This document shows, in pieces, positions 1-39,475 of a DNA stretch of 39,475 bases. The stretch covers positions 1-39,475 of the forward strand of contig CALVAJ010000022.1 of NCBI GenBank assembly GCA_944325505.1, read 5' to 3'. The notes beneath the pieces are model-generated. The model made no database searches. It had not been told where the DNA came from and saw nothing but the letters and a program-made list of their open reading frames with translations. The position numbers and the translations under genes are program-made. Source of the stretch: an uncultured Bacteroidales bacterium (GTDB lineage: Bacteria; Bacteroidota; Bacteroidia; Bacteroidales; UBA932). Position 1 is the stretch's first letter; the number at the start of each line of letters is the position of its first letter.

Positions 1-672
1 CATTTTGACGCAAATGCGCTATTACGTTAGTTTTACATTATTATTTGTTTTTGCTTGACGCATCGCTTATGTATAAGGCTATTCCAAATGGGAATCTGAT
101 CCTATATAAGTAGGTTTCCAAACTATTAGTGTTGAGTGTAATTTACAAAGTGGCTTGTATCTATAGGGAACTTTATGGTCTCAAATCGTAGCGAATACAA
201 ATTAAACGATTTGATAATCAATTAAATATTGATTATATTTTGGTTCAAGTGTGGAGCCGATTTCATTTGTCTGCCAGGAGGTTGTGGTAAAACCTTGAAG
301 AAAACAAACGATATCCAATACTCCACACCCGAATTGATATGAGGAACAGGAGAACAACTATCCCCTTGCCGCATAGCCAAAAGGAATGAAAGAGTGCTGC
401 CCATCGTCCTTTCTTCATTGAAATTACCACATTTCCTGACAAGGACTTAGTGAAAACACTTTCATTAGTATGTATGCTGATCTCTCAGCTTTGCAAATGT
501 ATGAAAATATTTCCAAATACGGACAGCACTCATGGAGTATTGAATGACAAATTTAATAAAAAGAGGCACAACAGCACACAAACGGACAGTTTCCCGGAAT
601 TATAATTGTCATTTTTCTATCTTCGTGCGGAATGCGGAAAGTAGGAATAAAGGAATAGCCTGAGAGTATATG
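1..672. other. gene-poor AT-rich region
   Basis: I recognise no gene in this stretch. The open frames are short, and none has a recognisable domain or a convincing start. Two things stand out. The octamer TTGACGCA occurs at 5-12 and 55-62. An AT-rich inverted repeat has 9-base perfect arms at 214-222 (ATAATCAAT) and 228-236 (ATTGATTAT) around a 5-base spacer. The 3' end of tRNA-Cys points towards this region, a common place for island integration, but I see no duplicate of the tRNA 3' end that would mark an attachment site. Confidence 0.5.
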
Positions 673-712
673 CAAAAAAAATGAGCGTCGCCGCATCCCG
701 CGGGGACAACTC
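673..712 (-). terminator. intrinsic terminator of the tRNA-Cys unit
   Basis: Reading the minus strand, GAG..GTC..CCGC pairs with GCGG..GAC..CTC (683-712), a GC-rich hairpin with small internal mismatches. It is followed by a run of nine T (A-run at 673-681 on the plus strand). It lies about 50 bases past the tRNA-Cys 3' end, with no other gene between, so the tRNA is probably transcribed alone. Confidence 0.7.
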
Positions 713-760
713 ATACTAACCACATAATTAATAACACTAAAACTAATAACCAATAAGTCG

Positions 761-831
761 AGGTGCCAAGCAGAATCGAACTGCTGTACATGGTTTTGCA
801 GACCATTGCCTAACCACTCGGCCATAGCACC
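761..831 (-). tRNA. tRNA-Cys (GCA)
   Basis: The minus strand folds as a complete 71-base cloverleaf. The acceptor arm is GGTGCTA against TGGCACC. The anticodon arm is ATGGT-CTGCAAA-ACCAT, giving anticodon GCA. The T arm carries GTTCGATTC. The unpaired base 73 is T, the discriminator that cysteinyl-tRNA synthetase recognises, which supports the Cys call. The 3' CCA is not encoded (CGA follows), so it must be added after transcription. Confidence 0.96.
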
Positions 832-868
832 TTGTCTATTCAAAAGAACTCTTTTGTTTTTCGGACTG

Positions 869-900
869 CAAATATAGTACCTTTTCAGTGATTTTCCAAA
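869..900 (-). promoter_or_regulatory. Bacteroidota sigma-A promoter of tRNA-Cys
   Basis: On the minus strand TTTG (897-900) and TATATTTG (869-876) are separated by 20 bases, an excellent match to the Bacteroidota -33/-7 promoter. Between it and the tRNA lies a 16-base inverted repeat, CAAAAGA-AC-TCTTTTG (841-856), which would form a small hairpin in the pre-tRNA 5' leader. Confidence 0.75.
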
Positions 901-938
901 TTTCCTTCACATTTTACCCTTATTTTACCTGCAGTGTC

Positions 939-2156
939 CTATTCAACGTACAGCAGCAGGCCTTTAAGATACTCTCCTTCCGGATGATAGATATTGACGG
1001 AATGGTCTGCCGGCTGGTTGAGTCTGTCAAGGATACGCACGCTCCTGCCGGTCTGTGCCGCCGCTGAAAAGACCGCCAGAGCAAAAGCCTCTTTGTCGAC
1101 CACCTGCGAGCAGCTGTATGTAAATACCAGTCCCTTCGGAGCCACTTTCGATATGGCATACGCATTGAGTCTCTGGTATGCCCTCAAAGCATTTTTCAAT
1201 GCTCCCCTATGCTTGGCAAAAGCCGGAGGGTCGACAATCATAAGATCATACTTCCCTTCCGGAACGTTTTTCAGATAATCTATGGCATCACTGCAATATC
1301 CCGTATGAAGACCTGAATCAAAGCCGTTCAGAGCCACATTCTTTTCTACCATATCCATAGCCTTGGCCGAACTGTCTACTGAATCGACATGCAAAGCTCC
1401 GCCTGCAAGCGCATATACCGAAAATCCACCCGTATAGCAGAAAAGATTGAGTACGTTGCGTCCGTGCGCATGTCTTTCAACCAAAGCCCTGTTTTCCCTC
1501 TGATCAAGGAAAAAACCAGTCTTCTGTCCTGAAGTCCAGTTTACGAGAAAACTGTGTCCGTTTTCCATGACGGCAGTTTCGTCCGAATCAAAGCCGTCTT
1601 TCCTGTAAAGGTAGCCATCCACCAGGTCAAGGCCGGCCTTGAACGGAGCAGTACCGGAACTCTTGTCATATACGGCCTTGAGGGAGTCTCCATAAACCTT
1701 CCGCAAAGCATCGGTTATCTGTTTTCTGCTCCTGAACATGCCGGCGGAATGAGCCTGCAGGACACATACCCCGTCATAGTAATCGATTATGAGTCCCGGA
1801 AGGTTGTCCCCTTCACCATGAACCAGACGGTAACAGCTGGTCCTTGCATCAGTCACTGCTGCAGATAAAGGGTCTGAAGCCAGTCCGACGGCTATTCTCA
1901 CTTCAAGTGCTCTTCTGATCATTATTTCCCAGAATTCCGGACTGTTCACATCCTCATCGAAACTCAGTATCCTTACGGCTATGGAACCGATCTGATAATG
2001 GCCTGCGGCCATGAATGTGCCGTCGGAAGCATATACTCCGACCATGTCGCCCTCGGCCGGATTCCCGACAATCTGCGCGATAGCACCGGAAAAAACCCAC
2101 GGATGGAAACGTCTCAAAGACTCTTCCCTTCCCTTTTTCAGTATAACTTTAACCAT
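939..2156 (-). CDS. rlmI: 23S rRNA m5C methyltransferase, RlmI family
   Basis: This 405-residue protein has the two-part layout of the RlmI/YccW family. An N-terminal PUA RNA-binding domain (about residues 1-75, with VILKKGREESLRRFHPWVF) precedes a Rossmann-fold SAM methyltransferase domain. Visible motifs are the SAM-binding NLFCYTGGFSVYALAGG, DPPAFAK (motif IV), and SCSQ near residue 348, whose Cys349 is the expected cytosine-C5 catalytic residue. Family members methylate C1962 of E. coli 23S rRNA using S-adenosylmethionine; this exact target here is inferred from the family. The gene starts 6 bases after the stop of the exonuclease gene, so it is the last gene of the glnN-exonuclease-rlmI transcription unit. 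Confidence 0.88.
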   Translation of the reverse strand: MVKVILKKGREESLRRFHPWVFSGAIAQIVGNPAEGDMVGVYASDGTFMAAGHYQIGSIAVRILSFDEDVNSPEFWEIMIRRALEVRIAVGLASDPLSAAVTDARTSCYRLVHGEGDNLPGLIIDYYDGVCVLQAHSAGMFRSRKQITDALRKVYGDSLKAVYDKSSGTAPFKAGLDLVDGYLYRKDGFDSDETAVMENGHSFLVNWTSGQKTGFFLDQRENRALVERHAHGRNVLNLFCYTGGFSVYALAGGALHVDSVDSSAKAMDMVEKNVALNGFDSGLHTGYCSDAIDYLKNVPEGKYDLMIVDPPAFAKHRGALKNALRAYQRLNAYAISKVAPKGLVFTYSCSQVVDKEAFALAVFSAAAQTGRSVRILDRLNQPADHSVNIYHPEGEYLKGLLLYVE

Positions 2157-2162
2157 AGATGA

Positions 2163-2756
2163 CTAATCTTCTCTGGATTGCATAAGCCTGAGGTACATTT
2201 CCCTGCATACCCAGGCGTCCGTTGCGGCATATTTTGCCTGAGCCTCCGAAAGGGTCTCGGCCTCCCAGTTGGAAAGCTGCTGGGATTTGGATATCTTGAA
2301 CCCGAGGATTATCGCCGTCATTTTCTTGACGCTCTTGTCTTTGATTCCGAACTCCGGGACGATCTTCTGCAGGTCGACAAAGGCTCTGGGCTCAAAGTCC
2401 CTGTACCTCTGCAGTCCGCGTATATCATCATTGACGGCAGCTCCTACCTTGATAATCCTGTCATTCGAAAGCAGGTTGCACAGCCTGCGGTGCATGCCGG
2501 TACCTTTAATCCGGAACAGATATGCCCTCCCCGGCCCTGAAAGCTGGAGAAGCGCCACTCCGTATCTGGGCTGGTCCGGAGAAAAACATGGTCTGGTCTC
2601 CGTATCGAAGCCTATGATTTTCTGGCTTCTCAGATAATTTACAGCCCTGTTGAACTCGGCTCCTACTGCATCTATGACGAATATCTTTCCCGGGAAGCTG
2701 GCCAGTTCCAGCTTCTCCAGGTCTTCAGCAGAAATACTTTCTTTAAAATTTACCAT
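2163..2756 (-). CDS. DEDDy-type 3'-5' exonuclease domain protein
   Basis: This 197-residue protein consists almost entirely of one 3'-5' exonuclease domain of the RNase D/WRN type. All three exonuclease motifs are visible. Exo I is GFDTETRP (D and E of DxE), Exo II is KVGAAVNDDIRGL, and Exo III is YAATDAW (YxxxD, the DEDDy signature). There is no HRDC or polymerase domain, so this is a stand-alone nuclease like those common in Bacteroidota. The natural substrate, RNA or DNA ends, cannot be told from sequence. The gene begins 3 bases after the glutamine synthetase stop codon and ends 6 bases before rlmI, which indicates co-transcription. Confidence 0.85.
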   Translation of the reverse strand: MVNFKESISAEDLEKLELASFPGKIFVIDAVGAEFNRAVNYLRSQKIIGFDTETRPCFSPDQPRYGVALLQLSGPGRAYLFRIKGTGMHRRLCNLLSNDRIIKVGAAVNDDIRGLQRYRDFEPRAFVDLQKIVPEFGIKDKSVKKMTAIILGFKISKSQQLSNWEAETLSEAQAKYAATDAWVCREMYLRLMQSRED

Positions 2757-2759
2757 CTA

Positions 2760-4934
2760 TTAGAAGAACAACAGTTCACGGTACTTTGGCAAAGGCCACA
2801 TCTCATCATCCACTACCATTTCCAGGTGGTCGGCACTGTACCTCACCTTGTCCATCAGGTCCTTGACCTCATGGGAGTAGACCTTTGCCCTTTCGGCGAT
2901 ATCCTCGATCCTGTTGGCTTTCTTGCGAGCCTCTACAAGCGCCTCGACATCATGTGAGATGGCGTTTGTCAGGCAGGAAATGTTCTTGAGGGTGGCGAAC
3001 TCCGATGAACAAAGGTTCTTGTACTCCTCCCCGAAGATTTCCTTGACACCGCGGACATTCTCGATAAGGATATTCTGGTACCTTACTGCAGCCGGCAGCA
3101 CATGATTCAGGCATATATCGCCGATTACCCTGGCCTCTATCTGCAGTTTCTTGACGTATGTCTCGTTAAGCACCTCGAACCTGGCTTCCACTTCATTCGG
3201 AGCAAGTATTCCGAGCTCTGAAAAGAGATCGACGGTCTTTTTCTCATGATAGACCTCGTATGCCTCCGGAACATTCTTCACGGCCCTCAGGCCACGGCGT
3301 GCGGACTCTTCCTCCCATTCCTTGCTGTAGCCGTTGCCTTCGAACATTATGGCCCTGGACTCATGGATGAATTTACGTACGGTATTCATTACTGCGGTAG
3401 ATACATCCTCTCCCTTTGCTGTCTGTGCATCCACTTCGGAGCGGAACAGGCGCAGCGACTGGGCCACGGCCGCATTCAGCACGTAAGTGGCGGACGCCAC
3501 GTTCATTGAAGAACCGAGTGCGCGGAATTCAAACCGGTTGCCGGTGAAAGCGAACGGGGATGTCCTGTTGCGGTCTGTATTGTCAGGGAAGATTTCCGGT
3601 ATGGAATTGACTATCTTTATGGATTCGAGACCTGCTTCCGACTCAGGAAGAGACTCCATATTCTCGATGGCCTTGAAGATGCCGTAGAGAGTAGAGCCGG
3701 AAAATATCGACATGACGGCTGGCGGAGCCTCGTGGCCGCCGAGCCGGTATGAGTTGCTCAAAGAAGCGACGCTTGTCATGAGCAGATAATGATGCTCGTA
3801 AACGGCACGCACCACAGCTGCATAGAAAGACAGGAACTGCAGGTTCTTGTTCGGGGTCTTGCCCGGAGAAAGAAGGTTCACTCCGGTATTTGTAACCATA
3901 GACCAGTTGCAGTGCTTTCCGGACCCGTTCACCCCGTCGAAAGGCTTTTCGTGGAAAAGCACTTTCAGATGGTGCTTTTCCGCCACTTTCTGCATGATGA
4001 TCATCAGCATCATGTTCTGGTCGATGGCCTTGGTGGCGCTGCAGAAGACAGGAGCGCACTCGAACTGGTTCGGAGCGACCTCGTTGTGTCTGGTCTGGAG
4101 CAGGATGCCGAGCTTGTATGCCTCTGTCTCGAAGTCTTTCATGAATGCGCTTACCCTTGAAGGAATCGCCCCGAAATAGTGGTCTTCGAGCTGCTGGTCC
4201 TTGGCAGAAGTGTGTCCGATGACAGTGCGGTTGCAGAGGACAAGGTCAGGCCTTGCATTATAAAGGGACTCGTCTACAAGGAAATACTCCTGTTCAAGAC
4301 CAAGGTTGACACCTACGCTCCTGACAGACTCGTCGAAAAGATTCGCGACTGAAGTGGCGGCTTCACTGAGAGCCTGCAGCGACTTCAGGTTAGGCACTTT
4401 CGTATCCAGCGCCTCTCCAGTATAGGAAACGAAAACAGAGGGGATACACAGCGTCCCGTCAAGCAGGAACACAGGGGATGAAGGGTCCCATGCCGAGTAT
4501 CCGCGAGCTTCGAATGTGTTTCTCAGTCCTCCGTTAGGAAAACTTGATGCGTCCGGCTCCTGCTGGACAAGCGCGCTTCCGTTGAATTTCTCGAATGCCT
4601 TTCCTTCTTTCACGGTAATGAAAGCCTCGTGCTTTTCTGCAGTAGCGTCTGTAAGCGGCTGGAACAGATGGGTATAATGTGTCGCACCGTTTTCCATCGC
4701 CCAGGCCTTCATGCCGGAAGCGATCTCGTTTGCGACCTCCCTGTCGATTTTACCGCCGAACTTAACTGCAGACAAAACAGCTTCATAAGCCTGCTGGGAC
4801 ATGTACCCTCTCATCTTGTCGAGGTCAAACACATTCCGGCCGAAATAATGCGAAACCGGTCCGTTTTCAACATAGAAACGCTCCGTCTTGTGCGAAGCCG
4901 CCTCATTCAAGGCTCTTTGTCTAAATGCAGCCAT
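2760..4934 (-). CDS. glnN: glutamine synthetase type III
   Basis: The product makes glutamine from glutamate, ammonia and ATP, and is the large GSIII form (724 residues from the chosen start) found in Bacteroidota and some cyanobacteria. Conserved GSIII blocks are present: the N-terminal YFGRNVFD and ENGATHYTHLFQPLT, then EVAPNQFECAPVF, the ATP/glutamate block FHEKPFDGVNGSGKHCNWS, and NRTSPFAFTGNRFEFRALGSS. The frame stays open upstream to 5123. The ATG at 4934 is preferred because family homology begins there (MAAFRQRAL) and because a -7 box at 4968-4975 places the transcript start about 28 bases upstream. It heads a unit with the exonuclease and rlmI. Its promoter is back-to-back with that of the aminotransferase gene. 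Confidence 0.95.
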   Translation of the reverse strand: MAAFRQRALNEAASHKTERFYVENGPVSHYFGRNVFDLDKMRGYMSQQAYEAVLSAVKFGGKIDREVANEIASGMKAWAMENGATHYTHLFQPLTDATAEKHEAFITVKEGKAFEKFNGSALVQQEPDASSFPNGGLRNTFEARGYSAWDPSSPVFLLDGTLCIPSVFVSYTGEALDTKVPNLKSLQALSEAATSVANLFDESVRSVGVNLGLEQEYFLVDESLYNARPDLVLCNRTVIGHTSAKDQQLEDHYFGAIPSRVSAFMKDFETEAYKLGILLQTRHNEVAPNQFECAPVFCSATKAIDQNMMLMIIMQKVAEKHHLKVLFHEKPFDGVNGSGKHCNWSMVTNTGVNLLSPGKTPNKNLQFLSFYAAVVRAVYEHHYLLMTSVASLSNSYRLGGHEAPPAVMSIFSGSTLYGIFKAIENMESLPESEAGLESIKIVNSIPEIFPDNTDRNRTSPFAFTGNRFEFRALGSSMNVASATYVLNAAVAQSLRLFRSEVDAQTAKGEDVSTAVMNTVRKFIHESRAIMFEGNGYSKEWEEESARRGLRAVKNVPEAYEVYHEKKTVDLFSELGILAPNEVEARFEVLNETYVKKLQIEARVIGDICLNHVLPAAVRYQNILIENVRGVKEIFGEEYKNLCSSEFATLKNISCLTNAISHDVEALVEARKKANRIEDIAERAKVYSHEVKDLMDKVRYSADHLEMVVDDEMWPLPKYRELLFF

Positions 4935-4967
4935 AAAACGATAGAAATTAATTTTAAAGAACGACCG

Positions 4968-4975
4968 CAAAGGTA
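4968..4975 (-). promoter_or_regulatory. -7 box of glnN promoter
   Basis: The minus strand reads TACCTTTG, a full match to TAnnTTTG, 33 bases before the glnN ATG. No clear -33 TTG is present at the usual distance, so activation by a factor, or a weak promoter, is possible. Only 12 bases separate it from the divergent -7 box. Confidence 0.55.
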
Positions 4976-4987
4976 AGTAAAAAATAT

Positions 4988-4995
4988 TAACTTTG
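4988..4995 (+). promoter_or_regulatory. -7 box of aminotransferase promoter
   Basis: TAACTTTG matches TAnnTTTG and lies 33 bases before the ATG at 5029, mirroring the glnN promoter on the other strand. The expected -33 position falls inside the glnN -7 region and shows no TTG. Confidence 0.55.
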
Positions 4996-5028
4996 TCGGC
5001 GTTTAAGAAATTTATAAAACAATCGGTC

Positions 5029-6240
5029 ATGGTTAAAATCTCCCAGAAAGCCCAACTTATGCCGGCATCGGCAATCAGAAAACTCGTTCCTCTGTCAGAC
5101 GCCGCAAAAAAACAAGGAGTCAAAGTCTATCACCTGAACATGGGGCAGCCGGATTCCAAAATCAATTCTCCGGAATGCGCGATAGACGCAATCAGGAATT
5201 TCAAAGGGACCAATGTCCCGTATTCAAATTCGGCCGGACTGATCGAGCTTCGTGAAGGACTCGTAGAAAAATATTATAAGAAAATAGGTATTAATATAGA
5301 AGTTCCGGAGCTGCTTGTTACTGTCGCCGGCAGCGAGTCAGTGCTTATGTCTCTCGAAATCACCTGCAATGCAGGAGATGAAGTGATCGTAGTGGAGCCG
5401 TTCTACACCAACTACAATACATTCGCCTTCATGAACGAAATCACCCTGAAGGCCGTACCGACAGACATAAGGAACGGGTTCCAGCTCCCTCCTATAGAGG
5501 AGTTCGAGAAAGCCATTACGGACAAGACGAAGGCAATACTTGTCTGCAATCCGGGAAATCCTACCGGCACCCTCTATTCAAAGGAAAGCATGCTTGCCCT
5601 TGGGGAAATAGTAAAGAAACACGACCTTTTCCTGATTTCAGATGAAGTGTACAGGGAATTCTGCTATACTGACGAGCCGCATTTCTCTGCGATGAACATC
5701 CCTGGAGCGGAACAGAACGTGATCCTTATCGATTCGGTATCGAAACGATACAATCTTTGCGGTGTGCGTGTGGGATGCATTGTTTCACATAACAGGGAAG
5801 TAATGGCAGCCGCATTAAAATACGGACAGGCCCGTCTCTGTCCGCCTGTCCTCGGCCAGATCGCTGCCATCGGTGCCCTCGACACCACGGACGAATATCT
5901 GCACGATGTACGCGCCGAGTATATCAGAAGACGTGACTATATGATAGAAAACCTGAATATGATTCCGGGAGTATACACCCCGCTTCCTATGGGTGCATTC
6001 TATACCGTTGCGGAACTTCCTGTGGACGATACGGAGAAATTCGCAAGATGGATGCTCGAGGAGTTCAGATACAACGGAGAGACCACGATGGTGACACCGG
6101 CAGCGTCATTCTTCAAGACTCCGGGGAAAGGGAAAAACTATGCGAGACTGGCATATGTGCTTGAAATACCGGAACTCGAAAAGGCGCTCAAATGCCTTGC
6201 CGAAGGACTGAAGGCCTATCCCGGCAGGACGATTCAGTAG
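5029..6240 (+). CDS. PLP-dependent class I/II aminotransferase
   Basis: This 403-residue fold-type I aminotransferase belongs to the aspartate aminotransferase superfamily. Visible features are NPGNPTGT (the NPxNPTG substrate and cofactor loop), SDEVYREF, and DSVSKRYNLCGVRVG, whose Lys239 should form the Schiff base with pyridoxal phosphate. The substrate amino acid cannot be fixed from sequence; aspartate/glutamate-type transamination is likely. The frame could begin at TTG 4993, but that would start inside the promoter, and homology starts at MVKISQKAQLMPAS, so ATG 5029 is used. It is divergent from glnN, which suggests linked nitrogen metabolism. It ends 2 bases from the convergent efflux gene with no terminator between. 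Confidence 0.88.
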   Translation: MVKISQKAQLMPASAIRKLVPLSDAAKKQGVKVYHLNMGQPDSKINSPECAIDAIRNFKGTNVPYSNSAGLIELREGLVEKYYKKIGINIEVPELLVTVAGSESVLMSLEITCNAGDEVIVVEPFYTNYNTFAFMNEITLKAVPTDIRNGFQLPPIEEFEKAITDKTKAILVCNPGNPTGTLYSKESMLALGEIVKKHDLFLISDEVYREFCYTDEPHFSAMNIPGAEQNVILIDSVSKRYNLCGVRVGCIVSHNREVMAAALKYGQARLCPPVLGQIAAIGALDTTDEYLHDVRAEYIRRRDYMIENLNMIPGVYTPLPMGAFYTVAELPVDDTEKFARWMLEEFRYNGETTMVTPAASFFKTPGKGKNYARLAYVLEIPELEKALKCLAEGLKAYPGRTIQ

Positions 6241-6242
6241 TC

Positions 6243-7166
6243 TTAGTCCGCGGAGCCGCTGCAGCGGCACTCCGTTTCATGGCAACGGGATGAGAGGCTT
6301 TCGATTTCAAGCGTAGAATGCTGTATCCCGAGTTTCAGGAGCCTGTGCCTGAGGTTATCCTTGACAGATTCCATCTGCTGCAGATCAGAAATGACTACAT
6401 GCGCTGTCAGAGCGGTTTCGGTAGTGCTGATCGGCCATACATGCAGATGGTGGATATCCTTGACGCCGGGCTCTTGAAGTATTTCAGAACGTATCTCATC
6501 GGTATCTATCCCTGCAGGCACCGCATCTATCGACATCCTGAAACTTTCAGCCAGCAGATTCCAGGTGGACAGCAGAATCACTCCGGCGATCGCCAGCCCG
6601 ATAATAGGATCAATCACGGAAAATCCTGTAATGGATATTATGACTCCGGACACGACCACTCCGGCAGACACGAGAGTATCGGTGAGCATATGAAGGTAAG
6701 CTCCCTTTGTGTTGATGTCGTGTTTCTGGCGTTTCATCAGCATAATGGCAGTGATTCCGTTGACCAGTATGCCCGCTGCCGCCGTCCAGGAGATGACAGC
6801 CCCGCTGACAGGAGCCGGATCATTGAACTTCCTTATACTCTCGACAATAATGGCCCCTACGGCGACCAGAAGGATGATGGCGTTGAGAAATGAAATCAGG
6901 ACCGAAGTTTTACGGTAGCCGTATGTGAATCTTTTTGTCGGACGGGATGATGACAGCCTGAATGCGAGCATTGCCAGAAGAAGGCTAAAGACATCGCTCA
7001 GGTTATGCCCTGCATCGGAAAGGAGCCCTATCGAGTCGGAAAGGAATCCTATTCCGGCTTCAACTGCCACAAAAAGGAGGTTAAGGACAACTGCCGTAAC
7101 GTAAATCCCGTTAAGCGAAGTAATGGCATGAGAATGATGATGGTGGATATGTGACTGCGCTTCCAT
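6243..7166 (-). CDS. cation diffusion facilitator (zinc efflux type)
   Basis: This 307-residue inner-membrane transporter of the CDF family exchanges Zn2+ or a similar divalent cation for protons. It has six predicted membrane helices followed by a cytoplasmic domain. The two metal-site motifs are DAGHNLSD (D51, H54, D58) in helix 2 and HMLTDTLVSAGVV in helix 5. The N-terminus is His-rich (HIHHHHSH, residues 6-13), as in zinc-specific CDFs. The C-terminus ends in a short Cys-containing tail (CHETECRC), a possible extra metal-binding site. Zinc specificity is inferred from the HxxxD pairs and resemblance to CzcD/ZitB; cobalt or cadmium export cannot be excluded. It has its own promoter. Confidence 0.9.
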   Translation of the reverse strand: MEAQSHIHHHHSHAITSLNGIYVTAVVLNLLFVAVEAGIGFLSDSIGLLSDAGHNLSDVFSLLLAMLAFRLSSSRPTKRFTYGYRKTSVLISFLNAIILLVAVGAIIVESIRKFNDPAPVSGAVISWTAAAGILVNGITAIMLMKRQKHDINTKGAYLHMLTDTLVSAGVVVSGVIISITGFSVIDPIIGLAIAGVILLSTWNLLAESFRMSIDAVPAGIDTDEIRSEILQEPGVKDIHHLHVWPISTTETALTAHVVISDLQQMESVKDNLRHRLLKLGIQHSTLEIESLSSRCHETECRCSGSAD

Positions 7167-7191
7167 GGCCTGTATCCTGTATTAACGGTGG

Positions 7192-7228
7192 CAAATGTAT
7201 ACACTGGGGGTTACAACCTGGTTGCAAA
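7192..7228 (-). promoter_or_regulatory. efflux gene promoter with candidate operator
   Basis: The minus strand carries TACATTTG (7192-7199), a match to the -7 box, 25 bases upstream of the efflux gene ATG. A 15-base near-palindrome, TACAACC-T-GGTTGCA (7212-7226, one mismatched pair), lies just upstream of the box, where -33 contacts are expected. That position suits a metal-responsive regulator, but which one is unknown. Confidence 0.45.
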
Positions 7229-7268
7229 TCCCTCCTGTCCTGAGACCCTTATCAGAAAAAGCACATGG

Positions 7269-8474
7269 TCATACTCCGAGGCCGGACCAGAACGAGTCGG
7301 CTGATGCCCTGAGAGATTCTACGGCAACGTGGACGGCTGCCCTGATATCAGGATCGCTGAAACGGAAACAGGAGGTCTCCGGAGACATGCCTGCCGCCTT
7401 CAGAAGCTGCGTCTTTCTGCTGTCGGATGCGGCATCTGGACAAATGAAATCCTTGCCGAGCAGCATAGACAGGACCAGAAGGTGGTATGACGTACCGACC
7501 GTACAGGCAGCATTGTCTATGAGGCTGATGAATTCTGACGGGGCGGCAGGGTAAAAGGCTTCCGCAGTCCGGTATTTTCCTGCCCCGCCTGCCGAACCGT
7601 CCGTTACACGCACGATACGGAGGCGTTTGTCTGACGGGAGTATACCGGAAGCATTCCTGCCAAGCATGCCGGATGCTGCCGCATCGGCAAGAAGCTCTGC
7701 CTTTCCGTCGTTTTTCCCGGGAGAATAATACAGTATATATTTTCCGGCATTGGCTTTTGCTGCCGCGTTAAAAGAATGTGCAAGGGATCTGTAGAATCCT
7801 GCATCATGCAGCAGGACAGGATCCGGCATTACCGGACACGGGGAGCCGGCAAGAGCGCCGGAAAAGAGAAAATCCGCTGTGGAGCTCTCTCTGACAGAAA
7901 GTGCATCATATTCAGACAGAAGCTCTTTTATCTTCTCTTGCAGGGAAGCGGAAGACCGGTTACCTGATTCCCGGAATGACGGGAAGTCTCCGGAAGGTCC
8001 TGAGGATGGTGCATATGCCACCCTTTTGGGACAGCCTGAGGCTCCTTTCCCGTCGAGAAAATCCAGAAAATACGCCAGGGAAAAATCGATGGCGCACGGA
8101 TTCCATATCTGGTCACTGCCCGTAACTATCATATCGAAAGAAGACCAGTCATAAGAGCGGAGCATTTCTTCATTTCTGAAACACACGCCTGTAAGATGCA
8201 TGTTTTCTGATGCAAACCGTTTAAAAGCATACCTTTTTGAAGCCATCCGGCGGATTTCTCCCCATTCTGACAATAGCCGGCGGACAGTTTGTTTGGCGTT
8301 GTATATAGAGTTGAAACACAGCGGTGCAGGATACAGGCGCCGCTGGGCCGGACTGCGGAAATCTATAATCAATACTTCATGGCCTCTGGATATCAGATAT
8401 TCCTGCAGGGCATATGCCTGCAGGACCGACCCATAGTTAAGGGACGCATGGAATGTCAGTATACCGATTTTCAT
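7269..8474 (-). CDS. polysaccharide pyruvyl transferase family protein
   Basis: The 401-residue protein begins with MKIGILTFHASLNYGSVLQAYALQ, the N-terminal signature of the polysaccharide pyruvyl transferase family (PF04230), which adds ketal-linked pyruvate to sugars using phosphoenolpyruvate. Further family features are IVTGSDQIWNP, YILYYSPG and, towards the C-terminus, VGTSYHLLVLSMLLGKDFIC. In Bacteroidota this family is usually found with FrhB-like proteins in capsule or O-antigen loci, as here. Its first 4 bases overlap the end of the FrhB-like gene (ATGA overlap), indicating translational coupling. It is the last gene of the operon. The acceptor sugar is unknown. Confidence 0.85.
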   Translation of the reverse strand: MKIGILTFHASLNYGSVLQAYALQEYLISRGHEVLIIDFRSPAQRRLYPAPLCFNSIYNAKQTVRRLLSEWGEIRRMASKRYAFKRFASENMHLTGVCFRNEEMLRSYDWSSFDMIVTGSDQIWNPCAIDFSLAYFLDFLDGKGASGCPKRVAYAPSSGPSGDFPSFRESGNRSSASLQEKIKELLSEYDALSVRESSTADFLFSGALAGSPCPVMPDPVLLHDAGFYRSLAHSFNAAAKANAGKYILYYSPGKNDGKAELLADAAASGMLGRNASGILPSDKRLRIVRVTDGSAGGAGKYRTAEAFYPAAPSEFISLIDNAACTVGTSYHLLVLSMLLGKDFICPDAASDSRKTQLLKAAGMSPETSCFRFSDPDIRAAVHVAVESLRASADSFWSGLGV

Positions 8475-9673
8475 TTAACTGTGTCTTTTTTCCGATTTCT
8501 GTCCAAAAGCCTGTACAGCCGCTTTTTCAGTATCCAGTCCGCTGTCAGCAGATAGTATATCCTGAGTCCGAATATCGGCTCGAGGCATCTGAACAGCCTT
8601 ATTCTCAAACTTTTATGTTTAGGCGCACGCAACTGGTCATTACCTGCGGCAGCTTCCCCGACAGTACGCCTGTATAAATACATATTGTCCCGAAGGACGG
8701 CAATGAGCTTCTCCCCTTTTGAAGTCACCGGCATTATAAGGGAGACCCCGTAAGGATGCTCCGGAACATCTTTCCCGAGTCCCCAGAAGTCACCCAGTGT
8801 CATGTCCGAGACCCTCCTTTCTCCGGCAAAGGGACATGAATAGCAGCTGTCCCTGTATGTGAACCCGTCCATAAAAAGGTTGTAATACAGATTCCCGGTC
8901 CTGCTTCCGTCTAACGGAGGATGAGAATAATGCACATCTTTCCCGGAAATCTCCATCACGAATCCTTCTGTGTTCCTGAATGACAGTCCCGTCACCGCGG
9001 AAGGTGGAATGTGCAGATACCTCCTGACATAGTACCTGAGCAGGGACAAAGACGGAACGCCATGGCATACGATATCTACAAGCAGCAGATTTTCAGGCAC
9101 CTGGCCGAACATGGACCGCACGGCAGCCACCTGGCAGGGAGTACCGATAAATAAGGTCGGCTTTCCGCTGCGGACATCTCCCTTTATTTCCGGGAACACT
9201 CCGGCAATGGAACTGCAGACATATTTTGAGCCTTTCAGCCTGGAAATCCCGTTCAGATCATATATTCTTACGTGGCTGACCGAAAATCCTTCCGGCGGAC
9301 CGGCCGGAGCGGAAGGAACGACAGCGCTGCCGTATACCGCTCCGCCCTGTGAAACAATATACCTGGCAAGAACCGATGCCGCCCCTCCGGAAGTGCTTGT
9401 GATATATTCGGCCTCGTCCTTTGCCCAGGCGGCCCAGGCTGAAGACGGCAAGCGGAACTGTATCGGTGGCCGGACGGAGCGCCTGCTGCCCGGACTGCTG
9501 AAATTTACCGGACAGCAGTCCGCACATTTTCCGCAGTCTATGCAGGACTTGACGTCTATCACGGGCATAAGGTGCCCCAGCCTGCCCTCTTTCATCGAAA
9601 TGCATGACCTCGGACACATAGCGGCGCATAAAGCGCATCCTGTACAGTCATTATATTCACATATCTTTTCCAT
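8471..9673 (-). CDS. FrhB/F420-dehydrogenase beta-like iron-sulfur protein
   Basis: The 400-residue protein has two N-terminal [4Fe-4S] ferredoxin motifs (CTGCALCAAMCP and CIDCGKCADCCP, residues about 11-56). A coenzyme F420 hydrogenase/dehydrogenase beta-subunit domain follows, with GTPCQVAAV, DIVCHGVPS and CPFAGERRVSDMTLGDFWG. Family members are flavin/Fe-S redox proteins, but gut Bacteroidota are not known to make F420, so a different electron carrier is likely. Homologues recur in polysaccharide loci next to pyruvyl transferases and flippases, where their role is not established. The gene overlaps the upstream flippase gene by 17 bases and the downstream gene by 4. Confidence 0.85.
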   Translation of the reverse strand: MEKICEYNDCTGCALCAAMCPRSCISMKEGRLGHLMPVIDVKSCIDCGKCADCCPVNFSSPGSRRSVRPPIQFRLPSSAWAAWAKDEAEYITSTSGGAASVLARYIVSQGGAVYGSAVVPSAPAGPPEGFSVSHVRIYDLNGISRLKGSKYVCSSIAGVFPEIKGDVRSGKPTLFIGTPCQVAAVRSMFGQVPENLLLVDIVCHGVPSLSLLRYYVRRYLHIPPSAVTGLSFRNTEGFVMEISGKDVHYSHPPLDGSRTGNLYYNLFMDGFTYRDSCYSCPFAGERRVSDMTLGDFWGLGKDVPEHPYGVSLIMPVTSKGEKLIAVLRDNMYLYRRTVGEAAAGNDQLRAPKHKSLRIRLFRCLEPIFGLRIYYLLTADWILKKRLYRLLDRNRKKDTVK

Positions 9674-11249
9674 CGTATCCCTGAATATTACGGGCCTTAA
9701 GCCCGAGTTTGTGCAGCCAGCCGGAAAACATCCGCCGGAATGCCTCCCGTTCTGTCTTGTCCAAAGCTACAGACCAGGCAGCAGCAAGAGTGCTGACCAC
9801 ACTTACCGCACAGATAGAAAAGAATGACCACACGCTGTCTTGCGGAAAGACCTCCAGCCTGAATAAGACAGGCAGCGGCAGGGAAACAAGCAGCATGAAA
9901 GCAACCCTGCATATTACATCACGGAAATACCTCCTTACGGAAAATCCTATCTGAACTTTCGCAAATATGAAGCGTGCGGCTCCTGCATTGACAGAAAAGG
10001 CTATGGTCACATAATATACCGTTTCAGGACAAGTGGCCGTACCTGTCTTCAACAGAATATAAGATACCGGAAGTGCGAGCATTATGACCAGGCTTACGAC
10101 TATCTGATAATTCCGTATCCTTCCCGTAGCTGCGAGCGAAGTCATCAGTGGGCTTCCGAACAGGCAGCAGACCAATGTATCCAGCATTATAAGCACAATG
10201 AATGAAGCTGCATGCTCCGGAACTTCCTTCAGCCAGATGTCAAGGACGAAATCGACGTTGAGCAGAAGCGGCAAAGAGAAAAAATACAGAAGGATGAACG
10301 AAAACTTAAGTCCCCTGAGTGCAAGCCTTTCCATTTCGCGGATTTCCCCCTTGGCGTAATTCTTTGTAATCTGCGGGTTAAAAGCCGTCTGGAAGTTGGA
10401 TACAAAGCCGTTCACTGAGTTTGAGACCTGAAAGGCGACACCTCTGGCGGCATTGACAGCAGTGCCGAAAAAAAGGTTAAGAAGAATATTCACTCCCTGG
10501 TCTTTCATCACCCACGCCAGACTGCCGAATATGTTCCACCCGGCAAAGCCTGACATCTCCTTATACAATGACCTGTCCTTGACGTGGAAAGTCCGGCATT
10601 CAGGGTATCTTCTCCGGCACCATACCTGATAGAATGTCCTGATCCCGATCTGAAGAAGAAGCGTCAGGAATCCGTAAAGGATAAGCTTGTCATAAGGGAT
10701 GACCGTAAGAAGATAAACAAGGGAAAGCTTTGCAACCGCCTCAACGATACTCACGTATGCAAAGATATCCATCTTCTCGCGGGCTATGATCACAGCATTG
10801 AACGGGACCTGTATTACATTGACAAAAAATGTAAGCACGGAGAACTGATAGACCCACCTGGCAGCCCCCATCCTTTCAGGTGAGATGACCAGTTTTTCAT
10901 TCAGCAGCCACAGACCGGCGGTTTCAGCGAGGAGCACTACAATCAGGCCGATGGCGATATGGATATGCATCGCCGCCGAAAAGACTTTCCTCAACCGGAC
11001 AGGGTCCCCTCTCCCCAGCTCGTAAGTCAGGTAACGCTGCGTAGAAGAAGCCATGCTGCTGTTCAGGAACGCGAACATGGTTATCACTCCCCCGACTATG
11101 TTATATATGCCGTAGTCATCCACTCCGAGGATGTCCAGGACTATCCTTGAGGTATACAGGGTTACCAGCAGGATGAGTATCATCCTGATATACAAGAAAA
11201 GGGTATTGCGGGCGACCCTCCTGTTATCTGTCACTCCTGTATTGGACAT
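9657..11249 (-). CDS. Wzx-type polysaccharide flippase (MOP superfamily)
   Basis: This 530-residue, highly hydrophobic protein has about 12-14 predicted membrane helices and belongs to the polysaccharide-transport branch of the MOP exporter superfamily. The N-terminus (NTLFLYIRMILILLVTLYTS, then VDDYGIYNIVGGV and SSMASSTQRYL) is characteristic of Bacteroidales oligosaccharide flippases. These move lipid-linked repeat units across the inner membrane. It lies between a glycosyltransferase gene (6-base gap) and the FrhB-like gene (17-base overlap), consistent with export of the same glycan. The substrate cannot be told from sequence. Confidence 0.85.
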   Translation of the reverse strand: MSNTGVTDNRRVARNTLFLYIRMILILLVTLYTSRIVLDILGVDDYGIYNIVGGVITMFAFLNSSMASSTQRYLTYELGRGDPVRLRKVFSAAMHIHIAIGLIVVLLAETAGLWLLNEKLVISPERMGAARWVYQFSVLTFFVNVIQVPFNAVIIAREKMDIFAYVSIVEAVAKLSLVYLLTVIPYDKLILYGFLTLLLQIGIRTFYQVWCRRRYPECRTFHVKDRSLYKEMSGFAGWNIFGSLAWVMKDQGVNILLNLFFGTAVNAARGVAFQVSNSVNGFVSNFQTAFNPQITKNYAKGEIREMERLALRGLKFSFILLYFFSLPLLLNVDFVLDIWLKEVPEHAASFIVLIMLDTLVCCLFGSPLMTSLAATGRIRNYQIVVSLVIMLALPVSYILLKTGTATCPETVYYVTIAFSVNAGAARFIFAKVQIGFSVRRYFRDVICRVAFMLLVSLPLPVLFRLEVFPQDSVWSFFSICAVSVVSTLAAAWSVALDKTEREAFRRMFSGWLHKLGLKARNIQGYDGKDM

Positions 11250-11255
11250 ACCGAT

Positions 11256-12257
11256 TCAATATTTGCTTTTCCTGTTCCGGAGGCGGAGCATAAAATATAC
11301 AGCCCTGGACGGCAATACTATTACTGACAGGTGATTCATCCATCCTGAACGGAAATCAATGGCGAGCCTCCTGGCAAACCTTATCTTTTCCTTGCACTCC
11401 CGGTAAGTATGGCCGGCGGCATACCTGCCCAGCGCTACCTTATACCAATATACCAATGACGGTATCTCCGGAGTCTTCCTGCGGCGCTTCCCTGCAGCAT
11501 GAGGGGCGCAGAGACCGAGCAGGCCATATACGCTCTGCGCCACTTTTATGAAATGGTCGGCATCAAAGCTGTACTTCGAGCAGAATCCTGACGGAAGGAA
11601 ATAGTCGTAGCCGCGATACGGGACATAAACCGTATGGAAGCCGGATGCCAGATAATTCAACACGAAATACTCGTCTTCGAAGACCTTGAAAGCCTCCTCG
11701 AAACGCAGGGCCGCGTCCTCTATCTGCCGCCTGACAAAAAGCTTGTTCCAGATAAAATTAAGAAGCCCCCCGCCAAGCAGGTCGCCGAGTATAGCCTCCG
11801 GGTCGTCATATTCCCGCACAGCATCCTCTCCGGGAAGACTCCTGTTGGAAACAGATCCTTCAGGTGAATGGATATGGTAAGCACAGACTACAAGCCCGCT
11901 CTCCCCTGCCTGTTTCCGCATTGAGAGCAGCCAGTCTTTTTCAGGGTAATCATCGCTGTCACAGAAAGCCACATATCGTCCCGCAGCATTGTCAAGGCCG
12001 AGATTCCTGGCAGAAGATACACCGCCGTTAGGCTTGTCCAGCACCCTTACCCTGGAATCCGTCCTGGCGTATGTTCCGCAAATCTCCGGTGATGCATCCG
12101 TGCTTCCGTCGTTTACCAGCAGCAGTTCGAAATCAGTGTAGCTCTGCGACAGGATACCCTTTATGCAGCGATGCAATGTCATCTCTGCATTGTAGACCGG
12201 AACAATCACTGATATGTCGGGAATCCGGTGGCCCGCATCTGTTGCGCCTGTGCCCAT
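11256..12257 (-). CDS. family 2 glycosyltransferase
   Basis: This 333-residue inverting GT-A glycosyltransferase transfers a sugar from a nucleotide donor during surface glycan assembly. The N-terminal domain shows ISVIVPVYNAE, LLLVNDGSTD, GGVSSARNLGLD and the metal-binding DSDD motif in VAFCDSDDY. The C-terminal third is variable, as usual for acceptor binding; no membrane helix is evident. It is the first polysaccharide gene of the operon, 3 bases after the rnhA stop and 6 bases before the flippase. Sugar specificity is unknown. It is the only glycosyltransferase in the cluster, which is too few to build a whole repeat unit. Confidence 0.88.
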   Translation of the reverse strand: MGTGATDAGHRIPDISVIVPVYNAEMTLHRCIKGILSQSYTDFELLLVNDGSTDASPEICGTYARTDSRVRVLDKPNGGVSSARNLGLDNAAGRYVAFCDSDDYPEKDWLLSMRKQAGESGLVVCAYHIHSPEGSVSNRSLPGEDAVREYDDPEAILGDLLGGGLLNFIWNKLFVRRQIEDAALRFEEAFKVFEDEYFVLNYLASGFHTVYVPYRGYDYFLPSGFCSKYSFDADHFIKVAQSVYGLLGLCAPHAAGKRRRKTPEIPSLVYWYKVALGRYAAGHTYRECKEKIRFARRLAIDFRSGWMNHLSVIVLPSRAVYFMLRLRNRKSKY

Positions 12258-12260
12258 AAA

Positions 12261-12746
12261 TTATCCTTCTGCCTGTAGAATGTACCCTGTGTCTTCCGGA
12301 AGGACGATGCCTTTTGCCGCATTTCCGGCCCCGGCAGCGACAGCAAGGGCGTCGCAGCGCTCGTTTTCAGGATGACCGGCATGTCCTTTAATCCAGTGGA
12401 AAGAAACCCTGTGGCTACGGTACAGAGGAAGGAAGCGCTGCCACAGGTCAGGGTTCTTTGCTTTGGCAAATCCTTTTTTCTCCCAGTTGAAAAGCCAGCC
12501 CTTGTTGATGGCGTTGACTACATAGGAGGAGTCGCTCACTACGTGGACTTCGGCATTTTTCCACCTTATGGCTTCAAGCCCCGCTATAACCGCAAGAAGC
12601 TCCATCCTGTTGTTGGTAGTCCTGGCAAAGCCTCCGGAAAGCTCCAGTTCGTGCCCGGCACATTTCAGGACCACTCCGTACCCCCCGGGTCCCGGATTCC
12701 CGCTGGATGCACCGTCAGTATACAGATAGATCGGCGGTTTTTCCAT
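12261..12746 (-). CDS. rnhA: ribonuclease HI
   Basis: This 161-residue enzyme cleaves the RNA strand of RNA-DNA hybrids. The complete RNase HI active site is visible: Asp11 in TDGASSGNPGPGGYG, Glu49 in NNRMELLAV, Asp72 in SDSSYVV and Asp132 in NERCDALA, with His125 in the flexible GHAGHPEN loop. The basic protrusion (WLFNWEKKGFAKAKNPDLW) typical of bacterial RNase HI is also there. It sits between pdxA (5-base gap) and the GT2 gene (3-base gap), so a housekeeping pair is fused transcriptionally to the polysaccharide genes. Confidence 0.95.
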   Translation of the reverse strand: MEKPPIYLYTDGASSGNPGPGGYGVVLKCAGHELELSGGFARTTNNRMELLAVIAGLEAIRWKNAEVHVVSDSSYVVNAINKGWLFNWEKKGFAKAKNPDLWQRFLPLYRSHRVSFHWIKGHAGHPENERCDALAVAAGAGNAAKGIVLPEDTGYILQAEG

Positions 12747-12751
12747 CGGCT

Positions 12752-13837
12752 CTATTCCACTATATTTCCGTTCCTGTTAGGCCTGACTTCTGAAGAAGCC
12801 GGCTGTACTTTCATCCTGTGGGCCTGAAGATCATCGTATTCAGCCCTGTGGGTGCAGATATCGATTGCGGCATAGATAGAAGACATCATCGAACGGGGAT
12901 CGGCCATGTCCCTTCCTGCCATTTCGTATGCAGTTCCATGATCCGGAGACGTGCGGACTATCGGAAGTCCTGCAGTATAATTGACACCGAGCTCGAATGC
13001 CAGAGCCTTGAACGGGATGAGTCCCTGATCATGATACATCGCCAGAACAGCATCGAACTTGCTGTAATTGCCCAGTCCGAAGAAACCGTCCGGAGAGTAC
13101 GGCCCAAAAGCCAGAATCCCTTCTGCATTGGCGGTCTGTACGGCAGGAAGGATTATCGACTGCTCCTCGTCCCCGAGCAGCCCGCCGTCCCCGCAGTGCG
13201 GATTCAGACCCAGTACGGCAATTTTCGGAGAATATATCCCGAAGTCCCTTTCAAGGGAGGCCTTCATCAGCCTGAGCTTGGTCAGAATCAAATCCTTGGA
13301 AAGTTTTCCAGGCACATCTTTCAATGGAATGTGTCCTGTCACTACCCCGACTTTCAGTTTGTCGCATACCATTATCATGAGCACATCGTTCACATCGAAT
13401 TCCTGCTGGAGGTATTCCGTATGTCCCGTATAGCCGAAGCCTTCGTTCACCATCGCCCTTTTGTTTATCGGGGCGGTGACAAGAGCATCGATATCGCCGC
13501 TCTTAAGGTCCGCAACTGCTCTTTCAAGAGCCGTCATGGCAGATTTTGCCGATTCCGGAGTAGGCTGCCCGGGCTCCACGAAAACATTGTCGGGCAAACA
13601 GTTGATGATATTTACCCTTTTCTGGTGAACTTCCCTGGCGGAAGAAATAACGTTAGTATTGATCTGGTCAAGATAATGTATCTGCTTTTTATAGAAACCG
13701 AATATCTTTGATGAACCGTAAATCACGGGGGTGCAGACATCAAGCATTCTTTCATCTGCCAATGCCTTGATAATCACTTCATAACCTATTCCATTCCCAT
13801 CTCCTTGGGTTATACCTATTGTAAGTTTTCTAGCCAT
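12752..13837 (-). CDS. pdxA: 4-hydroxythreonine-4-phosphate dehydrogenase
   Basis: PdxA oxidises 4-phosphohydroxy-L-threonine with NAD and, with PdxJ, makes pyridoxine 5'-phosphate (DXP-dependent vitamin B6 pathway). The 361-residue length is slightly above the usual 330. Family motifs are GITQGDGNGIGYEV at the N-terminus, TAPINKRAM, GHTEYL (first metal His), LNPHCGDGG (second His), MYHDQGLIPFK (third His) and TSPDHGTAYE. It is the first gene of the operon that runs into rnhA and the polysaccharide genes. Its promoter is followed directly by a perfect 17-base palindrome, so the whole operon may be repressible. Confidence 0.94.
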   Translation of the reverse strand: MARKLTIGITQGDGNGIGYEVIIKALADERMLDVCTPVIYGSSKIFGFYKKQIHYLDQINTNVISSAREVHQKRVNIINCLPDNVFVEPGQPTPESAKSAMTALERAVADLKSGDIDALVTAPINKRAMVNEGFGYTGHTEYLQQEFDVNDVLMIMVCDKLKVGVVTGHIPLKDVPGKLSKDLILTKLRLMKASLERDFGIYSPKIAVLGLNPHCGDGGLLGDEEQSIILPAVQTANAEGILAFGPYSPDGFFGLGNYSKFDAVLAMYHDQGLIPFKALAFELGVNYTAGLPIVRTSPDHGTAYEMAGRDMADPRSMMSSIYAAIDICTHRAEYDDLQAHRMKVQPASSEVRPNRNGNIVE

Positions 13838-13870
13838 AGCTCGCTGTTTTTACTGAATGAACTGAACCTC

Positions 13871-13887
13871 CGACCGACGGTCGGTCG
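13871..13887. promoter_or_regulatory. perfect palindromic operator candidate upstream of pdxA
   Basis: CGACCGAC-G-GTCGGTCG is a perfect odd-centred palindrome with 8-base arms, GC-rich in an AT-rich gap. It lies just downstream of the predicted transcript start of the pdxA operon, a classic repressor position, and has the form of TetR-family operators. No T-run follows it on either strand, so it is not an intrinsic terminator. No candidate regulator gene is adjacent. Confidence 0.5.
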
Positions 13888-13889
13888 AA

Positions 13890-13928
13890 CAAACTTACAA
13901 AATTAACGAATAGTTTTGATTTTTTCAA
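13890..13928 (-). promoter_or_regulatory. pdxA operon promoter
   Basis: On the minus strand TTG (13926-13928) and TAATTTTG (13898-13905) are 20 bases apart, a strong Bacteroidota promoter. A second possible -7 box, TAAGTTTG, lies at 13890-13897. Transcription should start near 13891 or 13883, about 50 bases before the pdxA ATG. Confidence 0.65.
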
Positions 13929-13961
13929 CTGTGCGCCAGTCCATGGTGCAGGGAAAACGGT

Positions 13962-15110
13962 TCAGCGCCTGTTTATGAATTTTGAAGCCAACCACTTGCG
14001 CAGAGGGATATCGTAAAAGCGGAGGCAAAGGTAAGCCAGTATGATGCTTGCGATTATAACGACAATCGCTACAGGCCATGCCTGGGAGAAAGGAATCTTC
14101 TCTTCCCCGCTCCACAGCCACCAGTAGAACAGATACATAAGCGGATAATGCACGACATAGAGCGGATAAGAGATATCTCCGAGAAACTTGCAGACAGTTG
14201 AAGTCGCCTTGTCCGTGGTCTTGCCGGAAGCGCCGAGCCAGACCAGCATCGGAAATATCACTATGGCGCATACCGATTCGTAAAGTCCGTTTATCCACAG
14301 TCTGTCGGCCCCTCCGAGATGAGGCACGGTAAAAAGGACAGCAAGGACAGCGCTGCATATCCAGAAAGCCCCTTTTACATTTACCGGCTTGAAAATGCGA
14401 GACATCAGCAGGCCGACGGAGAACGAGAACATCAGCCGGAGAAACCCTCCGAGAAGGTTGTAGTCAATCATGGACCAGCCGACTCCCAGATGCCCGTAAC
14501 CTGAAAGGTTGAATATCCCGAACGAAGCGAGTCCGGCTGCTGCTGCGATTACCAGAACTGTCAGTGCCCTGGTTGAAAACTTCCTGATGAACAGGGCGTA
14601 AAGGATATTGCCTATATATTCGAAAAACAGCGACCAGCTCGGTCCGTTGAGCGGATACATTTCGTTGTTTCCCCTGACATCGGCTCCGGTTCCGGGAACT
14701 ACCGGAAGCAGGAAAAGATTCAGCAGCAGGGCTATGAGCACCATCGTGAAAGGCACCTGTGTACCGTCCCATTTCACGCTGCCTTGGATGCAGTAGGAAA
14801 CCGCGCCCAGAAGCGCTCCCATTATGACCATCGGATGCAGCCTGATGAGCCTCCTTTTGAAGAATCCCTTGAGTGTCAGAGTGGTTTTCCATCTGTCGTC
14901 GTATGCATACCCGATTACGAATCCGGAAAGGATGAAGAAGAAGTCGACGGCCATGTACCCGTGGTTGAAATGCTGGTCCAGGGGGCTTGTCGCGAAGCCT
15001 TCGAAGATATGGTAGCATATCACCAGCAGGGCTGCGACTCCGCGGAGTCCGTCCAGAAGTTCATAGTGGGGTTTCGAATCCGAAAATGCGGCGGATGGAA
15101 TGTCTTTCAT
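13962..15110 (-). CDS. membrane acyltransferase family 3
   Basis: The 382-residue polytopic membrane protein belongs to the acyltransferase-3 family (PF01757), whose members transfer acetyl or other acyl groups to sugars of O-antigen, peptidoglycan or capsule. The N-terminus has the diagnostic LLDGLRGVAALLVICYHIF (with the conserved Arg and a His in the first helix) and AVDFFFILSGFVIGYAYDDRW. About ten membrane helices follow, and there is no SGNH esterase domain. It stands alone with its own promoter, upstream of the pdxA/polysaccharide operon on the same strand, so modification of that glycan is a reasonable inference but not shown. Confidence 0.88.
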   Translation of the reverse strand: MKDIPSAAFSDSKPHYELLDGLRGVAALLVICYHIFEGFATSPLDQHFNHGYMAVDFFFILSGFVIGYAYDDRWKTTLTLKGFFKRRLIRLHPMVIMGALLGAVSYCIQGSVKWDGTQVPFTMVLIALLLNLFLLPVVPGTGADVRGNNEMYPLNGPSWSLFFEYIGNILYALFIRKFSTRALTVLVIAAAAGLASFGIFNLSGYGHLGVGWSMIDYNLLGGFLRLMFSFSVGLLMSRIFKPVNVKGAFWICSAVLAVLFTVPHLGGADRLWINGLYESVCAIVIFPMLVWLGASGKTTDKATSTVCKFLGDISYPLYVVHYPLMYLFYWWLWSGEEKIPFSQAWPVAIVVIIASIILAYLCLRFYDIPLRKWLASKFINRR

Positions 15111-15139
15111 GGCACTTGTCTCTTAATCGTTTATCCTTT

Positions 15140-15162
15140 GCTTTCCAGATACTGCGGAAAGC
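15140..15162 (-). other. 5' leader hairpin of the acyltransferase mRNA
   Basis: Perfect 7-base arms GCTTTCC and GGAAAGC enclose a 9-base loop. It begins about 5 bases after the predicted start site, so the mRNA would carry a 5'-terminal stem-loop, a type of structure that often stabilises transcripts. No T-run follows it. Confidence 0.35.
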
Positions 15163-15172
15163 AACCGGAGTG

Positions 15173-15202
15173 CAAAGATAATCACCTTTGCCTGATTTTC
15201 AA
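15173..15202 (-). promoter_or_regulatory. acyltransferase promoter
   Basis: On the minus strand TTG (15200-15202) and TATCTTTG (15173-15180) are separated by exactly 19 bases, matching the Bacteroidota sigma-A consensus. Transcription should start near 15167, leaving a leader of about 57 bases. Confidence 0.7.
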
Positions 15203-15270
15203 TCCGGATATCAGACGATTGCATCCGTTTTCCCGGACAATTACCTAAGTGGCATTCTCGGGAAAATTTG

Positions 15271-15278
15271 TAATTTTG
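15271..15278 (+). promoter_or_regulatory. -7 box of recG operon promoter
   Basis: TAATTTTG fits TAnnTTTG and ends only 4 bases before the recG ATG at 15283. If this is the promoter in use, the mRNA would be leaderless or nearly so. There is no good -33 TTG at the usual distance. Confidence 0.5.
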
Positions 15279-15282
15279 CCGT

Positions 15283-17553
15283 ATGGAACGCAGTGCATTG
15301 GAAAGCGACATACAGTTTCTTCCGGGAGTCGGTCCCAAAAGGGCCGAGCTTCTGCGGAAAGAATTGGGCATCAATACGTTCGGAGACCTGATCAGGTTAT
15401 ATCCTTTCAGATACATCGACAGGAGCAGCATTGTCCCCATAAGGGAGATAAGGCCGGACATGGCCTATATCCAGGTAAAGGCCAGAGTGTTGGCCCGGGA
15501 ACTGTACGGGAGTGCAGGTGTCATAGCCGCAGACAATATCTACGGTCAAAATCAGGACGTTTCCGGCAATGGCGCTCCGGCTGCAACAGGCTCCGGTGCG
15601 GACATCAGATTCAACCTGGTCAGACGGATGCGTGTGGTAGTCGAAGATGCGACTGGAAGGCTGGAGCTTGTCTTTTTCAAAGGGATCAAATGGATGTACG
15701 GGAAGCTCGAGCCGGGCAAGGAGTTCATTTTCTTCGGCAAACCTACGGTTTTCAACGGTCTGGTGAACATAGTGCATCCCGAGGTGGACAATGCTCCCGA
15801 CAGGCAAAGCACGCGTTCCGGAAACGCACGGCAGGCACCCGCCGGAGGGGTCCGGAACACGGTGCAGCAGACTGACGCTCTGACAATGACAGGAGTCTAT
15901 CCGAGCACCGAAAGGCTGAAGAACGGCGGAATAACAGGCAAGGCAATGTGCAGGATGCAGGAACATGCCCTGAACGCCTGCCTGCCGGATATAGAGGAAA
16001 CGCTGCCCGTATGGTTCCTGAAGCAGCAGGGACTGGTCCCGCTTCCCTTCGCCCTGAAAAACATACATTTCCCGAAAGACCAGCAGTCGCTGGAGCGTGC
16101 AAGATACAGGCTTAAATTCGAAGAGTTGTTTTTCCTTCAGCTTTCTCTCCTGAAACAGAAATACATACACAGCCGCGACGAACACGGGATACAAATGCCG
16201 AAGGTCGGTGAAGCATTCAACAGATGCTATGAAGCCCTGCCTTTTCCTCTTACCGGAGCACAGAAACGCGTGATTACCGAAATCCGCAATGACATGAAAA
16301 GCGGACACCAGATGAACCGTCTGCTGCAGGGAGATGTGGGAAGCGGAAAGACTATGGTGGCAGTGCTTACGGCACTTATAGCTATAGGGAACGGGTATCA
16401 GGCATGCATCATGGCCCCTACGGAAGTGCTTGCCCAGCAGCATTTCAAGAACATTTCAAAATATCTGGAGCCCACCGGTGTAAGAGTGGCCCTGCTCACA
16501 GGAAGCAGCAGGACTGCGGAGAGACGTGAAATCCATGCCGGTCTGGAAGACGGGAACATAGGCATAATAGTGGGGACTCATGCCCTTATAGAGGACGATG
16601 TACTGTTCAGGAATCTCGGTCTGGCCATCGTGGACGAGCAGCACCGCTTCGGTGTGGAACAGAGGGCGAAACTGTGGAGGAAATCAGCCTGCGGGATGCC
16701 GCCGCATATACTGGTCATGACGGCTACCCCCATTCCGCGGACCCTTGCCATGACCCTGTACGGCGACCTGGACGTGTCTGTCATTGACGAACTTCCGCCG
16801 GGCAGGAAACCCGTGCAGACTATCCACGCATCAGAGAACAGACGGCCGGCCCTGTTTAAATTCATGCGTGACCAGATAGCGCTCGGAAGACAGATTTTCG
16901 TAGTGTATCCGCTTATTTTCGAAAGCGAAAAGATGGACTACAAGAATCTTGAGAACGGTTATGAGCAGATAGCCAAGGCATTTCCGTTCCCTCCTTACAG
17001 GACTGCCATAGTACACGGGAAACAGTCCAATGAAGAAAAGAAATTCAATATGGACGCTTTTGCCGCGGGGCGTGCGAATATCCTTGTAGCTACATCCGTG
17101 ATAGAAGTCGGCGTGGATGTGCCGAACGCCTCCGTGATGGTGATAGAAAGTGCGGAAAGGTTCGGACTGAGCCAGCTTCACCAGCTGCGCGGCCGTGTCG
17201 GCAGGGGCTCTGAAAAGTCCTACTGCGTGCTGATGACCGGCCAGAAGCTGAGCAAAGAGTCCAGACACCGCATCCAGCTGATGTGCAGCACAGAAAACGG
17301 GTTCGAACTTGCTGAGGAGGACATGAAAATGCGCGGACCTGGCGATCTGGAAGGCACGCAGCAGAGCGGCCTGCCGATATCGCTCAATATCGCCTCGCTT
17401 GCAAAAGACGGACTGATACTCAATGTGGCACGCAGCTGCGCTGAAGCCATTCTGGAAGAAGACCCTACACTGTCTCTCGACAAAAACCTGCTTCTGATGC
17501 AGGAACTGAAAAAAGACAAATACAACATAAAGGACTACAGTAAAATCAGCTAA
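15283..17553 (+). CDS. recG: ATP-dependent DNA helicase RecG
   Basis: RecG remodels stalled replication forks and Holliday junctions. All helicase motifs are present: GDVGSGKT (Walker A, residues 350-357), DEQH (451-454, the RecG form of motif II) followed by RFGVEQR, MTATPIPRTLA (motif III), VGVDVPNASVMVIE (V) and QLHQLRGRVGRG (VI). The N-terminus (DIQFLPGVGPKRAELL) matches other Bacteroidota RecG starts. At 756 residues it is longer than the roughly 700 usual in this phylum. The extra length is in two low-complexity Gly/Ala/Asn/Gln-rich inserts within the N-terminal wedge region, at about residues 75-113 and 172-200. It leads an operon with the WYL regulator, S9 peptidase, porin and GSCFA genes. 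Confidence 0.95.
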   Translation: MERSALESDIQFLPGVGPKRAELLRKELGINTFGDLIRLYPFRYIDRSSIVPIREIRPDMAYIQVKARVLARELYGSAGVIAADNIYGQNQDVSGNGAPAATGSGADIRFNLVRRMRVVVEDATGRLELVFFKGIKWMYGKLEPGKEFIFFGKPTVFNGLVNIVHPEVDNAPDRQSTRSGNARQAPAGGVRNTVQQTDALTMTGVYPSTERLKNGGITGKAMCRMQEHALNACLPDIEETLPVWFLKQQGLVPLPFALKNIHFPKDQQSLERARYRLKFEELFFLQLSLLKQKYIHSRDEHGIQMPKVGEAFNRCYEALPFPLTGAQKRVITEIRNDMKSGHQMNRLLQGDVGSGKTMVAVLTALIAIGNGYQACIMAPTEVLAQQHFKNISKYLEPTGVRVALLTGSSRTAERREIHAGLEDGNIGIIVGTHALIEDDVLFRNLGLAIVDEQHRFGVEQRAKLWRKSACGMPPHILVMTATPIPRTLAMTLYGDLDVSVIDELPPGRKPVQTIHASENRRPALFKFMRDQIALGRQIFVVYPLIFESEKMDYKNLENGYEQIAKAFPFPPYRTAIVHGKQSNEEKKFNMDAFAAGRANILVATSVIEVGVDVPNASVMVIESAERFGLSQLHQLRGRVGRGSEKSYCVLMTGQKLSKESRHRIQLMCSTENGFELAEEDMKMRGPGDLEGTQQSGLPISLNIASLAKDGLILNVARSCAEAILEEDPTLSLDKNLLLMQELKKDKYNIKDYSKIS

Positions 17554-17594
17554 GACGAATCCGGCATACCGGAATCCGCAAACATCAAAAAACT

Positions 17595-18509
17595 ATGGTA
17601 CCGGAACTTCTTGAAAAATATATCTGGCTTATCAATACGTTCCTGAGAGCCCGCGAACACGGAATCTCGCTTCCGGAACTGCAGGAAATGTGGGAAAGGC
17701 GCTATGACGCAGCCTACTCCCGCAGCTCGTTCAACCATCACCGGGAGGCGGTATCGCAGATTTTCGGGATAGAAATCGAATGTGACCGAAGGAGCAACAG
17801 ATATTTCATCAGATACAGCGATGACGTCAAAGATTCAGATGCCGCATCATCCTGGCTGATAAACACTTTCACGATCAACAACCTGCTTTCCCTCGGCAAG
17901 GAAAGACTTTCCGGACGTGTCTCTGTAGAAGAAATACCTTCCGGCCACAAATATCTCACGTCTGTCATGGAAGCCATGGACTACAACCTGGAAATCCGGA
18001 TCAGGTACAGGAAATACACCGGCACTGAAATCTCAGAATACACCCTGAGACCGTACGCTGTCAAAGAAAGTGCAAGAAGGTGGTACATAGTGGCGTATTG
18101 CGTTGAACGGGAAGGCATGAGGGTCTACGGCATGGACAGGATTGTATCTATGGAGGTCACCGGGAGGCACTTCGTGATGCCTGATGATTTCGATGTGGAC
18201 GCGCTGTTCCGCAACAGCTTCGGGGTATATCTTCCTGACAGCAGGCCGGAAGAAATCGTTTTCAGGGCATCCGGGAAAGAGGCCAGATATCTGGAAGACC
18301 TGCCCCTGCACCATAGCCAGAAAGTAATCGCGAAAGACGGAAATTCAGTAACCTTTTCTATCTTTGTGTGCCCGAACGAAAGCCTTGTGATGGAGCTTTT
18401 CAGGCTCGGCCCGAGAATCGAGGTGCTGGAGCCAGCCCATATCAGGGACGTGATTGCCGCAATGGCATTGGAAACGGCGCGGCTGTATGAAGAAAATGTT
18501 AATTCATAA
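17595..18509 (+). CDS. WYL-domain transcriptional regulator
   Basis: The 304-residue protein pairs an N-terminal winged-helix region (about residues 1-75, LPELQEMWERR...SSFNHHREAVSQIF) with a WYL domain centred on RRWYIVAYC near residue 160 and the following RVYGMDRIVSMEV. The C-terminal WCX-like extension is present. WYL domains bind nucleic acid or nucleotide ligands, and members often regulate DNA-damage or defence genes. The gene follows recG by 41 bases and precedes the S9 peptidase by 5, so it is embedded in an operon. No defence genes are near it, and the target is unknown. Confidence 0.85.
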   Translation: MVPELLEKYIWLINTFLRAREHGISLPELQEMWERRYDAAYSRSSFNHHREAVSQIFGIEIECDRRSNRYFIRYSDDVKDSDAASSWLINTFTINNLLSLGKERLSGRVSVEEIPSGHKYLTSVMEAMDYNLEIRIRYRKYTGTEISEYTLRPYAVKESARRWYIVAYCVEREGMRVYGMDRIVSMEVTGRHFVMPDDFDVDALFRNSFGVYLPDSRPEEIVFRASGKEARYLEDLPLHHSQKVIAKDGNSVTFSIFVCPNESLVMELFRLGPRIEVLEPAHIRDVIAAMALETARLYEENVNS

Positions 18510-18514
18510 TAATA

Positions 18515-20971
18515 ATGAAAGAGAAGAACTTAAAACTGTGGCATGCGGTATCGACATGGGGAATACTCATTGTACTGTTGCTGCTTCTGATTGATTCATT
18601 TACGGATTTCACATCAATTGACGGACTTAAAAACAAGATGAAAGAGAAAAAGGCTGATAAGGAGGCTTTCATCGGAAAGCCTGAAATCGAAATAAAGGAC
18701 GGTGTATTCACACCTGAAGCCATGCTTGCAATGGGCCGCCTCTCGGATCCGCAGGTATCACCTGACGGGACAAAAATCCTGTACGGTGTATCTTACACTT
18801 CCATTGAACAGAACAGATCTTGCAACAACCTCTACATCTGCAACATAGACGGCTCCTCCGTCCAGAGGCTCACAGCAGAAGGGAAAAGTTTCTCAAATGC
18901 ACGCTGGAGCGCCGACGGGGAAAGCATCGCCTTCATTCAGGGCGGTCAGATATGGACAGCTAAGCTGAAGGGGCGTGAAGGAGCGTACCGTCTCGGCAAA
19001 AAAGTGCAGATATCTGACGTACCTGCAGGAATAAGCCAGTTCACACTGTCTCCGGACCAGACCAAAGTTATGTATGTCAGCACTGTCCAGAGTGCACTCA
19101 AAAAACCTTCGGACCTTTATGAAGATCTGGACAAGTCGGATGCCATCTCGGCCGACGACCTGATGTACAGGCATTGGGACCACTGGGTCAAGGAAGTGCC
19201 GCACACATTCGTGGCCGGTTTTGCTTTCGGGAAAGAGGGCAAGAACAGCATCGTACCGGAAACTTCGAAAGACATACTTGCAGCAGAGACGGAAATATAC
19301 GAGCTCCCTACCGAACCTTTCAGCGGCATAGAGCAGCTCGCATGGAGTCCGGACGGAAAGACCATAGCATATTCGTGCCGCAAACTGACAGGTAAGAAAT
19401 ACGCTTTTTCCACAAATACGGAAATCTATTTTTACGATGTGGAATCCGGTGAGTGTACGCAGCTTACGATGGGAGGAGGATACGACACCAACCCCGTATG
19501 GTCGCCGGACGGAAAGAGGCTCTGCTGGATAAGCATGGAAAGGGACGGATATGAGGCGGACAAACAGCGGCTCATGACAGCCGACATCGACTGGGCTGTA
19601 CCGGTAAAAGGTTCAGGCTCGAACGCATCCCGGCTTCCGCTGGTTTCAAACATAAAGGACATCACGTCTTCCTTCAAGTACAATGCATCCGCCCCTGTCT
19701 GGAGTTCCGGCTCCGATAAAATCTATTTCTCAGCCCTCGCTGAAGGTCTCCAGGGGATTTTCAAGGCGGAATATGCTTCAGACTGGAAAATAGTGAGGAT
19801 TACCGGGGACAACCTCTGGTTCGATTTCGGTTCCCCGTTCCATATTTCGGAATCCGACGGCACTGTTACCCTCCTTGCAGACTACAGCAGCATGGACTTC
19901 CCTACCGAACTTGTTTCCATAAGAATCGGGGAAGACACGGCCGGACAGGCCCAGGACGGCAACGTGAAGATGACTCCGCTCGAACCGGCCCATTCCACTC
20001 CTCTTGAAGCAGAATGTGAAATCATCCCGGAGCCTGTACATATCAGCAGGATTTCACATGTGAATGACGACATTCTCTCGCAGCTTGACCCGGTAAAGAC
20101 AGAAGCACGGCATATCAGGACCGCAGACGGTAAAGACATGCTTACCTGGGTGGTCTATCCTCCTCATTTCGATGCCGGGAAAGAATATCCTTCCATCCTT
20201 ATCTGCCTTGGAGGCCCACAGGGCACTCTCAGCCAGGGCTGGTCATACAGATGGAACTACCGTCTGATGGCTTCACAGGGATATATCACCGTACTTCCGA
20301 ACAGACGAGGTACTACCGCATTCGGACAGGAGTGGACCGAGCAGATTTCGGGCGACTATCCGGGACTGAACATGCAGGACTATCTGGCTGCAGCGAAAAC
20401 ACTCAAGGCTGAGCCTTATGTAGGGAAAATGGCAGCCTGCGGAGCGAGCTACGGCGGTTATTCGGTCTATTATCTGTGCGGCACACATGGAGATACGTTC
20501 GATGCATTCATAGCCCATGCCGGGATTTTCAACGAAGAGCACATGTATATGACCACAGAAGAAATGTGGTTCCCGAACTGGGACAACGGCGGGCTCCACA
20601 CCTGCGAGACCGACCCTCGCGTAGGGACTGCCGACTGCCCTGTAGGCCCGGCAGGTGACGGTGAAACGTTCGGCGGCATCCGTCAGGGAGGCTCTCCCTG
20701 GAGTTCGGCGCCTAAGGCAGAACGCCATTACAGGCTGTCGCCTCATAACCTTGTGACAAACTGGCACACCCCTATCCTGGTGACACACGGCGGAATGGAC
20801 TTCCGTGTCCCGGCCGATGAAGGCATGGCGGCGTACAATGCGGCACAGCTGATGGGAGTGCCTTCGCGTCTGATTGTCTTCCCTGACGAGAACCACTGGA
20901 TTCTGAAACCGCAGAACGCCCTCTACTGGCACAGGGAGTATTTCCGCTGGCTCGACAGATGGCTCAAATAA
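18515..20971 (+). CDS. membrane-anchored S9 family prolyl oligopeptidase-type peptidase
   Basis: This 818-residue serine peptidase has an N-terminal hydrophobic helix (about residues 8-27) but no obvious signal cleavage site, suggesting an anchored periplasmic enzyme. A WD40-like beta-propeller follows, with SDPQVSPDGTKILY, ARWSADGESIAF, LAWSPDGKTIAY and PVWSPDGKRLCW. The C-terminal alpha/beta hydrolase domain carries the triad Ser645 in GASYGG, Asp762 in GGMDFRVP and His794 in ENHW. Enzymes of this type release dipeptides or acylated residues from short peptides. It fits the asaccharolytic peptide use suggested by the S46 peptidase in the same window. The gene is 5 bases after the WYL gene. 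Confidence 0.9.
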   Translation: MKEKNLKLWHAVSTWGILIVLLLLLIDSFTDFTSIDGLKNKMKEKKADKEAFIGKPEIEIKDGVFTPEAMLAMGRLSDPQVSPDGTKILYGVSYTSIEQNRSCNNLYICNIDGSSVQRLTAEGKSFSNARWSADGESIAFIQGGQIWTAKLKGREGAYRLGKKVQISDVPAGISQFTLSPDQTKVMYVSTVQSALKKPSDLYEDLDKSDAISADDLMYRHWDHWVKEVPHTFVAGFAFGKEGKNSIVPETSKDILAAETEIYELPTEPFSGIEQLAWSPDGKTIAYSCRKLTGKKYAFSTNTEIYFYDVESGECTQLTMGGGYDTNPVWSPDGKRLCWISMERDGYEADKQRLMTADIDWAVPVKGSGSNASRLPLVSNIKDITSSFKYNASAPVWSSGSDKIYFSALAEGLQGIFKAEYASDWKIVRITGDNLWFDFGSPFHISESDGTVTLLADYSSMDFPTELVSIRIGEDTAGQAQDGNVKMTPLEPAHSTPLEAECEIIPEPVHISRISHVNDDILSQLDPVKTEARHIRTADGKDMLTWVVYPPHFDAGKEYPSILICLGGPQGTLSQGWSYRWNYRLMASQGYITVLPNRRGTTAFGQEWTEQISGDYPGLNMQDYLAAAKTLKAEPYVGKMAACGASYGGYSVYYLCGTHGDTFDAFIAHAGIFNEEHMYMTTEEMWFPNWDNGGLHTCETDPRVGTADCPVGPAGDGETFGGIRQGGSPWSSAPKAERHYRLSPHNLVTNWHTPILVTHGGMDFRVPADEGMAAYNAAQLMGVPSRLIVFPDENHWILKPQNALYWHREYFRWLDRWLK

Positions 20972-21017
20972 TATGGAGCAGGCTCTGACCTGCGACTGTG
21001 ATTTAAGATAACCGGAT

Positions 21018-22217
21018 ATGAAACACTTGACTATAGCCTTACTGATCATTTCCATCATAGCATGCTTTCCGGCAGCCGGAAGGCAGACCGGCATGGACAC
21101 CGGAACCTGGAAACAGGAGGATGACACTGCCTGTGTACAGAAAGAAAAAGCGTTTTTCCCTGTAGACAATATAGACATGTCATTCCAGATGAGGGGCTCG
21201 CTCCGGGGGGATTTCCCGCGCGGAGGAGAAGCGTCCGCACGTTTCCGTATGGACGACCTCAGATGGAACATCGAAGGATGGGCGGGAAAGAAGGTGTATT
21301 ACCGTTTCAGACAGGCGCTTACAAAAGGATTTACATCCCTTTCGCTCGAAAACCTCGTCTCGTCCGTGAACTATGCTTTTGTCAAATGGCACGCTACCCC
21401 GAAAACCACTTTCACCTTCGGGAAGCATGTATTGTCGCTTGGGGGGCATGAGTTCGATGCAGTCCCGGTATATGTGATCCAGTTCAGCGATTTCGGAAGC
21501 AGCTTTTCGTCCTATCAGATGGGGGCGAGCGCGGAATGGCACATCAGTCCGTCGCATGACCTGGTCTTCCAGATGAGCAACTTCAGGGGCGTTTCCGACA
21601 GCGAGTTCTATTACGGACAGCTCCCGGACAATATCAAGGCCACCAACTTCCCTCTGATCGGGACGGTCAACTGGAACGGGGATTTCCTCGATGACAAATC
21701 CTTGAAACTGAGGTATTCCGTATCTTACGGACACCAGACGACCGACAAGGGGGTCTGGATAGTTTCGCTCGGGCACTCATACAGGAAACCGAAACTCGGC
21801 GGGTACATAGACCTTATGTGGTCACGCCAGGGGCTTGATGTCAGCGGCATAATGAGCCGGTCTGCCGCTTACTCCGACGGCACGCCGAGGACATTGCAGA
21901 ACACCGAATACCTGACTGCCGTAGGCTATCTGCATTTCTTTTTCAGCCCGAGCATCGCGGCATTCGTGAAAGGAGGATGGGAATGCGCCGGCATATACCA
22001 GCCATACGACGATATAGTAAAAGGAGTCCACAGGACCAACTGGAACGCCCAGTGCTGCTTCCAGTACATGCCTACCCGTGACAGTGACTTCAGGCTCTTC
22101 GCCCATTACAACTATTACGGACGGCATGCCACGGACAAAGGACGCGCCCTCGGGATGGCAGATGTCACCGAGCACAGGGTTTCGCTCGGAATCATATACA
22201 TAATGAAGGTATTATAA
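21018..22217 (+). CDS. outer-membrane porin-like beta-barrel protein
   Basis: The 399-residue protein has a Sec signal peptide (about 22 residues, ending near PAAGRQ) and then alternating amphipathic strands rich in Tyr, Phe, Trp and Gly. Strand pairs such as KVYYRFRQALT, TTFTFGKHVLSLGG and DFRLFAHYNYYGRHATDKG, and the end HRVSLGIIYIMKVL, resemble Bacteroidota proteins of the OprP/OprO-like porin family. Phosphate selectivity cannot be judged. IIAC in the signal loosely resembles a lipobox, but a lipid anchor on a barrel is unlikely. It is in an operon, 46 bases after the S9 peptidase and 14 bases before the GSCFA gene. Confidence 0.7.
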   Translation: MKHLTIALLIISIIACFPAAGRQTGMDTGTWKQEDDTACVQKEKAFFPVDNIDMSFQMRGSLRGDFPRGGEASARFRMDDLRWNIEGWAGKKVYYRFRQALTKGFTSLSLENLVSSVNYAFVKWHATPKTTFTFGKHVLSLGGHEFDAVPVYVIQFSDFGSSFSSYQMGASAEWHISPSHDLVFQMSNFRGVSDSEFYYGQLPDNIKATNFPLIGTVNWNGDFLDDKSLKLRYSVSYGHQTTDKGVWIVSLGHSYRKPKLGGYIDLMWSRQGLDVSGIMSRSAAYSDGTPRTLQNTEYLTAVGYLHFFFSPSIAAFVKGGWECAGIYQPYDDIVKGVHRTNWNAQCCFQYMPTRDSDFRLFAHYNYYGRHATDKGRALGMADVTEHRVSLGIIYIMKVL

Positions 22218-22231
22218 CGACAGAGGACAAT

Positions 22232-23101
22232 ATGCTGAAACTTCAGACACCGGTAGATGCCGGGCAGAGCCGTATCGGTATTTCATACAAGGACAGGATC
22301 ATGATTCTGGGAAGCTGTTTTGCCGACAACATCGGCAGGAAAATGTCCGACCTGGGATTCAATGTCTGCGTCAATCCTTTCGGCACCCTTTATAACCCCG
22401 TGTCTGTCAGCAACTCTATCCACCGTCTGGAATGTGGCATACCGTTTTCAGAAGACGACTGCATCCGGATGGGAAGCGGCTCGCCGCTGATATGCTCCTT
22501 CAGCCACCATACTTCTTTCGCAAGAGAAACGGCGGATGAATTCCTGGAAAACGCGAATGTCAGGCTTGCGGAAGCCTCGGAGTTTTACCGGAACTGCAAC
22601 AAGGTGATAATCACCCTCGGGACCAGCTGGTGCTACAGACACACGGAATCGGGCCTTATAGTATCGAACTGTCTGAAAAGGGACGCAAAAGAGTTCACCA
22701 GGGTACGCCTGGATCTGCAGATGGAAACGACCGTTCTGAAGAGCATATTGGAGAAAGCCCCTGAAAAGAAATTCATCTTTACTGTAAGTCCGATACGCCA
22801 TCTGAAAGACGGCGCCCACGGGAACCAGCTCAGCAAGGCCACCCTGCTTCTGGCAGAAGACGAACTCTGCGGGATGTTCCCTGACAGAAGCGAATACTTC
22901 CCCGCTTACGAAATCATGATGGACGAACTGCGGGACTACAGGTTCTATGCGGAAGACATGACTCATCCGTCAGACCAGGCCGTAAACTATATCTGGGAGC
23001 GTTTCTGCGATTTCGCCCTCCCTGATTCCGAGCGCCAGCTGCTTGTAGAAAAAGAAAAGGAGTTCCGCCGGTCCAGGCATATCGAAGGCAGAAGGAAATG
23101 A
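22232..23101 (+). CDS. GSCFA domain protein
   Basis: The 289-residue protein carries the family's namesake motif GSCFAD at about residue 27 (RIMILGSCFADNIGRKM), followed by NPFGTLYNPVSV, ITLGTSWCYRH and TVSPIRHLKDG. The GSCFA family (PF08885) resembles SGNH/GDSL hydrolases, with the Ser of GSCFA as probable nucleophile and a late DxxH-type pair; MTHPSDQAVNYIW near the end fits that. The substrate is not known for the family. No signal peptide is present, so it is probably cytoplasmic. It is the last gene of the recG operon. Confidence 0.88.
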   Translation: MLKLQTPVDAGQSRIGISYKDRIMILGSCFADNIGRKMSDLGFNVCVNPFGTLYNPVSVSNSIHRLECGIPFSEDDCIRMGSGSPLICSFSHHTSFARETADEFLENANVRLAEASEFYRNCNKVIITLGTSWCYRHTESGLIVSNCLKRDAKEFTRVRLDLQMETTVLKSILEKAPEKKFIFTVSPIRHLKDGAHGNQLSKATLLLAEDELCGMFPDRSEYFPAYEIMMDELRDYRFYAEDMTHPSDQAVNYIWERFCDFALPDSERQLLVEKEKEFRRSRHIEGRRK

Positions 23102-23117
23102 CTGCCATTAAAAAAAA

Positions 23118-23148
23118 TTTGCAGGAAGACTTTTTGTTTCTATATTTG
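23118..23148 (+). promoter_or_regulatory. ABC transporter operon promoter
   Basis: TTTG (23118-23121) and TATATTTG (23141-23148) with a 19-base spacer form the best promoter in the window. Transcription should start near 23155, inside the adjacent palindrome. Confidence 0.8.
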
Positions 23149-23151
23149 CAG

Positions 23152-23171
23152 TGTATTAATAAACTAATACA
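23152..23171. promoter_or_regulatory. palindromic operator overlapping the ABC operon start site
   Basis: Perfect 7-base arms TGTATTA and TAATACA surround a 6-base spacer, directly after the -7 box. The operon's last gene encodes a YtrA-type GntR repressor, and such repressors usually autoregulate by binding a palindrome at their operon promoter. Binding here would block initiation. Confidence 0.6.
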
Positions 23172-23200
23172 GCAAGTATTCAAATCAAAAACATACTGCA

Positions 23201-24028
23201 ATGATAAACATTGACAATATCACCTTCAGCTACGGAAACAATATCGTACTGAAAAACATCACGATGCATCTTGAAGAAGGCAAAATCTACGGTCTTCTCG
23301 GGGAAAACGGAGTCGGCAAGACTACCCTTCTCACCCTTCTCTGCGGACTCAAGAAAGTAAAGTCCGGTTCTATCGAAATCGACGGACACATCCCTTTCAA
23401 CCGGGAGCCGTCATTCCTCTCTCTCGAATATTTCCTAAGCGACGAAGTCGCACCGATGCCGGTTCCGGCAGAGAAATTCGCATTGTCATACGGAAAATTC
23501 TGGGAAAAGTTCGACATGGGCAAATTTTCGGAACTTATGGGCATCTTCGAGACAGACGCTTCCCAGAAAATGAACAGGATGTCGTTCGGACAGCTCAAGA
23601 AGACCTACATTTCGTTCGCCCTCGCCTGCAACTGCAAATACCTTTTCATGGACGAGCCTACAAACGGACTGGACATCCCGTCAAAGGCACAGTTCAGGAA
23701 AGCGGTCACGAAATACACCGCAGAGGATTCCACCCTTCTCATTTCGACCCATCAGGTCCGTGACCTGGAAAACATCATCGACCCGATAATAATCCTCGAC
23801 CGCCAGGATGTCCTGCTGAACGCTTCAATCGCGGAAATCGCAGACAAACTCACATTCAACTACAGCAACGAAAAGAATCCTCATGCCCTCTACAGCGAAG
23901 TGACCCCGGGCGGCAGCGTCCAGGTGTACATGAATACCGGAGATGAGGAAAGCAAGGTAAACATAGAGGCCCTGTTCAACACCGTCCATCTTCATAAGGA
24001 ACTGATCAAAGGACTGTTCAGAAAATAA
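23201..24028 (+). CDS. ABC transporter ATP-binding protein
   Basis: This 275-residue ABC ATPase should power the two membrane proteins encoded after it. It has Walker A GENGVGKTT (about residues 34-42), a degenerate signature SFGQLKK in place of LSGGQ, Walker B YLFMDEPTNGLD and the switch His in LLISTHQVRD. The C-terminal 60 residues have no recognised domain. The operon layout (ATPase, membrane proteins, GntR regulator) matches YtrA-controlled exporters that respond to cell-wall-active compounds; the substrate is unknown. It starts 30 bases after the operator palindrome. Confidence 0.92.
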   Translation: MINIDNITFSYGNNIVLKNITMHLEEGKIYGLLGENGVGKTTLLTLLCGLKKVKSGSIEIDGHIPFNREPSFLSLEYFLSDEVAPMPVPAEKFALSYGKFWEKFDMGKFSELMGIFETDASQKMNRMSFGQLKKTYISFALACNCKYLFMDEPTNGLDIPSKAQFRKAVTKYTAEDSTLLISTHQVRDLENIIDPIIILDRQDVLLNASIAEIADKLTFNYSNEKNPHALYSEVTPGGSVQVYMNTGDEESKVNIEALFNTVHLHKELIKGLFRK

Positions 24029-24035
24029 AACCGCC

Positions 24036-24830
24036 ATGGCACGCAAAGATTCATTCGATTCAGACAGATTCGGGAAATACTTTTCCTTTGAACTGAAAGA
24101 GACTGTCCGTTCGCAGGGGCTGTTTGTCTTGCTGTCCGGACTGGTGCCGCTGATTTTCTTCATCATATCGGTCATTTTCTCATTACTGTATGATCATGAG
24201 AATCTTGAAGATTTCTGGAGCGGATACTTTTTCTTCAAGATACTGATAGCCACAGTGGCATTTGTCCTGTTCTTCCTGGTCTTCCCGATAGTCAGATACG
24301 GAAACCTCACTGACAGGCGGGAAGGCGTGATGCCGGTCCTTTTACCTGCATCACATACGGAAAAATTCTTCTGTTCAGTGCTGGTTTCCGTGATAATCGC
24401 CCCCGTTGTCTTTTTGACACTGTATCTGGGAAGCGATGCCGTACTTGGCGCATTGTTCCCTTTATCCGGCAAATCCCTGGCTGGATATTTCCTTGAATAT
24501 AAACTCGTTTCATACAACGAAGAATTCGGTTTTTCACTTGCCGGCACTTATGCATTCTTCCTGCCACCGATGGTATCGTTTGCCGGACTTGCCGGAGGAG
24601 CCCTGTTCAAAAAGAACAAGATAACCAAGACATTCTTCTCATGCGCCGTCGCACTCATCCTGTTCCTGATGATAGTGATCAGTATTGTCGACTCTCTGTA
24701 TATGAGTGCGGAGCAGACCGCTGAAATGGTAGTCAGCAACTGCACATGGTTCTGGTACACCGTGCAGACTGTCACGGCGGCAGGATTCGGATTGTATTAT
24801 TGGGAACGGACCAGAAAAATAGAACTTTAG
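24036..24830 (+). CDS. ABC transporter membrane protein (first paralogue)
   Basis: The 264-residue protein has about six hydrophobic helices and a short charged N-terminus (RFGKYFSFELKETVRSQG). It shows no strong match to a named permease family, but its place 7 bases after the ATPase gene suggests it is a permease subunit of the same exporter. It is clearly related to the next gene. Both share an FGKY start, a YGN/HLTDRREG..LLPAS..EK loop after helix 3, an IIxP..FL helix, and a closing KKNKITKTFF/KRHKIAKTIL segment before the last helices. The pair may form a heterodimeric pore. Confidence 0.72.
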   Translation: MARKDSFDSDRFGKYFSFELKETVRSQGLFVLLSGLVPLIFFIISVIFSLLYDHENLEDFWSGYFFFKILIATVAFVLFFLVFPIVRYGNLTDRREGVMPVLLPASHTEKFFCSVLVSVIIAPVVFLTLYLGSDAVLGALFPLSGKSLAGYFLEYKLVSYNEEFGFSLAGTYAFFLPPMVSFAGLAGGALFKKNKITKTFFSCAVALILFLMIVISIVDSLYMSAEQTAEMVVSNCTWFWYTVQTVTAAGFGLYYWERTRKIEL

Positions 24831-24835
24831 ATATT

Positions 24836-25597
24836 ATGAATAACGATATATTCTCATTCTCACGATTCGGAAAATATTCCGGAAGCGGACTTGCCTCCAT
24901 CTGCTCGGGCAAAGGTCTCAGCATACTCGCTTTCGGCCTTATGCCTGTGTATGTTTTCGTACTTGACATTCTGTTTTCTTCATTCGGAGACAGCTACGAA
25001 TACATGTACGCCTCTTCAAGAAGTATATTCTTCGCCATCACCGGATTCATATTCGTCATCTGGATGCCGGCAGCCTGCTACGGCCATATCACGGAAAAAC
25101 GTGCCGGCTCGATGTTTACGCTTCTGCCTGTATCAAGCCTTGAAAAGACTCTCAGTATGATTATCAATACCATGATCATCATACCTTTGTCTTTCCTTGC
25201 AATATATTTTGCCCTGGACCTGCTGATCACCCTGGCCGTGGGCAGTCCTGTCAAGGATTCGATAATGGTGTATTTATTTAGGGAACAGCTGACTCCTGCG
25301 GAACTGCCGTTTTCCGACATGCTGCTTTCCGCTGTCAACAACATGCTGGTTTTCCTGCTGGGTGCGGTCATTTTCAAAAGGCACAAGATCGCAAAGACAA
25401 TACTTGTGCTGATGGGTATCTCCATTGTGGTCTCTTTCGGTGCAGTATCGGTAATAAATGCCATTGATATGGATTGGGAAACCGTTGCCCGTATAGACAT
25501 CGAGAGCCTTTCCGTATGGAACACCGTATGGACATGCATCCTGTGTGCTGCGTTAAGCGCAGGCATATTTTTCAGAATCAGGAAAATACAATACTAG
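24836..25597 (+). CDS. ABC transporter membrane protein (second paralogue)
   Basis: The 253-residue hydrophobic protein has about six helices and is a diverged tandem copy of the preceding gene. It has FGKYSGSGLAS at the start, YGHITEKRAGSMFTLLPVSSLEK after helix 3, and FKRHKIAKTILVL before the last helices. The frame is open to 24746, inside the upstream gene, but the ATG at 24836 is preferred. It is 5 bases after the upstream stop, and the paralogy starts there. It ends 6 bases before the GntR gene. Confidence 0.72.
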   Translation: MNNDIFSFSRFGKYSGSGLASICSGKGLSILAFGLMPVYVFVLDILFSSFGDSYEYMYASSRSIFFAITGFIFVIWMPAACYGHITEKRAGSMFTLLPVSSLEKTLSMIINTMIIIPLSFLAIYFALDLLITLAVGSPVKDSIMVYLFREQLTPAELPFSDMLLSAVNNMLVFLLGAVIFKRHKIAKTILVLMGISIVVSFGAVSVINAIDMDWETVARIDIESLSVWNTVWTCILCAALSAGIFFRIRKIQY

Positions 25598-25603
25598 AAG
25601 ATC

Positions 25604-25966
25604 ATGGAATTCGATTCAAACAAACCTATATTTCTCCAGATTTACGACTCGATATGCGAGCGTATTCTCAGCGGAGAGTCCCCGGAAGGGTCAAGGATCC
25701 TGTCCGTGAGGGATCTGGGCGCAGAAATCGGAGTAAATCCCAACACGGTAATGCGCAGCTACGAAAGGCTTACCAATGACGGAATAATCTTCAACAAGCG
25801 TGGCATCGGATATTTCATCTGCGAAGGGGCCAGGGAGAAGGTGCTGGAAAAGATGAGGGAGGATTTCATGCAGAATGAACTCCCGGGTATCCTGAAGAAG
25901 ATCAGGCTGCTGGGACTCAGTCCGGAAGTACTTGCCGGAAGCTGCAGCAAAGATACAGGCGAATAA
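25604..25966 (+). CDS. GntR family regulator, YtrA type
   Basis: This 120-residue repressor has an N-terminal winged helix-turn-helix (LQIYDSICERILSG, then LSVRDLGAEIGVNPNTVMRSYERLTNDGIIFNK) and a short C-terminal helical dimerisation segment. That is the YtrA subfamily layout rather than a large effector domain. YtrA-type regulators repress the ABC transporter operon in which they lie. The palindrome at 23152-23171 is the likely operator. The gene is 6 bases after the second membrane protein gene and is followed by a terminator. Confidence 0.9.
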   Translation: MEFDSNKPIFLQIYDSICERILSGESPEGSRILSVRDLGAEIGVNPNTVMRSYERLTNDGIIFNKRGIGYFICEGAREKVLEKMREDFMQNELPGILKKIRLLGLSPEVLAGSCSKDTGE

Positions 25967-25996
25967 CCTGGAACACACGACATAAATATTGATTTT

Positions 25997-26038
25997 GAGG
26001 GTGCACCGGAAGTGATTTCAGTGCTCCCTCGAATTTTT
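25997..26038 (+). terminator. intrinsic terminator of the ABC operon
   Basis: GAGGGTGCAC (25997-26006) pairs with GTGCTCCCTC (26021-26030) with one mismatch, followed by GAATTTTT. It sits about 30 bases after the GntR stop and just before the convergent AAA gene ends. The other strand has no good T-run. Confidence 0.7.
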
Positions 26039-27618
26039 CAGTTGTTTTCCTTAACTATCCACCTGTCAATGTTCCGGGTTTCGGAAGAGAAGTTTACTCC
26101 TATCGTGTAGACCGTACGGCTATCCTTGGCGAATGGAAGCGCATATTGTTTTTCCTCTATCTGCTGCAAAGCCTGCTCCGCGCTTCCGTCCAGCTTGAAT
26201 TCCATGACATAAATATAACTGTCGGTCTGAAGCACAAGGTCTATCCTGCCACGCGAAGTATGGTATTCTACCTTTGTGTACAGGCCGGACAGACGGAAAA
26301 CGATAAAAAGGACGTTCTGGTAATGCAGCTCAACATCTTTCGCCAGTTCGTAAGGGCAGTCAGCCAGAAATGACTGGAGACGCTCCATGAAGCCGTCGAT
26401 ATCGCCCGATTTGACATCGGAGATGAAATCCCAGATGGCAAAACCGCTCTCGGACTCCTCGACCGGTGTATAATAAGGCAGGAGGAAATCCATAAACCCT
26501 TCCTCCACCTCTCTGTTAGGGAAGCCGAGTTCATATATCCTCGGCTCGGGGATATACCCCTTGATGGTGAGATAGCCGCTCTGGTAGATGACAGGAATAG
26601 GATTGGTCGATGACGCATCGATGCTGTCAAGAACCCTCGCAGTAGTCTTTTCATGGGCCATCCTGTACAGGTCATACTTGTGCTTCTTCAGCAGCTCGAC
26701 AAGATAGGTCGGCGTTCCGGTCTCGAACCAGTAGCGACCGTATTGTCTTTTCTTGAAGGTGTTGAGCAGGCTGAAAGGATTGTATATTCCTGGACTGTCC
26801 GGAAAAAAATGATAGCCGTCATAGTCTGTCTTTAGCTGTTCGCAAGCCTGCTCGAAAGTCTGTCCGCTGGCAGAGGCTAGTTCCCGGATGTCTTCGCTGA
26901 AGTTTTTCCGGAGTTCTTCTTCAGTGATGCCGCAGATGTCGGAATATGCCGCGTCTCTGGAAATATCCTCCAAGTTGTTAAGGTCACTGAATACGCTCAC
27001 CTTACCAAACTTCGTCACTCCTGTCAGCAGGGCGAACCTGATATAGCCGTCCATTGACTTCAGCACACCGTAGAATGGCTTGAGGGTATTGCGGTATTTC
27101 TCCTGCAGATCAGGATTGCCTATCGTCTGGAGCATCGGCTTGTCGTATTCATCCACCAGTATGACAACACGTTCACCGGCTTTCCCTGCCGCATTTCTGA
27201 TCAGGCTGACAAATCTGTCATCAATGGTAACATCTTCCGGAACGCTTCCATAGACAGACTCATACACTAAAAGCTGCCTATCAATCAGACGTATAAGATC
27301 ATCTTCCGTATCAAATTTCTTGGCATTAAGATCCAGATGAATTACCGGATACTGTGTCCACTCTTTCTCCAACTCCTGCATGGCAAGGCCCTCGAACAGT
27401 TCCTTCTTTCCCTGAAAATATGCCTCCAGCGTGCTGACCAACAGGCTCTTCCCGAACCTTCTCGGTCGGCTCAGGAAATAGTAGCTCCCGGTCTTGACAA
27501 GCTGGTATATCTTTGCGGTCTTGTCTATATAGCAGTATCCGTCCTTGCGGATTTTCTCGAAATTCTGTATCCCTACCGGATATAACTTTCCCATATCAGA
27601 TTTTGATTGACCATTCAA
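26038..27618 (-). CDS. AAA-ATPase-like / PD-(D/E)XK nuclease protein
   Basis: The 526-residue protein belongs to the AAA-ATPase-like (PF09820) plus PD-(D/E)XK (DUF1703, PF08011) family that occurs in many copies in Bacteroidales genomes. The start YPVGIQNFEKIRKDGYCYIDKT is diagnostic. The P-loop is RPRRFGKSLL (residues 51-60) and a Walker B-like VVILVDEYDKPM follows. The C-terminal nuclease core shows Asp460 (GRIDLVL), then Glu473-x-Lys475 (VMEFK), and AEQALQQIEEKQY. All key residues are intact, so it is probably active. The biological role is not established; links to mobile DNA or defence have been suggested. It stands alone, between two plus-strand units. Confidence 0.9.
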   Translation of the reverse strand: MNGQSKSDMGKLYPVGIQNFEKIRKDGYCYIDKTAKIYQLVKTGSYYFLSRPRRFGKSLLVSTLEAYFQGKKELFEGLAMQELEKEWTQYPVIHLDLNAKKFDTEDDLIRLIDRQLLVYESVYGSVPEDVTIDDRFVSLIRNAAGKAGERVVILVDEYDKPMLQTIGNPDLQEKYRNTLKPFYGVLKSMDGYIRFALLTGVTKFGKVSVFSDLNNLEDISRDAAYSDICGITEEELRKNFSEDIRELASASGQTFEQACEQLKTDYDGYHFFPDSPGIYNPFSLLNTFKKRQYGRYWFETGTPTYLVELLKKHKYDLYRMAHEKTTARVLDSIDASSTNPIPVIYQSGYLTIKGYIPEPRIYELGFPNREVEEGFMDFLLPYYTPVEESESGFAIWDFISDVKSGDIDGFMERLQSFLADCPYELAKDVELHYQNVLFIVFRLSGLYTKVEYHTSRGRIDLVLQTDSYIYVMEFKLDGSAEQALQQIEEKQYALPFAKDSRTVYTIGVNFSSETRNIDRWIVKENN

Positions 27619-27623
27619 ATTTT

Positions 27624-27631
27624 CAAAGATA
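27624..27631 (-). promoter_or_regulatory. -7 box of the AAA/PD-(D/E)XK gene
   Basis: The minus strand reads TATCTTTG, just 5 bases upstream of the ATG at 27618. With this promoter the mRNA would be essentially leaderless. No -33 TTG is seen. Confidence 0.4.
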
Positions 27632-27727
27632 CGAATTTATCCGATTGGAATTAAAATCCATATCAGCAAATTTCCGACATAAAATCACACCGATACAGGA
27701 AATTTGTCTGAAAAACACGTTAAGATC

Positions 27728-27749
27728 ATTCCGGACCCGGATCCGGAAT
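27728..27749. repeat. 22-base palindrome upstream of the S46 peptidase gene
   Basis: ATTCCGGA and TCCGGAAT are perfect 8-base arms around a 6-base spacer, 59 bases upstream of the peptidase -7 box. No T-run follows, so a protein-binding site is more likely than a terminator. Confidence 0.4.
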
Positions 27750-27808
27750 CTACGAAGTCATTTCAGCATGACCGGCATTGCAGTATTTCACTTCAATGAA
27801 TATGTGTG

Positions 27809-27816
27809 TATATTTG
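27809..27816 (+). promoter_or_regulatory. -7 box of the S46 peptidase promoter
   Basis: TATATTTG is a full match to TAnnTTTG, 44 bases upstream of the ATG, giving a leader of roughly 35-40 bases that is A-rich before the start, as usual in this phylum. Confidence 0.6.
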
Positions 27817-27860
27817 CAAAGTTTTCAATGAATTAAATTAACAAAAATTACCAGCCCGAT

Positions 27861-30062
27861 ATGAAAAAGATAGGACAGATTATGACAGCGGCTGCCATAT
27901 CCATGGCTCTGGCCGGGTCCGGGACAGCTTACGCCGATGAAGGAATGTGGCTGCCGTCACTGATTTCACAGAGGATAAAGGATATGCAGAGCAAAGGGTT
28001 CAGGCTCGATGCCGAGGATATCTACAGTATCAACCAGGCTTCGCTTAAGGATGCCGTGGTGCTTTTCGGAAGAGGCTGCACTGGAGAGGTGATTTCACCG
28101 GAAGGGCTGCTGCTTACCAACCACCACTGTGGCTACGGACAGATACAGAAGCACAGCAGCGTGGAACATGACTACCTTCGGGACGGATTCTGGGCAATGA
28201 CCCGTGACGAGGAACTGCCGAATGAAGGGCTGACCGTCAGCTTTCTGGAAAGGATGGATGACGTGACGGACAGGATTCTTGACGGATATGTTACTGACAT
28301 GACGGAAAGCCAGAGGGACTCGGTCGTAAAGGCCAATTCCGATGCACTTGTCAAGGAAGTGACAGCCGAAGGGAAAGGGCTGAGGGCCACTGTAGAAGCC
28401 CTGTATTACGGAAACCAGTATTTTCTGTTCCTGTACCGTGAATACAGTGATGTCCGCCTGGTAGGCGCCCCGCCTTCTTCGATCGGCAAATTCGGAGGTG
28501 ACACCGACAACTGGATGTGGCCCCGCCACACAGGGGACTTCTCCATTTTCCGTATCTATGCGGACAAGGACAACAACCCTGCCCCCTATTCTCCGGACAA
28601 TGTGCCTTACACTCCCAAAAAGTTCTTCAGGATATCCCTGAACGGTGTCCATGAAGGTGATTTCACTTTCATCTACGGATTCCCTGGAAGTACACGCGAA
28701 TATATCATGTCGGAAGGCGTCCGGTATATTTCCGATGTTTCCGATCCGGCCAAAATCGCGCTGCGCACCCAGAGACTTGACATACAGAAAAAATATATGG
28801 ACCGGAGCCAGGCGGTCAGAATCCAGTATTCGTCCAAGAATGCAGGCGTAGCCAATGCCTGGAAAAAATGGCAGGGCGAAGCCGGGGGAATCAGACGGCT
28901 CGGGACTGTCGCGGCAAAACAGGAGTATGAAAAGAGGTTTTCCGAATGGGCCGAAGGCACCGGCTATGAGACCGTCCTGCCACGACTGGATTCTCTTTAC
29001 GGAGCACTTGAGCCGTATATGTTCACTCAAGAATACTACATGGAATCGGCCAGGACAGTAGAGCTCTGCAATTTCGCCATGAGCATCTGGAAACAATTCA
29101 AGGAATACGGCAGATTCCTCGGATCAGGGAAAGCTTCTGACGCAGCAGCAACAGACTCCGCTGAAAATGCTTTCTTCTCCGGTATATCCAAAACAGCAAA
29201 GTCTTTCTACAAGGACTATTACGCTCCTATTGACAAGGAATCTTTCATAGCTGTCATGAGTTCTTTCGCCGAAGATGTACCGGAAGATTTCCAGCCTGCA
29301 TATTTCAAAGACGGTATCGCAAAGTACGGCAGTATCGCTGTCTGGGCGGACTCGCTGTTCTGCAATTCCATTTTCTCGGACAGTACGCGTGTGCTGACCC
29401 TTACTCCGGCTGACAGTGCTGCCGTCAGCGATGATCCTGCTTTCATATTCGGAAATTCCTTTGCTGAATGGTTTACAAAAGACATAGCCCCTGTCTGCAA
29501 ACGGATAAACAGTAAAATCACCCTCCTTTACAGGACTTATATGAAAGGCCAGATGGAGTTCGAACCGGAAAAGGCGTTCTACCCTGACGCGAACCTCACT
29601 CTCCGTGTGGCTTACGGGAAAGTCCAGGGATACTCCCCTGCCGATGGTGTTTACTATGAACCTTCGTCCACTCTGGAAGGCATAATGGAGAAGGACAATC
29701 CTGAAATTTTCGATTATGACATTCCTCAAAGACTGAGGGATATCCATTCTGAAAAGGATTATGGCAGATGGGCTGTCACTGATGCCCAGGGCAATACGAC
29801 TGTCCCGGTGTGTTTCATCGCTACCAACCATACTTCCGGAGGAAATTCAGGAAGCCCTGTCATAAATGCCGACGGGGACCTTATGGGGATAAATTTCGAC
29901 CGGGTGTGGGAAGGGACGATGAGCGATATCGTCTTCGACCCTGACTACTGCAGGAATATCTGCCTGGATATCAGATATGTACTGTTCGTAATCGACAAGG
30001 TCGCCGGGGCGGAGCATCTTCTCAATGAGATGGTTTTCGCAGGGATAAATACTGAAAAGTAA
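27861..30062 (+). CDS. S46 family dipeptidyl-peptidase, DPP11-like
   Basis: This 733-residue periplasmic serine exopeptidase is made with a Sec signal peptide (cleavage near AYA-DEG, residue 25). The chymotrypsin-like halves are interrupted by the large helical domain of the S46 family. Triad signals are TNHHC (His88/89), the conserved DTDNWMWPRHTGDF block carrying the Asp, and GGNSGSPV with Ser663. Exactly 18 residues after this Ser is Arg681, in NFDRVWEG. In P. gingivalis the equivalent position 673 is Arg in DPP11 (Asp/Glu-specific) and Gly in DPP7 (broad), so this copy should prefer acidic P1 residues. It supplies dipeptides for amino-acid fermentation. It is monocistronic, between its own promoter and a strong terminator. 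Confidence 0.93.
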   Translation: MKKIGQIMTAAAISMALAGSGTAYADEGMWLPSLISQRIKDMQSKGFRLDAEDIYSINQASLKDAVVLFGRGCTGEVISPEGLLLTNHHCGYGQIQKHSSVEHDYLRDGFWAMTRDEELPNEGLTVSFLERMDDVTDRILDGYVTDMTESQRDSVVKANSDALVKEVTAEGKGLRATVEALYYGNQYFLFLYREYSDVRLVGAPPSSIGKFGGDTDNWMWPRHTGDFSIFRIYADKDNNPAPYSPDNVPYTPKKFFRISLNGVHEGDFTFIYGFPGSTREYIMSEGVRYISDVSDPAKIALRTQRLDIQKKYMDRSQAVRIQYSSKNAGVANAWKKWQGEAGGIRRLGTVAAKQEYEKRFSEWAEGTGYETVLPRLDSLYGALEPYMFTQEYYMESARTVELCNFAMSIWKQFKEYGRFLGSGKASDAAATDSAENAFFSGISKTAKSFYKDYYAPIDKESFIAVMSSFAEDVPEDFQPAYFKDGIAKYGSIAVWADSLFCNSIFSDSTRVLTLTPADSAAVSDDPAFIFGNSFAEWFTKDIAPVCKRINSKITLLYRTYMKGQMEFEPEKAFYPDANLTLRVAYGKVQGYSPADGVYYEPSSTLEGIMEKDNPEIFDYDIPQRLRDIHSEKDYGRWAVTDAQGNTTVPVCFIATNHTSGGNSGSPVINADGDLMGINFDRVWEGTMSDIVFDPDYCRNICLDIRYVLFVIDKVAGAEHLLNEMVFAGINTEK

Positions 30063-30248
30063 ATCCCTACTCAATAAGCAAATGAAGCCCCCTTTTGGGA
30101 GCCAATGTCATAAAGAACCGTCAATGGCTTTGAACATTCATCTGTTCACGGCAAATTTATCGTATCCGTCACCTCTGTTCGGCAGATTTAAAATCTGATG
30201 AGGCGATGCAGAAGCGCAGCTTGATGCAGATTGAAAATATAAAAAAAT

Positions 30249-30320
30249 AAGAATAAGGGCTGAAGTTCAAGGCGTGCACAGCAAGCACAACGCAGAAATT
30301 CGGCCCTTATTCTTTTTTTT
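30249..30320. terminator. bidirectional terminator between S46 peptidase and carB
   Basis: A perfect 12-base stem, AAGAATAAGGGC (30249-30260) with GCCCTTATTCTT (30303-30314), has T-runs on both outer sides (T from 30313 on the plus strand, A-run 30241-30247 for the minus strand). It should end both convergent units. The unusually large 42-base loop contains a further weak hairpin (GCG-TGC with GCA-CGC). It touches the carB stop codon at 30319. Confidence 0.75.
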
Positions 30321-33300
30321 AATACTGGTCCCAGGACTTAATCTGAATATCATCCTGCCCCATCTCGCAGAACGCCCTGATAAACGCGGTCGCAAGGCGT
30401 GCATTGGTAATCAGCGGGATGTTGAAGTCGATTGCCGCACGGCGGATTTTGTAACCGTTGTCCATCTCGAGAGTACTGTAGTTCTTAGGGATATTGACAA
30501 CAAGGTCTATTTTCTTGTCCTGCAGCATTTTCAGAGCAGATTCAAACTCAGCGGCAAGTACCGGGTCTTCGCTCTCGCTCGGCCAGAGGACCCGAGTGGC
30601 AGGAACATCGTTCTCCACCAGATATTTATAGGAACCTCCCGTAGCATAAAGAGTATAACCGTGGTCGGCAAGCAGTCTGCAGGCTCCGAAAAGGTCGGCT
30701 TTCTGCAGAGCGTCGCCGGAAGAAATCAGGATGTTCTTTGACGGGATCTTGTAGCCTACCGACAACACCGATTTCAGAAGAGCCTCGTTGAAATCATCTC
30801 CGATACATCCTACTTCACCTGTAGAAGCCATATCGACTCCGAGGACAGGGTCGGCCTGCTGCAGTCTGGAGAACGAGAACTGTGAAGCCTTGATCCCCAC
30901 ATAGTCAAGGTCGAACGCGCTCTTGTGAGGCGGCATCGGTTTCTTGCCGAGCATAACCTTGGTAGCGAGTTCTATAAGGTTGATTTTAAGAACCTTGGAA
31001 ACGAAAGGAAAACTCCGTGACGCCCTCAGGTTACACTCTATGACCTTGATGGCGTTTTCCTTGGCGAGGAACTGGATATTGAAAGGCCCTGAAATCTCCA
31101 GAGCGGCCGCGATTTTCTTCGCGATTTTCTTGATACGGCGGACGGTCTCGATATAAAGTTTCTGCGGAGGGAACTGGATGGTAGCGTCTCCCGAATGGAC
31201 TCCGGCAAACTCGATATGCTCTGAAATGGCGTATGCGATGACTTCTCCTGCATCAGCCACAGCATCGAACTCGATTTCCTTGCACCTCTGCATGAACTGG
31301 CTGATGACGACAGGATGCTTCTTGGAGACTTCAGCCGCCATTGAAAGGAAGCGCTTGAGTTCGTCTTCGTTGTAGCATACGTTCATCGCGGCGCCTGAAA
31401 GCACGTATGACGGTCTTACCAGCACAGGGAAACCTACCTGTGAAACAAATGCGTTCACATCATCCAGCGTGGTGAGTTCCTTCCACTTAGGCTGGTCTAT
31501 CCCCAGAGCGTCTACGATAGACGAGAACTTGTGCCTGTCCTCAGCCTTGTCTATGCTGGAAGCCTTGGTCCCTAGGATATTGACTCCGCTCTGGTCAAGC
31601 CTGAGGGCAAGGTTGTTCGGAATCTGTCCTCCCACTGAAACCACCATTCCGTGCGGCTGCTCCAGTTCATAGATATCCATCACCCTCTCGTATGTAAGCT
31701 CATCAAAATAGAGCCTGTCGCACATGTCGTAGTCAGTGGATACCGTCTCCGGATTGTAATTGATCATTACACCCCTGTAGCCTTCTTTCTTGATGGTATT
31801 CAAGGCATTGACCGAACACCAGTCGAACTCAACGGAACTTCCGATCCTGTACGCTCCTGATCCGAGGACGATTACCGAGCGGTGGTCGTGCAGGTACCTG
31901 ACATCATTGTAGCTGCCGTTATATGTAAGGTAAAGATAGTTTGTCTGCGCCGGGAATTCAGCCGCGAGGGTATCTATCTGTTTTACGCACGGCACGATAC
32001 CGTGTGACTTTCTGAATGCACGGACGATATTCTGGGCGTCTTCGCTGTCAATCTTGTCCTTGTATATGGCCCTTGCTATCTGGAAATCGGAGAATCCCTG
32101 CTGCTTGGCCAGACGGAGAAGTCCGGCCGGCATCGCCTCGCAGTTGTCATAAGTCTGCATTTCGTGATAAGTCCGCACTATCCCGGCAAGCTTATGCAGG
32201 AACCATTTGTCTATCTTGGTCAGATCGTGTATCTGGTCAACGGTGTATCCTGCCCTCATTGCCTTGGATATCACGAATATGCGCCTGTCGGTAGGTTCGC
32301 GCAGAGCCTCATCCACATCAGCGACCTTCAGTTCCTTGTTACCGACGAACCCGTGGGCGCCCTGACCTATCATCCTGAGACCTTTCTGTATAGCCTCTTC
32401 AAAGCTGCGGCCTATGGCCATCACTTCTCCGACACTCTTCATGCTGGACCCGATCTTGCGGGAAACACCGTGGAATTTGGAAAGATCCCAGCGAGGTATC
32501 TTGCAGACAATGTAGTCAAGCGCAGGCTCGAAGAAAGCAGGAGTCACCTTCGTGACGGAGTTCTTCAGATCAAACAGCCCGTATCCCAACCCGAGTTTGG
32601 CCGCCACAAAAGCCAGAGGATAACCTGTCGCCTTTGACGCAAGAGCGGAAGAACGGCTCAGACGCGCATTCACTTCGATTACCCTGTAATCCATAGCATC
32701 AGGGTTGAAAGCATACTGGACATTGCACTCTCCGACGATACCTATATGACGCACGATCTTTATGGAAAGCTCGCGGAGATAATGATATTCTTCGTTTGTA
32801 AGCGTCTGGGACGGTGCCACTACGATACTTTCGCCTGTATGGATTCCCAGAGGGTCGAAGTTCTCCATGTTGCAGACCGTGATACAGTTGTCATATCGGT
32901 CGCGGACAACCTCGTATTCGATCTCTTTCCAGCCCTTGAGCGACTTCTCGACAAGCACCTGCGGAGAGAACGAGAAAGCCTTTTCACAAATCTCTTCCAG
33001 TTCCTGCTCGTTGTCGCAGAACCCTGAACCGAGTCCTCCCAGCGCGTATGCTGCGCGGATTATCACAGGATAACCGAGTTCCAGGGCAGCAGCACGTGCC
33101 TGCTCCATATTCTCGGCAGCATGGGACTTGATGGTCTTGACATCGATCTGGTCCAGCTTCTCCACGAAAAGTTCACGGTCTTCCGTATCTATAATCGCCT
33201 GCACAGGCGTACCGAGTACCTTGACTCCGTATTTTTCAAGTATTCCGCTCTTGTAAAGCTCCACTCCGCAATTCAGCGCAGTCTGGCCACCGAATGCCAG

Positions 33301-33558
33301 CAGAATCCCTTGCGGTGCCTCCTTCTTGATGACTTTCTCGACAAAGAACGGCGTCACAGGAAGGAAATATATCTTGTCGGCGACCCCTTCGGAAGTCTGG
33401 ACAGTAGCGATGTTAGGGTTGATCAGGACTGTCTCGATGCCTTCTTCTTTCAGAGCCTTCAAAGCCTGTGAACCGGAATAGTCAAACTCACCAGCCTCCC
33501 CGATTTTCAGCGCACCCGAACCGAGGATTACGACTTTCTTTATATTGTTGTCAATCAT
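30319..33558 (-). CDS. carB: carbamoyl-phosphate synthase large subunit
   Basis: The 1079-residue subunit makes carbamoyl phosphate from ammonia (delivered by CarA), bicarbonate and two ATP, for arginine and pyrimidine synthesis. Both homologous ATP-grasp halves are complete. The first starts KKVVILGSGALKIGEAGEFDYSG, the second VIVLGSGAYRIGSSVEFDWCS. Each has its own ATP-binding elements, such as PVIIRAAYALGGLGSG and PVLVRPSYVLSGAAMNV. The C-terminal allosteric MGS-like domain (from about residue 935, KNILISSGDALQKADL...YATGGSYKYL) is also present, so UMP or ornithine control is possible. It starts 12 bases after carA and ends at the bidirectional terminator. Confidence 0.97.
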   Translation of the reverse strand: MIDNNIKKVVILGSGALKIGEAGEFDYSGSQALKALKEEGIETVLINPNIATVQTSEGVADKIYFLPVTPFFVEKVIKKEAPQGILLAFGGQTALNCGVELYKSGILEKYGVKVLGTPVQAIIDTEDRELFVEKLDQIDVKTIKSHAAENMEQARAAALELGYPVIIRAAYALGGLGSGFCDNEQELEEICEKAFSFSPQVLVEKSLKGWKEIEYEVVRDRYDNCITVCNMENFDPLGIHTGESIVVAPSQTLTNEEYHYLRELSIKIVRHIGIVGECNVQYAFNPDAMDYRVIEVNARLSRSSALASKATGYPLAFVAAKLGLGYGLFDLKNSVTKVTPAFFEPALDYIVCKIPRWDLSKFHGVSRKIGSSMKSVGEVMAIGRSFEEAIQKGLRMIGQGAHGFVGNKELKVADVDEALREPTDRRIFVISKAMRAGYTVDQIHDLTKIDKWFLHKLAGIVRTYHEMQTYDNCEAMPAGLLRLAKQQGFSDFQIARAIYKDKIDSEDAQNIVRAFRKSHGIVPCVKQIDTLAAEFPAQTNYLYLTYNGSYNDVRYLHDHRSVIVLGSGAYRIGSSVEFDWCSVNALNTIKKEGYRGVMINYNPETVSTDYDMCDRLYFDELTYERVMDIYELEQPHGMVVSVGGQIPNNLALRLDQSGVNILGTKASSIDKAEDRHKFSSIVDALGIDQPKWKELTTLDDVNAFVSQVGFPVLVRPSYVLSGAAMNVCYNEDELKRFLSMAAEVSKKHPVVISQFMQRCKEIEFDAVADAGEVIAYAISEHIEFAGVHSGDATIQFPPQKLYIETVRRIKKIAKKIAAALEISGPFNIQFLAKENAIKVIECNLRASRSFPFVSKVLKINLIELATKVMLGKKPMPPHKSAFDLDYVGIKASQFSFSRLQQADPVLGVDMASTGEVGCIGDDFNEALLKSVLSVGYKIPSKNILISSGDALQKADLFGACRLLADHGYTLYATGGSYKYLVENDVPATRVLWPSESEDPVLAAEFESALKMLQDKKIDLVVNIPKNYSTLEMDNGYKIRRAAIDFNIPLITNARLATAFIRAFCEMGQDDIQIKSWDQY

Positions 33559-33570
33559 TGTCTTTCAGAT

Positions 33571-34647
33571 TTAAAGTTTGGATATGAATTCATCGAAAAG
33601 GAACTCCGTGTCTGTAGGACCGCTGGTAGCCTCAGGATGGAACTGGGCGGAAAAGAAAGGTTTTGTCTTGTGGCGGATGCCTTCATTGGTCCCGTCGTTC
33701 ATGTTTATGAAAAGCGGCTCCCAGTCTGACCCCAATGTGCTGTTGTCCACGGCGAAACCGTGATTCTGGGAAGTGACGAAACATCTGTTCGTGCCGACCA
33801 TGCGCACAGGCTGGTTGTGGCTGCGGTGCCCGTATTTGAGCTTGTAAGTGGACGCTCCGCCTGCAGTGGACAGAAGCTGGTTGCCCATGCATATACCGAA
33901 AACCGGCTTGTCTTTCTTAAGGGCCTCCCTTATATGGTCGACGGTCACTGTACAGAGGGCAGGGTTTCCGGGGCCGTTGGAAATGAACAGCCCGTCATAG
34001 TCCAATGTATTGAAATCGTAGTCCCACGGAACGCGGATGACCTCGACTCCCCTGCGGATGAAACAGCGGATGATGTTGTTTTTCACCCCGCAGTCCACAA
34101 GGACCACTTTCTTGTCCCCTTTTCCATAACGGACCACTTCCTTGCAGCTGACTATCGCCACCTGGTTTACAGTATTCGGGTCCTCGATCGGGAAATCCCT
34201 CGTGACCCCGTCCGGAACTATGATTCCGAGCATCGAGCCATGCTCTCTCAGGACTTTTGTAAGCTCCCTGGTGTCAATTCCGTAAATACCAGGTATCTGC
34301 TGGGACTTCAACCATTCGTCAAGGCTCCTGGCAGCTTTCCAGTGGCTGTATTCAAACGAATAGTCGGAGATTACAAGACCTCTGACATGAATCCTGTCAG
34401 ATTCGAAATTCCTGGATATCCCCCACTCGTCCACGCCATCTGCAGGGACGCCGTAATTACCTATAAGAGGATAAGTTATACAAAGAATCTGTCCTGAATA
34501 GGATGGGTCTGTCAAACTCTCCGGATAACCTACCATGGCAGTGGAGAAAACCACTTCCCCGTCGCATGGCCCGTCATACCCGAAAGAGTATCCCCTGAAC
34601 TCCATTCCGTTCTCAAGTCTGAGTGTAGCACCGAGTCTCTTGTCCAT
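33571..34647 (-). CDS. carA: carbamoyl-phosphate synthase small subunit
   Basis: The 358-residue glutaminase subunit releases ammonia from glutamine for CarB. The N-terminal CPSase small-chain domain has the GYPESLTDPSYSGQILCITYPLIGNYG block. The C-terminal class I glutamine amidotransferase domain has Cys253 (in GICMGNQ) as nucleophile and His337/Glu339 (FHPE). The frame could begin at TTG 34671, but ATG 34647 (MDKRLGATLRLENG) is preferred because homology begins there and the TTG lies inside the leader ORF. The gene is preceded by a leader with a terminator and a small ORF, so it is probably controlled by attenuation. Confidence 0.95.
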   Translation of the reverse strand: MDKRLGATLRLENGMEFRGYSFGYDGPCDGEVVFSTAMVGYPESLTDPSYSGQILCITYPLIGNYGVPADGVDEWGISRNFESDRIHVRGLVISDYSFEYSHWKAARSLDEWLKSQQIPGIYGIDTRELTKVLREHGSMLGIIVPDGVTRDFPIEDPNTVNQVAIVSCKEVVRYGKGDKKVVLVDCGVKNNIIRCFIRRGVEVIRVPWDYDFNTLDYDGLFISNGPGNPALCTVTVDHIREALKKDKPVFGICMGNQLLSTAGGASTYKLKYGHRSHNQPVRMVGTNRCFVTSQNHGFAVDNSTLGSDWEPLFINMNDGTNEGIRHKTKPFFSAQFHPEATSGPTDTEFLFDEFISKL

Positions 34648-34660
34648 TGTCCTTATACTG

Positions 34661-34729
34661 TTAATATTCAATTAGTACATATAAAAAAAAACGACCATCC
34701 CGAGAAGGAACGGTCGTCTCTCTTTCCAT
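34661..34729 (-). CDS. putative carAB leader peptide
   Basis: This 22-codon ORF starts MERETTVPSRDGRFF and ends LIEY. It spans the whole intrinsic terminator of the carAB leader and stops 13 bases before the carA ATG. It contains Arg codons at positions 3, 10 and 13 (AGA, CGG, CGT), the latter two in the loop-side and 3' arm of the hairpin. Overlap of a short ORF with a terminator is the arrangement of translation-coupled attenuators such as E. coli pyrBI. Translation is unproven. Confidence 0.5.
   Translation of the reverse strand: MERETTVPSRDGRFFLYVLIEY
34683..34717 (-). terminator. leader terminator (attenuator) of carAB
   Basis: The minus strand forms an 11-pair stem (ACGACCGTTCC with GGGATGGTCGT, two wobble pairs) with a 5-base loop, TTCTC, followed by nine T. 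It lies about 60-90 bases after the predicted carAB start site and before the carA gene, so it must be overcome for expression. It may also end read-through from the TonB receptor gene. Confidence 0.8.
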
Positions 34730-34781
34730 TATATTATTTGCTGGATTTTCTGCATTACAAAGTGTTCAACATTTCAAGGTG

Positions 34782-34814
34782 CAAAGATAGGAAAAAACAT
34801 TACATTTCTGCAAA
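34782..34814 (-). promoter_or_regulatory. carAB promoter
   Basis: On the minus strand TTTG (34811-34814) and TATCTTTG (34782-34789) are 21 bases apart. It lies right after the TonB receptor stop, so carAB has its own transcript, with a leader of about 128 bases. Confidence 0.65.
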
Positions 34815-34819
34815 ATATT

Positions 34820-36772
34820 TTACAGACTGATATGGAAGCCGGCGATGACTGTCGCCTTAGGCATAGGATAGCCGGCATTGATTTCATACTCCTGAGCAAG
34901 AAGGTTTTCTCCACGGGCCCAGACACTGAGCCAGCCGGTGATCCTGAATGAAGCGAACAGGTTCCAGAGAATGAAATTTTCCTGGAGATTCATTCCATTT
35001 CCGTTTGTAACTACCTGTGTATAAAGGCCGTTAACATACTGCAGACCTGTCGACACCTTCCAGCGCCCTTTAGTGAAAGAGCCTCCGGCATAAAGTTTAT
35101 GTTCCGGTGCACCGATAACAGGATATTTCATATGGAGAAAACTGTAATTGGCATCGACCGACCATGTCCGGTTTATACGCCATGCCGCCTGCGCTTCCAG
35201 CCCTGCATTTCTAATGGCCCCTGTATTCATATTCAGCGGTGTCGTACCTTGCCTCGGTACTGCAACGATCATGTTTCTTCCATTTATATAGAACACGTTC
35301 ACTCCATAAGACAGCCTGCCTTCGAGCAGTGTCTGGGAAAAAGCCAGTTCGTAATTCCACATGCTTTCCGGCTCAAGATCCGGATTCTGCGGAGGAAACA
35401 TGTACATTTCTCTGATCGTAGGGTAACGGAATCCTTTGCTCGTTGAAGCCTTGAGTTCCATGGAATGAGGAAGATGAAAGGACATTCCGGCCTGCGGTAT
35501 CCACTCTGTGCCGACACGGGAATAGTAGTCCGCCCTCACCCCGACATCGAACGTAAGCCATGAACCGATGTCCTGTCTGAAATCAATGTAACCGGCAACT
35601 TCATGCTCTCTCTTGTCCGCAATCTCTGATATATTCCCTTTCTTTTCTCCCTCAATATAATTGTTCCAGGCGCGGCCTCCGAAACGGAACCAGTCAAAAC
35701 CCGCCGTCAGACGGTTTCCTTTGAACAGTCTAGCACTCTGATAGATAGAGATTCCCATCATGTCATCGCGGGAGTTAAAGCGGTAATCAAGCGGAGCCTC
35801 CCCTTTCCCGGGCTCATAACCGTCATTTATCCAATGGTTTCCCCAATTATAGAAGAAACTCACCGCTCCGGATGTCTTTTCATAACTGTTCTCTATGGCC
35901 AACGATGTCATTCCCCTGGTAACCCTCTGGTCGGCATCAAGCAAAAGGGCGGATACCGGACCTGGCTGGGAAGCATTGAAATGAGTTAAGTTCGCATCAG
36001 CTCTTATTTTCCATTCGTCAGTCACATCATACCCTATCTTGGCATAACCGCCGTACTGCTCAAAGCCCATATCGGTTCTATGACCGTCTGTTCTGTTGTA
36101 TGACAGGCTCGCTACACTAGAGAAACGTCCCTTCCTTATACGGTTTGTCACATCAGTCTGGAGAGTATTGTAAGAGCCATAGCCGGCATTGAGATCGGTC
36201 CTGACCCCGTCTTCGGACATCTGTCTGGTGACAATATTTATCACACCTCCCATGGCATTGGAACCGTAAAGCATGGACGCAGGCCCTCTCAGGACCTCAA
36301 CACGCTCGGCAATAAAGGACTGATACGCATCAGCTATCGGATGGCTGAACATGCCCATATACTGAGGATGCCCGTCAATCAGCACCATAAGACGCCCGGA
36401 ACCCCCGCTGAGACCGCGCAGGGACATACCTCCGGCTGCACCGTCCGAGACACCATAACCCATTATCCCCCTTGATGTTATAAAAAGCCCCGGAATCTGC
36501 TCTGTCAAGACCGGAAGCAATGACGGCTGGTTTGTCTGGCCTATCCTGCTCCGGTCAATTACTGATACAGTCTGGGACAGATGCCTGATATCTGTCCTGC
36601 TACGGGTTCCGGTTACCACCACTTCACTGATTTCGCCATTCCAGACCGCTCTGGCAGTATCTGCTGCAACATCAAGCCTATCCTGTTCTATAGAATGGTT
36701 TTCTTCTGACCAGGCAGCAACAGGTACCAAGGCCAATACGGCCAGACTGACAATTTTTCTCATAAGATTCAT
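34820..36772 (-). CDS. TonB-dependent outer-membrane receptor
   Basis: This 650-residue active-transport barrel is energised by TonB. It has a signal peptide (about 22 residues, VAAWSEE), a TonB box-like EISEVVVTGTRS (residues 48-58), a plug domain (LLPVLTEQIPGLFITSRG, SLRGLSGGSGRLMVLIDGHP, ERVEVLRGPASMLYGSNAMGGVINIVT) and a 22-strand barrel ending in a terminal strand VIAGFHISL. MYMFPPQNPDLEPE is the usual barrel motif. There is no carboxypeptidase-like N-terminal extension and no SusD partner, so a metal chelate or vitamin B12-type substrate (BtuB/CirA-like) is more likely than a glycan. An in-frame ATG at 36763 (MRKIV) is an alternative start. The mRNA leader has a terminator-like hairpin. 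Confidence 0.92.
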   Translation of the reverse strand: MNLMRKIVSLAVLALVPVAAWSEENHSIEQDRLDVAADTARAVWNGEISEVVVTGTRSRTDIRHLSQTVSVIDRSRIGQTNQPSLLPVLTEQIPGLFITSRGIMGYGVSDGAAGGMSLRGLSGGSGRLMVLIDGHPQYMGMFSHPIADAYQSFIAERVEVLRGPASMLYGSNAMGGVINIVTRQMSEDGVRTDLNAGYGSYNTLQTDVTNRIRKGRFSSVASLSYNRTDGHRTDMGFEQYGGYAKIGYDVTDEWKIRADANLTHFNASQPGPVSALLLDADQRVTRGMTSLAIENSYEKTSGAVSFFYNWGNHWINDGYEPGKGEAPLDYRFNSRDDMMGISIYQSARLFKGNRLTAGFDWFRFGGRAWNNYIEGEKKGNISEIADKREHEVAGYIDFRQDIGSWLTFDVGVRADYYSRVGTEWIPQAGMSFHLPHSMELKASTSKGFRYPTIREMYMFPPQNPDLEPESMWNYELAFSQTLLEGRLSYGVNVFYINGRNMIVAVPRQGTTPLNMNTGAIRNAGLEAQAAWRINRTWSVDANYSFLHMKYPVIGAPEHKLYAGGSFTKGRWKVSTGLQYVNGLYTQVVTNGNGMNLQENFILWNLFASFRITGWLSVWARGENLLAQEYEINAGYPMPKATVIAGFHISL

Positions 36773-36780
36773 ATTCCCGA

Positions 36781-36817
36781 TTATAAAAGCCGCCGGACCC
36801 CACTACCGTCCGGCGGC
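36781..36817 (-). terminator. terminator-like hairpin in the TonB receptor leader
   Basis: On the minus strand GCCGCCGGAC and GTCCGGCGGC (36808-36817 and 36789-36798) are perfect 10-base arms with a 9-base loop, followed by TTTTATAA. It ends about 16 bases before the receptor ATG. There is no upstream minus-strand gene to terminate, so it must act on the receptor's own leader. Confidence 0.65.
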
Positions 36818-36845
36818 CGATGTTTCTGATGCTTAACAGGTTAGC

Positions 36846-36887
36846 TTAGCCAATGCTACTATACGACAAAGGTTCCCCCTCAAACAT
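36846..36887 (-). CDS. short upstream ORF in the TonB receptor leader
   Basis: A 13-codon ORF (MFEGEPLSYSSIG, then TAA) begins about 5 bases from the predicted transcript start and ends 28 bases before the leader hairpin. An ORF this short may be chance; its place between promoter and hairpin is the only support. Confidence 0.25.
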   Translation of the reverse strand: MFEGEPLSYSSIG

Positions 36888-36898
36888 TAACACAAATG

Positions 36899-36906
36899 CA
36901 AAGATA
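36899..36906 (-). promoter_or_regulatory. -7 box of the TonB receptor promoter
   Basis: The minus strand reads TATCTTTG, giving a leader of about 120 bases before the receptor ATG. No -33 TTG is seen at 19-21 bases. Confidence 0.55.
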
Positions 36907-37173
36907 ATACAGGAAAACATACATATAAATACCCGTTTTACAGTTTTTCTACCCTGTTTTACATTTTAAACGGATAGGAATGCCAATATCATAAAATTCA
37001 ATATGTTGCCTGAAAATATTTTTTATTTTGCTGCAAAATTTCTGTTAGATGGCTCTAAAAAACCTTGTTTCAGAATATCAGAAAGCTGATTTTTTAAATT
37101 AAACGTTTATTTTTTCCGTACACGGATAATCTTCGTCTACTTTGCAGCCCATTTTACATTTTAACTGTTATTT
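36907..37173. other. AT-rich divergent intergenic region
   Basis: With the receptor leader this makes a 400-base gap between the divergent receptor and lipoprotein genes. It is strongly AT-rich, with several short T-runs and A-runs. A near-match to the -7 box, TACTTTG (37138-37144, one base short), lies 30 bases upstream of the lipoprotein ATG and may be its promoter. I see no other structure. Confidence 0.5.
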
Positions 37174-38997
37174 ATGAAAACGAAACTCTGCTTGATTACA
37201 CTCATTATTCTTGCAATGACTGGCTGTCAGCAAAAACTGCAGCCTGATGTCCCAGCCGGGCCTGTCCCGGAGACACCATGTATATTCTTCAAGGTCTGCC
37301 CCCCAGAAGAAAACCATAATGGAAGAAGCCATATATCCGTGAATGACAGCAAGATCAGCGATCTCAATATTTTCGTGTACAGTAACGGGACCCTGCTCGG
37401 CGAGCAGTATATCATCGGCCAACAGACCGGCAGCATGGAAATAGCATACCGCGAATCCTATACATATTATGTAATTGCCAACGCCGGAAAAGACATTACA
37501 GCTCCATCCGATGAAGAAGAGATAAAGGCATACTCCTACAGATTGACGGATATGGATTCTATCAACGGAACCGGATTCCCGATGGCACAGAGCGGTTCGT
37601 TCCATGCCGCGGATCTTGGCAGTGAAATCACCGTAGAACTTGAAAGGCTTGTAGCCCGGATCGATTTCGGAATAAACACAGAAGATTGTCCAGGACTGCA
37701 TGTGAAATCAGTGCAATTGAAAAACTCTCCCTGTGATATCACTCCATTCACTTCTTCCAGTGCTGCTATGACTGTCATGCCTGGAGATCAAGCTACTCCG
37801 AACGATATAGAATCCATCAATGCAGGAAAAAGGGCGAGTTTCTATATGCTGGAGAACTGTCAGGGCGTACTTCTTCCCAACAACAAGGACCAATCGAAAA
37901 AAGTTCCCGAAAACATCCCAGGGAACAAGGCGAAGCTATGCACTTACATAGAAGTCTCGGCAACCCTTGACGGTGCGTTCGGAGTAGAGGGACCTCTAAC
38001 CTACAGATTCTATCTCGGGCAGGACGAAACCACCGATTTCAACATATACCGGAACACGGTAAACAAAATAACACTGACAGCGACCAAAGACGGAGTCAAT
38101 GAAGTGTCATGGAGAGTCGACAACAGCAGCCTCACACAAGTATCCGTACCGATAATAGCGGCAGGTACAGGAGGACATGTATTCTATACCGAAGAAAACA
38201 ACAAACTTGTGACTCTTACAGTCGGTACCAATGACTGGAACTGCATAACATATGGAAAAAACAAATATGTCATTGGAGGGAGCGAAGGCAATATAATATA
38301 TTCAACTGACGGCAAATCATGGAAAACGGCACATGCCGGTACATGTGACTGGAAAGGGATAGCATACGGGAACGGAAAATTCGTAATAGTCGGGACAGAC
38401 GGGTGTATGGCCTATTCTACGAACGGTATTACATGGAGCACAACACAAACTGAATCATGCACTTGGAATGCAGTGACTTACGGAGAAGGCCTGTTTGTTG
38501 CCGTAGGAAAAATCAACAGCTATATCGGAGCCATAGCATATTCTTCAGACGGAATAAACTGGGAAATGAAATCCAGCACGCAGTACGCCTATACAATGAA
38601 TACCATCACTTTCGGAAACGGAAGATTCGTCGCTTTAGGAAAAGCGAATTCCGGTATCGGGAAAGGAGGATGGAGCGAAGACGGCAAGAACTGGACGATA
38701 GTAAATGCAGGAGTCGGTATCCATTATTGTGTCACATATGGAAACGGGAAATTTCTCGCTATCGCACGCAATGAAATTATATTTTCGGAAAATGGAGAAA
38801 AGTGGGACTATGAAAATCTTTTCTCGAGTTACATCTTTGAAGCTGTATCTTATGGAAACGGGAAATTTGCCGCAACAGGTTATTTCGCACATAATGCTAT
38901 GGAGTCACGCATCATGTATTCAACAAATGGCAAAAACTGGAACTTGCTGACGGATCTTACAGACGTCAAACTAAACACAATATACGTAATACAGTAA
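37174..38997 (+). CDS. fimbrial-type lipoprotein with C-terminal propeller
   Basis: This 607-residue lipoprotein has a signal peptide ending ILAMTGC (lipidated Cys18), consistent with export to the outer membrane. Residues about 25-315 resemble the DUF4906/FimB-Mfa2-like fimbrillin group of Bacteroidales: ISDLNIFVYSNG, RLVARIDF, TYIEVSATLDG and YRFYLGQDETTDFNIYRNTVNKITLT. Residues 355-607 are six repeats of about 40 residues, each with YGxGKFV..G and a YSxDGxxW Asp-box-like turn. A last strand (LNTIYVIQ) may close a six-bladed propeller with the first. This looks like a surface adhesin or pilus-tip protein. No pilus genes are next to it, so it may be an orphan component. Confidence 0.7.
   Translation: MKTKLCLITLIILAMTGCQQKLQPDVPAGPVPETPCIFFKVCPPEENHNGRSHISVNDSKISDLNIFVYSNGTLLGEQYIIGQQTGSMEIAYRESYTYYVIANAGKDITAPSDEEEIKAYSYRLTDMDSINGTGFPMAQSGSFHAADLGSEITVELERLVARIDFGINTEDCPGLHVKSVQLKNSPCDITPFTSSSAAMTVMPGDQATPNDIESINAGKRASFYMLENCQGVLLPNNKDQSKKVPENIPGNKAKLCTYIEVSATLDGAFGVEGPLTYRFYLGQDETTDFNIYRNTVNKITLTATKDGVNEVSWRVDNSSLTQVSVPIIAAGTGGHVFYTEENNKLVTLTVGTNDWNCITYGKNKYVIGGSEGNIIYSTDGKSWKTAHAGTCDWKGIAYGNGKFVIVGTDGCMAYSTNGITWSTTQTESCTWNAVTYGEGLFVAVGKINSYIGAIAYSSDGINWEMKSSTQYAYTMNTITFGNGRFVALGKANSGIGKGGWSEDGKNWTIVNAGVGIHYCVTYGNGKFLAIARNEIIFSENGEKWDYENLFSSYIFEAVSYGNGKFAATGYFAHNAMESRIMYSTNGKNWNLLTDLTDVKLNTIYVIQ
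38236..38994 (+). repeat. six tandem protein repeats (propeller blades)
   Basis: The repeats begin at W355 (WNCITYGKNKY), then WKGIAYGNGKF, WNAVTYGEGLF, MNTITFGNGRF, YCVTYGNGKF and FEAVSYGNGKF. Each ends in a turn such as YSTDGKSW, YSTNGITW, YSSDGINW, WSEDGKNW, FSENGEKW or YSTNGKNW. At DNA level they are diverged, so they are old duplications rather than a recently expanded array. Confidence 0.75.
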
Positions 38998-39045
38998 AAA
39001 AAATTTTGGATTTACTCGAAAATCCCCTGTAAAATTCATAACATT

Positions 39046-39087
39046 AAAGGGGCCGGCTCTAAAATAAAAGCCAAGCCCCTTTTCTTT
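39046..39087 (+). terminator. intrinsic terminator after the lipoprotein gene
   Basis: AAAGGGG..GGCT pairs with AGCC..CCCCTTT (39046-39058 and 39069-39082, with small internal mismatches), followed by T-rich TCTTT. It lies about 50 bases after the lipoprotein stop and before the convergent small ORF. Confidence 0.7.
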
Positions 39088-39109
39088 CCCCATGAGCAAA
39101 TCAATTCCG

Positions 39110-39289
39110 TCATTTCCCGGCATCAGAGAAAATATCTGATTCCAGAACTACCGGAGAATCTGCCCTTGAACATAAATCAAGTCCGTAGCTGCCGGTCAAC
39201 GATTCACCGGAGGTCCAGTCAAACACGCAATCCCTGGTAAATGAAAAACCGGTTTCTTCTGTTCCTTTCTTGTTTGCAAAATCAGACAT
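39110..39289 (-). CDS. small hypothetical protein (59 residues)
   Basis: The ORF starts MSDFANKKGTEETGFSF and ends ESDIFSDAGK. It is acidic, has two Cys, and lacks a signal peptide or membrane helix. I recognise no family. Support for it being real: a sizeable ORF in otherwise AT-rich DNA, G/C-richer codon use like the neighbours, a terminator separating it from the convergent lipoprotein gene, and a -7 box upstream (39413-39420). It has no double-Gly leader motif, so nothing marks it as a peptide precursor. Confidence 0.5.
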   Translation of the reverse strand: MSDFANKKGTEETGFSFTRDCVFDWTSGESLTGSYGLDLCSRADSPVVLESDIFSDAGK

Positions 39290-39475
39290 GGCAAAAGTTT
39301 TTGGGTTTGAAAACTAATTTCCTTACTCTTTATTTTGCATTAAAGTTACAGATTTCAATACTATAATACAATACATTAGAGTATATTTTACATAAATTTT
39401 AATGATTATCCGCAAAAGTACCCATAAAATCTGAAGATTCCTTGTCCTTTAGTTGCTTATCTTGCCGGGATTTCG
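39290..39475. other. AT-rich non-coding right end with a -7 box
   Basis: No gene is seen. The minus strand has TACTTTTG (39413-39420), a match to TAnnTTTG, which could start a transcript for the small ORF with a leader of about 117 bases. The leader has no clear hairpin with a T-run. Confidence 0.4.

Follow-up and report, generated by a model that had tools for sequence, protein, structure and literature searches.

The carAB operon makes carbamoyl phosphate, which is used for both arginine and pyrimidines. Leader-mediated control is known from several neighbouring systems: the pyrBI attenuator contains a U-rich pause stretch, the pyr genes of Firmicutes are under PyrR-controlled transcription attenuation, and the Bacteroid-trp leader carries Trp codons. 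In Escherichia coli, a stop codon placed 5 bp before a terminator cuts termination from about 90% to under 10%, and, where no pause sites assist, a ribosome has little chance of reaching the polymerase over the first 100 bp of a coding region (PMC4824070). Amino-acid attenuators have their terminators at a distance of more than 20 bp from the leader gene, and the pyrBI terminator lies inside it (PMC4824070). The carAB operon of Pseudomonas aeruginosa has a leader peptide and a stem-loop before carA, and when the stem-loop is deleted the operon no longer responds to pyrimidines but still responds to arginine (summarised in PMC4997734). Within the Bacteroidota, strong clues of leader-peptide attenuation were described upstream of amino-acid biosynthesis operons in Flavobacterium psychrophilum (PMC9723704), and the Bacteroid-trp RNA (RF01692) is listed as cis-regulatory in Bacteroidetes (PMC2864571).

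Here we analyzed the carAB leader in a stretch of 39,475 nucleotides (the window) from an uncultured Bacteroidales bacterium whose genome is assigned to Candidatus Cryptobacteroides, together with the carA upstream regions of its relatives. As in the pyrBI type of attenuator, a predicted intrinsic terminator sits between the promoter and the first gene, carA.

Features of the window

The features of the locus are given below in the order of transcription, each with its basis.

34782–34814, minus strand: promoter of Bacteroidota type, TTTG at 34814–34811, a 21-nt spacer and TATCTTTG at 34789–34782 (sequence)
34755–34772, minus strand: ORF1, MLNTL*, overlapping ORF2 as TAATG
34729–34755, minus strand: ORF2, MQKIQQII*, leader ORF conserved in the window clade
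34661–34729, minus strand: ORF3, MERETTVPSRDGRFFLYVLIEY*, the 22-codon ORF of the initial annotation, reading through P3
34692–34716, minus strand: P3, predicted terminator hairpin with core CGACCGTTCC-TTCTC-GGGATGGTCG (fold and recurrence in relatives)
34683–34691, minus strand: U-run of P3, nine T (sequence; the 11th hairpin pair uses the first of these T)
33571–34647, minus strand: carA, carbamoyl-phosphate synthetase small subunit (ORF and homologue searches)
30319–33558, minus strand: presumably carB, carbamoyl-phosphate synthetase large subunit, 12 nt behind carA (ORF)

The name carA is that of the initial annotation and our own, and the ORF at 30319–33558 is one which we take to be carB. 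The promoter, the hairpin with nine T, the 22-codon ORF and its three arginine codons (positions 3, 10 and 13), which that annotation had described before carA, were all found in place on the minus strand; ORF1 and ORF2 had been left out of its account. TAnnTTTG is the sigma-A consensus, with the box at −12 to −5 (PMC9723704), and the transcription start of the window leader probably lies near 34777. The leader folds better than its shuffles (z −2.96), with 1 of 200 shuffles at least as good. P3 was absent from the output of a simple terminator scan of the window, in our reading since the U-run is taken up by pairing with A/G bases on the 5′ side of the stem. At gathering score, Rfam gave only a tRNA at 761–831 in the whole window and nothing in the carA leader.

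Upstream of the locus lies a co-directional ORF (34820–36772) that resembles a TonB-dependent receptor by eye and stops 5 nt short of the carA promoter. Among named records the closest is Candidatus Cryptobacteroides avicola (locus L031), whose CarA is 100% identical to that of the window; its sequence is near-identical to the window downstream of the carA promoter and different upstream of it.

Distribution of the leader in relatives

CarA matches at E 1e-100 or better were found in 222 of 400 genomes of a genus sample and in 296 of 398 genomes of a family sample. The gene is patchy in the genus, as such a match is present in 106 of the 150 genomes having at least 90% completeness and at most 5% contamination. 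Upstream regions were taken from 100 genus loci (the closest carA matches plus four from the family search, and not a random draw) and 20 loci of other family genera, beside 80 homologue loci. G397, whose match begins at base 56, was left out, and 171 of the 201 regions were unique. The hairpin score was passed by 54 regions, six of which (L064, L097, L109, L144, L177 and L190) were dropped for having no promoter match at the required distance, although L190 does have a P3-type hairpin. Nine leaders with weaker stems (L035, L037, L050, L134, L135, L184, L195, L200 and L218) were added by hand for their hairpin, and there may be more of this kind; for L063 and L170 the P3-type hairpin was taken in place of the one first selected.

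This curation gave at least 57 terminator-bearing carA leaders in 21 sequence clusters. A curated leader hairpin is present at no fewer than 55 of the 100 genus loci, against none of the 20 loci of other family genera; 45 genus loci and all 20 others are without a curated leader of this kind. On these upstream regions the putative coupled carAB attenuator is lineage-restricted.

The P3-like hairpin with its U-run was found again before carA in relatives. Its arms are mostly CGRCCRTTYC and GRGATGGTCG or close variants, though the clusters differ elsewhere; cluster L199 carries another hairpin. A strict P3 pattern gave four matches in 61 genomes, every one before carA, a result on specificity and not on sensitivity, as the pattern misses true variants (e.g. 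G002 = L214 and G016 = L203). The sequence of P3 is also similar from cluster to cluster. Within families A and B its G-U pairs do not vary, and in neither of these two families is any of its pairs changed on both sides. Simple stem selection would allow more change in P3 than is seen.

A search of the window's genome for further copies of the leader gave nine other matches, the best with E 0.147. A leader shared with pyrB was rejected, as none comparable was seen by eye at 31 loci (400 nt upstream in the window's genome and 170 nt upstream in 30 of the 40 loci found).

Other designs were observed before carA. The Bacteroidales loci L023, L027, L087 and L106 (Barnesiella, Coprobacter and two others) share a carA 5′ UTR of another kind: its ACGATAGAA, close to where transcription presumably starts, is able to pair with TTCTATCGT at the start codon of carA, an arrangement that looks like sequestering of this codon; L019 and L104 have a similar design in other letters. 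In L040 and L041 a different terminator-like hairpin (GTCTGGTGGGGTGAGAGG...CATCCCATCAGAT plus a T-run) stands close behind the promoter, with no leader ORF seen by eye. The carA leaders of L086 and L103 have a terminator-like AAAAAGG.G..GCTGCTTTTTTT, preceded in L103 by a 13-codon ORF (by eye).

Position of the leader stop

The stop codons of the leader ORFs were compared with the base of the hairpin, taking one leader per cluster. An ATG ORF of at least 8 codons stopping within −17 to +23 nt of the hairpin base is present in 17 of 21 clusters (51 of 57 leaders), against 5.7 clusters (sd 1.8) in dinucleotide shuffles, none of 500 being as high; a stop within −12 to +2 is present in 13 of 21 against 2.8 (0 of 300 as high), both ranges having been chosen after viewing the data and applied equally to the shuffles. 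Randomly drawn cluster members again gave 17 and 13 of 21. There is no excess over shuffles in the 21 clusters at −40 to −18, −70 to −41 or +24 to +60. The leader ORFs of the cluster representatives have 8–34 codons, and the stops of the 17 qualifying representatives lie from −12 to +23. No ORF of this description is present in L051, L092, L133, L199, L200 and L210; in L051, L092 and L133 the ORF passes through P3, and L210 has a 6-codon ORF ending at −9.

In most clusters the leader ORF thus runs into the terminator or stops a few nt from it, as in pyrBI, with the window's own stop at −12; the spacing of more than 20 bp between leader stop and terminator, as in amino-acid attenuators, was not found. 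The leader anatomy is that of direct masking, because the stops lie close to P3 or inside it as in the E. coli masking and pyrBI cases (PMC4824070).

Elements of the long leaders

The 45 nt that precede P3 have a higher T content than the remaining leader sequence in 12 of 13 long-leader clusters (mean difference 0.10; 0 of 1000 shuffles as high), and in 9 of the 13 there are runs of at least four T (16 of 1000 shuffles as high). Pairing in a stem at the leader start region, P1, exceeds that of shuffles when 17 clusters are combined (Fisher p 0.0004). These 17 include short leaders, and the four of the 21 representatives that have no qualifying ORF are not among them; singly, p is below 0.05 in 6 clusters and not significant in the other 11. 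In the six singly significant clusters the 3′ strand of P1 begins 26–39 nt before P3. We know of no such start-region stem in pyrBI.

Families A and B have a further hairpin, P2, inside the leader ORF. In family B two pairs are changed on both sides in P1 and two in P2, and the covariation score reaches 0.200, where shuffles give 0.148 (0 of 500 as high) and sliding gives 0.080 at most, in an alignment without the two diverged cluster members L184 and L195; further pair types are no more numerous than in shuffles (277 of 500). Family A scores 0.110 against 0.080 in shuffles (1 of 500), with a maximum of 0.074 when slid, and only two of its pairs have a two-sided change, a slide by −2 giving three. 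Covariation of P1 and P2 is therefore seen in family B and weakly in family A.

The ratio of amino-acid to silent changes in the first 20 codons of the family A leader ORF is 0.46 in its own frame and 0.79 and 1.13 in the others, which is a coding signal. For the 102-nt ORFs of family B it is 0.68 against 0.87 and 1.02, and for the 105-nt ORFs 0.86 against 0.73 and 0.72, so that the coding signal of this family is mixed. Candidates for an antiterminator pairing with the 5′ arm of P3, searched by eye in families A–C, were weak or unconserved.

The short leader of the window clade

The leader of the seven window-clade members is short and A-rich and is without P1 (p 0.89), P2 and the U-rich stretch, the T fraction in the last 40 nt before P3 being 0.15. 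The U-run has eight T in L031 and L120–L123 and seven in L131. In the window ORF2 ends 12 nt 5′ of the base of P3 and its stop overlaps the start of ORF3 (TAATG), so re-initiation at the ORF3 start is possible. Five of the seven members have an ATG or GTG at −13 that either overlaps the stop of the corresponding MQK ORF or follows it by a few bases. In L122, L123 and L131 the start of ORF1 continues in frame into the MQK ORF (MLNACKMQKFHQII, MLKPLEMQNIPQIR). The ORF3 start codon is ATG in two of the seven (the window and L031), GTG in three and not a start in two, and in L031, which has eight T rather than nine, the ORF3 equivalent ends after 18 codons. The 22-codon ORF of the window is hence not conserved.

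In a tree built from 31 carA sequences, all seven members of the window clade stand together (support 0.999) and adjoin G237, a family A member (support 0.957), in whose leader (L133) the ORF runs beyond the usual stop; some deeper branches of family A are weakly supported (0.255 and 0.279). As the window leader lies among long-leader relatives on this tree, it is most simply a shortened form. P3 of the window begins about 61 nt from the presumed transcription start, with no pause site seen there, and full function of this leader is counted against by the 100-bp catch-up limit of E. coli. The switch of the window clade may be simplified or partly lost, with reduced regulation.

Proposed mechanism

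Judged from their anatomy, we consider it fairly probable that these leaders are a carAB transcription-attenuation switch of the pyrBI kind, in which a ribosome at the leader stop masks P3; our confidence in masking is higher for the long leaders and lower for the window. The polymerase would start at the promoter and transcribe the short leader ORF and then P3 with its U-run. With no ribosome close behind, P3 would fold and transcription would end before carA, whereas a ribosome at the leader stop, which in most clusters is at most 12 nt from P3 or inside it, would cover the 5′ arm of P3 and carAB would be read. In the long leaders, when UTP is scarce, the polymerase would slow at P2 and the U-rich stretch and the ribosome could catch up; low pyrimidines would in this way turn carAB on. 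P1 would pair the leader start region with sequence that begins 26–39 nt before P3, and a late ribosome would no longer start. In the window clade P3 would be masked by a ribosome that translates MQKIQQII* and perhaps starts again at the AUG or GUG of ORF3, which overlaps the MQKIQQII* stop.

Termination at P3 and masking by the ribosome are what we infer from this arrangement, and UTP is the presumed signal on three grounds: the pathway, the U-rich stretch, and how closely the leaders resemble those of pyrBI and of P. aeruginosa carAB. The UTP part is not readable from the window itself, since its clade lacks P1, P2 and the U-rich stretch. The translation-coupled carAB terminator which the initial annotation had put forward is supported by the ORFs ending at or just inside the terminator in 17 of the 21 clusters, leaving aside the role given there to arginine. 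Its second option, a ribosome close behind the polymerase at low UTP, fits the anatomy of the long leaders.

A more specific form of this mechanism is possible, although we lean towards doubting it: P1 may shut the start site once its 3′ partner is transcribed, and only a ribosome which loads during the U-rich slowdown would open carAB. If true, UTP would be sensed in Bacteroidota by the relative pace of the polymerase and the first ribosome, the leader peptide would be widely free between clades, and tight transcription-translation coupling in this phylum would be implied.

Trans-acting factors and alternative explanations

PyrR control was rejected, as PyrR was over the NF003549 cut-off in 0 of 20 genomes (weaker matches in 11 of 20) and in 6 of 14 controls. 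ArgR was found in 8 of 20 genus genomes, six of these having family B or C leaders; it was not found in the other 12, the window's included, nor in any searched genome of families W (the window clade), A and D. Known leader or riboswitch families were also rejected, since neither the window leader nor 20 leader loci reached the gathering score of any Rfam family, and there was no PyrR RNA match in the window or these loci; two weak matches far below gathering were seen among the 20 loci, overlapping the leaders, L131 with 29.6 bits (gathering 100, E 0.0017) and L122 with 25.3 bits (gathering 60, E 0.12).

It is unlikely that a trans-acting protein or RNA binds the conserved P3 and controls termination, with the ORFs secondary. 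The P3 sequence, with its unvarying G-U pairs within families, was indeed kept while the rest of the leader diverged between clusters, but the placement of stops relative to P3 is far beyond chance, and the Rfam and PyrR searches above speak against such a factor. We regard as similarly unlikely a nascent leader peptide which acts as the sensor, where a metabolite (UTP, arginine or another) stalls the ribosome and the stall masks or frees P3. The core GSYxPLSAL of family A is kept through silent changes, as such a sensor would have it; however, by eye no motif is common to the leader peptides of the 21 clusters, and the cores that are conserved in families A and B overlap with P2. As this hairpin covaries in B and once in A, their conservation may be due in part to RNA structure. 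That P3 is an ordinary terminator of the upstream gene, or makes a small leader RNA, with carA not regulated, is quite improbable. The transcript of the window's upstream ORF would meet P3, and the nearest long upstream frame is co-directional in 5 of 16 P3-bearing loci, but it is opposite in 10 (L031, L033, L045–L050, L053 and L063; stop-to-stop frames, with L031 and L033 near ties) and was not found in one; moreover P3 lies downstream of the carA promoter, and this explanation leaves the ORF placement unaccounted for.

The initial annotation had proposed arginine as one possible signal; in such an attenuator the ribosome would slow at the arginine codons of the 22-codon ORF when charged Arg-tRNA is scarce and would block P3. 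Carbamoyl phosphate does feed arginine, the window's ORF does hold three arginine codons, and ArgR was not found in 12 of the 20 genomes. Even so, we judge this explanation very unlikely. Arginine accounts for 11 of 420 codons (2.6%) in the 17 cluster-representative leader peptides, with no adjacent pair, a count to which other members do not contribute (L184, frame-shifted relative to its family, is richer in arginine). The arginine-bearing ORF3 has its ATG in just two of the seven window-clade leaders, and the conserved ORF2 has no arginine codon in the window and one in L131. Arginine sensing was rejected on these codon counts and on the non-conservation of ORF3. Its arginine codons fall within the hairpin sequence or next to it and so do not count as evidence of their own. 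The leader stops are also nearer to the terminator than in amino-acid attenuators (PMC4824070).

Comparison with known systems

The four window-clade genomes searched (G000, G107, G419 and G426) have neither ArgR nor PyrR over the cut-offs, and control of the carAB branch point therefore lacks an explanation in this clade. If the leader works as proposed, it would offer a direct and clonable test of tight ribosome-polymerase coupling in Bacteroidota, and the long, short and absent leaders would be a natural series showing how such a switch may be lost.

The closest described system is the UTP-sensitive pyrL leader of E. coli pyrBI, which is alike in having a leader ORF that runs to or into the terminator and a place in the pyrimidine pathway, and in which a ribosome close behind the polymerase masks the hairpin directly with the help of pause sites, as it may do in the leaders described here (PMC4824070, PMC5021804, PMC4491880). 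The leaders described here differ from it in the operon (carAB), in the phylum (Bacteroidota), in the lengths of their ORFs and in a P3 that is similar across leaders which otherwise do not align. The carAB leader of P. aeruginosa is alike in its operon, leader peptide and stem-loop before carA, a likeness of description and not of sequence; that organism is a Gammaproteobacterium in which arginine acts at the transcriptional level (PMC4997734), whereas ArgR was not found in most of the genomes searched here. The leader-peptide attenuators suggested in Bacteroidota share the phylum but belong to amino-acid operons and not to carAB, and carA is nowhere named in PMC9723704. The PyrR attenuators of Firmicutes differ in their regulator, which was not over the cut-off in any of the 20 genomes, and in its RNA. 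No report of a carAB attenuator in Bacteroidota was found in searches of open-access literature, subscription papers being mostly outside this coverage. The kind of switch is already known from pyrBI and from carAB of P. aeruginosa; as far as these literature searches reach, what is new is its putative occurrence on carAB in this phylum, a stem at the leader start region, and a range of leaders that goes from long to short to absent.
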